The position numbers and the translations under genes are program-made. The notes below the pieces were generated by a model, which worked only from the letters and a program-made list of their open reading frames with translations, was not told the origin of the DNA and did no database searches. A DNA stretch of 64,000 nt from Pseudomonadota bacterium (lineage in GTDB: Bacteria; Pseudomonadota; Gammaproteobacteria; Pseudomonadales; Moraxellaceae). Position 1 is the stretch's first letter. Every line of letters begins with the position of its first letter. The stretch lies in contig JAJZHK010000006.1 of NCBI GenBank assembly GCA_021804565.1, forward strand, positions 1 to 64,000, written 5' to 3'. Below are positions 1-64,000 of the stretch, piece after piece.

Positions 1-79
1 AGCGCAGCATGTTCTTGTGTTCGTGCTGGTGCAGATAAGCCAGGATGTCCTGGCTGATCAGATCGGACTGGTGCGACAT
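1..79 (-). CDS. cysN: Sulfate adenylyltransferase subunit 1 (CysN), 5' fragment
   Basis: Only the first 26 codons are in the window; the gene runs off the left edge. The N-terminus starts MSHQSDLI and continues into the ILAYLxxHExK pattern typical of CysN, the GTPase subunit that drives ATP sulfurylase. The ATG overlaps the cysD stop by one base (TGATG), so the two subunits are translationally coupled, as expected for the CysDN heterodimer that makes adenosine phosphosulfate in assimilatory sulfate reduction. Whether an APS kinase (CysC) domain is fused at the C-terminus cannot be seen. Confidence 0.9.
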   Translation of the reverse strand, partial: MSHQSDLISQDILAYLHQHEHKNMLR

Positions 80-1005
80 CAGAAATACCCCTCGATCTTT
101 TTCTTTTCCATGGAACCGGACTGGTCATGGTCGATGACCCGACCTTGACGCTCCGAAGTGCGGGTCAGCAGCATCTCCTGAATGATCTCCGGCAAGGTGC
201 TCGCCGTCGACTCGATCGCCCCGGTGAGCGGGTAACAGCCGAGGGTGCGAAAGCGCACCGAGCGGGTTTCGATGCGCGCCTTTTCCTCTTCGCTGAGGTA
301 GGGCAGGATGCGCTCGTCATCGATCATGATCAGGGTGCCGTCGCGCTCCACCACCGGCCGTGGTGCCGCGAAATAGAGGGGCACGATGGGGATGTTCTCA
401 AGATAGATGTATTGCCAGATGTCGAGCTCGGTCCAGTTGGAGAGCGGGAAAACCCGGATGCTCTCGCCGCGGTGGATGCGGCCGTTGTAGAGGTTCCAAA
501 GCTCCGGTCGCTGATTTTTTGGATCCCAGCGGTGGGCGCGATCACGAAAGGAGTAGACCCGCTCCTTGGCGCGAGACTTCTCCTCATCCCGGCGGGCGCC
601 ACCGAAAGCGGCATCGAAGCGATGGGCGTCCAGGGCCTGCTTGAGACCCTGCGTCTTCATCACATCGGTATGGCGTGCCGAGCCCGAGCTGAACGGGTTG
701 ACACCGGCTTTGACGCCTTCCTGGTTGATGTGCACGAGCAGATCCACCGGGTAGCGCTGCGGCAAGCTGTCGCGAAACTTGATCATCTCCTGGAACTTCC
801 AGGTTGTATCGACATGCAGCAAGGGAAAGGGCAGGCGTCCGGGCGCGAAGGCCTTGATCGCCAGGTGCAGCATGACGGCTGAGTCCTTGCCTATGGAATA
901 GAGCATGACCGGGTTGTCGAACTCGGCGGCCACTTCACGCAGGATGTGGATGGACTCGGCTTCGAGCTGCTTGAGGTGGGTGAGCGGCGTACGGCTGTCT
1001 GTCAT
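79..1005 (-). CDS. cysD: Sulfate adenylyltransferase subunit 2 (CysD)
   Basis: A 308-residue PAPS-reductase-like nucleotidyltransferase, close to the usual CysD length of about 302. It catalyses ATP + sulfate to APS + PPi with CysN in the cytoplasm. The PP-loop is visible as SIGKDS at residues 37–42, followed by LHVDTTWKF and the [15 protein letters not shown] segment typical of CysD. The ATG at 1005 is preferred; an adjacent in-frame GTG at 1008 is possible. It is the first gene of a minus-strand cysDN operon whose AT-rich upstream region looks like a CysB-type control region. Confidence 0.96.
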
Positions 1006-1008
1006 CAC

Positions 1009-1191
1009 GAAGGTCCCTGGCGGCTAGGTGCTGATCTGCACTCTAGTCAAGGTTTGTGATGATTGGAAATACTAAAAAAAGATATTCCTATAACAATAAG
1101 ACATATATAAGCAGGACGCACCGCCAGATCACTGGTGTCGCGACGATGATTGCGGGACAATGGCAGCTCTTTTTTCGCTGACGAGGCTTCC
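1009..1191. promoter_or_regulatory. Divergent cysD / fbp intergenic control region
   Basis: The stretch 1060–1112 is strikingly AT-rich in an otherwise GC-rich window. It holds an imperfect dyad (GGAAATA at about 1062, TATTCC at 1083–1088) separated by an A-tract. On the minus strand TTCCAA and TAGAGT with a 17-base spacer form a weak sigma-70 promoter for cysD. AT-rich dyads upstream of an activator-dependent weak promoter are typical of CysB-controlled genes; CysB binding is inferred, and no strict consensus exists to confirm it. No clear fbp promoter stands out. Confidence 0.35.
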
Positions 1192-2190
1192 ATGTCGAGA
1201 ATCACTCTGGCGCACTACCTGCGCGAGCAGCAAACCTCACTCCCCACGCTCGACGCTGCGCTGGTGCGTTTGATCGAGCAGGTGGCGCATGCCTGTGTCG
1301 GCATCGCCCACGCCCTCGGCCAGGGCGCCCTCGCCGATCTGCTCGGCAGCGCCGGCCAGGACAATGTTCAGGGGGAGGCGCAAAAGAAGCTCGATGTGCT
1401 GTCCAATGATCTGCTGATCGAGGCGCATCTCTGGGGCGGGCACTTGGCCGCGATGGCCTCGGAGGAGATGGAGGATCTCTACCAACTGCCGGCGGACAGG
1501 CCGCGCGGTGACTATCTGCTCGCCTTCGATCCGCTCGACGGCTCTTCCAATATCGACGTCAATGTCTCGGTGGGGACGATCTTTTCGGTGCTGCGCTCGC
1601 CGGTACGTGAGGCGGTGCAGGTCGAGCACGTGCTGCAGGCCGGCCGTCAGCAGCAGGCCGCAGGCTACGCCATCTACGGGCCGTCCACGCAGTTCGTGCT
1701 GACCTTGGGGGCCGGGGTCGACGTCTTCACCCTCGACCGTTCGCTGGGTCAGTTCATCCTCAGCGAGCGAGCTTTGCGCATTCCTGAAGCGACCCAGGAG
1801 TTCGCCATCAATATGTCCAACCAGCGCCACTGGGAGGCACCGGTACAGCGTTACGTCGCCGAACTGCTCGCCGGCCGAGAAGGTGTGCGCGGCAAGGATT
1901 TCAATATGCGCTGGGTCGGCTCCATGGTGGCCGACGTCCACAGGCTGTTGACCCGTGGCGGCCTCTTCATGTACCCGGTCGATGCCAAGACGCGAGCCCA
2001 GGGTGGCCGCTTGCGTCTGCTCTATGAGGCCAATCCCATGGCTTGGCTGGTGGAGCAGGCCGGCGGCCTGGCCAGCACCGGCCGTGAGCGCATCCTCGAT
2101 CTGCAGCCGCAGCGCCTGCATCAGCGCGTACCGGTCATGCTGGGCGCGCGCGAAGAGGTTTTACGCCTCGAGGACTACCACCGCAGCTAA
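1192..2190 (+). CDS. fbp: Class I fructose-1,6-bisphosphatase
   Basis: Hydrolyses fructose-1,6-bisphosphate to fructose-6-phosphate in gluconeogenesis. The 332-residue product has the family length. Metal-binding acidic residues are seen as EE at 91–92 and the signature DPLDGSSN at 113–120; the C-terminal [19 protein letters not shown] substrate-binding segment is intact. The start at 1192 gives [10 protein letters not shown], which matches the usual N-terminus; an upstream in-frame start at 1150 would add an unsupported 14 residues. It stands alone, divergent from cysD and convergent with kup. Confidence 0.96.
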
Positions 2191-2204
2191 AGAGGGACAG
2201 GCGC

Positions 2205-2223
2205 CGGCAGCCGTGGGCTGCCG
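2205..2223. terminator. Hairpin between convergent fbp and kup
   Basis: CGGCAGCC and GGCTGCCG form a perfect 8-bp stem with a 3-base loop between the two convergent stop codons. Neither side has a T-tract, so intrinsic termination is not certain; the position favours a bidirectional end-of-gene hairpin. Confidence 0.35.
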
Positions 2224-2229
2224 ACGCGC

Positions 2230-4101
2230 TCAGAGGGCGATCTGCGAGCCCAGTTCGACGACCCGGTTGGGCGGGATGTGGAAGTAAGCCGCGGCGCTGC
2301 CGGCATTGCGAAACATGGCGATGAACAGGTGCTCACGCCACAGCGGCATGGAGGAGCTGCGCTGTGGTATCAGGGTCTCGCGGCCGAGGACGAAGCTGGT
2401 GTTTTGCGTGTCCAGCGCCAGACCCTGACGGGTGCACAGCGGCAGGACCCCGGGCAGATCGGTGACGTCCATGAAGCCGAAGGTGACCAGCACGCGGAAG
2501 AACTGATCGTTGACACGCGTCACCTGGACGCGTTCGCTGTCATTGACATGCGGTTCATCGCGTATCTCCACCTTGAGGATCACCACCCGCTCATGCAGGC
2601 ATTTGAAGTGCTTGACACTGTGCATGAGGGCGTGCGGCGTACTGTTCAGGTGCTGGGTCATGAAGATGGCGGTGCCGGGGACGGTCGGCAGATTGCCTTG
2701 CGCCTGGGTGGCAAACTGCACCAGCGGCATGAGGTCTTCGCCGAGGTGCTGATTGAGTATGCGGCGGCCCAGCTTCCAGGTGGTCATGAGCAGGAAGATG
2801 AAGCAGCCCAGTGCCAGCGGCATCCAGCCACCCTGACTGATTTTGAAAAGGTTGGAGCTGAAATAGGCGATATCGACGATGAGAAACAGGCCGACGGTGA
2901 GAAAGGTGGGCAGGGCCTTCCAGCGCCAGATGTCGCGCACGACAAAGTAGGCGAGGATGGTGGTGATGAGCATGGTGCCGGTGACGGCGATACCGTAGGC
3001 CGCCGCCAGACGTGCAGAGGAACCAAAAATGAGCACCAGCAGGGCCACCGCGCACATCTGCGCCCAGTTGACGCCGGGCAGGTAGATCTGTCCGATCTCC
3101 TCGCTCGAGGTGTGCAGCACTTCCATGCGTGGCGCGTAGCCGAGGTGTATGGCTTGCTGGGTGATGGAGTAGCAGCCCGAGATGACCGCCTGCGAAGCGA
3201 TCACCGTCGCCGCCGTGCTCAGGGCGATCAGGGGATAGAGCAGCTGATGCGGGCTGAGCAGGTAGAAAGGGTTGCTGACCGCCTCCGGGTGGCGGATGAG
3301 CAGCGCGCCCTGGCCAAAGTAGTTGAGCACGAGACCGGGCAGCACGACAAAGAACCAGACGCGCTGGACCGGGCGGCGGCCAAAGTGGCCCATGTCCGCG
3401 TAGAGCGCCTCACCACCGGTGAGGGCGAGGACGGTGGCGCCCAGGGAAAAGAAGCCCAGGGCTGGATTATGGAGGAGAAAATCGATCGCGTAGTAAGGGT
3501 TGAGAGCGAGCAGCACGCGTGGCGCCTGGGCGATGCCATAGCCACCGAGGACGGCCAGGGTGCTGAACCAGACGATCATGATCGGGCCAAACCAGCGGCC
3601 CATGGTGCCGGTGCCGCGCTTTTGTGCGACGAACAGGCTGACCAGAACGATGAGCGACAAGGGCACTTCATAGGCGGTGAACTTCGGGGAGGCGATGCCC
3701 AGACCTTCGATGGCGGAGAGCACGGATATGGCCGGGGTGAGGACGCTGTCACCATAGAAAAGAGCGGCCCCAAACAGGCCGAGCAGCATCAGGTAGTGGG
3801 CTTTCTTGCCGCCGCTGCGCAGCACCAGGGCCATCAGGGCCATGATGCCGCCTTCGCCACGGTTGTCGGCGTGCATGATGAAAAGCACGTATTTCAGCGA
3901 CACCACCACCATCAGCGACCAGAACAGCAGAGAGAGGACGCCAAAGACGTGCACCGTACTCAGCGGAACGGCGTGACTGTCGCCGGCGAAGATGGTGTTG
4001 ACGGTGTACAGCGGGCTGGTGCCGATGTCACCGTAGACGACGCCGAGGGCGGCGATGGCCAGGGATCGGGTCGACTGCTTGATGGCCGAATCTGCACTCA
4101 T
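2230..4101 (-). CDS. kup: Low-affinity potassium uptake protein Kup
   Basis: A 623-residue inner-membrane K+/H+ symporter of the KUP/HAK/KT family. The hallmark GDIGTSPLY motif lies at residues 24–32, followed by about twelve hydrophobic segments and a roughly 170-residue cytoplasmic C-terminal domain ending in the conserved PPNRVVELG-type tail. Its ATG overlaps the rimO stop by four bases (ATGA), so it is read as the second gene of a rimO–kup unit. That pairing is positional; no functional link is known to me. Confidence 0.95.
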
Positions 4102-5438
4102 GCCTGCAACTCCGCATAAAGGTCATAGTCGCTGGCATCGGTGATGCGAACGTCGGCCCATGCGCCTTTTTGCAGGGCGCCGGCCCCGGCACCCTCGATG
4201 AAGACCTGGCCGTCGATTTCCGGAGCATCACCGGCACTGCGCGCCAGCGCCACCCCTTCGGCGAGGTCGATCTCGTCGATGAGCACACGCATCGATTGTC
4301 CGACCTTGGCAGCGAGACGTCGGCGCGAGATGTCCTGGGCTTTTTCCATGAAGCGTTCATAGCGTTCCTGCTGGATCTCGGCAGCAACAGGATCAGGCAG
4401 CTCGTTGGCGGCGGCGCCTTCGACCGGCGAATAGATGAAGCAGCCGACGCGATCGAGCTGGGCCTGCTCCAGCCAGTCCAGCAGGATCTGGAAGTCTTCC
4501 TCGGTTTCGCCAGGAAAGCCGACGATGAAGGTGGAGCGCAGGGTGAGCTGCGGCACCAGCTCGCGCCAGCGCTGGATGCGCGCCAGGGTATCCTCGGCGT
4601 GTGCCGGGCGTTTCATCAGCTTGAGCAGACGTGGGCTGGCGTGCTGAAAGGGGATGTCGAGGTAGGGCAGGATGCGTCCCGACTGCATCAGCGGCATGAT
4701 GTCGTCGACGTGCGGGTAGGGGTAGACGTAGTGCAGGCGCACCCAGACACCGAAGCTGCCGAGGGCCTCACAGAGTTCATAAAGCCGCGTCTTGACCGGC
4801 TGCCCATTCCAGAAGTCGAGCTTGTAGCGCAGGTCCACGCCGTAGGCCGAGGTGTCCTGCGAGATGACCAGCAGTTCTTTGACCCCGGCGCGGACCAGCC
4901 GCTCAGCTTCCTCGAGCACTTCGCCCGCCGGCCGCGACTGCAGGTCGCCACGCATCGACGGGATGATGCAGAAGCTGCAGCGGTGATTGCAGCCTTCGGA
5001 GATTTTCAGGTAGGCGTAGTGCTTGGGGGTGAGACGTATGCCCTGCGGCGGCAGCAGATCGACGAAGGGATCGTGGGCGCGTGCCGGCTGCGGCAGGTGG
5101 CGATGGACGGCATTGACAACCGCCTCATAGGCCTGTGGCCCGGTCACATCGAGCACCTGCGGGTGCACCTGACGAATCTGTTCAGCCTGCGCTCCCAGGC
5201 AGCCGGTGACGATGACCTTGCCGTTCTCCTGGAGGGCTTCGCCGATCGCCTCGAGGGATTCGGCCTTGGCCTGATCGATGAAGCCGCAGGTGTTGACGAC
5301 CACTAAGTCGGCGTCGGGATAGTCGCCGACGATATCGTAGCCTTCGCTGCGCAACTGGGTGAGGATGCGCTCGGAGTCGACCAAAGCCTTGGGACAGCCC
5401 AGGGAAACAAAACCTATCTTGCGCGCGGAGTCGGACAT
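4098..5438 (-). CDS. rimO: Ribosomal protein S12 methylthiotransferase RimO
   Basis: A radical-SAM methylthiotransferase that modifies Asp88/89 of ribosomal protein S12. Three N-terminal MTTase cysteines are visible at residues 15, 51 and 80, and the radical-SAM CxxxCxxC at 150/154/157 (CNHRCSFC). A TRAM-like domain closes the protein. With the ATG at 5438 the product is 446 residues, against about 441 in E. coli; an upstream GTG at 5447 sits directly on the AGGT ribosome-binding site and is less likely. A perfect extended −10 promoter lies just upstream. Confidence 0.96.
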
Positions 5439-5468
5439 GAGCGACACACCTAGAGACTAAGGTCGCGC

Positions 5469-5477
5469 ATTATATCA
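5469..5477 (-). promoter_or_regulatory. rimO extended −10 promoter
   Basis: On the minus strand TGATATAAT is a perfect TGn-TATAAT extended −10 element about 31 bases upstream of the rimO ATG. No good −35 lies 16–18 bases further upstream, which is acceptable for extended −10 promoters. Confidence 0.55.
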
Positions 5478-5500
5478 TCTTGATGTCGCTGGCGTGAGGA

Positions 5501-5559
5501 TGAGCGCTCATGGTGCAAGGTATTGGCGGCATGGCCGCACAATGCACTAAAGTAGTGCA
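5501..5559. promoter_or_regulatory. Tandem NtrC-type enhancer sites upstream of ntrB
   Basis: The 17-bp perfect dyad TGCACTAAAGTAGTGCA (5543–5559) matches the NtrC consensus TGCACCA-N3-TGGTGCA in all but the two central transition pairs. A second site at 5501–5517 has one perfect half (TGGTGCA, 5511–5517) and a degenerate partner. Their centres are 42 bp apart, four helical turns, the geometry expected for cooperative NtrC dimers. They sit about 60–105 bp upstream of the predicted −24 element. Confidence 0.7.
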
Positions 5560-5612
5560 TTCCATGCCCGGCTCTTGGCGAGCATGGGGCGCCACGTCGC
5601 GTTTGTACGGAC

Positions 5613-5628
5613 TGGCCCATAACTTGCT
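5613..5628 (+). promoter_or_regulatory. Sigma-54 promoter of ntrBC
   Basis: TGGCCCATAACTTGCT has the invariant GG (5614–5615) and GC (5626–5627) exactly ten bases apart, as in the consensus TGGCAC-N5-TTGCW. Together with the upstream NtrC dyads this predicts RpoN-dependent autoactivation. The start point would fall near 5639, next to the AGGAGG ribosome-binding site (5639–5644), giving a very short leader. Confidence 0.65.
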
Positions 5629-5651
5629 AGAGCTGGCCAGGAGGACCTGTT

Positions 5652-6729
5652 ATGGCCTTACAAGGTTTTGATCGCTGGCATCTTTTCGACAATCTCAGTA
5701 CCGGGGTGATCTACCTCGATCAGAGCGGCTGCATCGTCGAGCTGAACGCCTCGGCTTCGGCCCTGCTCGGTATAGGCAGCAAGGCCCTGGGGCAGCCGCT
5801 GGAGGAGCTGTTTCTCGACAAGGATGGCGAAGGCATGCGCCATGCCTTGCGGCGGGCGGTGGAGCAGGGGCATCCTTTCAACAAGCGCGAAGCGCATGTG
5901 TGGATAGGCGGCCAGGAGCGGGTTGTCGACTATGCGGTGACGCCGCTGACCGCCCAGGATGGTCAGACGCATCTGCTCATGGAGCTGCAGCCCATGGACC
6001 GTCTGCTGCGCATCGCCCGCGAGGAGGCGATGTCGACGACGCATATGGCCACCCGCCAGCTCATCCGCGGCGTCGCGCATGAAATCAAAAACCCCCTGGG
6101 CGGTCTGCGCGGTGCGGCGCAACTGCTGGCGCGGGCACTGCATGATCCTGAGCTCGAAGAGTACACCCGGGTCATCATCGAGGAGGCCGACAGGCTGCGC
6201 CATCTGGTTGACCGAATGCTCGGTTCGCGTCGGCTGCCGCAGCCACGCAGAATCAATGTGCACGAATGTCTCGAGCGGGTGCGTGCCCTGGTGATGGCGG
6301 AGGCGGGAGACGCCATCGACGTCGAGCGTGACTATGACCCCTCCTTGCCGGATCTCTACAGCGATCCCGATCAGCTCATACAGGTGTTGCTCAATATCGG
6401 CGGCAATGCCTTGCAGGCGCTGAGGGAAAATCCGCAGCCGGGGCAGCGTGGCCGCATCCTGCTGCGCAGCCGCTCGCAGCGCCAGTTCACCATAGGCAGC
6501 GTGCGCCATCGCCTGGTCCTCCGTCTTGATATCGAAGACAACGGACCGGGCATCCCGGAGGCCTTGCAGGCGGCCATTTTTTACCCCATGGTCAGCGGGC
6601 GCGCCGCCGGTACCGGTCTCGGTCTGTCGATCGCACAGGACATCATCAGTCAGGCCGGCGGCCTGATCGAGTGCGAGTCACAGCCAGGAAGGACTTTGTT
6701 CTCCGTTTATTTGCCCTGGGAGGAACGCC

Positions 6730-6755
<26 letters not shown>
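5652..6755 (+). CDS. ntrB: Nitrogen regulation sensor kinase NtrB (GlnL)
   Basis: A soluble histidine kinase/phosphatase that controls NtrC according to PII signalling of nitrogen status. Of its 367 residues, about 8–115 form a PAS sensor domain; the dimerisation/phosphoacceptor helix carries GVAHEIKNP with H143; the ATPase domain shows the N-box (NIGGNALQAL, about 247–256), the G1 box DNGPGIP and the G2 box GTGLGLS. There are no membrane segments, as usual for NtrB. A strong AGGAGG site lies seven bases before the ATG. Its 3' end overlaps ntrC by 26 bases. No glnA is adjacent. Confidence 0.95.
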
Positions 6756-8148
<1,393 letters not shown>

Positions 8149-8165
8149 GTTGCGGTGGGGACAAG

Positions 8166-8194
8166 TGGACGTCGGCGGCTATTTCCCTTACAAT
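8166..8194 (+). promoter_or_regulatory. Predicted carAB promoter
   Basis: TGGACG and TACAAT with a 17-base spacer form a reasonable sigma-70 promoter just after ntrC, with transcription predicted near 8201. It lies upstream of the intrinsic terminator at 8223–8255, so the terminator would be inside the carA leader. Confidence 0.45.
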
Positions 8195-8222
8195 CGGTGC
8201 CCCATCAAGGCGCATTTTTCGG

Positions 8223-8255
8223 GCGAGACGGATCTTGAGTCCTTCTCGCTTTTTT
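8223..8255 (+). terminator. Intrinsic terminator / candidate attenuator before carA
   Basis: GCGAGA-c-GGA pairs with TCC-t-TCTCGC (nine base pairs and one mismatch, 7-base loop), followed by six T residues. It lies 75 bases past the ntrC stop and 40 bases before carA. It could simply end ntrBC, but a good promoter upstream of it and none after it make attenuation of carAB a serious alternative. Confidence 0.65.
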
Positions 8256-8294
8256 GTGAACGCGCCTTTTGTATCCTGATTTTGGGAGGTCGTC

Positions 8295-9419
8295 TTGAGC
8301 AAACCCGCCATACTCGTCCTGGAAGACGGCAGCATTTTTCGAGGTTCATCCCTGGGCGCTGACGGCGTGACAAGTGGTGAGGTCGTTTTCAATACCGCCA
8401 TGACCGGTTACCAGGAGATCCTCACCGATCCCTCGTACTGCCGTCAGATCGTCACCTTGACGTATCCGCATATCGGCAACACCGGGGTCAATTCCGAAGA
8501 CGCCGAGTCGTCGCGCCTCTGGGCCGCCGGACTGATCGTCCGCGATGGCAGCCGGCTGGCCAGCAACTGGCGCAGTCAGCAGAGCCTGGGGGACTACCTG
8601 CGTGAGCAGGGTCTCGTCGCCATCGCTGACATCGATACCCGCCGCCTGACCCGCCTGCTGCGCGAAAAAGGCGCACAAAACGGCTGCATCATGGCCGGTA
8701 CGGTCGACGAGGAGCAGGCGCTGCAGACAGCGCGCAGCTTCCCGGGCCTCAAGGGCATGGACCTGGCCAAGGTGGTCAGCACTTCACAACGCCAGGCATG
8801 GAACGAGGGCTCCTGGGTGCTCGGTGAGGGGTTCAGGGCCGCGCCGACGTCACGTTTTCATGTCGTCGCCTACGACTTCGGCGTCAAGACCAATATCTTG
8901 CGCCTGCTCGTCGACCGTGGCTGCCGCTTGACGGTGGTGCCCGCCCAGACCTCCGCCGCCGAGGCCCTGGCCCTGGCGCCGGACGGGATTTTTCTCTCCA
9001 ACGGTCCGGGTGATCCCGAGCCTTGTGACTACGCCATCGCCGCCATCAGCGAGTTCCTCCGGCAGGAGATCCCGCTTTTTGGTATCTGCCTGGGCCACCA
9101 GCTTCTCGGTCTGGCCTCCGGCGCACGCACGGTGAAGATGAAGTTTGGTCATCATGGCGCCAATCATCCGGTGCTCGACCTCGATCGCGGCCAGGTTTTG
9201 ATCACCAGTCAGAACCATGGCTTCGCCGTCGACGAGGCGAGCTTGCCGGCCTGTCTGCGGCCGACGCATCGCTCGCTCTTCGATGGTTCCTTGCAGGGCA
9301 TACGGCGTACCGACAAGCCGGCCTTCAGTTTTCAGGGGCACCCCGAGGCCAGTCCCGGGCCGCACGAAGCCGCCCATATGTTTGACGAATTCATCGCGCT
9401 CATGCAAGCGCGTAGCTGA
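8295..9419 (+). CDS. carA: Carbamoyl-phosphate synthase small subunit (CarA)
   Basis: The glutaminase subunit, which hydrolyses glutamine and channels ammonia to CarB for arginine and pyrimidine synthesis. Of 374 residues, the N-terminal CPSase_sm domain is followed by a class I glutamine amidotransferase domain with nucleophile C265 (LFGICLGHQ) and the H349/E351 dyad ([11 protein letters not shown]). Translation starts at TTG (8295), supported by GGGAGGT five bases upstream and by the family N-terminus [11 protein letters not shown]; no in-frame ATG fits. CarB follows nine bases after the stop. Confidence 0.96.
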
Positions 9420-9428
9420 GAGTCCATC

Positions 9429-12400
9429 ATGCCCAAGCGTACCGATCTCAAGAGCATCCTCATCATAGGCGCAGGCCCCATCGTCATCGGCCAGGCCTGT
9501 GAGTTTGACTATTCCGGAGCACAGGCTTGCAAGGCTTTGCGTGAGGAAGGTTATCGCGTGATTCTGGTGAATTCCAATCCCGCCACCATCATGACCGACC
9601 CGAGCATGGCCGACTCGACCTACATCGAGCCGATCAACTGGCAGACCGTCGCGCGCATCATCGAAAAAGAAAGACCGCAGGCGGTGTTGCCGACCATGGG
9701 CGGTCAGACGGCGCTCAATTGCGCGCTCGATCTGGAAAAGCACGGCGTGCTCGCCGAGTTTGCGGTTGAGCTCATCGGCGCCTCCAAAGAGGCCATACGC
9801 AAGGCCGAGGATCGCGAGCTTTTCGATCTGGCCATGCGCAAGATCGGCCTGGCCTGCCCGCGTTCAGGCATTGCTCACAATATGGAAGAGGCGACCGTCA
9901 TCCTTGACCAGGTCGGCTTTCCCTGCATCATCCGACCCTCATTCACCCTCGGGGGCTCCGGGGGCGGTATCGCCTACAATCGCGAAGAGTTTGTCGAGAT
10001 CTGCGAACGCGGGCTTGAGCTGTCGCCGGTCAAGCAGCTGCTCATCGACGAGTCGCTGATCGGCTGGAAAGAGTACGAGATGGAGGTGGTGCGCGACGCT
10101 CGCGACAACTGCATCATCGTCTGCTCCATCGAGAATTTCGATCCGATGGGCGTGCACACCGGCGACTCGATCACGGTGGCGCCCGCGCAGACCCTGACCG
10201 ACAAGGAATATCAGATCATGCGTGACGCATCGATCGCCGTCCTGCGCGAGATCGGGGTGGAGACCGGTGGTTCCAACGTCCAGTTTGGCATCAACCCGGC
10301 GGATGGCCGCATGGTGGTCATCGAGATGAATCCACGGGTGTCGCGTTCGTCCGCACTGGCCTCGAAAGCCACCGGCTTTCCTATCGCCAAGATCGCCGCC
10401 AAGCTGGCGGTGGGCTATACCCTCGACGAGTTGCGCAATGACATCACCGGCGGCACGACGCCGGCTTCCTTCGAGCCGAGCATCGACTACATCGTCACCA
10501 AGATCCCGCGCTTCAATTTCGAGAAATTCCCCCAGGCGGCGCCGACCCTGACCACCCAGATGAAGTCGGTGGGCGAGGTGATGGCCATAGGGCGTACTTT
10601 CCAGGAATCGCTGCAAAAAGCCTTGCGTGGACTGGAAGTGGGTTCGGACGGCTTCAATCCGCGTCTCAATCCGCAGCAGGACGAGGTGATCGCACGACTG
10701 CGCAACGAGCTGCACACCCCGGGTCCCGAGCGTATATGGTACATCGGTGACGCCTTCCGTCTGGGCATGGGTCTGGAGGAGGTGCATGAGCTGACGCGCA
10801 TCGATCCGTGGTTCCTGACCCAGATTGAGGACCTCATCCGCGCCGAGGAAGGTGTGCGTCGTCTCGGTTTCGGGGGCCTTGACGCCGTCGCTTTGCGCGA
10901 CCTCAAGCGCAAGGGTTTTGCCGATTCGCGTATCGCCAGCCTGATCGGTGTCAGTGAGAAGGAAGTGCGGCGCCGGCGTACCGACCTGTCCATCCATCCG
11001 GTTTACAAGCGTGTCGACACCTGCGCCGCTGAGTTCGCCTCGAGCACCGCTTATATGTACTCGACCTATGAGGAAGAGTGTGAGGCAGCACCGACGGACC
11101 GGCGCAAGATCATGGTTCTCGGCGGCGGCCCCAACCGCATAGGCCAGGGCATAGAGTTCGACTATTGTTGCGTGCACGCCGCCCAGGCGATGTCGGAAGA
11201 TGGTTATGAAACCATCATGGTCAACTGCAACCCGGAGACGGTGTCGACCGACTATGACACCTCCGATCGCTTGTACTTTGAACCGGTGACCCTGGAGGAT
11301 GTGCTCGAAATCGTGCGCATCGAGAAGCCGCAGGGGGTGATCGTCCAGTTCGGTGGTCAAACGCCGCTCAAGCTGGCGCGTCATCTCGAAGCCGCCGGCG
11401 TACCCATCATCGGTACCAGTCCGGACGCCATCGACCGGGCTGAGGACCGTGAGCGCTTTCAGCAGATGATCCATCGTCTCGAGCTGCGTCAGCCGCCCAA
11501 CCGTGTCGCCCGTTCGACCGAAGAGGGCGTGCGCCTGGCCGCCGAGGTCGGTTATCCGCTGGTGGTGCGGCCGTCTTATGTGCTCGGGGGCCGGGCCATG
11601 GAGATTGTCTACAACGAGGACGAACTGCGCACCTACATGCGCGTCGCCGTGCAGGCTTCCAATGAATGCCCGGTGCTGCTCGACCGTTTCCTCGATGACG
11701 CCACCGAGGTTGACGTCGATTGCGTCAGTGACGGCAAGGATGTGGTCATCGGCGGCATCATGCAGCATATCGAGCAGGCCGGCATCCATTCGGGGGACTC
11801 CGCCTGCTCCTTGCCCACCTATTCCTTGCCGCAAGCCATCCTCGACCAGATGCGTGTGGAGACGGTGGCCATGGCCCGCGAGCTGGGCGTCGTCGGCTTG
11901 ATGAATGTGCAGTACGCGGTGAAGGGGGATGAGGTCTACGTGCTCGAGGTCAATCCGCGCGCCTCGCGTACGGTGCCTTTTGTGTCCAAGTGCATAGGTC
12001 GTTCCCTGGCCAAGGTGGCGGCGCGCTGCATGGCCGGCCAGACCCTGGCCGAGCAGCAGGTCGAGCACGAGATCCTGCCACCGTATTTCTCGGTCAAGGA
12101 AGCGGTTTTCCCCTTCGCCAAGTTCCCCGGCGTCGACCCCATCCTCGGTCCGGAGATGAAATCCACCGGCGAGGTCATGGGTGTCGGCAAGAGTTTTGCC
12201 GAGGCCTTTCACAAGGCGGTGCTCGGCTCGAACGAAAAACTGCCCAGCGGCGGTCGTGCCTTCCTCTCGGTGCGCGAGTCGGACAAGGTGCATCTGCCTG
12301 AGCTGGGACGGGCCTTGACCCGCCTGGGCTTTGAACTGGTGGCGACCCGTGGCTCGCAGCGCACCCTTGAAGCTGCCGGCATCCCCTGCGGCCGGGTCAA

Positions 12401-12647
12401 CAAGGTGACCGAGGGGCGGCCGCACGTCGTCGACATGCTGAAAAATGGTGAAATCAGCCTGATCATCAATACCACCGAAGGCAAGCAGGCGACCCAGGAC
12501 TCCTTCTCGATACGGCGTTCGGCTTTGCAGGCCAAGGTCTACTACACCACCACCATCAGCGGCGCGCGCGCCGTCTGTCAGGCGATCGAAGTGGATGCAA
12601 CGCGTGAGGTCAGGCGTTTGCAGGATTTGCACAAGGAGCTGTCGTAA
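9429..12647 (+). CDS. carB: Carbamoyl-phosphate synthase large subunit (CarB)
   Basis: The 1072-residue synthetase makes carbamoyl phosphate from bicarbonate, ammonia and two ATP. Two homologous halves are visible, each with a preATP-grasp start ([19 protein letters not shown] at 12–30; [17 protein letters not shown] in the second half, about 565) and an ATP-grasp core ([18 protein letters not shown] and [15 protein letters not shown]). A methylglyoxal-synthase-like allosteric domain, which in enterics binds UMP and ornithine, ends the protein. The length matches the family. The TAA stop shares its last base with the greA ATG. Confidence 0.97.
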
Positions 12648-13123
12648 TGGAGCGGCATCCCATGACGGTCGCCGGGGCCCAGGCCCTGCGCGAAGAACTG
12701 GAAAAACTGAAAAGTGTCGACCGCCCGCGCGTCATACAGGCGATCGCCGAGGCACGTGCCCATGGCGATCTCAAGGAGAACGCCGAGTACCATGCTGCGC
12801 GTGAGCAGCAGGGTTTTATCGAAGGGCGTATCGCCGACATTGAAAACAAGCTGTCGCGCGCCCATATCATTGATGTACGCGCCATGCCTGCCGGTGATAA
12901 AGTGATCTTCGGCGTCACCGTCGAGATCATCAATGTCGACACCGACGAGGCGCGGACGTACCAGATCGTCGGTGATGATGAAGCCGACATCAAGCTGGCG
13001 AAGATCTCGGTAGGATCGCCGCTGGCAAGAGCCCTGATCGGCAAGTCGGTCGGCGACATCGTCGCCGTGCAGACGCCGGGAGGCTTGGTTGAGTATGAAA
13101 TCGGCGAAGTTCGCCATGACTGA
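12647..13123 (+). CDS. greA: Transcription elongation factor GreA
   Basis: Rescues backtracked RNA polymerase by stimulating transcript cleavage. The 158-residue protein has the N-terminal coiled coil, including the tip sequence [20 protein letters not shown] with the catalytic acidic pair, and a C-terminal FKBP-like domain ([23 protein letters not shown]). The ATG overlaps the carB stop by one base, so carA–carB–greA is one coupled unit, an order common in gammaproteobacteria. Confidence 0.97.
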
Positions 13124-13155
13124 TACGAAATCAGCCATCGAAGGAGTGAGAATTC

Positions 13156-13887
13156 ATGTTGAGATCTAGCAACCCTGTGCTGGGACGCTCTTTGGAGCGT
13201 GAACAGCGTGTCGGTGAGCGCCGTGCCACCCTGCTCGGCACCAGCAACAAAGCCGCCATGCTGCTCGCCATGGTCGCGGCAACGGCGGGTATCACCTGGC
13301 AAAAATTCATGTTCGATCCGGCGGCGGCCGGTGGGCTGGCGATGCTCGGTGGCATCGGTGGTCTGGTCGCCGCTTTCGTGCTGATCGCCCGGCCGCAATG
13401 GGCGGCCATTCTGGCGCCGGCTTATGCCCTGCTGGAAGGACTGGTCGTCGGTGCGGTGTCTGCCTCCTATGAGCAACGCTACGGCGGCATCGTCTTTCAG
13501 GCGGTGGGTCTGACCTTCGCGACGATGGGTGTGATGCTGCTGTCCTACAGCACCGGTCTGCTGCGTGCAACCCCGGCTTTGGTGCGGGGGATCACCCTGG
13601 CCACCGCCGGCGTGGCGATCTACTACCTGGTGGCCATGGTGATGGGATTTTTCCACACCCAGCTGCCTTTGATCGCCAGCCATTCGCCTGCCGGCATCGC
13701 CTTCAGCTTTATCGTCACCGGCATCGCCGCTTTCAATCTGATCATCGATTTCGCGCAGATTGAAATGGCGGTCCATGATGGGCAGCCGGAGTACATGGAG
13801 TGGTACGGCGCTTTTGGCCTGGTGGTGACCCTGGTCTGGATGTACCTGGAGATGCTGCGTCTGCTCTCCAAACTGCGCCAGAACTGA
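13156..13887 (+). CDS. Bax inhibitor-1-like integral membrane protein
   Basis: A 243-residue polytopic protein with about seven hydrophobic helices and a charged N-terminus ending in the pattern FEx/KFMFDP. The segment APAYALLEGLVVGAVSASYE and the C-terminal aspartate-containing helices (NLIIDFAQIE, PEYMEWYGAFGLVVTLVWMYLEMLRL) match the bacterial branch of the BAX inhibitor-1/YccA/YetJ superfamily, whose members have been proposed as pH-sensitive calcium-leak channels. Its bacterial role is not established. AAGGAG lies nine bases before the ATG, just downstream of greA. Confidence 0.8.
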   Translation: MLRSSNPVLGRSLEREQRVGERRATLLGTSNKAAMLLAMVAATAGITWQKFMFDPAAAGGLAMLGGIGGLVAAFVLIARPQWAAILAPAYALLEGLVVGAVSASYEQRYGGIVFQAVGLTFATMGVMLLSYSTGLLRATPALVRGITLATAGVAIYYLVAMVMGFFHTQLPLIASHSPAGIAFSFIVTGIAAFNLIIDFAQIEMAVHDGQPEYMEWYGAFGLVVTLVWMYLEMLRLLSKLRQN

Positions 13888-13897
13888 GTGCGCTGCA

Positions 13898-13921
13898 GCG
13901 GTGCCTGTGTTCAGGCGCCGC
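13898..13921. terminator. Hairpin between convergent genes
   Basis: GCGGTGCCTG and CAGGCGCCGC form a 10-bp stem with one wobble and a TGTT loop, spanning the yhbY stop codon and the end of the Bax-inhibitor-like gene. No T-tract follows on either strand, so it is only a possible bidirectional terminator. Confidence 0.35.
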
Positions 13922-14228
13922 CACTGTGGCGCAGAATGTTGGACAGCCGTGGATTCGGCTGGCTGACACGGCGGACGATGAGCAGAGTGCGTCCTATGCT
14001 CTGCACCTGTTCAGCGCCGGTGGCGGCGACCAGCTCGGCGCTCAGCGCCTGGCGGGCCTGGCGGTCTTCGCCGGCGATCTTGACCTTGATCAGCTCGTGG
14101 TCGTTCAAGGCCCGCTCGACTTCTTCAAGCACAGCTGGGCTGAGGCCTGAGGCGCCGATCAGGATGATGGGGCGCAGGTGGTGGCCGATGCTGCGATAGT
14201 GTCTGCGATCTTCTGATTTCAAAGGCAT
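13911..14228 (-). CDS. yhbY: CRM-domain ribosome-assembly RNA-binding protein YhbY
   Basis: A 105-residue protein with a single CRM (chloroplast RNA splicing and ribosome maturation) fold. The RNA-binding loop is the GxxG-like IGASGLSPAVLEEVERALNDHELIKVKI region, and the C-terminal half has the TGAEQVQSIGRTLLIVRR strand pattern of YhbY. It associates with pre-50S particles. A GGAG site lies eight bases before the ATG. The gene sits between greA and rlmE as in E. coli, but here a Bax-inhibitor-like gene and a SpoU methyltransferase gene are interposed. Confidence 0.93.
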   Translation of the reverse strand: MPLKSEDRRHYRSIGHHLRPIILIGASGLSPAVLEEVERALNDHELIKVKIAGEDRQARQALSAELVAATGAEQVQSIGRTLLIVRRVSQPNPRLSNILRHSGGA

Positions 14229-14261
14229 GCCGAATTCTCCGGGCGGTTAAGGCTGGGCATT

Positions 14262-15041
14262 CTAGACTTTCGTGCCCGGGCTTGAAAGCAGACTTTCCTG
14301 CCGCCGCTGTTCGAATAGACAAACGGTGGCGGCACAGGCGACATTGAGCGACTCCATGCCCTCTTGCATATCGATGCGCAGGCGCAGGTCGGCCGCCTCG
14401 ATCAGCCCGGCACGCACCCCCTCGCCTTCATTACCGAACACCCACAGGGTGGGCTGACGCAGGTCGGCCTGGTAGAGCGATTGCGCCTGTTCGAGGCAGG
14501 TGACAGCGAGCTGGCGCGGGCTCAAGCGGGCCTGTTCGAGCGCGCTTTCCTGCACCTGCAGCTGAAAATGTGCCCCCATGCCGGCGCGCAGACAGCGCAG
14601 GGACCAGGGGTCGGTGCAGCCCGGGCTGAGATGGATTTCATGGACGCCGGCCGCGGCGGCGCTGCGCAGCAGGGTGCCGAGATTGCCGGGGTCCTGGATG
14701 CGGTCCAGCCAGATGGCGTGTTTGCTGGCCTGCACCGTCGCCGCCGGCAGGCGCGCCAGGGCCAGCAACGGCGGCGGACTGTCCAGCTCGCTGAGTTCGG
14801 CCAGGCGCTGCTCGGTCATGAGCCGATGACGGCCCTGTGTCCAGTGCAGGATCTCCGCATGCTCGCACATGTCTTCGCGGACGATGTACTCGGTAATTTC
14901 ACCCCCCGCCTGCAAGAGAGACTGGACGAGGTGGACGCCTTCCAGCACAATCAGCCTTTGCGCTCGCCGCTCGCGGCGTTGTTCCACCAGTCGGCGCAGT
15001 GACTTGAAAACCGGATTTTGCGAAGAACGTATGACGTCCAT
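14262..15041 (-). CDS. TrmH/SpoU-family RNA 2'-O-methyltransferase
   Basis: A 259-residue SPOUT enzyme. The N-terminal substrate-binding domain shows [13 protein letters not shown] and [10 protein letters not shown], typical of the rRNA/tRNA 2'-O-ribose methyltransferases. The knotted catalytic domain has motif 1 ([20 protein letters not shown]), motif 2 ([11 protein letters not shown]) and motif 3 ([24 protein letters not shown] region). The precise target nucleotide cannot be read from sequence; the N-terminal domain resembles TsnR/RlmB-like proteins more than TrmL. It is divergent from rlmE, another rRNA 2'-O-methyltransferase. Confidence 0.88.
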
Positions 15042-15109
15042 GTTCAGCCTGTCTCAGGAAAACGACCATTATACACGCCAGCCCAGGCAGCGTAGTGGCA
15101 GGGTCGGCT
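15042..15109. promoter_or_regulatory. Divergent SpoU methyltransferase / rlmE promoter region
   Basis: A perfect TATAAT on the minus strand (15073–15068) serves the SpoU methyltransferase gene, and the same bases give TATACA in the plus direction for rlmE. Neither direction has a strong −35. The two −10 elements overlap, so the two genes may compete for polymerase. Confidence 0.4.
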
Positions 15110-15784
15110 GTGGCGCGTAGCAAAAGCAGTGCGGCCTGGTTGCGTGAGCACGTCGAGGATCCCTTCGTTCAGCGCGCCCAGAAAGACGGCTATCGCGCGC
15201 GTGCCGCCTATAAGCTCATCGAGATCGATGACAAGGACCATCTGCTGCGACCGGGTATGCTGGTGCTCGATCTCGGTGCCGCCCCGGGCAGCTGGTCACA
15301 GGTGGCGGCCAGGCGCCTTGACGGCCGTGGTGAGGTGATCGCCACCGACATCCTGCCTATGGACGCCTATGCCGGGGTGCGCTTTTGCCAGGGTGACTTT
15401 CGTGAGCAGCCGGTGGTCGATGCCTTGCTGCTCCTCATCGGCGGCCGGCCGGTAGACCTTGTAATCTCCGATATGGCCCCCAATATCTCCGGTAGCCACG
15501 CTGTCGATCAGCCGCGTTCGATCGCGCTGTGTGAGCTGGCCCTGGACATGGCCTGCCGGGTGCTGAAACCGCAGGGACATTTTCTGGTCAAGGTTTTTCA
15601 GGGAGAGGGGAGCGATGATTTTCGCCGGGCGATGCAGTCCTGTTTTGCCCAGGTGAAAGTACGCAAACCCAAGGCCTCGCGGCCGCGATCGCGCGAGGTG
15701 TATATGCTAGGATGTGGATACCAGTCCAGCCGCTGGCTCGATGCTCATGACGATGCGTCGATGGCGACGGGCTTACAAGGCTAA
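15110..15784 (+). CDS. rlmE: 23S rRNA U2552 2'-O-methyltransferase RlmE (FtsJ/RrmJ)
   Basis: Methylates U2552 of the 23S A-loop late in 50S assembly. The 224-residue Rossmann methyltransferase shows motif [14 protein letters not shown], the SDMAPNISG segment, and the catalytic K-D-K-E set (RSRAxYKL-type K near 30, D of SDMAP, K of [10 protein letters not shown], and E of SREVYML). The GTG at 15110 gives [14 protein letters not shown], matching pseudomonad homologues, with AGGG six bases upstream; an upstream GTG at 15095 would add five residues. ftsH follows after 14 bases. Confidence 0.95.
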
Positions 15785-15798
15785 GATGAGGCTCTGAG

Positions 15799-17670
15799 TT
15801 GAAAAACTGGCTGAAAACTCTGATGTTGTGGGGGGCTATTTTGGCCCTGGTGGCTTATGTCTATAGCAATCTCGGGCAGCCGACAGCGGTGCAGAGCTTG
15901 GCTTACTCGGACTTTGTCGATGCGGTGGCGGCCGGAACCATACGCAGTGTGCGTGTCGATGGCCTGGCGATCAACGGCGTCGAGGCGTCGGGCGCACACT
16001 TCACCACGGTCAGGCCAGCGATGCCGGACAATGGCCTGATGGACCTGCTGATCAAGCAGAAGGTCAAGGTCGAGGGTGTCGCCCCCGAGCAGCAGTCCTG
16101 GTGGATGCAGCTGCTGGTCGCCAGCTTTCCGGTGATCATCGTGGTGGCGCTGTTCATGTTCTTTATGCGCCAGATGCAAGGTGGTGGCGGGGGCCGGGGC
16201 GGGCCTATGACCTTCGGCAAGAGCCGTGCCCGCCTGCTCTCCGAAGACCAGATCAAGACCAATTTCAACGACGTCGCCGGCTGTGATGAGGCCAAGGACG
16301 ATGTGCGTGAGATCGTCGAGTTTCTCCGCGATCCGGCAAAATTCCAGAACCTCGGTGGTAAAATTCCGCGTGGGGTGCTCATGGTCGGCCCGCCAGGTAC
16401 CGGTAAGACCTTGCTGGCCAAGGCGATCGCCGGCGAGGCCAAGGTGCCTTTCTTCTCGATCTCCGGCTCCGATTTCGTCGAGATGTTCGTCGGTGTCGGC
16501 GCCTCGCGCGTGCGCGATATGTTCGAACAGGCCAAAAAACAGGCGCCCTGCATCATCTTCATCGATGAAATCGACGCCGTCGGCCGGCATCGTGGCGCCG
16601 GCCTTGGCGGTGGTCATGATGAGCGTGAACAGACCCTCAACCAGCTGCTGGTGGAAATGGATGGTTTTGAAGCCAACGACGGCATCATCGTCATCGCCGC
16701 CACCAACCGTCCCGACGTGCTCGATACCGCGCTCTTGCGCCCGGGTCGCTTTGACCGCCAGGTGGTGGTCGGTTTGCCGGACATCCGCGGCCGCGACCAG
16801 ATCGTCAAAGTGCATATGCGCAAGGTGCCTGTCGGCGATGACGTCGATTCGGCGCTGATCGCCCGGGGTACGCCCGGCTTCTCCGGCGCCGACCTGGCCA
16901 ATCTGGTCAATGAGGCGGCCCTGTTTGCCGCCCGCGCCAATAAAAAGCGCGTCGGCATGCAGGAGTTTGAGCAGGCCAAGGACAAGATCATGATGGGCGC
17001 TGAGCGCAAGTCCATGGTGATGTCCGAGGAGGAGAAGCGCAATACCGCTTTTCATGAAGCCGGACACACCATCGTCGGCTCGCTCATGCCTGAGCACGAC
17101 CCGGTCTACAAGGTCTCCATCATTCCACGCGGACGCGCCCTGGGGGTCACCCAGTACCTGCCGGAAGCCGACCGCTACAGCCGTTCGCGGCGGGCTCTGG
17201 AGTCGATGATCTGCTCGCTGTTCGGCGGGCGCGTCGCCGAGGAGTTGACCCTGGGCATGGATGGGGTGACCACCGGTGCCTCCAACGATATTCAGCGGGC
17301 CACCGAATTGGCGCGCAATATGGTGACCAAATGGGGCTTGTCGGAAAAGCTCGGTCCCTTGCTCTACGAAGAGGACGAGGGTGAGGTCTTTCTCGGCCGC
17401 AGTGTGACCCAGCGCAAGAACGTCTCGGCGCAGACGGCAGCGGATATCGATAACGAGATCCGCGCCATCATCGACCAGTGCTATGGTCGGGCTCGCGCAC
17501 TCCTGCTCGAGCACCGCGACAAGCTGGACGCCATGGCCGAGGCGCTGATGCAGTACGAAACACTGGACAGCGAGCAGATCCATGACGTCATGGCGGGGCG
17601 ACCGGTCCGTGCTCCCAAGGAGTGGACCTTGACGCCGGCCGAGCCGGCCAGCGAGCCTGCGGCGGGCTGA
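15799..17670 (+). CDS. ftsH: ATP-dependent zinc metalloprotease FtsH
   Basis: A membrane-anchored hexameric AAA+ protease that degrades membrane proteins and regulators such as LpxC, encoded later in this window. Two transmembrane helices (about 5–24 and 101–123) flank a periplasmic domain. The Walker A motif is GPPGTGKT (197–204), Walker B IIFIDEID (252–259), and the zinc-binding HEAGH is at 419–423. The start is TTG (15799) with GAGG seven bases before it; the resulting N-terminus ([10 protein letters not shown]) matches FtsH. The 623-residue length is normal. Confidence 0.97.
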
Positions 17671-17673
17671 TCC

Positions 17674-18501
17674 ATGCGAGCTCTGGCGCCAGCCGGCGGG
17701 CGCCCGTGGGTCATGGGCATCGTCAATATCACCCCCGATTCGTTTTCCGACGGCGGCGCCTATCTGCAGCCGCAGGCGGCTCTCGATCATGCCCTGCGGC
17801 TGATCGATGAGGGTGCCGACATGCTCGATCTCGGGGCGGAGAGCACCCGCCCCGGCGCCAGCCCGGTCAGCGCTGATGAAGAGTTGCGGCGCCTGCTGCC
17901 GGTGGTGCAGCGTCTGCGTCAGCGCACCAACATCCCGATATCCATCGACACCTCGCAGCCGCAGGTGATGCGCTGCCTGCTGGCCGAAGGTGTCGACATG
18001 ATCAACGACATCCGTGCCTTGACTGTGCCAGGAGCCATGGAGGCACTGGCGGAAAGCACGGCGCACGTCTGTCTGATGCACATGCAGGGGCAGCCCGGCC
18101 ATATGCAGGCGTCCCCGCACTACGAAGATGTGCAGGCCGAAGTCAGCGACTTTCTCGGTCAGCGCGCCCGCGCCTGCATCGCGGCGGGCATAGACAGCGC
18201 TCGGCTATGGCTGGACCCGGGTTTTGGTTTTGGCAAGTCGGTGCAGCACAATATGCAGCTGTTGGCGCATCTGGAGCGCCTGCTCGAGCTCGGCTGGCCG
18301 CTGCTCGTCGGCATGTCGCGCAAGCGTATGCTGTCTGAGGCCCTGGTGGGTGGACGCGACATCGAAGAGCGTTTGCCGGCGGGTCTGGCCGCTCATCTGT
18401 GGGCGGTGGAGCGGGGCGCGCGCATCGTCCGTGTGCATGATGTCGCGGCCATGGCCGATGCGCTGCAGTTATGGTGGTCCTTGCAGGAGAGGCGAGCGTG
18501 A
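17674..18501 (+). CDS. folP: Dihydropteroate synthase
   Basis: Condenses 4-aminobenzoate with 6-hydroxymethyl-dihydropterin diphosphate in folate synthesis; it is the sulfonamide target. The 275-residue TIM barrel shows [15 protein letters not shown] (14–28), [27 protein letters not shown]-type and [10 protein letters not shown] segments, all intact. The ATG lies three bases after ftsH with no obvious ribosome-binding site, so translation is probably coupled. It overlaps glmM by four bases. Confidence 0.96.
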
Positions 18502-19835
18502 GTCGCAAATACTTTGGCACCGATGGGGTGCGTGGCCGGGTCGGTGAGGCACCTATCACCCCGGATTTTGCTATGCGTCTGGGCTATGCCGCCGGCCGAG
18601 TTCTCGCCGGTGGCGGTGATGCGACGGTCGTCATGGGCAAGGATACCCGCCTGTCGGGTTACCTGCTCGAGTCCGCCCTCGAGGCCGGTCTTTCTGCGGC
18701 CGGGGTCAGCGTGCGCCTGCTCGGCCCCATGCCGACGCCAGCCATCGCCTATCTGACGCGGGCCTTTCATGCCCAGGCGGGGATCGTCATTTCGGCGTCG
18801 CACAACCCTTACTACGACAATGGCATCAAGTTCTTTGCCGCCAACGGCCGCAAGCTGCCCGACGAGACGGAAGCCGAGATCGAGTCTTGGTTGGAACGGC
18901 CGATGAGCATACAGGGCCCGGACAAGCTGGGCCGTGCTTCACGCCTGGAAGATGCCAAGGGCCGCTACATCGAATTTTGCAAGGCCAGCTTTCCCTACCA
19001 CCTGAGCCTGCACGGCCTGCGCATCGTTGTCGACTGTGCGCACGGTGCCACCTATCAGGTGGCGCCGAGTGTCTTCAGTGAACTCGGTGCCGAGGTTTTT
19101 CGTATCGCCTGCGCTCCCGACGGACTCAATATCAATGAGGACTGCGGCAGCACGCATCCGCAGGCCCTGGTGGCGGCCGTGCGGACCCATCGTGCCGATG
19201 TTGGCATCGCTTTTGATGGTGACGGCGATCGCGTGATCATGGTCGACAGTGACGGCGAGATCGTCGATGGTGACGAGCTGATCCTGATGATGGCGCGTGA
19301 GCGCCTCGACAATGGTCAGCATCTGGTCGGTGTCGTCGGCACGCAGATGTCGAATATGGCCATGGAGCTGGCCTTGCGCGAGCTGGGCCTGGACTTTGTG
19401 CGTGCCAAGGTGGGCGATCGCTACGTCGTCGCCGAGATGGAGCAAAGGCAGTGGCCTTTGGGGGGCGAGGCCTCCGGACACATCCTCTGTCTCGACAAGA
19501 CCTCGACCGGCGATGCCATCGTCGCCGCCTTGCAGGTGCTCGCCCGCCTGGTCCGCCTCGGTGTCAGCCTGCGCGACCAGCGTGCCTTGCTGCACAAATT
19601 CCCGCAGAAGATGATCAATGTGCGGGTGCGTGAGCGCAGTGATCCTATGGCCCATGCGGCGGTCGCTGCTGTGGTGCAGGACATCGAGGCGCGTCTGCGC
19701 GGGCGCGGTCGGGTGCTGCTGCGAGCCTCGGGCACCGAGCCGCTGATCCGGGTCATGGTCGAAGGTGAGGATGAGGCCCTGGTCGCCGATCTGGTCGAGG
19801 AGCTGGCGCAGAGCGTGCGCGTTCACCTCGCCTGA
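18498..19835 (+). CDS. glmM: Phosphoglucosamine mutase
   Basis: Interconverts glucosamine-6- and -1-phosphate for UDP-GlcNAc, feeding peptidoglycan and lipid A. Phosphoserine S101 lies in [12 protein letters not shown]; the metal-binding loop is DGDGDR and the phosphate-binding loop is [15 protein letters not shown] at 18498 overlaps the folP TGA (GTGA) with GGAGAGG upstream and gives 445 residues, the E. coli length; an upstream in-frame start would add nine unrelated residues. Confidence 0.96.
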
Positions 19836-19851
19836 GATCGGCAGGAGGCTC

Positions 19852-19880
19852 TTGTTCCGACCGGCAAACTTGTGTAGACT
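19852..19880 (+). promoter_or_regulatory. tpiA–secG promoter
   Basis: TTGTTC and TAGACT are separated by exactly 17 bases between glmM and tpiA, predicting a start near 19887 and a leader of about 18 bases. It would drive tpiA, secG and the downstream tRNA-Leu. Confidence 0.55.
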
Positions 19881-19904
19881 TCGCCGCCTGCCTTGGGGGT
19901 GTTC

Positions 19905-20681
19905 ATGCGTCGGCCTTGGGTTCTGGGTAACTGGAAAATGCACGGCGACGTGGCCGGCAACCTGCTGCGCCTGCAGGCGCTGAGCACGCAGGACTGTGCC
20001 GGCATCGACGTCGCCATCGCGCCGCCTTTGATCTATTTCGCGCAGGCGCAGGCGATCCTGGCCGGCAGCGCCGTCAAGCTGGCAGCGCAGGAAGTGAGCG
20101 CCCATGAACAAGGCGCATGGACCGGCCAGCACGCCGCCTCCATGCTTAGGGATTTTGACTGCGAGCTGGTGCTCGCCGGGCACTCCGAGTGCCGGCAGCA
20201 GGGCCGCAGCGATGAAGAGGTAGGACAGCAGCTGCGCCGTATCCTCGAGCAGGGCTTGCGCGCGGTCTTGTGTGTCGGTGAAACGCTCGCCGAGTACGAG
20301 GCGGGGCTGGGTATGGCGGTGGTTCGGCGCCAGTTGCAGTCCTTGTTCGAAGTGCCGGAGGAGCTGGCCCGACGGGCTTTGATCGCGTACGAGCCGGTGT
20401 GGGCGATCGGTACCGGTCAGGTGGCCACGCCTGAGCATGCGCAAACGGTGCACCAGGCGATACGAGCCTGCGTGGCGCAACGTTCGCCGTCCTGGGCGCA
20501 GGCACTGCCGGTGCTCTACGGTGGCAGCGTCAAGGTGGATAATGTGGCATCCTTGATGTCACAGGCCGATGTCGATGGGGTCCTTGTCGGGGGCGCCTCG
20601 CTGAAAGCCGGCGAGTTTATCAAGATCATAGAGCTATCGAGGCAGGCCAAGTCCGTGCCCGGTACAAGAGAAGAGGTGTGA
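19905..20681 (+). CDS. tpiA: Triosephosphate isomerase
   Basis: Interconverts dihydroxyacetone phosphate and glyceraldehyde-3-phosphate. The 258-residue barrel has catalytic K11 (GNWKMHG), H93 and E163 (AYEPVWAIGTG), and the phosphate-binding YGGSVK. The usually invariant HSERR after the catalytic histidine reads HSECR here (C96), an uncommon change. The ATG at 19905 yields MRRPWVLGNWK, matching homologues; a GGGGGT site precedes it. secG starts seven bases after the stop. Confidence 0.95.
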   Translation: MRRPWVLGNWKMHGDVAGNLLRLQALSTQDCAGIDVAIAPPLIYFAQAQAILAGSAVKLAAQEVSAHEQGAWTGQHAASMLRDFDCELVLAGHSECRQQGRSDEEVGQQLRRILEQGLRAVLCVGETLAEYEAGLGMAVVRRQLQSLFEVPEELARRALIAYEPVWAIGTGQVATPEHAQTVHQAIRACVAQRSPSWAQALPVLYGGSVKVDNVASLMSQADVDGVLVGGASLKAGEFIKIIELSRQAKSVPGTREEV

Positions 20682-20687
20682 GGCGGT

Positions 20688-21047
20688 ATGGAGACCCTGG
20701 TCTTGATCGTCCATGTGCTGGTTGCGGTGAGCATGATAGGGCTCATCCTTCTGCAGCAGGGTAAAGGCGCCGAGATGGGTGCGTCCTTTGGCGCCGGCTC
20801 GTCGCAGACGGTTTTTGGTGCGGCAGGTGCGGCATCCCTGCTGACCAAGGTGACGGCCTGGCTGGCGCTCATCTTTATGCTGACCAGCCTGACCCTGGCG
20901 GTCTACGCCCGCAAGGATGTCGTGCAAAGCGCGGCGCTTGTCCTGCCGGCGGGTCTGCAAGGCGGCAAGGTCGTGCATGCACCAGCGCCTGTGGCGCCGG
21001 TGCCCATGCCGGTGGGAGACATCCCGGTGGCACCCGCCTCCCATTGA
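20688..21047 (+). CDS. secG: Preprotein translocase subunit SecG
   Basis: A 119-residue inner-membrane subunit of the SecYEG channel. Two hydrophobic helices (about 1–20 and 53–73) flank the conserved LLQQGKGAEMGASFGAGSSQ cytoplasmic loop. The C-terminal tail is rich in Ala, Pro and Val, as in many SecG proteins. The gene follows tpiA and precedes tRNA-Leu, the usual gammaproteobacterial context. A partner, secA, is encoded at 53268. Confidence 0.95.
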   Translation: METLVLIVHVLVAVSMIGLILLQQGKGAEMGASFGAGSSQTVFGAAGAASLLTKVTAWLALIFMLTSLTLAVYARKDVVQSAALVLPAGLQGGKVVHAPAPVAPVPMPVGDIPVAPASH

Positions 21048-21061
21048 GGGGGCACAGTTCA

Positions 21062-21146
21062 GCGGAAGTGGTGGAATTGGTAGACACGCTATCTTGAGGG
21101 GGTAGTGGCGCAAGCCGTGAGGGTTCAAGTCCCTCCTTCCGCACCA
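21062..21146 (+). tRNA. tRNA-Leu (anticodon GAG)
   Basis: The 85-nt sequence folds as a class II tRNA: acceptor GCGGAAG/CTTCCGC, anticodon loop TTGAGGG with anticodon GAG, a long variable arm and T-arm GGGTTCAAGTCCC. The discriminator is A and CCA is encoded. It is in the position of leuU in E. coli, downstream of secG. Confidence 0.97.
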
Positions 21147-21173
21147 TCTAGAGGGTTTTTAGGCCCTGAACAG

Positions 21174-21205
21174 AACCCGCCAGCCGGTCGCTGGCGGGTT
21201 TTTTT
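21174..21205 (+). terminator. Intrinsic terminator after tRNA-Leu
   Basis: AACCCGCCAGC and GCTGGCGGGTT form a perfect 11-bp stem with a 5-base loop, followed by a T-run. It ends the tpiA–secG–tRNA-Leu unit. Confidence 0.92.
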
Positions 21206-21263
21206 ATGGCCGTGTGAAGGCGACGGTGGCGCACAGGATGTGCACGGTCTGTGCAAATAATCC

Positions 21264-21292
21264 TTGACGAGATGCTGTCTTTTACATATCAT
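21264..21292 (+). promoter_or_regulatory. Promoter of the tRNA-fMet–rimP–nusA operon
   Basis: TTGACG and TATCAT with a 17-base spacer form a strong sigma-70 promoter. The start point falls near 21299, just before the tRNA, and a GC-rich discriminator (GCCCCC) follows the −10, as in stringently controlled promoters. Confidence 0.75.
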
Positions 21293-21305
21293 TTGCCCCC
21301 TCAGT

Positions 21306-21382
<77 letters not shown>

Positions 21383-21560
21383 AGTTTGAAAGGTGCAGGC
21401 AGTTATCCCTGGTTCAAGGGGATAGGGTGCCGGTGCCAGGAGGCTGACAAGCGCAGTCTCTGCTGTTGCCAGTGACGTGATCGGCTGGCAACAAGCCAAC
21501 GGAGGCCTCTTCGCTGGCAGACATTCGAGAGTTTCGCGATAGACAGCGAAATGAAGAAGG

Positions 21561-21585
21561 CCCACGATGACGTGGGTTTTTTTTT
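21561..21585 (+). terminator. Intrinsic terminator immediately upstream of rimP
   Basis: CCCACG-ATGA-CGTGGG followed by nine T residues ends only 13 bases before the rimP ATG. A second hairpin (TTTCGC/GCGAAA, 21532–21551) precedes it. Read-through control between tRNA-fMet and nusA is known in E. coli; here the terminator would separate tRNA synthesis from mRNA synthesis. Confidence 0.85.
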
Positions 21586-21598
21586 GGCACAGAAGGCA

Positions 21599-22060
21599 AT
21601 GACACAGACGACCAAAGCAGAGAAGCTGGCGCAAATGCTGGCCCCAGCTGTCGCCGCTTGCGGTGTCCAGCTTTGGGGTGTGGAGTTCTTCCCTCAGGGC
21701 CGACGCAGCGTTTTGCGGGTTTATATCGACAGCCCTGAGGGCGTGACCGTCGATATGTGCGGGGTGGTGAGTCATCAGGTGAGCGGTGTGCTCGATGTCG
21801 AGGACCCGATCGCTGGCGAGTATGTTCTTGAAGTTTCTTCGCCAGGCTGGGACCGGCCGCTGTACACGCAGGAACAGTACCGGCGCTATGTCGGTTCGCA
21901 GGTGCATCTGCGCCTGTGTGTGCCGGTGCAAGGGCGTCGCCGTTATACAGGCCTCTTGCAGTCGGTCGACGAGACCGGCAAGCTGCGCCTGCTGGTCGAT
22001 GGGAACGAAGTGGAGCTCGCTTTGTCGCAAATCGACAAAGGGCATGTCGTCGCAGATTGA
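21599..22060 (+). CDS. rimP: Ribosome maturation factor RimP
   Basis: A 153-residue factor for 30S assembly. Conserved signatures include [40 protein letters not shown] and [12 protein letters not shown], with an SH3-like C-terminal domain. The ATG at 21599 fits the family N-terminus; its AGAAGG ribosome-binding site is unusually close (two bases). An in-frame upstream ATG at 21551 would be translated through the terminator hairpin and has no ribosome-binding site. nusA follows after 31 bases. Confidence 0.93.
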
Positions 22061-22091
22061 AGGACAGGTCTTAAGGGGTTTGAGGTCGGAC

Positions 22092-23564
22092 ATGAGCAAA
22101 GAAATTCTCGCCGTGGTGGATTCGGTCAGCAATGAGAAGGGCGTGCCACGAGAAATCATCTTCCAGGCCATGGAGCAGGCTCTGGTGGCGGCCACCAAGA
22201 AGCGCTTCGATAATGATGAGGTCGACGTTCGCGTCACCATCAACCGCAAGACCGGTGAGTACGAAACCTTCCGTCGCTGGACGGTGGTCGAAGACTGCGA
22301 TCATGAAATGCCGGCCCAGCAACTGGCGATCAGCGATGTCGCCGAGCAGGGCATGAAAGTTGGCGATGTGCGTGAAGAGCAGATCGAATCGGTCGAATTT
22401 GGTCGCATCGCGGCACAAACCGCCAAGCAGGTCATCGTCACCAAGGTGCGCGAGGCTGAACGTGCCATGGTGGCCGACGCCTACCGTCACCGTCTCGGCG
22501 AAATCCTGCGCGGCTCGGTGAAGAAGACCACCCGTGACGGGCTGATTCTCGATCTCGGCAACAACGCCGAAGCCTATCTGTCGCGTGAGGACATGCTGCC
22601 GCGTGAGTCTTTCCGCATGGGCGAGACGGTCAGCGCCGTCCTCTACAAGATCGATCAGGAAGGACGCGGCACGCAGCTGATGGTGTCGCGCACGCGTCCT
22701 GAGATGCTGATCGAAAAATTTCGTATCGAGGTGCCCGAGATCGGTGAGCAGATCATCGAGATCAAAGGCGCCGCACGCGATCCTGGCCAGCGCGCCAAGA
22801 TCGCCGTCAAGACCAACGACCATCGCATCGACCCACAAGGTGCGTGCATAGGTATGCGTGGTTCACGCGTACAGCTGGTCAGTGAAGCGCTCGGTGGAGA
22901 GCGCATCGATATCGTTCTTTGGGACGATAATCCGGCGCAGTATGTGATCAATGCGCTGCAACCTGCGGAGGTGGTTTCTATCATCATCGATGAAGACGCG
23001 CATGCCATGGATGTGGCGGTCAATGATGAGCAGCTGGCTCAGGCGATAGGCCGGGGTGGCCAGAATGTTCGTTTGGCCGCGGAGCTGACCGGCTGGCGCA
23101 TCAATGTGATGACGCTCAGCGAGGCTCAGGCCAAGCATCAGGGCGAGGCCCAGCAGCAGATCGAGATGTTTATGCACGACTTGAGTGTCGATGAGGAGCT
23201 CGCCCAGCTTCTCGTCGAGGAGGGCTTCAGCTCCTTGGAAGAAGTGGCCTATGTGCCGCTGGAAGAGATGCTCTCTATCGATGGCTTCGATGAGGACATC
23301 GTGCACGCCTTGCGTGAACGGGCCAAAGACGTCCTGCTGACGCGCGCTTTGGTCGATGAAGAGCAGGTGCAGCCGCCTGCCGACGATCTGCTGGCAATGC
23401 CGGGTATGGACGTCGATACGGCACGTGCCCTGGCAGCGCGCGGTGTCTGCACCATGGAAGATCTGGCCGACCAGGGTATCGATGACATTCTCGATATCAA
23501 GGGGATGGACGAAGAGCGTGCAGCAGCGCTGATCATGAAGGCTCGTGAGCCCTGGTTCAAGTAA
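22092..23564 (+). CDS. nusA: Transcription termination/antitermination protein NusA
   Basis: A 490-residue RNA polymerase-associated factor acting in pausing, termination and rRNA antitermination. Domains in order: N-terminal RNAP-binding domain (1–125), S1 (about 130–200), two KH domains including IGMRGSRVQ and [14 protein letters not shown], and two C-terminal acidic helix-hairpin-helix repeats, the type that binds the alpha-subunit or N proteins. The ATG at 22092 is preceded by GAGG and begins [18 protein letters not shown], the family N-terminus. Confidence 0.97.
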
Positions 23565-23582
23565 GGCAGGGGAGAATAGAGT

Positions 23583-26300
23583 ATGGCCGATGTTACGGTA
23601 AAAGAACTCGCCGAAGCCGCCAAAAAGACGGTGGAAACCTTGCTTGTGCAGATGCAGCAGGCAGGACTCAGTCATCGCAGTCCCGACGACAGCATCAATG
23701 ATGCCGACCGGCAGACCTTGCTGAACTTTCTCAAGCGCACGCATGGCGAGCCGCTGCAGGAAAGCTCGCATATCACCTTAAGTCGGAAAACGACGACCAC
23801 CCTGAAGACCTCCGGTCCCAGCGGGGCTCGTGGCGGCAAGACGGTGAATGTCGAGATCCGCAAGAAGCGCACCTACGTCAAGCTCGATGAGTCCAGCGAC
23901 GAGGCTGCCGAGCAGGCGCGTCTCGAAGCGGAGGCGGAAACGCAGCGGCAGGCTGCATTGAAGCAGGCGGAAGAAGAGCGAAAGCGTGCCGAGGAAGAGG
24001 CCCGTGTGGCCGCCGCCGAGGAACAGGCACGGCGCGAGGCCGAGGAACTGCGCCGGCAGCAGGAACATGCGCAGAAAGATGCGCGTGAACGCAAGCTGGC
24101 CTCGCCCAAGCTGCACGCCAATCCGCGTCCGGAGAGTGCTGAAGAAAAAGCCGCCCGCGAAGCCGAGCTGCAGCAGAAGCGCCTGGCCGAAGAGGCACGT
24201 ATGCGCCAGGAGGCGCAGCAGCGCCGCGAGCAGGACGAGGCTGCACGCCAGCGTACGCTCGAGCAGGCCAAGCGCATGGCGGAAGATCTCGCCAAACGTG
24301 GTGATGAGCGTGTCGAAGAGGTCAAGGCCGAAGACGTGCCCCTGGCGCGTGGTCTGGTCGGCAACGCCTACGAAGACTCTTTTGCCCGTGAAGATCGCGA
24401 GATACGTCGCGGTGGCGCCGCATCGCGCGCCGGCAAGGGCAGAGCCGGTCGTCGGCGCGATGAGGAAGTGAACTTCAAACCTCAGCCCAAGGGCCTGAGC
24501 TCCTCGCTGTCACGCAAACATGGATTTGAAAAGCCGGTGGAAAAGCAAATTTACGATGTGGCCATCGGGGAGTACATCAGCGTTGCTGATTTGGCGCAAA
24601 AGACGGCGGTCAAGGTGCGCGAGGTCATACGCACCCTGATGAAGATGGGCGAGATGGTGCAGGCGCACCAGCTGATCGATCAGGCCACGGCAGCTTTGGT
24701 GGTCGAAGAAATGGGGCACCGGCCGCATCTGGTCAGCGCCACCGAGCTGGAAGACTCCCTGATCCGCTCACTCGAGCACGCTGGCGAGACCTCGCCGCGC
24801 GCCCCGGTGGTGACCATCATGGGCCACGTCGACCACGGCAAGACCTCGCTGCTCGACTATATCCGCAGGACACGCGTCGCTGCCGGTGAAGCGGGCGGGA
24901 TCACCCAGCATATCGGCGCTTACCATGTCGAGACGCCACGCGGCATGATCACCTTTCTCGATACCCCGGGTCACGCCGCTTTTTCGTCGATGCGTGCGCG
25001 CGGTGCCCAGTTGACCGACATCGTCGTCATCGTGGTTGCCGCCGACGACGGCGTCATGCCGCAGACCAGCGAGGCTATTGATCACGCCCGCGCTGCCGGC
25101 GTGCCGCTGATCATCGCCATCAACAAAATGGACAAGCCCTCGGCGGACCCTGACCGTGTGCTCAATGAGCTCTCGGTCAAGCAGGTGGTGCCGGAAGAAT
25201 GGGGTGGTGACACCCAGGTGGTCAAGGTCTCGGCGCATACCGGCGACGGCATCGACCAGCTGCTCGAAGCCATCCTCATCCAGGCGGAACTGCTCGAACT
25301 GCGCGCCAGTCGGGAAGGTGCGGCGCAGGGTGTGGTGCTGGAAGCGCGCATCGACAAAGGACGTGGTCCGGTGGCCTCGCTGCTCATACAAAAAGGCTGT
25401 CTGCGTCAGGGCGACCTGGTGCTGGCCGGAGCCCACTATGGCCGTGTACGTGCCATGCTCGATGAGAACGGGCAGCCGGTTAAGGAAGCGGGTCCCTCCA
25501 TCCCGGTGGAAGTGCTCGGCCTGCCCGACGCACCGGACGCCGGTGACGAGTTTCTGGTCGTTGATGACGAGCGCAAGGCGCGTGAAGTCGCCGACTTCCG
25601 TGCCAGCCGTGATCGACAGCAGCGCCTCGAACGGCAGTCCGGCTCACGCCTCGAGAACGTCTTCGCCAACCTCGGCAAAAGTGAAAGTGCCGCCGTCAAT
25701 CTGGTGCTCAAGACCGATGTGCGTGGCTCGCTGGAGGCCCTGACCAAGGCGCTCAACGACCTGTCAACGGATGAGGTGCGGGTCGCCATCGTTGCCTCCG
25801 GGGTCGGCGCCATCACCGAGTCGGACGTCAATCTGGCGGAATCGACCGGTGCGGTGATCCTCGGCTTCAATGTGCGTGCCGACGCCAGTGCGCGGGCCCA
25901 TTGCCAGCGCGACGGCATCGAGCTGCGTTATTACAGCATCATCTACGAGATGATCGATGATGTGAAGTTGGCCATGGCCGGCCGGCTGTCGCCTGAGCAT
26001 CGTGAGCACATCCTCGGTATCGCTGAGGTCCGCGATGTGTTCCGCTCCAGCAAGTTCGGTGCGGCTGCTGGCTGTATGGTGCTGGAAGGCACCATCTATC
26101 GGCATCGTCCCATCCGTGTGCTGCGCGATGAAGTCGTCGTCTTCCAGGGCGAGCTGGAGTCGCTGCGCCGCTTCAAGGATGACGTGCAGGAAGTGCGCCA
26201 TGGCATGGAGTGCGGCCTGGCCGTCAAGGGCTACAACGACATCAAAGCCGGCGACAAGATCGAAGTCTATGAGATCCAGGTCATACAGCGCAGTCTGTAA
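23583..26300 (+). CDS. infB: Translation initiation factor IF-2
   Basis: A 905-residue GTPase that recruits fMet-tRNA to the 30S subunit. An N-terminal IF2_N module (1–50) is followed by a long Arg/Glu/Ala-rich, highly charged helical linker (about 95–270), a second IF2_N-type domain (about 320–385) and the G domain with GHVDHGKT (about 414), DTPGHAAF and NKMDKP. Domains II–IV complete the protein, with the C-terminal fMet-binding domain around [15 protein letters not shown]. Internal starts producing shorter forms, as in E. coli, are possible but not evident. Confidence 0.97.
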
Positions 26301-26312
26301 GCGGAGGTTGGT

Positions 26313-26696
26313 GTGAGTCAGCGACTCGAGCGGCTGGCTGATCAGATGATGCGTGATCTGGCAGCCTTGATCAGACAGGACCTCAAGGATCCGCGCCTGG
26401 GCATGGTCACCATCTCGGCGATCAAGCTCAGCCGGGACTTGGGCTATGCCGACGTCTACGTCACCGTCATGGGACGCGAGCTCGACGCTGACCCCAGCGT
26501 CAGCATCGCCGTTTTGCAGGGGGCGGCCGGGCATTTGCGTTCGGCGCTCGGCCGTGACATGCGGACGCGGGTCATCCCGCGTCTGCGCTTTCACTATGAC
26601 GAGGTGCTGGTGCGTGCCCAGCGTTTGTCCACCCTGATCAGTCAGGCGGTGGCCGAGGATGTCGCCCGCCACGGTGATGAGGATGCCCCGGTTTGA
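26313..26696 (+). CDS. rbfA: Ribosome-binding factor A
   Basis: A 127-residue KH-like factor for 16S rRNA 5'-end maturation and cold adaptation. The motifs RLERLADQMMRDLAALI, DPRLGMVTISAIKLSRDLGYADVYVTV and LRSALGRDMRTRVIPRLRFHYDE are typical. It starts at GTG (26313) with GGAGG five bases upstream. Its TGA stop overlaps the TTG start of truB by four bases. Confidence 0.95.
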   Translation: MSQRLERLADQMMRDLAALIRQDLKDPRLGMVTISAIKLSRDLGYADVYVTVMGRELDADPSVSIAVLQGAAGHLRSALGRDMRTRVIPRLRFHYDEVLVRAQRLSTLISQAVAEDVARHGDEDAPV

Positions 26697-27607
26697 ATGA
26701 GCAGCTGGCGAGAGCTCGCCGCCGTGTCGATGGGGTGCTGGTGATCGACAAGCCTTGGGGCATGAGTTCCAATGCCGTCCTGCAAAAGGTCAAATGGCTC
26801 TTGCAGGCGGAGAAAGCCGGTCATACCGGCAGCCTCGACCCGCTGGCCAGTGGCGTTCTGCCGCTGTGCTTCGGTGAAGCCACCAAGTTCGCCCAGTCGC
26901 TGCTCGATAGTGACAAGACCTACCGCGTTGAGATGAAGCTGGGCCAGAGCAGTTCGACCCTCGACGCCGAAGGCGAGCTGAGCCCGGCCCAGGCGGTGCC
27001 TGAACTCGATGACGCCGGGGTGGAGGCGGTGCTGGCGCCCTTCAGGGGAGATCTGAGCCAGATTCCGCCGATGTACTCCGCGCTCAAGCGCGACGGCGTG
27101 CCGCTCTACCGCCTGGCGCGGCGCGGTGAAGTGGTCGAGCGAGCTGCCCGCCAGGTGCGTATCCACCGTCTCGATCTGGTGCAGCGTCAGGCGGACACCT
27201 GGGTTCTGCAGGTGAGCTGCTCGAAAGGAACCTATATCCGCAGCCTGGTGGACGACATCGGTCGCGCCATCGGCTGCGGTGCTTATGTCAGCGCCTTGCG
27301 CCGCAGCGCGGCCGGCCCCTACCATGAACAGCAGGCCTGCGCCTTGCCGGATCTGCTGGCGGCGCACAGCCGTGGCGAGGATCTGCGCGGCCACCTGCTG
27401 GCGGTGGATAGCGCCCTGGCCGATTGGCCGCGGCTGGAGATTTCGGCCGAGTTTGCCTACAATCTGCAACGCGGTCAGCGCCCCGGCCGTGTTGAGGCTG
27501 CCGAAGGCGTGTACGTCGCCTACCAGGCGGGGCGTTTGATCGGGGTGGTGCGGGTCGATGCCATGCAGCACGTGCGCGCTGAGCGTTTGCTGCGCACCGA
27601 CACCTAG
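26693..27607 (+). CDS. truB: tRNA pseudouridine-55 synthase
   Basis: Forms pseudouridine 55 in the T-loop of tRNAs. The 304-residue enzyme has the catalytic aspartate in HTGSLDPLASGVLPLCFGEATK, the KTYR segment and YSALKRDGVPLYRLAR. A C-terminal extension resembles the TruB-C2 domain. Translation starts at TTG (26693, overlapping rbfA as TTGA); the nearby ATG at 26697 is out of frame and no in-frame ATG exists before the conserved VDGVLVIDKPWGMSSN block. Confidence 0.94.
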   Translation: MNEQLARARRRVDGVLVIDKPWGMSSNAVLQKVKWLLQAEKAGHTGSLDPLASGVLPLCFGEATKFAQSLLDSDKTYRVEMKLGQSSSTLDAEGELSPAQAVPELDDAGVEAVLAPFRGDLSQIPPMYSALKRDGVPLYRLARRGEVVERAARQVRIHRLDLVQRQADTWVLQVSCSKGTYIRSLVDDIGRAIGCGAYVSALRRSAAGPYHEQQACALPDLLAAHSRGEDLRGHLLAVDSALADWPRLEISAEFAYNLQRGQRPGRVEAAEGVYVAYQAGRLIGVVRVDAMQHVRAERLLRTDT

Positions 27608-27640
27608 CGGAGCGTCCCGGCAGGACCCTCCTGTGAGTTC

Positions 27641-27707
27641 GGAGACAATCGGTCTCCAACCCACGCAGGCTGTAAAGATGCGCGGCTTGTCGTGGATGCT
27701 TAGCATC
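27641..27707 (+). promoter_or_regulatory. Structured rpsO leader
   Basis: Two short hairpins precede rpsO: GGAGAC-aatcg-GTCTCC (27641–27657) and GATGC-TTA-GCATC (27695–27707), the second abutting the GGAG ribosome-binding site at 27710. S15 autoregulates through leader RNA in several bacteria by unrelated structures; a similar role here is inferred from position only. Confidence 0.35.
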
Positions 27708-27722
27708 TTGGAGTTGTAGAAA

Positions 27723-27992
27723 ATGGCTTTGAATGCACAACAAAAAGCTGATGTCGTCGCTCAGTACGCGCGTGCGGCAGGTGATACCGGATCCCCAGAA
27801 GTGCAGGTCGCTTTGCTGACCGCCCAGATCGAGGACCTGCGTGCTCACTTTCAGGCCCACAGCAAGGATCACCACTCACGTCGTGGCCTGATCCGCATGG
27901 TCAATCAGCGGCGCAAGCTGCTCGATTATCTGCGTGGGAAAGACCGTAGCCGTTATCTGGCGCTGATCGGCTCTTTGGGGCTGCGTCGCTAA
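27723..27992 (+). CDS. rpsO: 30S ribosomal protein S15
   Basis: An 89-residue primary 16S-binding protein of the platform. The sequence carries the S15 hallmarks [28 protein letters not shown] and a C-terminal [17 protein letters not shown] site lies nine bases before the ATG. It is followed immediately by a strong terminator, giving a short monocistronic transcript besides read-through into pnp. Confidence 0.98.
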
Positions 27993-27998
27993 GAGGTG

Positions 27999-28030
27999 CC
28001 GGGGCGGCTTATCGCCGTCCCGGTTTTTTT
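27999..28030 (+). terminator. Intrinsic terminator after rpsO
   Basis: CCGGGGCGGC pairs with GCCGTCCCGG (10 bp, one G·T) around a TTATC loop and is followed by seven T residues. Confidence 0.93.
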
Positions 28031-28052
28031 CGGGCAAGACCTGAAGGTCGCC

Positions 28053-28107
28053 GCGATGCAGGCTTCTAAGGCCTGCGGGTAGCTCCGCAATTCTTAGAGG
28101 CCTACGC
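28053..28107 (+). promoter_or_regulatory. Long stem-loop in the pnp leader
   Basis: GGCTTCTAAG (28061–28070) pairs over its full length with CTTAGAGGCC (28093–28102, one wobble); inside, GCGG (28075–28078) pairs with CCGC (28085–28088), and GCG/CGC extends the base. A near-continuous double-stranded RNA of this kind between rpsO and pnp is the target of RNase III and PNPase in E. coli pnp autoregulation. The same role here is inferred. Confidence 0.6.
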
Positions 28108-28152
28108 CGATGCTTGAGACTTGTCCTCATCCCATCACAGGAAGCTTTGTTT

Positions 28153-30234
28153 ATGTTCAATGAAATCGTCAAGGAATTTCAGTTTGGTCGGCAGACCGTC
28201 GTGTTGCGCACCGGCAAGATCGCCCGCCAGGCCAGTGGCGCCGTGCTGGCCAGCATGGGTGATCTGAGCGTTCTGGTGGCCGTCGTTGCCGCCAAGAACG
28301 CCAAGCCCGGGCAGGACTTCTTCCCGCTGACCGTCAACTACCAGGAAAAAACCTACGCCGCCGGTCGCATTCCTGGCGGCTACAACAAGCGCGAAGGGCG
28401 TCCCTCCGAGAAGGAAACGCTGACCTCGCGTCTGATCGACCGGCCGATACGCCCGCTGTTCCCGGAAGGCTACTTCAATGAAGTGCAGGTGACGGCAACG
28501 GTGCTGTCCACGGACAAGCTGCAAGATACCGACATCCTCGCCATGCTGGCGACCTCGGCGGCCCTGAGCATCTCCGGCGTTCCTTTCAAGGGCCCCATCG
28601 CTGCGGCGCGTGTCGCCTACATCGATCAGGCTTACATCCTCAATCCTTCCTACGCCGAACTGGAAAAATCTGAGCTGGATCTGGTCGTCGCCGGTACCGA
28701 GAGCGCGGTGCTCATGGTGGAATCGGAAGCGCGCGAGCTGAGCGAAGACGAGATGCTCGGCGCCGTACTTTTTGGTCATGACGAGATGCAGGTGGCCATC
28801 GCCGCCATCCGTGATTTCGCTGCCGCCGCCCAGGCCGCGCCGTCCACCTGGACGGCTCCGGTACGCAACGAAGCGCTCTATGAGCAGCTCAAGGCGCGCT
28901 ACGCCAGCGCGCTCTCCGAGGCTTACACCCTGCGCGAAAAGCAGGCCCGCTACGCGCGTCTCGAGGCTTTGCAAAATGAAGCCCTGCAGGCTTACGCGCC
29001 GGCCAATGAAGAAGCGGCCGAAGAATTAAGCCGTCTTTTTGAAGACCTCAAGTACCGCTGTGTCCGTGACAACATCCTCAGTGGCAAGCCGCGTATCGAT
29101 GGTCGCGACCACCGTACCGTACGCGCCCTGTCGATCGAGGTGGGTGTGCTGCCGCGCGTGCATGGCTCGGCCCTGTTCACCCGTGGCGAGACGCAGGCCC
29201 TGGTGACGGCCACCCTGGGCGGAACCCGTGATGCGCAGATGATCGATGCGCTGGAAGGCACCCGGACCGATCCTTTCATGCTGCACTACAACTTCCCCTC
29301 CTACTCGGTGGGTGAGACCGGTCGTGACAGCGGTCCCAAGCGCCGTGAAATCGGCCATGGTCGCCTGGCTCGCCGTGGTGTGCAGCCTATGCTGCCGCCG
29401 GCTGACAAGTTCCCCTATGCCTTGCGTGTGGTCTCGGAGATCACCGAATCCAATGGGTCCAGCTCGATGGCCTCGATCTGCGGCGCTTCGCTGGCGCTGA
29501 TGGATGCCGGTGTGCCGATGAAGGCACCGGTGGCCGGTATCGCCATGGGTCTGGTCAAAGAAGACGATCGTTACACCGTGCTGACCGACATCCTCGGCGA
29601 TGAAGACCATCTCGGCGATATGGATTTCAAGGTGGCCGGTACGGCGCGTGGCATCACCGCCTTGCAGATGGATATCAAGATCGAAGGGATCACCGAAGAG
29701 ATCATGGAGAAGGCGCTGGCCCAGGCGCAGGAAGGCCGTCTGCACATCCTGGCGCAGATGAACCAGGTGCTCGCCAGCGCGCGTCCGGAGATCAGTGTCA
29801 ATGCTCCGACCTACGCTACTTTGCAGATCAACCCCGACAAGATTCGTGACGTCATCGGTAAAGGTGGCGTGATGATACGGCAGATCTGCGAGGAGTCAGG
29901 GGCTGAGATCGATATCGAAGACTCCGGTGTCGTGCGCATCTACGGCGCCACCAAAGCGGCCGTGCAGGCGGCGATCGATCGCGTGCAGGCGGTGACCGCC
30001 GAGGTGGAGGTGGGTACGATCTATGAAGGTACGGTCGCCCGTATCGTCGACTTTGGTGCCTTCATCACCATCCTGCCGGGTACCGATGGTCTCCTGCACA
30101 TTTCCCAAATCGCTGAGGAGCGTGTGGAAAATGTGTCCGACTATCTCCAGGAAGGGCAGAAGGTCAAGGTCAAGGTCCTCGATGTCGACAACCGCGGGCG
30201 CATCAAGCTGTCCATGAAGGACCTCAGCGAGTAA
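28153..30234 (+). CDS. pnp: Polyribonucleotide nucleotidyltransferase (PNPase)
   Basis: A phosphorolytic 3'–5' exoribonuclease and degradosome component. The 693-residue protein has two RNase PH-like domains ([11 protein letters not shown]...[19 protein letters not shown]-type signature in the first, [16 protein letters not shown] in the second), an all-alpha linker, a KH domain ([18 protein letters not shown]) and an S1 domain ([17 protein letters not shown]). The ATG at 28153 gives [12 protein letters not shown], matching homologues, with AGGA ten bases upstream. An in-frame upstream start at 28114 would overlap leader structure and is unlikely. Confidence 0.97.
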
Positions 30235-30272
30235 TTTCACGCTGCTGCGGGCGACTTCGGCCGCCCGCACGC

Positions 30273-30301
30273 TTGGACTCGCCGGTAAAACGTGCTAGCT
30301 T
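30273..30301 (+). promoter_or_regulatory. Candidate promoter for the lipoprotein/binding-protein pair
   Basis: TTGGAC and TAGCTT are spaced by 17 bases, 66 bases upstream of the lipoprotein ATG. The −10 match is modest. A GC-rich hairpin after pnp (30247–30268) lies just before it. Confidence 0.4.
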
Positions 30302-30366
30302 GCATCGGCGCGCCGTTGGTGTCGGCGCCGCGCCAGGGAAGAATAATATCTAAGAGGGTAGAGGCA

Positions 30367-31416
30367 ATGAGTCAGCAGCAAGGGATGGGTCTGGGTGCCC
30401 GCATCTTGAGGATAGGCCTTTGGGTGGCCTTGGGTAGCGTCGTGGCGGCATGTTCTCCGGTCAAGATGGGGGGGGAACTGGCGGTCAAGATGACCGAAGA
30501 AAAAACCTTGCCCTTCATGCTCCAGGATGACGATGTCGACATGGCTTGCGCCTCAGGAGAGACGCTGACACCGGTGCTGCGTTCGATCGCGGTGACCGGG
30601 GCCGATCCTGATCAGCTGGCGGCCATGACCTATGTCACCGCCGCTTACTGCAGTGAGCAAAGAGCTTTCTCCGCCGAGATGCGCTATCTGCGCGCTCAGC
30701 ACGACAATATGATCGATGACGCGGAAGATGCGCGTATCGTGCAAAAGCGCCAGGCGGCTGTCGCTGCACGTCGTGAACTTGCCGCTTACAACGACATCAA
30801 CCACTATTTCAAAACCCATTTTCATGTCGAGATCGGCGGCCGTTGCCCGTCCTTCCACCGCAACTTTGACGAGTTGTCTTTCCTGGTGGGCATGATCGCG
30901 GGTGTGCAGGCCATGGGGGCCGATATCCAGTCGCAAAATCAGGTCGGTGTGCCGCAGGACATCGCCGCCAAGGTCGAAAGAAGCATGGGCTGCCTGGACA
31001 ACACCCGCTGGTGGGGGGTGCCTATGGCCATACGTGCGGCGATATGGAATATGCTGCCTGGCGCGACGCCTCCTGGCGCCGATCCCTGGCAGACCCTGGC
31101 CCAGGCGGCCAAGACCGGGCGCGCGCGCGGGGTTCGCCTGAGCTATGTGGTGTATGCGCTGTCGGCGCAGACCAAGGGTGACGAAGCGCATCTGCGTGAC
31201 GCCCTGCGCAGCTACGCCGCCGACTCAAGAAACTTCAGCGTCGATCCCAAATACCATATTTTTGATGCCATCGCCCAGTCGCAGATACTCGACATCTCGG
31301 ATCGCTACTGGACCGAGCATACCGGTTCGCGCACGCCGATCGGCGGTCTGGGCACCTTCTGGGATGACAAGAAGGACAGCGCACCGACGCTCAACCTCAA
31401 TCTCGACAATCTTTGA
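30367..31416 (+). CDS. Uncharacterised lipoprotein, possible TRAP T-component-like
   Basis: A 349-residue protein with a signal peptide ending in a lipobox (SVVAAC, lipidated C29). The mature part is mostly helical, with regularly spaced cysteines (for example MACASGE, AAYCSEQ, GGRCPSF, MGCLDN) and a C-terminal DPKYHIFDAIAQSQ. I do not recognise it with certainty. Its length, lipid anchor, helical repeat character and position directly before an AdeT-like solute-binding protein recall TatT-type T-components of TRAP-associated systems; that is inference. No DctQ/DctM permease is nearby. GAGG-type ribosome-binding sites precede the ATG. Confidence 0.6.
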   Translation: MSQQQGMGLGARILRIGLWVALGSVVAACSPVKMGGELAVKMTEEKTLPFMLQDDDVDMACASGETLTPVLRSIAVTGADPDQLAAMTYVTAAYCSEQRAFSAEMRYLRAQHDNMIDDAEDARIVQKRQAAVAARRELAAYNDINHYFKTHFHVEIGGRCPSFHRNFDELSFLVGMIAGVQAMGADIQSQNQVGVPQDIAAKVERSMGCLDNTRWWGVPMAIRAAIWNMLPGATPPGADPWQTLAQAAKTGRARGVRLSYVVYALSAQTKGDEAHLRDALRSYAADSRNFSVDPKYHIFDAIAQSQILDISDRYWTEHTGSRTPIGGLGTFWDDKKDSAPTLNLNLDNL

Positions 31417-31474
31417 GTCGCGTTTGAGGCGCATGATTTTTTCAACGACGACATCCTGACATGGAGTAAAACTG

Positions 31475-32482
31475 ATGAAGTCGATTCTCGTGAAGGTGGC
31501 CGGCCTCGGCTTGGCCATGGGTGTGACTTTGAGTGGCCAGGCGGTGGCGGCCAGCAACACCTTGTGTGTTTTCGATATCCTGGGTACACAAGGAAGTGTG
31601 TTCTCGCAGATGCAGGACTACAAGCTGCAAGCCGCCAAATGGGGTGACACCCTGACCCTCAAGCCCTATACGGACGAACGTATCGCGGCCGAGGACTTCA
31701 AGGCCGGACAGTGCGACGGTGTCGTGCTCACCGGTCTGCGGGCGCGTCAGTTTGACAGCTTCACCGGCAGTGTCGACTCGGTCGGTGCGGTGGTCAGCTA
31801 TGACCAGTTGCGTGAAGTGGTCGATTACCTGGCCAAGCCGAGCATGGCCAAGTACATGATCAAGAATGGCTTTGAAGTGGCAGGAATCTCGCCCATGGGC
31901 GCGGCCTACCTGTTCGTCAATGACCGTTCGATCAACAACGTCTCCAAGCTGGCTGGCAAACGTATCGGCGTGCTCGACTACGACAAGGCGCAGGCCAAGC
32001 TGGTGCAGCAGGTGGGGGCGCAGCCGGTGGCCTCGGACATCACCAACTTCGCCGGCAAGTTCAACAATGGCTCGGTCGACATCGTCGCTGCCCCTGCCGT
32101 GGCCTTCAAGCCGCTCGAGCTCTACAAGGGCCTGGGTACGCGCGGTGCCATTCCCAACTTTCCGCTGGCGCAGCTGACGGTGCAGATCGTCATCCGTCCG
32201 GACAAGTTCCCGGCCGGCTATGGTCAGCGCTCGCGCGAGTACGTGGCCAGCCGCTTTGACAACACCCTCGCGGTGATCAAGCGTGCTGAAGCCGGTATCG
32301 ATGCGAAGTACTGGATGGAGCTGCCGGCGGCGGACAAGGAGAAGTACGTGGCGATGCTGCGGCAGTCACGTATCGCCCTGACCAAAGACGGCATTTACGA
32401 CAAACAGTCCATGCACTTTCTGAAAGTGCTGCGCTGCCACGACAAGCCGAGTGCGGCAGAGTGCGCTGAGAACCTCGAGTAA
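31475..32482 (+). CDS. AdeT-like periplasmic solute-binding protein
   Basis: A 335-residue protein with a clear signal peptide (cleavage near AVA-ASN, about residue 26). The mature part starts LCVFDILGTQGSVFSQMQDYKLQAAKWG, and the two-lobed binding-protein pattern with KLAGKRIGVLDYDKAQAKLVQQVG resembles the AdeT1/AdeT2 family of Acinetobacter, annotated variously as solute-binding or efflux-associated. Substrate unknown. It sits 58 bases after the lipoprotein gene and ends at a strong terminator, so the two probably form a bicistronic unit without a permease. Confidence 0.7.
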   Translation: MKSILVKVAGLGLAMGVTLSGQAVAASNTLCVFDILGTQGSVFSQMQDYKLQAAKWGDTLTLKPYTDERIAAEDFKAGQCDGVVLTGLRARQFDSFTGSVDSVGAVVSYDQLREVVDYLAKPSMAKYMIKNGFEVAGISPMGAAYLFVNDRSINNVSKLAGKRIGVLDYDKAQAKLVQQVGAQPVASDITNFAGKFNNGSVDIVAAPAVAFKPLELYKGLGTRGAIPNFPLAQLTVQIVIRPDKFPAGYGQRSREYVASRFDNTLAVIKRAEAGIDAKYWMELPAADKEKYVAMLRQSRIALTKDGIYDKQSMHFLKVLRCHDKPSAAECAENLE

Positions 32483-32511
32483 GTCCTGCTCGCGCTTCGA
32501 TGCTGAGCAGC

Positions 32512-32539
32512 AACCCCCGGATCTTCCGGGGGTTTTTTT
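32512..32539 (+). terminator. Intrinsic terminator of the binding-protein operon
   Basis: AACCCCCGGA-TCT-TCCGGGGGTT is a perfect 10-bp stem followed by a T-run. The opposite flank lacks T residues in the minus direction, so it works mainly for the plus-strand operon. Confidence 0.93.
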
Positions 32540-32543
32540 ATGC

Positions 32544-33182
32544 TTACTTCTTCTTGGCTGCCATCTCGGCCATCTTCTTGTCGTAGGCGCTGGCCTCGAT
32601 CGCTTCGACGGTGATATGGACATCGAGATCGTCGCTGACCATGGGCACGTAGGCGCTCATGCCGAAGTCACTGCGCTTGAGGGTAGTGCTGGCGTCAAAG
32701 CCGGCTGCCGGAGCGTTGTTGTAGAAGGGGTGGGCTCCGATCTTGTTGGCGTGGGCGTGCAGGACGACGTCCTTGGCGATGCCATTGACGGTCAGCACAC
32801 CATGCAGATCAAAGGTCCGGGCATCCTTGTTGATGTGGTCCATGCCGGTGCTTTTGAAGGTGATCGTCGGGAACTTTTGTGTCTTGAAGAAGTCGCCGCT
32901 GTCGATCAGGTGTTCGTTGAGGGCCGGCACATAGGTGTCGAGCGACTTGACCGGGATCACGACGTTCACGGTCGACAGCTCAGGATGATCCTGATTGCCA
33001 TCGATGGTCCCGGTGACATCGGTGAAGTCGGCGCCAGGGCTTGAGAAGCCTACATGCTGCCAGGTGAAGCGCACCTGGGTGTGCCAGGGGTCGAGCTTGT
33101 AGTGGATGATTTGATCGGCATTGCTGGTGGCGCAGGCCGCGGCCAGGGCAGAGCCGAGGATCATGGCAGATAAAATACGCAT
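32544..33182 (-). CDS. YceI-family periplasmic lipid-binding-like protein
   Basis: A 212-residue secreted protein with a signal peptide (about residues 1–22). The mature domain reads YKLDPWHTQVRFTWQHVGFSSPGADFTDVTGTI and later KFPTITFKSTGM and LTVNGIAKDVVLHA, all diagnostic of the YceI lipocalin-like fold that binds polyisoprenoids in some members. The C-terminus is a lysine-rich tail. The ATG at 33182 with GGAG upstream gives a normal signal sequence; a longer reading from 33293 adds 37 residues without support. Function unknown. Confidence 0.88.
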   Translation of the reverse strand: MRILSAMILGSALAAACATSNADQIIHYKLDPWHTQVRFTWQHVGFSSPGADFTDVTGTIDGNQDHPELSTVNVVIPVKSLDTYVPALNEHLIDSGDFFKTQKFPTITFKSTGMDHINKDARTFDLHGVLTVNGIAKDVVLHAHANKIGAHPFYNNAPAAGFDASTTLKRSDFGMSAYVPMVSDDLDVHITVEAIEASAYDKKMAEMAAKKK

Positions 33183-33458
33183 AGCGAACTCCAAGATGGT
33201 TGGGTGCTTCAGTCTTGATGTGTTGCCTGTGGCCACAGTCCTGCTTGCCATCGCTGTGGCGTTTGAATAGTAGCAAAGTTTGCCGGCCCGCAAAGGCGAG
33301 GGGACACCGATGGGTGGCGCCCAGCGCGCTGTCCATAAAGATAAAAGATGTAGATAATCAAGATGTTATCCGCGTTTTGGGGGGATTATTCGCATCGTTG
33401 GCAGTTTGCTCAAACACTGTCGTCATAGGAGCAACAATTGCCGGGAGCACGATGCAGC
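33183..33458. other. Non-coding stretch between yceI and the rnpB promoter
   Basis: About 275 bases without a convincing gene. The first part contains the yceI upstream region (minus-strand TACTAT near 33272 as a possible −10). A plus-strand open frame of 94 codons crosses it but has no ribosome-binding site and runs into the rnpB promoter, so I do not call it. Confidence 0.5.
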
Positions 33459-33487
33459 TTGCCTTGTCCGCGGGAACTGCGTAATCT
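33459..33487 (+). promoter_or_regulatory. rnpB promoter
   Basis: TTGCCT and TAATCT with a 17-base spacer place the start point at about 33494, exactly the predicted 5' end of the RNase P RNA. The GC-rich discriminator GCCGCG is typical of stable-RNA promoters. Confidence 0.75.
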
Positions 33488-33493
33488 GCCGCG

Positions 33494-33845
33494 GCGAGTC
33501 GGCCGGACAGTCGCCGCCAGCGATGGGGGAGGAAAGTCCGGGCTCCACAGGGCAAGGTGCCAGGTAACGCCTGGGCGGCGCAAGCCGACGGAAAGTGCCA
33601 CAGAAAATATACCGCCTAAGCCGCTTCGGTGGCCGGTAAGGGTGAAAAGGTGCGGTAAGAGCGCACCGCACACGTGGTAACACGGCGTGGCAGGGAAAAC
33701 CCCACCGGGAGCAAGACCAAATAGGAACCCGATCGCGTGGCCCGCGCGGGGTTCGGGTAGGTTGCTTGAGCTTGCGAGTGATCGCCGGCCTAGATGAATG
33801 ACTGTCCTCGACAGAACCCGGCTTACAGGCTGACTCGCACCTTTC
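33494..33845 (+). ncRNA. rnpB: RNase P RNA (type A)
   Basis: The catalytic RNA that matures tRNA 5' ends. Recognised by GGAGGAAAGTCCGGGCTCC, GGTAACGCC, AAGGGTGAAA, GTGCGGTAAGAGCGCACCGC, GCAAGACCAAATAGGAA, and the 3' CCTAGATGAATGACTGTC and ACAGAACCCGGCTTA. The ends close by pairing of GCGAGTCGGCC (33494–33504) with GGCTGACTCGC (33828–33838). At about 350 nt it is slightly shorter than the 377-nt E. coli RNA. rnpB upstream of mraZ is typical of Pseudomonadales. Confidence 0.97.
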
Positions 33846-33908
33846 ACCCCTGCGCTGTGGCGTATTTCCCACATCGAAAATTCTGTCTTCTCGACGGCTT
33901 ATAACTAA

Positions 33909-33961
33909 AAATCATGTACTTCCAGAAAGGGCATTAAGAGCCCATTGCAAGTGCATGATTT
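33909..33961. repeat. Nested AT-rich hairpin between rnpB and mraZ
   Basis: AAATCATGTACTT (33909–33921) and AAGTGCATGATTT (33949–33961) form 13-base arms with a single wobble. Between them GGGC (33929–33932) and GCCC (33940–33943) form an inner stem. Flanking A and T runs and low GC content contrast with the surroundings. It lies about 65 bases beyond the rnpB 3' end. It could be a late terminator, a small structured RNA or an element remnant; the sequence does not decide. Confidence 0.6.
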
Positions 33962-34054
33962 ATAAGGCTGCTTTTCAGTTGCGCATCCATTCTCCACAAG
34001 ATAAGTTCTTGTTTTATATCGATATTCACCGCCTTTGCCGGGGTCTCTGTGGCA

Positions 34055-34083
34055 TTGACGCTCCGGCGATGCCTGCCTATAGT
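34055..34083 (+). promoter_or_regulatory. mraZ promoter of the dcw cluster
   Basis: TTGACG and TATAGT with a 17-base spacer form a strong sigma-70 promoter; start predicted near 34090, immediately before the MraZ repeats. Confidence 0.8.
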
Positions 34084-34092
34084 GATGCAAAG

Positions 34093-34127
34093 TGGGGCTT
34101 TGTGTTGAATTGTGGGATTTTCCGGTG
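34093..34127. promoter_or_regulatory. MraZ operator: four 10-bp-spaced TGGGN-type repeats
   Basis: TGGGG (34093), TGTTG (34103), TGGGA (34113) and CGGTG (34123) recur exactly every ten bases, separated by 5-base spacers. MraZ is known to bind TGGGN direct repeats with 5-base spacers in its own promoter. The first and third repeats match the consensus; the second and fourth are degenerate. The last reaches the ribosome-binding site GAGG (34127–34130). Confidence 0.7.
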
Positions 34128-34136
34128 AGGTAAGGC

Positions 34137-34592
34137 GTGTTCAGGGGCTATGACGAACTCAATATGGACGCCAAGGGACGGGTCGGCTTACCTAGCCGCT
34201 ACCACCAGCGCGTCGAGCAGGGCTGTGAGGGCCGTTTCGTCCTCACCGTCGACCTGCGTGAGTCCTGCCTGGCGCTCTACCCTTTGCCCGAGTGGGAAAA
34301 AATTGAGGCCCAGTTCAATGCCTTGCCCAGCTCGGATCCGTCGCTGGCCCTGCTCAAACGGCGCATCCTCGGTTATGCCACCGAGCTGCAGCTCGACAGT
34401 GCGCACCGTTTGCTGATCAGCCCGGAGCTGCGCCAGTTTGCTCACCTCGACAAATGCGTCGTGCTCGCCGGTCAAGGCAAGAAGTGCGAGTTGTGGGACA
34501 AGGCGGCGTGGGATGCGATGAGCGCCAAGGCTCAGGAAGCCGACTTCTCGGCGGCGCATCTGGCCCAGGCCATCGACAGGCTGGCGCTCTGA
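34137..34592 (+). CDS. mraZ: Transcriptional regulator MraZ
   Basis: A 151-residue protein with two SpoVT/AbrB-like domains, each with the DxKGR-like pattern (LNMDAKGRVGLPSRY near 8–22 and LQLDSAHRLLISPELR near 82–97). It represses the division and cell-wall cluster that it heads. Starts at GTG (34137) with GAGG six bases upstream; the N-terminus VFRGYDELNMD matches homologues. The candidate operator lies directly before it. rsmH starts two bases after the stop. Confidence 0.95.
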   Translation: MFRGYDELNMDAKGRVGLPSRYHQRVEQGCEGRFVLTVDLRESCLALYPLPEWEKIEAQFNALPSSDPSLALLKRRILGYATELQLDSAHRLLISPELRQFAHLDKCVVLAGQGKKCELWDKAAWDAMSAKAQEADFSAAHLAQAIDRLAL

Positions 34593-34593
34593 G

Positions 34594-35529
34594 ATGGACG
34601 GCCCAGGACACAAGGCGGTGCTCGCAGAAGAGGCCGTCGACGCCGTATTGACCCGCCTCGATGGCTGCTACATCGACGCCACCTTCGGTCGTGGTGGGCA
34701 CAGTCGGCGTTTGCTGGCGCGCCTTGCCGCCGAGGCGCACCTGCTGGTCATCGATCGTGACGCCCAGGCCATCGCCGAGGCACGAAAGCTGGCCACCGAA
34801 GATCAACGGGTGCAGGTCGAGCACGCCAGTTTCAGCGAACTGAGCGCCCTGCTGCAGCGTTACCAGGATGGGCAGCCGGTGGATGGCATCCTCATCGATC
34901 TGGGGGTGTCTTCGCCGCAGCTGGACGAGGCGGAGCGTGGCTTCAGCTTTCAGGTGGATGGACCCTTGGATATGCGTATGGATCAGGGACAGGCACTCGA
35001 TGCGGCAGGGTTTCTGGCAGGGGTTGAGGCCGAGGAACTCGAACGCGTGCTGCGCGAGTATGGCGAGGAGCGCTACGCCCGCCGTATCGCCCGGGCGATC
35101 ATCGCCGCGCGCCAGGAGCAGCCGCTGACGCGCACCCTGCAGCTGGCGGATATCGTCAAGTCTGCCCATCCTGCCTGGGAACGACACCATCACCCGGCCA
35201 CCCGCACCTTTCAGGCGCTGCGCCTGCGTATCAATGAAGAGTTGCGCGAGATCGAACAGGTCTTGCCGCAGGCCATCGCTGCCCTGGCACCAGGCGGCCG
35301 ACTGGCGGTGATCAGCTTTCACTCCCTGGAAGACCGTCTGGTCAAACGCGCCTTGCAGGCGGCGACACGCGGTGTCGAGGAAGTATTGCCGCGCGGTCTG
35401 CCGGTACGGCCGCAGTTCACGCCGCCTTGCATGCGCGAAGTGATACGCCAGCAGGCCGCCACAGATGAAGAAGTCGCGCTCAATCCGCGGGCGCGTTCGG
35501 CACGCCTGCGCGTGGCGGAGAAGCTGTGA
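34594..35529 (+). CDS. rsmH: 16S rRNA m4C1402 methyltransferase RsmH (MraW)
   Basis: Methylates N4 of C1402 in the ribosomal P site. The 311-residue enzyme shows HKAVLAEEAVDAV, the SAM motif IDATFGRGGHSRRLL, the LIDLGVSSPQLDEAERGFSFQ block with DGPLDMRMD, and FHSLEDRLVK near the end. All are intact. It overlaps ftsL by one base. Confidence 0.96.
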   Translation: MDGPGHKAVLAEEAVDAVLTRLDGCYIDATFGRGGHSRRLLARLAAEAHLLVIDRDAQAIAEARKLATEDQRVQVEHASFSELSALLQRYQDGQPVDGILIDLGVSSPQLDEAERGFSFQVDGPLDMRMDQGQALDAAGFLAGVEAEELERVLREYGEERYARRIARAIIAARQEQPLTRTLQLADIVKSAHPAWERHHHPATRTFQALRLRINEELREIEQVLPQAIAALAPGGRLAVISFHSLEDRLVKRALQAATRGVEEVLPRGLPVRPQFTPPCMREVIRQQAATDEEVALNPRARSARLRVAEKL

Positions 35530-35855
35530 TGAATGACCGTCTCTCCACCCTGCAGCAGGCTTGGCGGGATGTGCTGGCCTGGCGACCGAGCCTGGCGCAG
35601 CTGGTGGTGGCGGCGCTGTTCATCGCCGTGCTGGTCAATGCGGTGGCGGTATGCTACAGCACCTTTCGGGTGCGGCAGAGCTTGGCATACCTGCAGAGTC
35701 TGGAAGCGCAGCGCGACCAGATGCAGGCGCAGTGGACGCAGCTGCTGCTCGAGGAGCACGCCTGGGGCTCCTTTACCCGCATCGGCATGCAGGCGCAGTT
35801 GCAGCTGCATATGCACGATCCGGCTCCTGAAGCGATCAATATGGTGCGGCCATGA
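35529..35855 (+). CDS. ftsL: Cell division protein FtsL
   Basis: A 108-residue bitopic membrane protein of the FtsQLB divisome complex: a short cytoplasmic N-terminus with WRPSLAQLVV, one transmembrane helix (about 24–44) and a periplasmic leucine-zipper-like coiled coil (QSLAYLQSLEAQRDQMQAQWTQLLLEE). The short ATG form at 35529 overlaps the rsmH stop (TGATG); a GTG directly before it is an alternative. It is identified by topology and position more than by sequence. Overlaps ftsI as ATGA. Confidence 0.9.
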   Translation: MNDRLSTLQQAWRDVLAWRPSLAQLVVAALFIAVLVNAVAVCYSTFRVRQSLAYLQSLEAQRDQMQAQWTQLLLEEHAWGSFTRIGMQAQLQLHMHDPAPEAINMVRP

Positions 35856-37591
35856 GGGTGCCTAAGCCGGCTACGCCGCGCGGCGCTGCAGCACGCGCCA
35901 CGCCTGCCCTGCGCATGGGCATGGTGGTCCTGAGCTTTCTGGCGCTGGTCCTGCTGTTGTGGGCACGTATGCTGCAGCTGACCTTGCTCGACCAGAAGTT
36001 CCTGCGCCAGCAGGGTGACCAGCGGGCTTCGCACCTGGAGAATGTCGCCGCCTCACGCGGCATCATCCGTGATCGCCTGGGCAACCCCCTGGCGGTCAGC
36101 TCCCCGGTGGTCTCGCTGTGGGTCAATCCGCGTCAGCTCAGCGCCAATAGCGATGACATGCTCGAGGTGGCGGCGCAGTTGCACCTCGATGCCCGTGAAT
36201 GGCAAAGCCGCCTGCAGCACAACGCCGGCCGTGAGTTCATGTACGTGCAGCGTGATATGGATCCCTCACAGGCCCGCGCGCTGCTCGATCAGGAGGTGCC
36301 CGGGCTGTACGGCCAGAGCGAGTACCAGCGCTTCTACCCGGAAGGCGAACCCTACGCCCAGGTCATCGGTTTCACCAATATCGACGATCGCGGCAGCGAT
36401 GGTCTGGAGCTGGCCTATGAGCACAGCCTCAGCGGCCGGCCGGGTGAGCGCCGTGTCCTCACCGACCTGAAAGGGCGGCAGATCCGTGACGTTGCGATGC
36501 TCAAAGCCGCTGTCGATGGCCACGATCTCGACCTCAGCCTCGACAGTCGCGCGCAGTTTTTGCTGTATCGCGATCTCGCCGCCCAGGTCATGGCGCAAGG
36601 GGCGCGCTCAGGCATGGCAGTGGCCCTCGACGTGCAAACCGGTGAGGTGCTGGCCATGGTCAGCGTGCCTTCCTACAACCCCAATAATCGCGCGCATCTG
36701 ACGATGGAGCAGTTGCGTAACCGGGTGCTGACCGACAGTTTTGAGCCGGGCTCGACGATGAAGCCCTTTACCATCGCCGCCGCGCTCGAAAGCGGTCGCT
36801 TCAACCCCCACAGCATGTTCGACACCCGCCCAGGCAGCATGATGGTGGGCAATCATGTCATCCACGACGATGCGGACAATGGGGTCATCGACATGACCGG
36901 CATCCTCACCAAATCCAGCAATATCGGTGCCAGTCAGATCGCCCTGGCCCTGCCTCCCGAGACCCTGCCGGCGATGTTCCGGCGCCTCGGCTTTGGCGCC
37001 ACGACGCAAAGCGGTTTTCCCGGAGAAAGCAGCGGACGTTTGCCGTCCAGCCGTCTGTGGAAGCCCATCGGCCTGGCGCATATGGCTTTTGGCTATGGCG
37101 AATCGGTGACGCTCCTGCAGCTGGCGCGCGCCTACGCCGCCATCGCCGACGGTGGCATCCTCCACCCGGTTACTTTCTTGCTGCAGCGCGGACCGGTGCC
37201 CGGGGTGCGGGTGCTCGATGCCCATCTTTGCAGTCAGATCATCAGCATGCTGGAAACCGTGGTGGAGCCCGGGGGGACGGCGACGCAGGCGCAGGTGCCC
37301 GGTTATCTGGTCGCCGGCAAGACCGGCACCGTCCATAAGGTTGTCAATGGCAGCTACTCGAGCGACCAGTATCGCGGCCTCTTCGTCGGCATGGCGCCGG
37401 CCAGCGCACCGCGCGTCGTTCTGGCCGTCATGATCGATACCCCCACCCAGGGCAAGTACTTTGGTGGCCAGGTGGCCGCGCCGGTGTTTGCGCAGGCGAT
37501 GGGGGAGATCCTGCGCCTGCTCGACGTTGCGCCCGATCACAGTGCCGAGCACCTTGCCGACAGAAGCCAGCGTAGGGGAGGTGCAGGGTGA
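35852..37591 (+). CDS. ftsI: Septal peptidoglycan transpeptidase FtsI (PBP3)
   Basis: The class B penicillin-binding protein that crosslinks septal murein with FtsW. Of 579 residues, a cytoplasmic tail and one membrane anchor (about 22–42) precede the PBP dimerisation domain and the transpeptidase domain with nucleophile S301 in STMK (301–304), the SSN motif (355–357) and KTGT near 490. The GRxRDRxGxxLA-like ASRGIIRDRLGNPLAVS is typical. Overlaps murE as GTGA. Confidence 0.96.
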   Translation: MRVPKPATPRGAAARATPALRMGMVVLSFLALVLLLWARMLQLTLLDQKFLRQQGDQRASHLENVAASRGIIRDRLGNPLAVSSPVVSLWVNPRQLSANSDDMLEVAAQLHLDAREWQSRLQHNAGREFMYVQRDMDPSQARALLDQEVPGLYGQSEYQRFYPEGEPYAQVIGFTNIDDRGSDGLELAYEHSLSGRPGERRVLTDLKGRQIRDVAMLKAAVDGHDLDLSLDSRAQFLLYRDLAAQVMAQGARSGMAVALDVQTGEVLAMVSVPSYNPNNRAHLTMEQLRNRVLTDSFEPGSTMKPFTIAAALESGRFNPHSMFDTRPGSMMVGNHVIHDDADNGVIDMTGILTKSSNIGASQIALALPPETLPAMFRRLGFGATTQSGFPGESSGRLPSSRLWKPIGLAHMAFGYGESVTLLQLARAYAAIADGGILHPVTFLLQRGPVPGVRVLDAHLCSQIISMLETVVEPGGTATQAQVPGYLVAGKTGTVHKVVNGSYSSDQYRGLFVGMAPASAPRVVLAVMIDTPTQGKYFGGQVAAPVFAQAMGEILRLLDVAPDHSAEHLADRSQRRGGAG

Positions 37592-39042
37592 GCCGACGTC
37601 TGGGTGATTTCGTGGCGGCTGCCGAGCTGCCTGCCGGATGGGCCGAGATGCAGATCAGTGCCCTCTGTCAGGACAGCCGCAAGGTGGTGCCGGGGGCGGC
37701 CTTCGTCGCTCTGCCGGGCAGTCATGGCCACGGTCTCGACCATGTCCAGGACGCCTGCCGCCGTGGCGCCAGCCTGCTCATCATCGACGCCAGCGTGTCG
37801 GTGGACGTCGACCTGCCGCAGTTGCGCCTGGCCGGCCTGCCGTCACGGCTGAGTGCTCTGGCGGCCGCCTACTACGGTCATCCTGGCCAAGCCCTGGCGA
37901 CGACCGCGGTGACCGGCACCAATGGCAAGACCAGCTGTGCGCACCTGCTGGCGCAGGCCTGGCACGTGCTGGGCCGTACCGCCGGGGTGCTCGGCACCCT
38001 GGGCAATGGCGTCTGGGGTGGCTTGCAGCCGGGCACGCACACCACCGCTGACGCCATCTCCTTGCAGGAGCATCTGCTGCAGCTGCGCCAGGCCGGGGTC
38101 AGCCATCTGGCCATGGAGGCCAGCTCGCACGGTCTGCACCAGCACCGTATGGACGCCGTGCCCCTGCAATGCGCCGTCTTCACCAATCTGACCCGTGACC
38201 ATCTCGACTACCATCCCGACATGCAGCACTACGCCGATGCCAAGGCCCGCCTGTTCGGCTGGCCGCATCTGCAGCGGGCGGTGATCAATATCGATGACCC
38301 CTGGGCTGAGGTGATGCTCAAGGCCCTGGCCCCCTCGGTGTCCTGCCTGCGCTACGGGCAGGGCGAGCGCGCCGACATCCGGCTGCTGCAGGCGCAGACG
38401 ACACTGGCCGGTGTGAGCGGTGAACTGGCAACCCCCTGGGGGCCGGCGACGCTGCGCTCCTCTTTGCTCGGCGCCTTCAATCTGCACAACCTGCTCGCGG
38501 TGCTCGCCTGCCTGCTCGGCGAGGGCATCGACCTGGCCCGCGCTTTGGCGCTGATCGCCCGCCTGCAGCCGGTGGCTGGGCGTATGCAGACCTTGCAGCT
38601 GGCGGGCAAGCCCTTGGTGGTGGTGGACTACGCCCATACGCCTGACGCTTTGCTGCAGGTGCTGAAGTCCTTGCAGGCCCACCAGCAAAGCCGCCTGATC
38701 TGCGTCTTCGGCTGCGGTGGCGAGCGTGACCGCGGCAAGCGGCCGCTGATGACGGCCATCGCCTGTCAGCATGCCGACCAGGTCTGGCTGACCAGTGACA
38801 ACCCCCGCCACGAAGATCCCGCCCAGATCGTGATGGAGATGCAGGCCGGGGCGACGCAAGCCGTTCAGATCGAGCTCGACCGGGCTACAGCGATCGCCCA
38901 GGCGATCGCCCAGGCCGGTCCCGAGGACATCGTGCTGATCGCCGGCAAAGGCCATGAAACCTATCAGGACGTGGCCGGGGTGCGGCACGCATTCGACGAC
39001 CGCGAACATGCACGCGCAGCGCTGGAGACATGGACCGTATGA
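37588..39042 (+). CDS. murE: UDP-MurNAc-tripeptide synthetase MurE (meso-DAP adding)
   Basis: Adds the third stem-peptide residue in the cytoplasm. The 484-residue Mur ligase has the P-loop TGTNGKTS (109–116), the MEASSHGL segment and the DNPR motif (404–407), which specifies meso-diaminopimelate rather than lysine, as expected for a Gram-negative. The start is GTG overlapping ftsI; the stop overlaps the murF ATG as ATGA. Confidence 0.96.
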   Translation: MSRRLGDFVAAAELPAGWAEMQISALCQDSRKVVPGAAFVALPGSHGHGLDHVQDACRRGASLLIIDASVSVDVDLPQLRLAGLPSRLSALAAAYYGHPGQALATTAVTGTNGKTSCAHLLAQAWHVLGRTAGVLGTLGNGVWGGLQPGTHTTADAISLQEHLLQLRQAGVSHLAMEASSHGLHQHRMDAVPLQCAVFTNLTRDHLDYHPDMQHYADAKARLFGWPHLQRAVINIDDPWAEVMLKALAPSVSCLRYGQGERADIRLLQAQTTLAGVSGELATPWGPATLRSSLLGAFNLHNLLAVLACLLGEGIDLARALALIARLQPVAGRMQTLQLAGKPLVVVDYAHTPDALLQVLKSLQAHQQSRLICVFGCGGERDRGKRPLMTAIACQHADQVWLTSDNPRHEDPAQIVMEMQAGATQAVQIELDRATAIAQAIAQAGPEDIVLIAGKGHETYQDVAGVRHAFDDREHARAALETWTV

Positions 39043-40400
39043 AACTATCAGAACTGGTGAGGCGCTGGGGTGGCAGCCACCACGGCCAGGATGTGGAGCT
39101 TGTCAGTTTCTCGACCGATAGCCGGCGCTTGCAGGCCGGAGATTGCTTTATCGCGCTGCAGGGGCCGAATTTTGACGGCGAGGCCTTTCTGCCCGAGGTC
39201 CAGGCGGCCGGGGCCTGCGCGGCGGTGGTGCGCCGTTACCATCCCGAGCTGGCTCTGCCGCAGTGGGTGGTCGAGGACACCCTGACGGCCATGCAGGGCA
39301 TGGCGCAGCAGTGGCGCCAGCAGTTCACGGCGCGCTGCATCGCCATCACCGGCAGCTCCGGCAAGACCACCTGCAAACAGATGCTGACCGGGGTCTTGCG
39401 CAGCTGTGCACCGACGTTGGCGACAGCCGGCAACCTCAATAATGAGGTCGGGGTGCCGCAGACCCTCTTCGCCTTGCGTGCCGAGCATCGCTACGCGGTG
39501 ATCGAGTTGGGCGCCAACCATCCGGGCGAGATCGCCCGCACGGTCAGCCTGGTCCAGCCCGAGCTGGTCATGATCACCAATATCGGCTGGGCACACTTTG
39601 CCGGCTTCGGTGGGCGCGATGGCATCGCCGCTGCGAAGATGGAGATCTATAGCGGGCTCAAGCCGGGTGCCACGGTCGTCGTCAATCTCGACGACGACTA
39701 CGCCGCCGCCTGCTTGCACAGGGCCGCCGATCTGCAGCTGAAAAGCGTCGGGGTGTCCTTGCAGGACGCGCGCGCCGAGCTCTACGCCAGCGACGTCAAG
39801 GCGCAAGGGGACGGCAGCTACAGCTGTGTTCCGGTGTGGCGCGGACAAGCTTTGCCGCCGCTCAGGCTGAACATGCCGGGCCTGCACAATCTCGGCAACG
39901 CCTGCCTGGTGCTGGCCCTGGCGCTGCTGCTTGATGTCCCGGCCGAGCAGGCCTGCGCCGCCCTGGCCGAGACCGAGCAGGTCGGCGGGCGTCTGATCAT
40001 GACGCGCCGCCAGGACCTGATCGTGATCGACGACACCTACAACGCCAACCCTGCCTCATGCAAAGCCGCCATCGATGTGCTGGCGATGCAGCCAGGACGC
40101 AAGATCGTCGTTTTAGGCGACATGAAGGAACTCGGGAGTGCGGCATATCAAAGCCATCGTGATGTGGGAGCGTGGGCCAAAATGAAAAAAATAGATGCCT
40201 TGTACACCTGGGGTGAACACGCCGAGGACTACGCCGCAGGTTATGGCGAGACGGCGCGTGTCTTTGTCGACAAAGCGCACCTCATCCGCGAACTGCAGGG
40301 GGAACTGCAAGGCGTGGTCAGCCTACTCGTCAAGGGCTCGCGCAGTGCCCGTATGGAAGAGGTGGTGAAGTCCCTGCTCGATGATGCGGAGGAAGTCTGA
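39039..40400 (+). CDS. murF: UDP-MurNAc-tripeptide:D-Ala-D-Ala ligase MurF
   Basis: Completes UDP-MurNAc-pentapeptide. The 453-residue ligase shows the substrate-binding [18 protein letters not shown], the P-loop [19 protein letters not shown] and [10 protein letters not shown]. The ATG at 39039 (ATGA overlap with murE) gives [12 protein letters not shown], the expected N-terminus; an ATG nine bases earlier is possible. The stop overlaps mraY by one base. Confidence 0.96.
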
Positions 40401-41485
40401 TGCTGCTCTGGCTGGCTGAGCGTCTGGCTCACCTTTATAGCGGATTCCAGGTGGTTCACTACTTGACCATGCGCGCCATATTGAGCGTCCTGACCGCTTT
40501 GTTCATCGCCCTGTGGATAGGCCCGGCGATGATCGAAAAGCTCCGTCTGATGAAGATCGGCCAGGCGGTGCGCAGCGACGGACCGGGCTCGCACCTGGTC
40601 AAAAGCGGCACCCCGACCATGGGTGGCGCCCTCATCATCGTCGCCATCACCGCCAGCACCCTGCTGTGGGGCGACCTGCACAACGCTTATGTCTGGCTGG
40701 CGCTGGCGGTGATGCTGCTGTTCGGCGCGGTCGGCTGGGTGGATGACTACCGCAAGGTGGTGGAGCGCAATCCGCGCGGTCTGCCCGGCCGCTGGAAGTA
40801 TTTCTGGCAGTCGATCGGCGGCCTCGTCGCGGCGCTCGCCCTCTACGCCCTGGCGACGACGCCGGCGGACACGGCGCTGCTCATCCCCATGTTTCGCCAG
40901 TTCAGCCTGCCTTTAGGCATGAGCGGCTTCATCCTGCTGAGCTACTTCGTCATCGTCGGTACCAGCAATGCCGTCAATCTGACCGATGGGCTCGATGGCC
41001 TGGCGATCATGCCGACGGTGATGGTGGCTGCCGCCCTGGCGGTCTTCGCCTATCTCAGCGGCAATATACGCTTTGCCCAGTACCTGCATATTCCCTATGT
41101 CGTCGGAGGCGGGGAACTGGTGGTGGTGCTGGCCAGCATCATCGGCGCCGGTCTCGGCTTTCTCTGGTTCAATGCGCATCCCGCGCAGGTCTTTATGGGC
41201 GACGTCGGTGCTCTCGCTCTCGGCGCTTTACTCGGTGTCTGCGCGGTCATCGTGCGCCAGGAGATCGTCCTGTTCATCATGGGCGGGATCTTCGTGCTCG
41301 AGACGGTGTCGGTGATCCTGCAGGTCGCTTCGTTCAAGCTCACCGGACGGCGCATCTTTCGTATGGCGCCCATCCACCACCATTTTGAGCTCAAAGGCTG
41401 GCCGGAGACCAAGGTGGTGGTGCGCTTCTGGATCATCAGCCTGGTGCTGGTGCTGCTGGGGCTTTCAACATTGAAGATCAGGTAG
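40400..41485 (+). CDS. mraY: Phospho-MurNAc-pentapeptide translocase MraY
   Basis: The inner-membrane enzyme that forms lipid I on undecaprenyl phosphate. The 361-residue protein has about ten transmembrane helices, the GTPTMGG-type [10 protein letters not shown] segment, the DDxxK-like [10 protein letters not shown], the [10 protein letters not shown] loop and the [12 protein letters not shown] histidine motif, all intact. MurD begins seven bases after the stop. Confidence 0.97.
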
Positions 41486-41492
41486 GTTGAGG

Positions 41493-42833
41493 ATGACTGC
41501 GATCATCGCCCGTTCAGGACATAAAGTGGTGCTGGGTCTAGGCCATAGCGGCGTCTCCGCGGTGCGCTATCTGCGCGCCCAGGGCTACGCCGTGGTCGCT
41601 GCCGACACCCGCGAGCAGCCGCCCGGAGGCGAGCTCCTGCGCCGTGAGTTTCCTGATCTGCCGATGTTCCTGGGTGCTGATCTCGACGACGTTCTGCAAG
41701 GCGCCGAGGAGATCATCCTCAGCCCGGGCCTGTCGCCCCTCGATCCGCTGCTCGCCGCGGCGCGTAAGGCCGGCATTGCGCTCATCGGCGATATCGAACT
41801 GTTCGCGCGTGCCGCCCGTGCCAAGGTGGTGGCGATCACCGGCTCGAACGCCAAAAGCACGGTGACCACCCTGGTGGGCGAGATGGCGCGTGCAGCCGGG
41901 GTGCGTGTCGCCGTCGGTGGCAATCTCGGCACGCCGGCCCTCGATCTCCTCGCCGACGAGGTCGAGCTGTACGTGCTCGAGCTTTCCAGCTTCCAGCTGG
42001 AAACCACGCATACGCTGGCCGCTGCGGTCGCCTGCATCCTCAATATGAGTGAGGACCATCTCGACCGCTACGGCCATATGCAGGCCTACCACCAGGCCAA
42101 GCAACGCATCTTCAGGCACTGCCAGGCCTACGTCGTCAACCGTGATGATGCGCTGACCCAGCCGCTGGTCGAGGCGTCCATCGCGCACACCTCCTTCGGT
42201 GCCTCGCGTCCCGACCTCGGCCAATACGGTCTGCTCACGCACGAGGGCCGGCTCTACCTGGCGCGTGGTCACGAGCTTCTGCTGGCGGCCGATGAGTTGC
42301 TCATCCCCGGTCAGCACAATGTGCTCAATGCCCTGGCGGCTCTCGCCCTCGGCGAGATGGCCGGGCTGCCGATGGCGGCCATGCTGGCGACCCTGCGCCG
42401 TTTCCGGGGTCTGGAGCACCGCTGTCAGCTGGTGGCGGAGAAGTTCGCGCTGCGCTGGTACGACGACTCCAAAGGCACCAATGTCGGGGCCACGGTGGCG
42501 GCTATCGAGGGCTTGGGGGAGCGCAGTCCGCTGGTGCTCATCCTCGGGGGGCTGGGCAAGGGTCAGGACTTCTCGCCGCTGCAAGCGCCTTTGGCGCGCC
42601 ATGCCCGCGCTGTCGTCCTCATTGGCCAGGACGCGCCGCTGATCGAGGCCATCCTGCCACCGGCGCTACCGCGCTGCCATGCGCCGAGCATGCCCGAGGC
42701 GGTCCGTCAGGCTCGCCAGCTGGCCCAGCCGGGTGATGCTGTCCTGCTGTCGCCAGCCTGCGCCTCCATGGACATGTTCAAGGATTATCACGATCGCGGT
42801 CGCCAGTTTCTGGCCGCGGTGGAGGGCCTATGA
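41493..42833 (+). CDS. murD: UDP-MurNAc-L-Ala:D-Glu ligase MurD
   Basis: Adds D-glutamate. The 446-residue Mur ligase has the Rossmann-like LGLGHSGVSAVRYL start, the P-loop ITGSNAKSTVTTL, the LELSSFQLE segment and DDSKGTNVGAT. The P-loop GSNAKST instead of GTNGKT is the usual proteobacterial MurD form. The ATG at 41493 has AGG six bases upstream; a TTG at 41487 is an alternative. The stop overlaps ftsW as ATGA. Confidence 0.95.
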   Translation: MTAIIARSGHKVVLGLGHSGVSAVRYLRAQGYAVVAADTREQPPGGELLRREFPDLPMFLGADLDDVLQGAEEIILSPGLSPLDPLLAAARKAGIALIGDIELFARAARAKVVAITGSNAKSTVTTLVGEMARAAGVRVAVGGNLGTPALDLLADEVELYVLELSSFQLETTHTLAAAVACILNMSEDHLDRYGHMQAYHQAKQRIFRHCQAYVVNRDDALTQPLVEASIAHTSFGASRPDLGQYGLLTHEGRLYLARGHELLLAADELLIPGQHNVLNALAALALGEMAGLPMAAMLATLRRFRGLEHRCQLVAEKFALRWYDDSKGTNVGATVAAIEGLGERSPLVLILGGLGKGQDFSPLQAPLARHARAVVLIGQDAPLIEAILPPALPRCHAPSMPEAVRQARQLAQPGDAVLLSPACASMDMFKDYHDRGRQFLAAVEGL

Positions 42834-43963
42834 GCGTATCTGAGCTGAGCGCCGCGCAGCGCAGCTCCGGCCTGCTGCTGTGTGTGGCCCTGCTCCTGTG
42901 CATCGGCCTGGTGATGGTCGCCTCGGCCTCGATGGACGTGACCGAGGCGCAGTTTGGCCATCCCTTTTATTTTCTTCTGCGCCACCTGCTCTACGTCGGG
43001 GCGGGGGCTGTGGCGGCACTTTTTGTCTATCAGATTCCTATCGCTTTCTGGCAGCAGCACAGCCGGGTCTTGCTGATCGCCAGCGGCCTTCTCCTGACCC
43101 TGGTGCTGATCCCGCACATCGGCCGGCGCGTCAATGGCAGCCTGCGCTGGATCGGTGTCGGGCCTTTGACCGTGCAGCCTTCGGAACTGTTCAAGATCTG
43201 CATGATCGTCTACATGGCGGCTTTTCTCGAGCGCCATGAGTTCGTGGTCCGCCATCGCTGGGGGATCTTCAAGGCAGGCGCCGCATTTTTCGCGGCCGCC
43301 TTGCTGCTTTTACTCGAACCCGATTTTGGGACGGTGATGGTGCTGATCCTCACCCTGGCCGGTCTGTTCTGGCTCTCCGGCACCAATGTCATGAGTTACG
43401 CCGTGCTCGCCTTGGCGGGTATGTCGGCGGCCGGCCTGGGGGTCACGCTGGCCACCTATCGCTGGCATCGCATGATCGCCTACACCAATCCCTGGGCGCA
43501 CCCATACGACAGCGGCTACCAGCTGATCCAGTCGGAGATCGCCTACGGCCGCGGCGGCCTCTTCGGCGTCGGTCTCGGTCACAGCGTGCAAAAGCTCTTC
43601 TATTTGCCGGAGGCGCATACCGATTTTGTCTTCGCCGTTCTCGCCGAGGAATTCGGCCTGTTCGGCCTGACGCTGGTGCTGGCTTTATTCGTCGCGGTGG
43701 TGCTGATCGGTCTGCGCATCGGTCGTGTCGCTGAATTGCAAGGGCGGCTGTTCGCCGCCTACACCGCCTACGGTCTGGCGCTCATCATCGGCATCCAGGC
43801 TCTGATCAATATGGCGGTGACCGCCGGCGCCTTGCCGACCAAGGGCCTGACCCTGCCGCTGGTCAGCTACGGTGGCAGCAGTCTGGTCGTCGAGCTGATC
43901 ATGATCGCCCTGCTCTTGCGGGTCGAACGTGAAAGCCTGCAGACCGTGGCGGTGCGGCCATGA
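42830..43963 (+). CDS. ftsW: Septal glycosyltransferase FtsW (SEDS family)
   Basis: A 377-residue polytopic SEDS protein that polymerises lipid II at the septum together with FtsI. About ten helices are visible, with RRVNGSLRWIGVGPLTVQPSE, NPWAHPYDSGYQLIQSEIAYGRGGLFG and the C-terminal TKGLTLPLVSYGGSS, including the catalytic-loop aspartate context. It sits between murD and murG with ATGA overlaps on both sides. Confidence 0.96.
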   Translation: MSVSELSAAQRSSGLLLCVALLLCIGLVMVASASMDVTEAQFGHPFYFLLRHLLYVGAGAVAALFVYQIPIAFWQQHSRVLLIASGLLLTLVLIPHIGRRVNGSLRWIGVGPLTVQPSELFKICMIVYMAAFLERHEFVVRHRWGIFKAGAAFFAAALLLLLEPDFGTVMVLILTLAGLFWLSGTNVMSYAVLALAGMSAAGLGVTLATYRWHRMIAYTNPWAHPYDSGYQLIQSEIAYGRGGLFGVGLGHSVQKLFYLPEAHTDFVFAVLAEEFGLFGLTLVLALFVAVVLIGLRIGRVAELQGRLFAAYTAYGLALIIGIQALINMAVTAGALPTKGLTLPLVSYGGSSLVVELIMIALLLRVERESLQTVAVRP

Positions 43964-45023
43964 AACGCATCGTCATGATCCTCGCCGGGGGAACCGGCGG
44001 TCACGTCTTTCCTGCTTTGGCGGTTGCCGAGTTGTGCCGCCAGCGCGGTTTTGCTGTCGAATGGATAGGCAGCGAACAAGGCATAGAAGCAAAGCTGGTG
44101 CCGGCGGCGGGGATCACCTTGCACAGCCTGCCCATGCAGGGCTGGCGTGGCAAGGCGCTGCGGGCCCAGCTGCGCGGCGTGGTCCAGCTGCTGCGCTCGA
44201 CCTGGCGCGCCTGGCGCCTGCTGCGCCGGCCGCAGGTGGCGCTGGCGCTCGGCATGGGAGGTTATGCCAGTGCCCCCGCCGGTCTGGCCGCCTACCTGGC
44301 CGGCGTGCCCCTGGTCATCCATGAGCAAAATGCCGCGCCCGGCCTCAGCAACCGTCTCCTGGCGCATCTGGCCCGCCTTGTTCTCACCGGCTTTCCCGGG
44401 GTGATGCCAGGGCCGCGCACACGGTTTGTCGGTAATCCGGTACGCGCCTCGATCCTGCAGCTGACGCCACCGGTCCTGCGGCTGCGGCCGGCCGGTCCCT
44501 GGCGCATCCTCGTGCTCGGTGGCAGCCAGGGCGCCGCCGCCCTCAATCGCCTGCTGCCTGAGGCTTTGGCCGCCCTGGCGCAAGAACAGTCGCTGGAGGT
44601 CGTGCACCAGTGCGGCGAGCAGCATGTCGCCAGCACACGCCAGGCCTACGCCGGTATGGCTGGGCTCGTCACGGTGTCGGGCTTCATCAGCGACATGGCG
44701 CAAGCTTACGCGCAGGCGGACCTGGTGATCTGCCGTGCCGGAGCACTGACGGTGGCCGAGCTGGCGGCGGCTGGCGTCGCCAGCGTACTGATCCCGCTGC
44801 CGCAGGCGGTCGACGACCATCAGCGGCGCAATGCTGAATACCTGAGCCAGGCCGGGGCGGCGCTGCTGTGCCCGCAAACGGGGCTGCAACACGCCGCTCT
44901 GCTGGAGCTGCTGCGCCCCCTGCTGCAGGCCGAGCGCCTGCAGGCGATGGCCCAAAAAGCCTGGGAGCTGGCGCGTCGCGACGCGGCGATGGCGGTGATG
45001 ACGTCTTGTGAAGAGGTGATGCG

Positions 45024-45027
<4 letters not shown>
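43960..45027 (+). CDS. murG: UDP-GlcNAc:lipid I GlcNAc transferase MurG
   Basis: Forms lipid II at the inner face of the membrane. The 355-residue GT-B enzyme shows the glycine-rich [15 protein letters not shown] loop, [22 protein letters not shown], the second glycine loop [11 protein letters not shown] and [14 protein letters not shown] with [16 protein letters not shown]. Overlaps with ftsW and murC are both ATGA. Confidence 0.96.
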
Positions 45028-48132
<3,105 letters not shown>

Positions 48133-48158
48133 AGTTGAGTCTAAGGGAGAGATATCCG

Positions 48159-49457
48159 ATGGGAACCACGAGCCGATTTTCTGTTCCGGGGCTGCGTACC
48201 GGCAGGCCTGCGGCAGATCTACCTATGATAGCGGCGCTTGATATCGGCACATCGAAAGTCGTGGCGCTGGTGGCCCGCCTGCACCCGGATCAAAGCATCG
48301 AGATCATCGGGATAGGCATGCGTCCTTCGCTCGGCGTCAAGCGCGGTGCCGTGGTCAATATGGAGCTGACGCGCCAGGCGATCGACGGGGCGGTGCGTGA
48401 GGCCGGGCTGATGGCCAACTGCGACATCCACACCGTCTACGTCGGGATCGCCGGCAGCCACATCGGTGGTCGCAACGCCCAGGCGGTGGTGGCGATAGGC
48501 GGTGGCTCGGTGACCGAAGAAGACGTGGCGCGGGTCATCGATACCGCCAAGAGCGGATCACTGCCCGCCGACCACACCATTTTGCACATCCTGCCGCAGG
48601 ATTTTGTGGTCGACGACCAGGACGACATACGCTCCCCGGTGGGGATGTCGGCGAAACGCCTGGAGGCGCACATCCATGTCATCTCGGCCTTGAACAACGC
48701 CCAGCAGAACATCGAGAAGTGCGTACAGGACAGTGAGCTGGCGGTCGATGGCCTGGTCCTCGAGCAGCTGGCTTCAGGCTATGCCGTGCTCACCGAAGAC
48801 GAGCGTGAACTGGGCGTCTGTGTTGTCGATATGGGTGCAGGAACCACCGATATCGCGGTATTCTATGGCGGTGCCATACGCTATACCGCGACCATTCCCA
48901 TCGCTGGCGATCAGGTGACCAACGACATCGCCATGACCTTGCGTACGCCCACCCAGGATGCCAATGAGCTGAAGGTGCGCTACGCCTCGGCGCTGGCGCA
49001 GATCGTCAATCCCGAGCAGGAGATCGAGGTGCCGGGCATGGGGGATCGCGGCGTGCGCAAGATGTCACGGCAGACCTTGGCCGAAGTGGTCGAGCCGCGC
49101 TATGACGAGCTTTTTTATATGGTGCTGGCTGAGCTGGAACGCAGCGACATGCTGCATCGCTTGCCCGCAGGCGTGGTCTTGACCGGCGGTGCTTCACGCA
49201 TCGAAGGCGCGGTGCAGTTGGCGGAATCGGTCTTTCATATGCCGGTTCGCTTAGGGGTGCCTTCACAAGGTCGCCTCAGTGGCATGGTCGATGTGTTGCG
49301 TAACCCGATCTACGCCACCGGCGTAGGCCTGCTGCTCTGGGGACAGCAGGAGCAGGTCAAGGGCAAGGGGCAGGTGAGCGCCATGATGCGTTCGAATGAG
49401 GAAGCTGCTGCTGGCGTCGTGGCGCGTGCGCGCCGCTGGCTGGTTGAAAATTTCTGA
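48159..49457 (+). CDS. ftsA: Cell division protein FtsA
   Basis: An actin-like protein that tethers FtsZ filaments to the membrane. The 432-residue form has the phosphate-1 motif AALDIGTSKVVALVA, the 1C subdomain, phosphate-2 VVDMGAGTTDIAVF, adenosine motif VLTGGASRIEGA and a C-terminal amphipathic membrane-targeting helix (ARARRWLVENF). The start at 48159 has AAGGGAGAG eight bases upstream; an earlier ATG at 48129 overlaps ftsQ as ATGA and would add ten residues, so both are possible. Confidence 0.94.
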   Translation: MGTTSRFSVPGLRTGRPAADLPMIAALDIGTSKVVALVARLHPDQSIEIIGIGMRPSLGVKRGAVVNMELTRQAIDGAVREAGLMANCDIHTVYVGIAGSHIGGRNAQAVVAIGGGSVTEEDVARVIDTAKSGSLPADHTILHILPQDFVVDDQDDIRSPVGMSAKRLEAHIHVISALNNAQQNIEKCVQDSELAVDGLVLEQLASGYAVLTEDERELGVCVVDMGAGTTDIAVFYGGAIRYTATIPIAGDQVTNDIAMTLRTPTQDANELKVRYASALAQIVNPEQEIEVPGMGDRGVRKMSRQTLAEVVEPRYDELFYMVLAELERSDMLHRLPAGVVLTGGASRIEGAVQLAESVFHMPVRLGVPSQGRLSGMVDVLRNPIYATGVGLLLWGQQEQVKGKGQVSAMMRSNEEAAAGVVARARRWLVENF

Positions 49458-49502
49458 TACGCCAGCCGTACAGGCAGCGATCGCTATAGACAGGAGATGG
49501 AA

Positions 49503-50765
49503 ATGAGCAATGTATTCGAACTGGCGGACATGAATCTGGCGACACACACCGGAGCCGTGATCAAGGTGCTGGGCGTCGGCGGTGGCGGCTGCAATGCCAT
49601 CGAGCATATGGTGGCCAGCAATATGCAGGGTGTCGAGTTCATCTGTGCCAACACCGACGTGCAGGCTTTGCAGAAAATGAGTGCGCCGACCTGTATGCGC
49701 CTCGGTTCGGCGATCACCCGTGGTCTGGGCGCCGGCGCCAACCCCGAGGTCGGACGTCAGGCTGCGGTCGAAGACCGTGACCGTCTGCGTGAAGCCATGC
49801 AGGGCGCCGACATGGTCTTCATCGCCGCCGGCATGGGCGGTGGCACCGGGACCGGGGGCGCGCCGGTCATCGCCGAAGTGGCACGGGAGATGGGTATTTT
49901 GACCGTCGGTGTGGTCACCAAACCCTTCTCCTTTGAAGGCAAGCGTCGCTGTGACGCCGCCAATCAGGGCATCAGCGCTCTGGCGCAACACGTCGATTCG
50001 CTGATCACGATCCCCAACGACCGTCTGCTCGCTGTGCTCGGCAAGGTCACCCTGATGGAGGCATTCTCCGCCGCCAACAACGTTTTGCTGGGCGCTGTGC
50101 GCGGCATTGCCGACATGATCCTGCGCCAGGGCTTCATCAACGTCGACTTCGCTGACGTGCGTACGGTGATGTCGGAGCAGGGCATGGCGATGATGGGCAG
50201 CGGCCGTGCCGCCGGTGAAGATCGTGCGCGCAAGGCGACCGAACTGGCCATCCACAGCCCCTTGCTCGAAGACATCAAGCTGCAAGGTGCGCGCGGCGTG
50301 CTGGTGTCCATCGCTGCCAATTCCAGCCTGGGTATCGACGAGTTCCATACGGTCGGCGAGATCGTCCACAGCTTTGCCGACGAATCGGCCAATGTCGTGG
50401 TCGGCACCATCCTCGATGAAAGCATGGAAGATGAGATTCTGGTGACGGTGGTGGCCACCGGTCTGACCCAGCGTGAGGCCGTCGCCAAGAGCGCGCAGGT
50501 CGATGCCCGGCGTACCCGCAGCTGGAGTTCGGCAGGTCTGACCGGTGCCGCGGTGGCTCTGTCGGGTGAAGGTGGCGGCATGGAAGCGCCGCGTGCCGCG
50601 GTGCGTCCGGCCCAGGACTACAGCGGTTTTGACGTTCCCAGCGCGGTGCGGCAGGCGGCCAGCGAGCCAAAAGCCGAGCCGAAGGCGGCGGAGACGGCAG
50701 CGACAGCGCGTCGTGATATCAGCTATCTCAATATTCCGGCCTTTCTGCGCAAGCAAGCCGATTGA
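49503..50765 (+). CDS. ftsZ: Cell division GTPase FtsZ
   Basis: The tubulin-like protein of the Z ring. Of 420 residues, the GTP-binding core has KVLGVGGGGCNAI, the tubulin signature GMGGGTGTGGAP (110–121), the NxxFAD-type T7 loop (NVDFADVRTVM), a Pro/Ala/Glu-rich linker, and the C-terminal FtsA/ZipA-binding peptide SYLNIPAFLRKQAD. It is longer than the E. coli protein (383), mostly in the linker. The ATG at 49503 has AGGAG six bases upstream; the ATG at 49497 abuts that site. Confidence 0.97.
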   Translation: MSNVFELADMNLATHTGAVIKVLGVGGGGCNAIEHMVASNMQGVEFICANTDVQALQKMSAPTCMRLGSAITRGLGAGANPEVGRQAAVEDRDRLREAMQGADMVFIAAGMGGGTGTGGAPVIAEVAREMGILTVGVVTKPFSFEGKRRCDAANQGISALAQHVDSLITIPNDRLLAVLGKVTLMEAFSAANNVLLGAVRGIADMILRQGFINVDFADVRTVMSEQGMAMMGSGRAAGEDRARKATELAIHSPLLEDIKLQGARGVLVSIAANSSLGIDEFHTVGEIVHSFADESANVVVGTILDESMEDEILVTVVATGLTQREAVAKSAQVDARRTRSWSSAGLTGAAVALSGEGGGMEAPRAAVRPAQDYSGFDVPSAVRQAASEPKAEPKAAETAATARRDISYLNIPAFLRKQAD

Positions 50766-50774
50766 GCGGGGGTG

Positions 50775-50805
50775 TTTGCAGACCCTGACCAGGGTCTGCT
50801 AAGAT
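50775..50805 (+). promoter_or_regulatory. Candidate lpxC promoter with palindromic spacer
   Basis: TTTGCA/TTGCAG (from 50775) and TAAGAT (50800–50805) are separated by 18–19 bases. The spacer is almost wholly occupied by a perfect inverted repeat, GCAGACCCTG/CAGGGTCTGC (50778–50799), not followed by T residues. It could be an operator or an RNA hairpin at the end of ftsZ. Confidence 0.4.
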
Positions 50806-50836
50806 GTTCTGAAAGAATTTGAAACAATTTTTTATC

Positions 50837-51757
50837 ATGCTCAGACAGCGAACCCTGAAATCTGCCATACGCGCCGCCGGCATAGGTCTGCACTCCGGCG
50901 AGCGCATCTACCTGACGGTCAAACCGGCCGCCGTGGATACAGGGATCGTGTTTCGGCGTACCGATCTGAACCCGGCCGTCGACATTGCCGCTCATGCCCA
51001 TGCCGTGGGCGAGACCGTGATGTCGACCAACCTGGTGCGCGACGGGGTGCGTATCGCCACCATCGAGCACCTTTTGTCGGCGCTGGCCGGTCTGGGTGTC
51101 GACAACGCCATCATCGAGGTCAGCGCTCAGGAGATTCCCATCATGGATGGCAGCTCCGGGCCTTTCGTTTTTCTTATCCAGTCGGCCGGTCTGGTGCAGC
51201 AGGAGGCGCCCAAGCGCTTTATCCGCATTCTCCGTGACATCGAAGTGAGCGAAGCCGACAAGTGGGCCCGCTTTACGCCCCATCAGGGTTTTCGGCTGAG
51301 CTTCACCATCGATTTCGATCATCCGGTGCTGGCCGAGCAGCCGCAAAGCGCGGTGCTCGACTTTTCCACCACCTCCTATGTGCGTGAGGTGGCGCGTGCC
51401 CGTACCTTTGGCTTCATGAAGGACATCGATGCGCTGCGCGCGCGCAATCTGGCGCTCGGCGGCAGCGTCGATAATGCCATCGTCGTCGATGAGCACGGCA
51501 TCATCAACCAGGGCGGGCTGCGCTATGAGGACGAGTTCGTCAAGCACAAGATGCTCGATGCCATCGGAGATCTCTACCTGGCCGGTCACGCCATCATCGG
51601 TCACTACCAGGCTTTCAAGTCGGGCCATGCGCTCAACAACCAGCTGATACGCCGCCTTCTCGCCGAGCCGGACAGCTATGAAATCGTCAGCTTTGAACGG
51701 GCCGCTGATGCGCCTATCGCCTATATCGACGTCGCTTCCTTCGAACGCGCCGCCTGA
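50837..51757 (+). CDS. lpxC: UDP-3-O-acyl-N-acetylglucosamine deacetylase LpxC
   Basis: The zinc enzyme that catalyses the first committed step of lipid A synthesis. The 306-residue protein starts [21 protein letters not shown], with zinc ligands in [13 protein letters not shown] (H78) and [15 protein letters not shown], and the catalytic histidine in KSGHALNNQ. No convincing Shine–Dalgarno precedes the ATG: the upstream sequence is an A/T-rich run. FtsH, encoded at 15799, degrades LpxC in enterics. The gene ends the dcw cluster. Confidence 0.95.
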
Positions 51758-51762
51758 AGTCG

Positions 51763-51783
51763 GCGCTTTCTAGCGCTTTTCTT
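51763..51783 (+). terminator. Short terminator after lpxC
   Basis: GCGCT-TTCT-AGCGC followed by TTTTCTT; it overlaps the stop codon of the convergent dciA gene. The stem is only five base pairs. Confidence 0.45.
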
Positions 51784-52246
51784 GATCTGTGTCGTGACTT
51801 GCCAGCGCCAGCAAGGCTAGGCTAAGCTCTCGATCTTCCATGCATTGCGCCGCTTTACGCAAGAGCTCACGGGTCGCCGGCGACAGCTGGCGGGGCACCG
51901 CGGGCGCTTTCGCCGGTGCCGATGTGTGGACCGGCTGCGCCAGGATCAGGCGCAGGCGGGTGAGGCCAGAAAATGCGGGATCCTGTCTGAGTTTGGCGAT
52001 GCAGCTGCGTTGTGCATAACGCCACTGGCTGAGGCAGGTGCTGCTGGGACAGAGCAGGCTGAGTACGCCTTCGCTGCAGGCCACGACGCTCACCTGGGCA
52101 CTCAGGCGTGGGTCGATGAGGCGGCGCAGGTTTTCGGTCATGGCGAGATAGCTCTCGGCCTGGGCGATCAGTGAGCCGAGGACGGAAGCATCGTGACTTA
52201 GGTTTTTTAAGGGGTGGACCAAGGGCACGATCAGGCTCGCAGACAC
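51770..52246 (-). CDS. dciA: DciA (DUF721) replicative helicase loader-like protein
   Basis: A 158-residue protein with a DUF721/DciA pattern: LKNLSHDASVLGSLIAQAES, then DPRLSAQVSVVACSEGVLSLLCPSSTCLSQWRYAQRSCIAKLRQDPAF and a PV-ending strand, the KH-like domain that binds DnaB in DciA proteins. The lpxC–dciA–M23–secA context is standard. The start is uncertain: GTG 52246 has AAGG at a good distance; ATG 52300 would overlap the divergent M23 gene. The open frame continues upstream antisense to the M23 gene, which is not coding. Confidence 0.78.
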   Translation of the reverse strand: MSASLIVPLVHPLKNLSHDASVLGSLIAQAESYLAMTENLRRLIDPRLSAQVSVVACSEGVLSLLCPSSTCLSQWRYAQRSCIAKLRQDPAFSGLTRLRLILAQPVHTSAPAKAPAVPRQLSPATRELLRKAAQCMEDRELSLALLALASHDTDQEKR

Positions 52247-52279
52247 GACTCTGCCTTCAGTATAAATGAGGTCATGACG
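52247..52279. promoter_or_regulatory. Very compact divergent dciA / M23 promoter
   Basis: Only 33 bases separate the preferred start codons. TATACT (minus, 52263–52258) and TATAAA (plus, 52261–52266) overlap, giving near-mirror −10 elements and very short or leaderless transcripts in both directions. Confidence 0.4.
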
Positions 52280-53164
52280 GTGAATATCATATTCATCCAT
52301 AAAAAATTGGCGAAGCCACTGCATCTTGATCTGCGCGGCCGCCGATTCTGGGGACTGGCCGGCGCCTTGCTGCTCCTGCCGGCCTTGATCGGTGGCGGCG
52401 TCTATATGGCGATCTCCCGCCTGCACCCGACGGTGGTGGCCAGCAACGCCCGGCAGCAGGAGCTGCAGGCCCAGGTTCAGCTGATGACCCAGCACCTGGC
52501 CGAGATGCAGGCGCACATGGCGCGTCTCGATGCCCTCGGTCAGCACCTGGTGGAAAGCAACAATATCAAAAGCAGCGAGTTTGATTTCCACAAGAAGCCG
52601 CCCATGGGCGGGCCGAAGCCTGCGCCACTGGCGCTCTCCGACAGCACCATGCTGCAGATGCGCCTGCATGAGCTCAGCGCCGCCATGGACTACCGTGACG
52701 CCCAGCTGGAGGCGCTCGATGACGTGCTCAGTCGTCGCCATCAGGAGGACCCCAAGGTCTTGCTGTCGGGTATGCCGGTGCGCGAGGGTATAGAGACCTC
52801 GCCTTTTGGTTATCGCAGCGACCCTCTCAACGGTCGGCCGAGTTTTCATCCGGGCATCGACTTTGCGGCGCCTGAAGGCAGCGGCATTTATGCCACCGCC
52901 GCCGGGCTGGTCACCTGGGCCGGTCCCCGCACCGGCTACGGCCAACTCATCGAAATCAAGCACGGTGGCGGGGTGCTCACCCACTATGGTCACTGCCAAA
53001 GCGTGCTGGTGCACCCGGGCGACGTCGTCAGCAGCGGACAGCTGATCGGGCGTGTCGGCAGCACGGGTCGCTCGACAGGGCCGCATCTGCACTATGAAGT
53101 GGTGCGTGATGGCGAACCGGTTGACCCTGCCAGTTTCATCAGTAGCGCTGTGGCGCATCGCTGA
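52280..53164 (+). CDS. M23-family (LytM-type) peptidoglycan endopeptidase
   Basis: A 294-residue protein with a cytoplasmic tail, one transmembrane helix (about 23–45), a coiled-coil stretch rich in Gln, Leu and Met (about 55–85) and a C-terminal M23 domain. The zinc ligands HxxxD (HPGIDFA) and the HLH motif (GPHLHYEV) are present, so it is likely an active murein endopeptidase acting in the periplasm. GTG 52280 has GAGG eight bases upstream; ATG 52274 is the alternative. The gene lies between dciA and secA, as in pseudomonads. Confidence 0.88.
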   Translation: MNIIFIHKKLAKPLHLDLRGRRFWGLAGALLLLPALIGGGVYMAISRLHPTVVASNARQQELQAQVQLMTQHLAEMQAHMARLDALGQHLVESNNIKSSEFDFHKKPPMGGPKPAPLALSDSTMLQMRLHELSAAMDYRDAQLEALDDVLSRRHQEDPKVLLSGMPVREGIETSPFGYRSDPLNGRPSFHPGIDFAAPEGSGIYATAAGLVTWAGPRTGYGQLIEIKHGGGVLTHYGHCQSVLVHPGDVVSSGQLIGRVGSTGRSTGPHLHYEVVRDGEPVDPASFISSAVAHR

Positions 53165-53170
53165 TCTTCA

Positions 53171-53207
53171 GGCGAGGTTTCACCTCGCCTTGCATTCGCG
53201 CTAGAAT
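53171..53207 (+). promoter_or_regulatory. Hairpin overlapping the secA promoter
   Basis: GGCGAGG-TTTCA-CCTCGCC (53171–53189) forms a perfect 7-bp stem after the M23 gene. TTCACC (53179–53184) and TAGAAT (53202–53207), 17 bases apart, form the secA promoter, so the −35 lies inside the hairpin loop and right arm. No T-run follows the stem. Confidence 0.5.
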
Positions 53208-53267
53208 GCTGCCTTTGTGTGCGCCAGGCGTGGACGCCATCTTTTTTCATATCTATCGAGTGCCAGC

Positions 53268-55985
<2,718 letters not shown>

Positions 55986-55996
55986 GGAGACGTGTG

Positions 55997-57214
55997 ATGG
56001 CTGTAGGTCTTGCGGCTTTGCCGGCCTTGTTGCCGGTGCGGGGGGTAGAGATCGCCGTGCTTGAGGCCGGTGTGCGCTATAAAAACCGTCGTGATCTGGT
56101 CGTGTTTGCCCTGGCGGCAGGCAGCCACGTGGCGGCGGTGTTCACCCGCAACGCCTTCTGTGCGGCGCCTGTGCAGGTGGCGCGCGCCCACCTCGGTTCG
56201 GCGGTGCGCTATCTGCTGATCAACACCGGCAATGCCAATGCCGGCACCGGTGAGCCTGGACTGGCGGCTTGTCGCCTGAGCTGCCAGGCCCTGGCCGAGC
56301 AGATGCAGGTGCAGCCCGAGCAGGTACTGCCCTTCAGCACCGGGGTGATCGGCGAGGCGCTGCCTTATGAGCGCATCATTGCCGCTTTGCCGCAGGTCGG
56401 GCCGGCCTTGCGCCAGGACGCCTGGAATGAGGCGGCGGCAGGGATCATGACCACCGATACGCAACCCAAGGGCGCCTCCCGCCGGTTTGTCGTGGACGGG
56501 CGCACCTACACCCTGACCGGTATCGCCAAAGGCGCCGGCATGATACGCCCGAACATGGCGACCATGCTGTCTTTTATCGCCACGGACATGGCGCTTGAGC
56601 CGCAGCTGCTGCAGCAGCTGCTGCAGACGGCGACCGAGCACTCCTTCAATCGCATCACCATCGACGGCGACACTTCGACCAATGACGCCTGTGTGCTGGT
56701 GGCGACCGGCGCCGCCGACGCCGGCCTGGTGAGCTCTGCCGGGAGTCCTCAGGCCGAGGCTCTGGCCGCCCAGCTGCAGTCGCTGATGCAGGAGCTGGCG
56801 CAGATGATCGTGCGCGACGGCGAAGGCGCCAGCAAGTTCATGACCGTGCAGGTCGAAGGTGGCGCCAGCTCGGCGGAGTGCTGTGATGTCGCCTACGCGG
56901 TGGCGCACTCGCCACTGGTCAAGACCGCCTTCTTCGCCTCCGATCCCAACTGGGGACGTATCCTGGCCGCCATCGGTCGGGCCGGGGTGGCCGACCTTGA
57001 TGTCAGCCGCGTGCAGGTCTGGCTCGATGAGCTGCAGATCTGTCGTGACGGCGGCGCCGCGCCGCAGTACAGCGAGGCGCAAGGTGCTGCGGTCATGCAG
57101 CGCGCCGAGATCACCATACGTATCGACCTCGGTCGTGGCGCCTGTCGTGACACGGTGTGGACCTGTGACCTGTCCTACGACTACGTCAAGATCAATGCCG
57201 ACTACCGCTCCTGA
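55997..57214 (+). CDS. argJ: Bifunctional ornithine acetyltransferase / N-acetylglutamate synthase ArgJ
   Basis: Transfers acetyl from N-acetylornithine to glutamate, recycling the acetyl group in arginine synthesis. The 405-residue precursor self-cleaves before a nucleophilic threonine, T189 in [20 protein letters not shown] and the C-terminal SDPNWGR and KINADYRS are intact. GAGGAGA lies six bases before the ATG. The presence of ArgJ implies a cyclic arginine pathway here. Its 3' end overlaps the next gene by 20 bases. Confidence 0.96.
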
Positions 57215-58115
57215 GCTGATCCAGGTGGTGGCCGCGGCCCTGATCGACGGCAGCGGCCGGGTCTTGCTGGCGCAACGCCGGCTTGAGGCGCATCAGGGCG
57301 GCTTGTGGGAGTTTCCCGGCGGCAAGGTCGAAGCCGGCGAAAGCCTGGCTGCGGCCCTGTCGCGTGAGCTGCAGGAAGAGATCGGGGTGAGGCCGCTGCA
57401 GGCACGCCCTTTGAAGACGGTCAGGCACCGCTATGCCGATCGCCATATCGAACTGGCGGTGTGGCGGGTCGACGCCTGGTCGGGTCAGGTCCATGGGTGC
57501 GAGGGGCAAGCGCTGCGCTGGGTGGCTCTCGATGAGCTTGAGGACTGGCCGATGCCCGCGGCGGATAGGCCGATCTGCACGGCGCTGTGCCTGCCGGTGG
57601 AGTGGGCGATCGTCGAAGACCCGGATCCTCCGCAGCTGCAGCGGCTGTCGCCACAGGTGGCCGTCCTGCTGCGCGCCCCCCAGCTCGACCCGCAAGACTA
57701 CGCCCAGCGTCTGCAGGCGCTGCGCCAGGCCTGGCCTCAGCGTGCCTGGTACGCCCATGACCGCGTCGATCTGGTGCAGCCCTTGCAGCTGGCCGGCGTT
57801 CACGCCAGCACGGCGCTCTGGCGTCGCTGGACGCAGCGGCCTTTGCCCTGGCCCTGGCATTGCGGCGGATCGGCGCACGATCGCGAGGATCTGCAGGCTT
57901 TGCAGGCTCTCGGTCTCGATTACGCCTTCCTGTCGCCGGTGCAGGCGACCGCCAGCCATCCCGAACGGCCGGCGCTGGGCTGGGCCGCTCTCGGCCGGCT
58001 CATCGAGGGCCTGCCTTTGTCGGTCTATGCCTTGGGCGGCGTCGGTCCGCAGTCGCTGTCGCAGGCTTTTGCCCAGGGGGCCCAGGGTATCGCGGCCATC
58101 CGCGCCTACCTTTGA
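57195..58115 (+). CDS. Nudix hydrolase (MutT-like) fused to a thiamine-phosphate-synthase-like domain
   Basis: A 306-residue fusion. Residues 1–130 are a MutT-type Nudix domain with [23 protein letters not shown] matching the GX5EX7REUXEEXGU box, so 8-oxo-dGTP cleansing is likely. Residues 140–306 resemble thiamine phosphate synthase ([35 protein letters not shown]), but the substrate motif QLREK and the HLGQEDL-type acidic segment are absent (RAP, HASTAL), so this half is probably not a normal ThiE. The same fusion next to argJ occurs widely in gammaproteobacteria. Confidence 0.88.
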
Positions 58116-59131
58116 TCCTGTTCTCCCTGCAGCAGTTGCTGGCGAAATAGCGCCGGCGTCTGCCCCGTCCACTTCTTGAAAGCATGGGTAAAATTGCTGG
58201 CGTCGCTGTAGCCGAGCTGCTCGGCGATCTGCTCCATGCTCAGCTGTGGATCGAGCAGGGCGACCAGGGCGCGCTGGCGGCGTGCTTCGTCGAGCAGCTT
58301 CTGAAAGCTGGTGCCTTGCTGCGCCAGCTGTCGTTTGAGGGTGCTGCTCGACAGATGCAAAAGCGCCGCCATCGCCTCCAGCTGAGGGTAGTGCTGAGCG
58401 TGCTCAAGGAGGCGTCGTACGCGCTGGCTGGGGCCGGCAGGTTCGAGCAGCAGCTGCAGCTCCTGCTCGCAGATCCGGGTGGTCGCCTGAAAAGTCTCGG
58501 GATCGGCGAACAGACAGGGTCGTGCGAGATCGACGCTGCGCAAGGCGAGGCCATAAGCTGCCGCCGGGTAGCACCAGTCCTGCTCGCTGCGATCGGCGTG
58601 GCGGGCCAGGAGGCGGTCCTCGCGCAGATGGATGCAGACCTTGACGGCGCTTCCGGTCAGTCGCTGCAGCAGGGCGGGCAGGGCGGCGGCGGCGTAATAG
58701 ACCGGAAACAGGTCGAGCAGCGGGTCACCGGTCTGTGGCTGCAGGAGCAAAAAGCCGTCGCCGTTGGCGGCGGCGATGAAGTGGGTCGAGACGGTGTTGG
58801 TCAGCAGTGGTAAAAAGCGCATGGCCGCGACCAGTTGTGCAACGACTGGCGTCGCCATGAGCATGCTGCTGAGGGCGCCGTGGGCGGTCAGGCGCACCTC
58901 CCGGCCGAAGTCATAGGCGAAGCTGGCCATAGCGCTGGGGGTGGCCTGCGGCAGCGCCGCCAGCAGCCAGCGCAGCGGTGCACGGGCGCCGTAGACGCTG
59001 AGGCTGTCGACGTTGCGCCCGGCGGCACTCATCAGGTCGAGCAGGCGCTTGCGGCCTTGCGCGTCGAGCAGATCGCCATCGAGCGCTTGCAGGATGTACT
59101 GTCCGGGGAGGTAAGGCTGTAGGGTGTCCAT
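58106..59131 (-). CDS. AraC-family transcriptional regulator
   Basis: A 341-residue regulator. Residues about 15–205 form an arabinose-binding-like effector domain of the OruR/ArgR-type AraC proteins, with no cupin metal motif. The C-terminal third has two helix-turn-helix motifs: LEAMAALLHLSSSTLKRQLAQQG and MEQIAEQLGYSDASNFTHAFKKWTGQTP, the AraC signature. It overlaps the convergent Nudix gene by ten bases and is divergent from the reductase gene, which it probably controls. The effector cannot be read; family members often sense fatty acids or amino-acid-like ligands. Confidence 0.92.
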   Translation of the reverse strand: MDTLQPYLPGQYILQALDGDLLDAQGRKRLLDLMSAAGRNVDSLSVYGARAPLRWLLAALPQATPSAMASFAYDFGREVRLTAHGALSSMLMATPVVAQLVAAMRFLPLLTNTVSTHFIAAANGDGFLLLQPQTGDPLLDLFPVYYAAAALPALLQRLTGSAVKVCIHLREDRLLARHADRSEQDWCYPAAAYGLALRSVDLARPCLFADPETFQATTRICEQELQLLLEPAGPSQRVRRLLEHAQHYPQLEAMAALLHLSSSTLKRQLAQQGTSFQKLLDEARRQRALVALLDPQLSMEQIAEQLGYSDASNFTHAFKKWTGQTPALFRQQLLQGEQDQR

Positions 59132-59233
59132 GGTGGCCCTGAGCTGATTTCACAAGAAATTGCGCTGCTTCAACATAGCAAAGCCTGGCCGCTGGCGACA
59201 AGATGAAAGTCCGAACCCCGACCGGAAAAAACC
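59132..59233. promoter_or_regulatory. Divergent araC-like / reductase control region
   Basis: The 102-base region carries ATTTC-ACAA-GAAAT (59147–59160), a small dyad, directly joined to AATTGCGCT (59158–59166). The latter 9-mer is exactly one half of the 14-bp palindrome in front of the TetR gene at 62330–62343. Candidate binding sites for AraC and TetR products therefore overlap here. Confidence 0.4.
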
Positions 59234-60421
59234 ATGAGTCATGTATGGCGACGTTGGCTGACTTTACAGCGTGATCTCAGGCGGCGACTGCAGGGCCGGC
59301 CTCTGTCCCGGCCCCAGCAGATCACCCAGCGGCCTGCGCCGGTGCGGCATCCGGCGCCTATCCCGGTGCAGGTCGTCGAGCGTATCGAGGAGACCGCCCG
59401 TGCGGTCAGTCTGGTTCTGCAGGCTTGCGATGGCCGTCCCCTGCCCTTTGTGCCGGGCATGTTCGTGACCCTGATCGTCGATATCGATGGGGTCGAGGCG
59501 CGGCGCGCCTATTCGCTCAGTGGCGACCACCGGCATCCCGAGCGGCTCATGATCACCGTCAAAAAGATGGAGCCAGGCTGGGTCTCGGCCTGGCTGGTCG
59601 ATCGGCTGCGCTGTGGCGACCGGCTACATCTGCTGGCCCCGGAGGGCCGCTTCACCTTGCAGCCGCAAGCCCAGCGGCAGCGCCAGGTCCTGTTCATCGC
59701 CGCCGGTAGCGGTATCACCCCGATCATGGCCATGCTCAGCGCTCTGCTCGCCGAGGAGGCGCAGAGCCAGGCTCAGCTGTTTTATGCCAACCATGCCGCC
59801 GACGAGGTGATCTTCGCCGAGCGCCTGGCCGCCCTTGAACTGCACCATGGCGGACGCTTGCAGGTCCGCCATGCGCTGTCCCAGACGAGCGCCGATGGGC
59901 ATGGCGTCTGCGGTCGACTCGACGAAGCGCGCTGTCGCAGCTGGCTGCAGGAGGCCTATGGTGAGCGTCTGCCGCAGTCGCTCGAGGTCTATATGTGCGG
60001 TCCGCTGGCGCTGATGCAGTCTTTGCGCGGCGTGCTGCTCGACCACGGTGTGGAGGCAAACCGCCTGCACCAGGAGAACTACCAGCCGATGCGCACGCGC
60101 CCGACCACCGGGCAGAGCGCTCATGCCCTGGAAATCGTCGACAGCGCCGGCCGCTGCTGGTCCGGTCAGGTCCTGCCCGGACAAAGCCTGCTCGAGGCCG
60201 GCCTGGCGCTCGGCGCGCCCATGCAGCACTCCTGCGCCTTGGGGGGCTGCGGTCAGTGTCGCCTGCGGGTGCTGCAAGGGGAGGTCGATATGCCCGAGCC
60301 TAACGGCTTGTTGCCTTCCGAACGTGAGCAGGGCTACAGCCTGGCTTGCATTGCCCAGGCGCGCACCCCTTTGCGCGTCCTTATCGATACGGCAGCGGTG
60401 TCTGCCGGTTTCAGCGTCTAG
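59234..60421 (+). CDS. FAD/[2Fe-2S] ferredoxin reductase (PaaE-like architecture)
   Basis: A 395-residue electron-transfer protein. After a basic N-terminal extension of about 40 residues come a ferredoxin-reductase FAD domain (RAYSLSG at 91–97), an NAD(P)H domain (AAGSGITPIMAM at 156–167, YMCGPLALMQ at 253–262) and a plant-type [2Fe-2S] ferredoxin domain with C334, C339, C342 and C372. This order matches PaaE/Hmp-type reductases serving soluble diiron oxygenases. The next gene, 13 bases downstream, encodes such a diiron protein, so it is the likely partner. Confidence 0.92.
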   Translation: MSHVWRRWLTLQRDLRRRLQGRPLSRPQQITQRPAPVRHPAPIPVQVVERIEETARAVSLVLQACDGRPLPFVPGMFVTLIVDIDGVEARRAYSLSGDHRHPERLMITVKKMEPGWVSAWLVDRLRCGDRLHLLAPEGRFTLQPQAQRQRQVLFIAAGSGITPIMAMLSALLAEEAQSQAQLFYANHAADEVIFAERLAALELHHGGRLQVRHALSQTSADGHGVCGRLDEARCRSWLQEAYGERLPQSLEVYMCGPLALMQSLRGVLLDHGVEANRLHQENYQPMRTRPTTGQSAHALEIVDSAGRCWSGQVLPGQSLLEAGLALGAPMQHSCALGGCGQCRLRVLQGEVDMPEPNGLLPSEREQGYSLACIAQARTPLRVLIDTAAVSAGFSV

Positions 60422-60434
60422 ACAGGAGATGACC

Positions 60435-61616
60435 ATGTTCGAGTCCTTGCGCCGGCAATTGCCGGTCATGCTGCAAAATCGCTTAGACAGTGCGTTGGAA
60501 ACGACGGCGATCTTCGCCGGCATGAAAAATCCCCGGGTGCTGCAGGCGATGGCGCCTTCAGCGCTGCGTGGCCTGGTGCTGCAGGCGGGGCGTAGCGGTG
60601 CGCCGACGCTGATGCCGGCAGCCCATGACGCCTACTTCAACTGGAGCTATCCGCACGATCACGAGGAGATGCATCGCCTCTATGAACGCGCCAAGCTCGG
60701 CCAATGGAACGGCAGCAGCCTGGCCTGGTCGACCGCGGTCGACCCCATGGACCCGATGATGCCGCTGGCGCCGCTCGATATGATCGACGTTCATGCCGCC
60801 GCCCAGGCCGGTATACGGCTGCAGGGGCAGGAGTCGCAGAAGATGATCTACGACATCACCTGCTGGATGCTGTCGCAGTTTCTGCATGGCGAGCAGGGGG
60901 CTTTGCTGGCCGCCTGCCAGGTGACCGAGTCGGTACAGTTCTTCGATGGCAAGCTCTATGGTTCGACCCAGGTCGTCGACGAGGGCCGTCATGTCGAGGT
61001 CTTCCATCGCTATCTCAGTGAGAAGCTGGGCAAGATCTATCCCATCAATGACAACCTCTTCGTCATCATCGATGCCTTGATGAGCGACTCGCGCTGGGAC
61101 ATGAAGTTTCTTGGCATGCAGATCATGGTCGAGGGCCTGGCCCTGGGCGCCTTCGGCTTTCTTTATCAGCATACCCGCGAGCCGCTGCTCAAAGAGCTGC
61201 TGCGCTATGTGATTCAGGATGAGGCGCGCCATGTGCACTACGGGGTGCTGGCCCTGCGTGAGCATATCCAGCAGCAACTCAGTCCCAAGGAAAAGGAAGA
61301 AAGAGAGGACTGGGCCTATGAAGTGGCGCTTTTGATGCGTAACCGCTTCATGGCCTATGAAGTCTACGAGGAATGGTACGCCGGTACCCGTGTCACCCGT
61401 GAGCAGTGGCGTCAGCTGGTGACCGAGTCACCCGGCATGCGTCGTTTCCGGCACATCATGCTCAGTCGTCTGGTGCCCAATATCCGTGAGATAGGCCTGC
61501 TCAGCCCGCGCATGCGGCCTTACTATGAGCAGGCCGGCCTGGGCGCCTATTTTCAGGGCGCCGCGGCGACCGAACTCAGTGGCGAGCAGATGCTGGCGGA
61601 GCTCGATCGCGGCTGA
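60435..61616 (+). CDS. Ferritin-like diiron protein, putative oxygenase/desaturase
   Basis: A 393-residue, largely helical soluble protein. A complete diiron ligand set is visible: E153, E183xxH186 (DEGRHVE), E233 (MVEGLAL) and E263xxH266 (DEARHVH), with spacings of 30, 50 and 30 residues, closer to acyl-ACP desaturases and monooxygenase alpha-subunits than to ribonucleotide reductase. The ATG at 60435 has AGGAG six bases upstream; ATG 60429 abuts that site. With the upstream reductase it would form a two-component oxidising system. The substrate is unknown; the neighbouring acyl-CoA dehydrogenase hints at an acyl chain. Confidence 0.8.
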   Translation: MFESLRRQLPVMLQNRLDSALETTAIFAGMKNPRVLQAMAPSALRGLVLQAGRSGAPTLMPAAHDAYFNWSYPHDHEEMHRLYERAKLGQWNGSSLAWSTAVDPMDPMMPLAPLDMIDVHAAAQAGIRLQGQESQKMIYDITCWMLSQFLHGEQGALLAACQVTESVQFFDGKLYGSTQVVDEGRHVEVFHRYLSEKLGKIYPINDNLFVIIDALMSDSRWDMKFLGMQIMVEGLALGAFGFLYQHTREPLLKELLRYVIQDEARHVHYGVLALREHIQQQLSPKEKEEREDWAYEVALLMRNRFMAYEVYEEWYAGTRVTREQWRQLVTESPGMRRFRHIMLSRLVPNIREIGLLSPRMRPYYEQAGLGAYFQGAAATELSGEQMLAELDRG

Positions 61617-61633
61617 GGACGGCTGGGCGCGAC

Positions 61634-62305
61634 TCATACTTCGATGTCGCGCAGCGGCGTGTCCCAGAAGGCCGGCCGGGGCGGCGGGTTCTGTATGCCC
61701 TGGCGCGGGCGCATGTGCGCAGCCAGCAGTCTGACCCAGAGCTTAAGAAAGTGCTCAAAGATCGCCGGGTCATGCACCAGATGCAGGTCGAGCGACATGC
61801 CGCGCAGCAGCCATTGGGTGAGCGTCATCAGCTGCAGGGGATGGTCCTCAGGATGCAGAGGCTCGAAGTAGTGATGGGTCGCCAGCTTGAGGGTGTCGTA
61901 ACCGACCGTCCATAGCCGGCGCATCATCTGTGCCAGCTCCTCGTCATGGCGGCTGGCCAGCATCAGCTCGAGCATGGCGGCGTTCTCGCGCTTGCCAAAA
62001 ACGCTGCGCCAGCAGCCGAGGATGATGTCCTCGAGGTGCTGGTCGCTGTCAGGCAGGGACAGGACCACCCGGCCCAGCTCGGCGTAGATGCTGTGTATCA
62101 TGTACTCGGCGGCGGCCTCGATGAGGGCCGCCTTGCTGGGGTAGTGGTGCACCGGCGCGCCGCGCGAGACCTGCGCCTGCGCGACGATTTTGCTGACGGT
62201 GCAGCCGGCATAGCCTTCGCTGGCCAGACAGCTGAGGGTGGCCTCGAGCAGACGCTTGCGCATCTGCGCTGAACGTTCGGCCTGGGTGCGTCGAGGCTGG
62301 CTCAT
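61634..62305 (-). CDS. TetR-family transcriptional regulator
   Basis: A 223-residue repressor-type protein with an N-terminal helix-turn-helix (TVSKIVAQAQVSRGAPVHHYPSK, about 36–58) and a helical ligand-binding domain. SRGAPVHHYPSKAAL matches TetR regulators of the fatty-acid/lipid group, though function is not fixed by this. The ATG at 62305 has GAGG about six bases upstream; a longer reading to 62362 would cover the operator. It is convergent with the diiron gene and lies downstream of the acyl-CoA dehydrogenase gene. Confidence 0.92.
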   Translation of the reverse strand: MSQPRRTQAERSAQMRKRLLEATLSCLASEGYAGCTVSKIVAQAQVSRGAPVHHYPSKAALIEAAAEYMIHSIYAELGRVVLSLPDSDQHLEDIILGCWRSVFGKRENAAMLELMLASRHDEELAQMMRRLWTVGYDTLKLATHHYFEPLHPEDHPLQLMTLTQWLLRGMSLDLHLVHDPAIFEHFLKLWVRLLAAHMRPRQGIQNPPPRPAFWDTPLRDIEV

Positions 62306-62323
62306 AAAGACCTCAAAAACGTC

Positions 62324-62343
62324 TATTCTAGCGCAATTGCGCT
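62324..62343 (-). promoter_or_regulatory. TetR promoter and 14-bp palindromic operator
   Basis: AGCGCAATTGCGCT (62330–62343) is a perfect 14-bp palindrome. It directly abuts TAGAAT (minus strand, about 62331–62326), a likely −10 for the TetR gene, so it fills the promoter spacer. Position and symmetry suggest autorepression. Confidence 0.6.
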
Positions 62344-62386
62344 GGAGCTGCCCGCGCCTCACCCGCTCAGCCCGGCCGGCTCGGGC

Positions 62387-63556
62387 TCAGAGCATGCGTG
62401 CGATGAGCTCCTTCATGATCTCATTGGTGCCGCCGTAGATACGGTTGGCGCGCATGTCGATATAGGCCCGTGCGATGGGGTACTCCAGCATATAGCCGTA
62501 GCCGCCGTGCAGCTGCACGCACTCATCGACCACCCGGCAGAGGAGGTCCGAGCACCAGTATTTGGCCGCTGCCGCGGCGTCTATGGGCAGGTCCCCTTTG
62601 AGCACCTGCTCGATGCAACGATCGACGTAGACCCGTCCTATCTGCGTTTCCGATTTCAGCTCGGCGAGTTTGAAGCGGGTGTTCTGATAGGCGGCGATCG
62701 GCTTGCCGAAGGCCTGGCGCTGGCGCACATAGTCGAGGGTGTGGGCGATGGCCACCTCGGCGCCGGCGGTGCACATGATGGCGATCATCATGCGCTCCCA
62801 GGCCAGCTCCTTCATGAGCATGATAAAACCCATGCCCTCGGCGCCGAGCAGGTTTTCGGCGGGCACTTTCACCTGGTCAAAAAACAGCTCGCAGGTGTCC
62901 TGCGCCTTCATGCCGACCTTGTTCAGGGGTTGGCCCTTGCTGAAGCCCGGGCTGTGGGCGTCGACGATGAACAGCGAGATCTGCTCGGCGCCTTTGTCGC
63001 CTTCGCCGGTACGGGCGACCACCACCACCATGTCGCTGAGATAGCCGTTGGTGATGAAGATCTTCGAGCCGTTGAGGATGTAGTGATCGCCGTGACGGAC
63101 GGCGCGGGTCTTGATGGCCTGCAGATCGGAACCGGTGCCCGGTTCGGTCATGGCGATGGCGCTGACCACGTCGCCGCTCGCCATACGCGGCAGCCAGGCC
63201 ATTTTTTGCTCATGGCTGCCAAAGTTGTTGATGTAGTTGGCGACGATGTCCGAGTGCAAGGAAAATCCACAGCCGGAGTCGCCGGCGCGCGCCTGCTCTT
63301 CCATCAGGATGACGCTGTACAGACGGTCGACGCCGGCGCCACCGTAGGCTTCGGGCATGGTCGGGCAGAGCATGCCGAGCGCTCCGGCCTTGTTCCACAC
63401 CTTGCGGTCGATGTGCTGTTGGGCTTCAAAGCGTTCGCGATGAGGAACGATTTCTTCCTGAAAAAAACGGCGGACGGTGGCACGAAAAGCTTCATGCTCA
63501 CTGTTGAACAAGGTGCGCGCGAGCATCGGGCGAAGATCGTTGGCGAGGGTGTCCAT
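62387..63556 (-). CDS. Acyl-CoA dehydrogenase
   Basis: A 389-residue flavoenzyme that introduces the alpha,beta double bond in acyl-CoA thioesters. Signatures: AMTEPGTGSD (FAD binding), KIFITNG and LHGGYGYMLEYPIARAYIDMRANRIYGGTNEIMKE. The MCAD-type catalytic glutamate position is Gly (YGGT), but a glutamate is present at E254 in AWERMMIA, the position used by long-chain and isovaleryl-CoA dehydrogenases. Chain-length preference cannot be fixed. Strong promoter signals lie upstream, back to back with the bioB promoter. Confidence 0.94.
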   Translation of the reverse strand: MDTLANDLRPMLARTLFNSEHEAFRATVRRFFQEEIVPHRERFEAQQHIDRKVWNKAGALGMLCPTMPEAYGGAGVDRLYSVILMEEQARAGDSGCGFSLHSDIVANYINNFGSHEQKMAWLPRMASGDVVSAIAMTEPGTGSDLQAIKTRAVRHGDHYILNGSKIFITNGYLSDMVVVVARTGEGDKGAEQISLFIVDAHSPGFSKGQPLNKVGMKAQDTCELFFDQVKVPAENLLGAEGMGFIMLMKELAWERMMIAIMCTAGAEVAIAHTLDYVRQRQAFGKPIAAYQNTRFKLAELKSETQIGRVYVDRCIEQVLKGDLPIDAAAAAKYWCSDLLCRVVDECVQLHGGYGYMLEYPIARAYIDMRANRIYGGTNEIMKELIARML

Positions 63557-63590
63557 AGCGGCTTATCCATTTACATGATGGTCGTACGGT

Positions 63591-63618
63591 ATTTTATTTG
63601 GACGATGATTCTTGTCAA
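63591..63618 (-). promoter_or_regulatory. Acyl-CoA dehydrogenase promoter
   Basis: On the minus strand TTGACA (63618–63613) and TAAAAT (63596–63591) are 16 bases apart, one of the best sigma-70 promoters in the window. Its −35 overlaps the −35 of the divergent bioB promoter. Confidence 0.7.
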
Positions 63619-63664
63619 GTCGAGATGAGCCTCGTAAACTCAGGGCCTCTTACTAGGTTGACGA
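63612..63664 (+). promoter_or_regulatory. bioB promoter with candidate BirA operator
   Basis: TTGTCA (63612–63617) and TAAACT (63635–63640) are 17 bases apart. TCGTAAACT (63632–63640) and GGTTGACGA (63656–63664), 15 bases apart, each match seven of nine positions of the BirA box TTGTAAACC-N14–16-GGTTTACAA. The left half covers the −10 and the right half reaches the ribosome-binding site GAGGGG (63663–63668), as expected for a biotin-repressed operator. Confidence 0.6.
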
Positions 63665-63674
63665 GGGGTGGACG

Positions 63675-64000
63675 GTGAGCAGCATACGTCATGACTGGAC
63701 ACGCGACGAGGTGGCGTCTCTTTTTGCGTTGCCGCTACCGGATCTGCTCCTGCAGGCGCAGCAGGTGCACAGGCAACACTTCGATCCTGCCAGCATCCAG
63801 GCTTCAACCTTGCTGTCGATCAAGACCGGGGCCTGTCCGGAAGACTGCAAGTACTGTGCGCAGTCCGGGCGCTATGCCACAGGTCTGGACAAGGAGAAGC
63901 TCCTGCAGATCGAGCAGGTGCTCGAACAGGCACGGGCCGCCCGGGAGCAGGGGGCCAGCCGCTTCTGCATGGGTGCCGCCTGGCGTTCGCCGAGTGAGCG
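63675..64000 (+). CDS. bioB: Biotin synthase BioB, 5' fragment
   Basis: The first 108 codons of a radical-SAM enzyme that inserts sulfur into dethiobiotin; the rest lies beyond the window. [23 protein letters not shown] contains the CxxxCxxC [4Fe-4S] motif, and the [12 protein letters not shown] segment follows. Translation starts at GTG (63675) with GAGGGG six bases upstream. The gene is divergent from the acyl-CoA dehydrogenase gene. Confidence 0.96.

Follow-up and report, generated by a model that had tools for sequence, protein, structure and literature searches.

A Probable NtrC-Activated Sigma-54 Promoter for ntrBC and Its Predicted Start-Point Geometry in Gammaproteobacteria

Introduction

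In Escherichia coli, ntrBC follows glnA in the glnALG operon and is itself under NtrC control, through the NtrC-activated sigma-54 promoter glnAp2 with its two phased NtrC sites. In Pseudomonas fluorescens SBW25, ntrBC has been described as a positive autoregulatory loop; the sections of these accounts available to us give neither the anatomy of the ntrBC promoter nor its leader (PMC10621929, PMC13325599). As far as the accessible parts of further reports go, ntrC lies far from glnA in P. stutzeri (PMC8443478), expression of ntrB and ntrC falls with NH4Cl in P. aeruginosa grown in lavage fluid (PMC12942738), and beta- and gammaproteobacterial ntrB is counted among the genes predicted to have a sigma-54 promoter (PMC12316311), in a paper whose main text contains neither "leaderless" nor "start codon." The leaderless genes of E. 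coli were put at 18 (PMC3415461), and the portions seen of that study and of PMC3616915 make no mention of leaderless ntrBC. A full-text literature search, judged by titles and abstract openings and with subscription papers and supplements outside its scope, found no leaderless ntrB or NtrC messages.

Here, we explore the region upstream of ntrB in a stretch of 64,000 nucleotides (the window) from a Moraxellaceae bacterium. As at E. coli glnAp2, two phased NtrC sites lie upstream of a sigma-54 promoter, here a candidate one, and ntrBC would be controlled by NtrC; unlike in glnALG, ntrBC appears to have a promoter of its own and glnA lies elsewhere with another. The two NtrC sites are centred 42 bp apart, against 32 bp at E. 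coli glnA, and the predicted leader measures 13 rather than 73 nt. In its probable positive autoregulation, the locus resembles that of P. fluorescens SBW25 (PMC10621929, PMC13325599, as far as seen).

Materials and Methods

Around the best NtrB match of each genome, we located the position that aligns with the ntrB ATG of the window and scanned the 500 bp 5' of it. A pair was scored where an NtrC site with no more than 2 mismatches was followed, 20-220 bp downstream, by a sigma-54 motif with up to 4 mismatches in which GG and TGC had to be intact. Of the 58 relatives searched, 50 make up the order set, in which the genome of the window itself is counted; G011, G022, G023, G025, G032, G033, G035, and G036 were omitted, mostly as weak or partial NtrB matches, although G032 matched like G007, which stayed in. 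The ntrB start was extrapolated in G007 and G009, whose matches begin at residues 88 and 66, respectively. The class set, drawn evenly and with a separate family code for each genome, holds 80 of the 85 class-level NtrB matches outside the window's genus (G099, G061, G065, G115, and G154 omitted); for the pair count, the 78 with at least 400 bp upstream were used, G132 and G106 (<400 bp) being dropped. Over the resulting 128 genomes, GlnA was sought in an upstream stretch of about 1.5 kb for order-set members and as much as 2.5 kb for those of the class set.

All transcription starts are predictions from the -12 element: the C of its GC plus 12. Applied to glnA of E. coli MG1655, this rule returned a leader of 73 nt, with NtrC-site centres at -140 and -108, in agreement with the published values. 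Leaders of ntrB were counted to the first in-frame ATG after the predicted +1, at the 91 pair-bearing loci (43 order, 48 class). The glnA and glnK controls comprise the 30 loci returned for each, and the phasing analysis covers the 99 loci whose NtrC site has 2 mismatches or fewer.

Results

The ntrB Upstream Region and Its Genome

The features of the locus are collected in table 1. The strong NtrC site, which the sequence-only reading had taken for a perfect 17-bp dyad, is just that, and is the sole zero-mismatch match in its own 2.52 Mb assembly. It extends to a dyad of AATGCACTA/TAGTGCATT (5541-5561), and its centre lies 88 bp 5' of the predicted +1, the dyad being 53 bp upstream of the conserved -24/-12 element. 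The weaker second site claimed 42 bp upstream was also found, four helical turns away as proposed, with 3 of its 12 specified positions wrong; taken alone it is not convincing. The GG-N10-GC noted earlier at 5614-5627 (GG at 5614-5615, GC at 5626-5627) proved to be part of a sigma-54 match with 2 mismatches, with counterparts TGGCCTATAAATTGCT in G001 and TGGCCCATAAATTGCT in G002. In G001, a 3-mismatch site likewise lies 42 bp upstream of the best NtrC site; the spacing is not constant within the window's genus.

Table 1. Features of the ntrBC locus in the window, with coordinates counted from its first base.
Feature	Position	Strand	Basis
rimO-like gene, divergent neighbour	4098-5447	-	ORF only
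Weak second NtrC site TGAGCGCTCATGGTGCA	5501-5517	.	3 mismatches; centre 5509
Strong NtrC site TGCACTAAAGTAGTGCA	5543-5559	.	Read directly; centre 5551
Sigma-54 promoter -24/-12 TGGCCCATAACTTGCT (putative)	5613-5628	+	2 mismatches over the 12 specified positions of TGGCACGN4TTGCW
Predicted transcription start	5639	+	C of -12 GC plus 12; prediction only
Shine-Dalgarno AGGAGG at predicted mRNA 5' end	5639-5644	+	Leader 13 nt
ntrB, NR(II) sensor kinase	5652-6755	+	NF008293, 357 bits (cut-off 240)
ntrC, NR(I)	6730-8148	+	TIGR01818, 740 bits (cut-off 558.6)

The two regulatory genes overlap by 26 nt, and an intergenic region of about 204 bp is shared by ntrB and its divergent neighbour, a putative rimO-like gene, named from its sequence and used as the RimO query in the comparison of genomes. 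An extended -10, TGATATAAT, read by eye on the minus strand at 5469-5477 of the same region, is probably the rimO promoter. The only sigma-70-like match near ntrB is a single weak one at 5451-5478, without overlap with the dyad; sigma-70 was rejected on this ground as the main ntrB promoter. No basal sigma-70 promoter for ntrBC was identified upstream, and the loop would need one or read-through. A known RNA element was also rejected, with zero Rfam matches at gathering cut-offs in 5300-5800. In NtrC, the loop that contacts sigma-54, GAFTGA, is GAFSGA in the window, and the two other genomes of the genus that were compared have GSFSGA; T occupies that position in 100 other motif-matched NtrC sequences (a few counted twice).

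Across the assembly, the NtrC motif with at most one mismatch occurs at 21 places, against 3 for the reversed-pattern control. Among the 20 one-mismatch places are TGCACTCTTTTGGTGCC upstream of glnA and TGCACCATTATGGTGTA directly before a glnK-amtB pair. The genome carries rpoN, NtrC, NtrB, and two P-II genes. As the sequence-only reading held, there is no adjacent glnA: the assembly's single GlnA family match falls on a separate contig (C73), where glnA has its own NtrC sites and sigma-54 promoter TGGTACGTAATTTGCC. A glnA-ntrBC (glnALG) operon was consequently rejected, the adjacent gene being the divergent rimO-like one. A glnK-amtB pair on contig C17 has an NtrC dyad (L293, 264-280) 39-55 bp before its glnK, and the 318 bp up to the end of the contig contain no sigma-54 motif. 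On contig C53, another glnK-amtB pair stands after a porin-like gene (named by reading) and lacks an NtrC/sigma-54 pair.

Conservation of the Pair and Phasing

Sigma-54 motifs alone are not rare: with at most 3 mismatches, the window holds 116 against 136.9 in shuffles. The significance of the sites comes from their combination and conservation, not from single motifs. The comparison of this intergenic region among relatives, suggested along with the initial reading, returned the pair upstream of ntrB in 43 of the 50 order-set genomes (dinucleotide shuffle mean 0.525) and 47 of the 78 class-set genomes (shuffle mean 0.35) with the 220-bp gap limit, which was widened post hoc from 150 bp, making 90 of 128 in total; shuffle counts never exceed 3 in either set. 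The interior of ntrB gave 2/50 and 3/78, and the reverse strand 5/50 and 11/78. With the narrower 150-bp limit, the order set yields 39/50 against a shuffle mean of 0.24, with 0 in the interior of ntrB and 4 on the reverse strand. By these criteria, the pair is absent from 7 order-set and 31 class-set genomes. Since the pair is conserved in relatives, the earlier proposal that ntrBC is under direct NtrC/sigma-54 control, in a loop of its own, gains support at the level of sequence.

Second NtrC sites (at most 3 mismatches) occur 18-75 bp from the first at 36 of the 99 loci, where 14.15 are expected with shuffled flanks. Their spacings fall within 0.15 turn of 10.5n bp in 28 of 46 cases, against 35.6% expected (binomial p = 4e-4), and cluster at 18-20 (5), 31-32 (10), 40-42 (6), and 50-54 bp (9), a pattern with which the window's 42 bp agrees.

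The pair was found in 0 of the 10 genomes in which GlnA ends at most 210 bp from ntrB, in 5 of 7 with the end at 210-400 bp, in 47 of 63 with it >400 bp upstream, and in 38 of the 48 without a GlnA match in the upstream stretch taken. The 210-bp limit was set post hoc (an earlier one of 350 bp gave the pair in 5/15), which makes the Fisher p = 2e-6 for this relation optimistic. Given that the pair occurs with glnA beyond 210 bp and never with glnA abutting, an own promoter tracks separation from glnA, distance not being required; this predicted ntrB promoter is not just the outcome of the loss of a glnA neighbour.

Predicted Starts and Leaders

In the window, the predicted +1 is the first base (A) of AGGAGG, and a 13-nt leader that opens with its Shine-Dalgarno sequence is unusually short. 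It is nonetheless too long for a leaderless message, taken as a 5' end within about 5 nt of the AUG. G001, G002, G005, and G020 have a window-like layout, with leaders of 12-15 nt and the best-scoring NtrC site at -109 to -137; G005 and G020 have an additional NtrC site at -105. Over the window's own clade (5 genomes), the median anti-Shine-Dalgarno energy is -11.7, and all five lie at -5 or below.

Elsewhere, the predicted start often falls on the start codon itself. An ATG lies 0-5 nt after the predicted +1 at 37 of the 91 pair-bearing loci (class 35/48, order 2/43), and the first in-frame start is 1 or 2 nt away at 29 of the 91. The bases from the -12 element to the ATG vary among these leaderless-type loci. 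The start codon is less sure at 12 of the 37, where a further candidate start follows within six codons, and in G152 and G128, where one lies just upstream of the predicted +1. At 17/17 of the Alcanivorax-type loci returned (14 titled Alcanivorax or Alloalcanivorax, 1 Alcanivoracaceae, and 2 other gammaproteobacteria), the leader is predicted to be 1 nt long. In the nine of them checked base by base, the ATG is at the predicted place in all; a second in-frame ATG follows 6-15 nt on in five, and a strong Shine-Dalgarno sequence is present in one. Acinetobacter loci with the pair have longer leaders, of 22-93 nt.

With the same motif scan, the pair was found at 24 of the 30 glnA loci, with leaders of 31-147 nt when counted to whichever start lies closest to the aligned GlnA start, a rule other than that for ntrB; by the first-start rule (ATG or GTG), L270 and L275 come to 5 and 9 nt (2/24). 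For glnK, the pair occurs at 9 of 30 loci, with leaders of 23-215 nt. These long leaders make the tight placement peculiar to ntrB among the three NtrC-controlled genes compared. The sigma-54 elements of the class set often read TGGTTYG-N4-TTGC at ntrB, and TGGCAYG or TGGCACA, with ATGC or GTGC at -12, at glnA and glnK of the same class, differences that are perhaps a gene-specific promoter flavour.

Shine-Dalgarno energies of -5 kcal or below occur at 4 of the 37 leaderless-type loci, which is at background (11%), and the sequence is weaker there than at the other pair-bearing loci (Mann-Whitney p = 0.006). As independent proof of leaderless messages, this was rejected: the glnA-abutting loci are weak too, since 3/10 reach -5 or lower, and one of these three does so only for a TTG start. 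A strict leaderless sigma-54 motif search over 15 whole genomes, too strict for generalising, found the ntrB site in 7, plus 11 other places.

A quickly built NtrB tree of 138 rows was rooted at the midpoint after a short search and is weak at many forks. On the larger side of its root, to which nearly all class-set rows belong, the leaderless type makes up 35 of the 47 rows with a measured leader, against 6 of 45 on the window's side. The leaderless Alcanivorax rows stand beside those of the window's family, inside a starred set of 33 (97). On this weak tree, the leader of the window, which carries a strong ribosome site, looks like a later insertion between start point and ATG. G016 and G028, listed under the window's family, cluster with Acinetobacter, which points to the Moraxellaceae. 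Four further class-set genomes, G107, G064, G166, and G147 (L192, L212, L239, and L260), form one branch (support 80), in which a sigma-54 motif lies 155-177 bp before ntrB and an NtrC site near -31, downstream of the promoter, where it could be either a downstream enhancer or a repressing site like that of E. coli glnL.

Discussion

Our findings support a model where the 128 bp at 5501-5628 are, with high probability, a sigma-54-dependent ntrBC promoter activated by the operon's own product, in a direct positive feedback. Under nitrogen limitation, NtrB would phosphorylate NtrC, and NtrC~P dimers would occupy the strong site and, cooperatively, the weak one on the same helix face. The DNA would then loop, and the NtrC AAA+ hexamer would open RNA polymerase-sigma-54 at the -24/-12 element; transcription would start at about 5639, giving an mRNA that opens with its ribosome-binding site and reaches the ntrB ATG after a leader of 13 nt. 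The outcome would be a direct positive loop apart from glnA, with P-II/GlnK presumably acting as the brake. We infer the binding, activation, start point, sign of the feedback, and brake from the DNA and its conservation.

A different sign of regulation has a precedent in the glnL promoter of E. coli, which is repressed by NtrC binding. A scan of MG1655 placed a perfect NtrC site there at -38, TGCACTAAAATGGTGCA, two bases apart from the window's strong site, and found no sigma-54 element in 350 bp; an NtrC site at about -31 also occurs in the four genomes of the branch described above. By analogy, the window's dyad would shut a sigma-70 ntrBC promoter when NtrC~P is abundant, and GG-N10-GC would be incidental or minor. 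The dyad, however, lies well upstream of a conserved -24/-12 element with which it forms the pair kept in most of the 128 genomes, and the sole sigma-70-like site is clear of it; we regard repression as improbable. Still less credible is an enhancer serving the divergent rimO, or both genes, with ntrBC constitutive: the sites do lie inside the shared intergenic region and the minus-strand extended -10 faces rimO, but the sigma-54 element faces ntrB, and genomes without an upstream RimO match retain the pair. That the motifs arose by chance, given how frequent 3-mismatch sigma-54-like motifs are in the window, was rejected, since conservation of the pair is far over that in shuffles and second sites are helically phased; we give it next to no credence. 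Direct positive autoregulation of ntrBC is the best reading and very probable, and as wiring it is known.

No account was found in print of the geometry, in which the predicted start point coincides with the ribosome site in the window and with the start codon in a large part of the class. In many relatives, although not in the window, an auto-activated promoter would yield a predicted leaderless mRNA, as in lambda cI, whose mRNA from PRM is leaderless. The window differs from cI by its 13-nt leader and strong Shine-Dalgarno sequence, and the sigma-54 leaderless cases are predictions. We consider it somewhat likely that ntrBC genes with their own sigma-54 promoter are commonly leaderless in Gammaproteobacteria, the A of the AUG lying 13-14 nt after the -12 element, with the spacing kept and the bases not. 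Feedback on ntrBC would then run via a leaderless message, perhaps damping the loop or favouring the ribosome states of starved cells, and the window's clade would be derived, with about 12 bp carrying a strong ribosome site inserted exactly between start point and AUG.

Overall, our results suggest that selection maintains the positive autoregulation of ntrBC with or without a glnA neighbour, and such a loop bears on the easy rewiring of NtrC in evolution experiments (PMC10621929, as far as seen). If the predicted starts are right, a central regulator of Gammaproteobacteria, where few leaderless messages have been reported, would be made from a conserved sigma-54-dependent leaderless message; if true, this would allow testing whether leaderless translation tunes a positive feedback loop.
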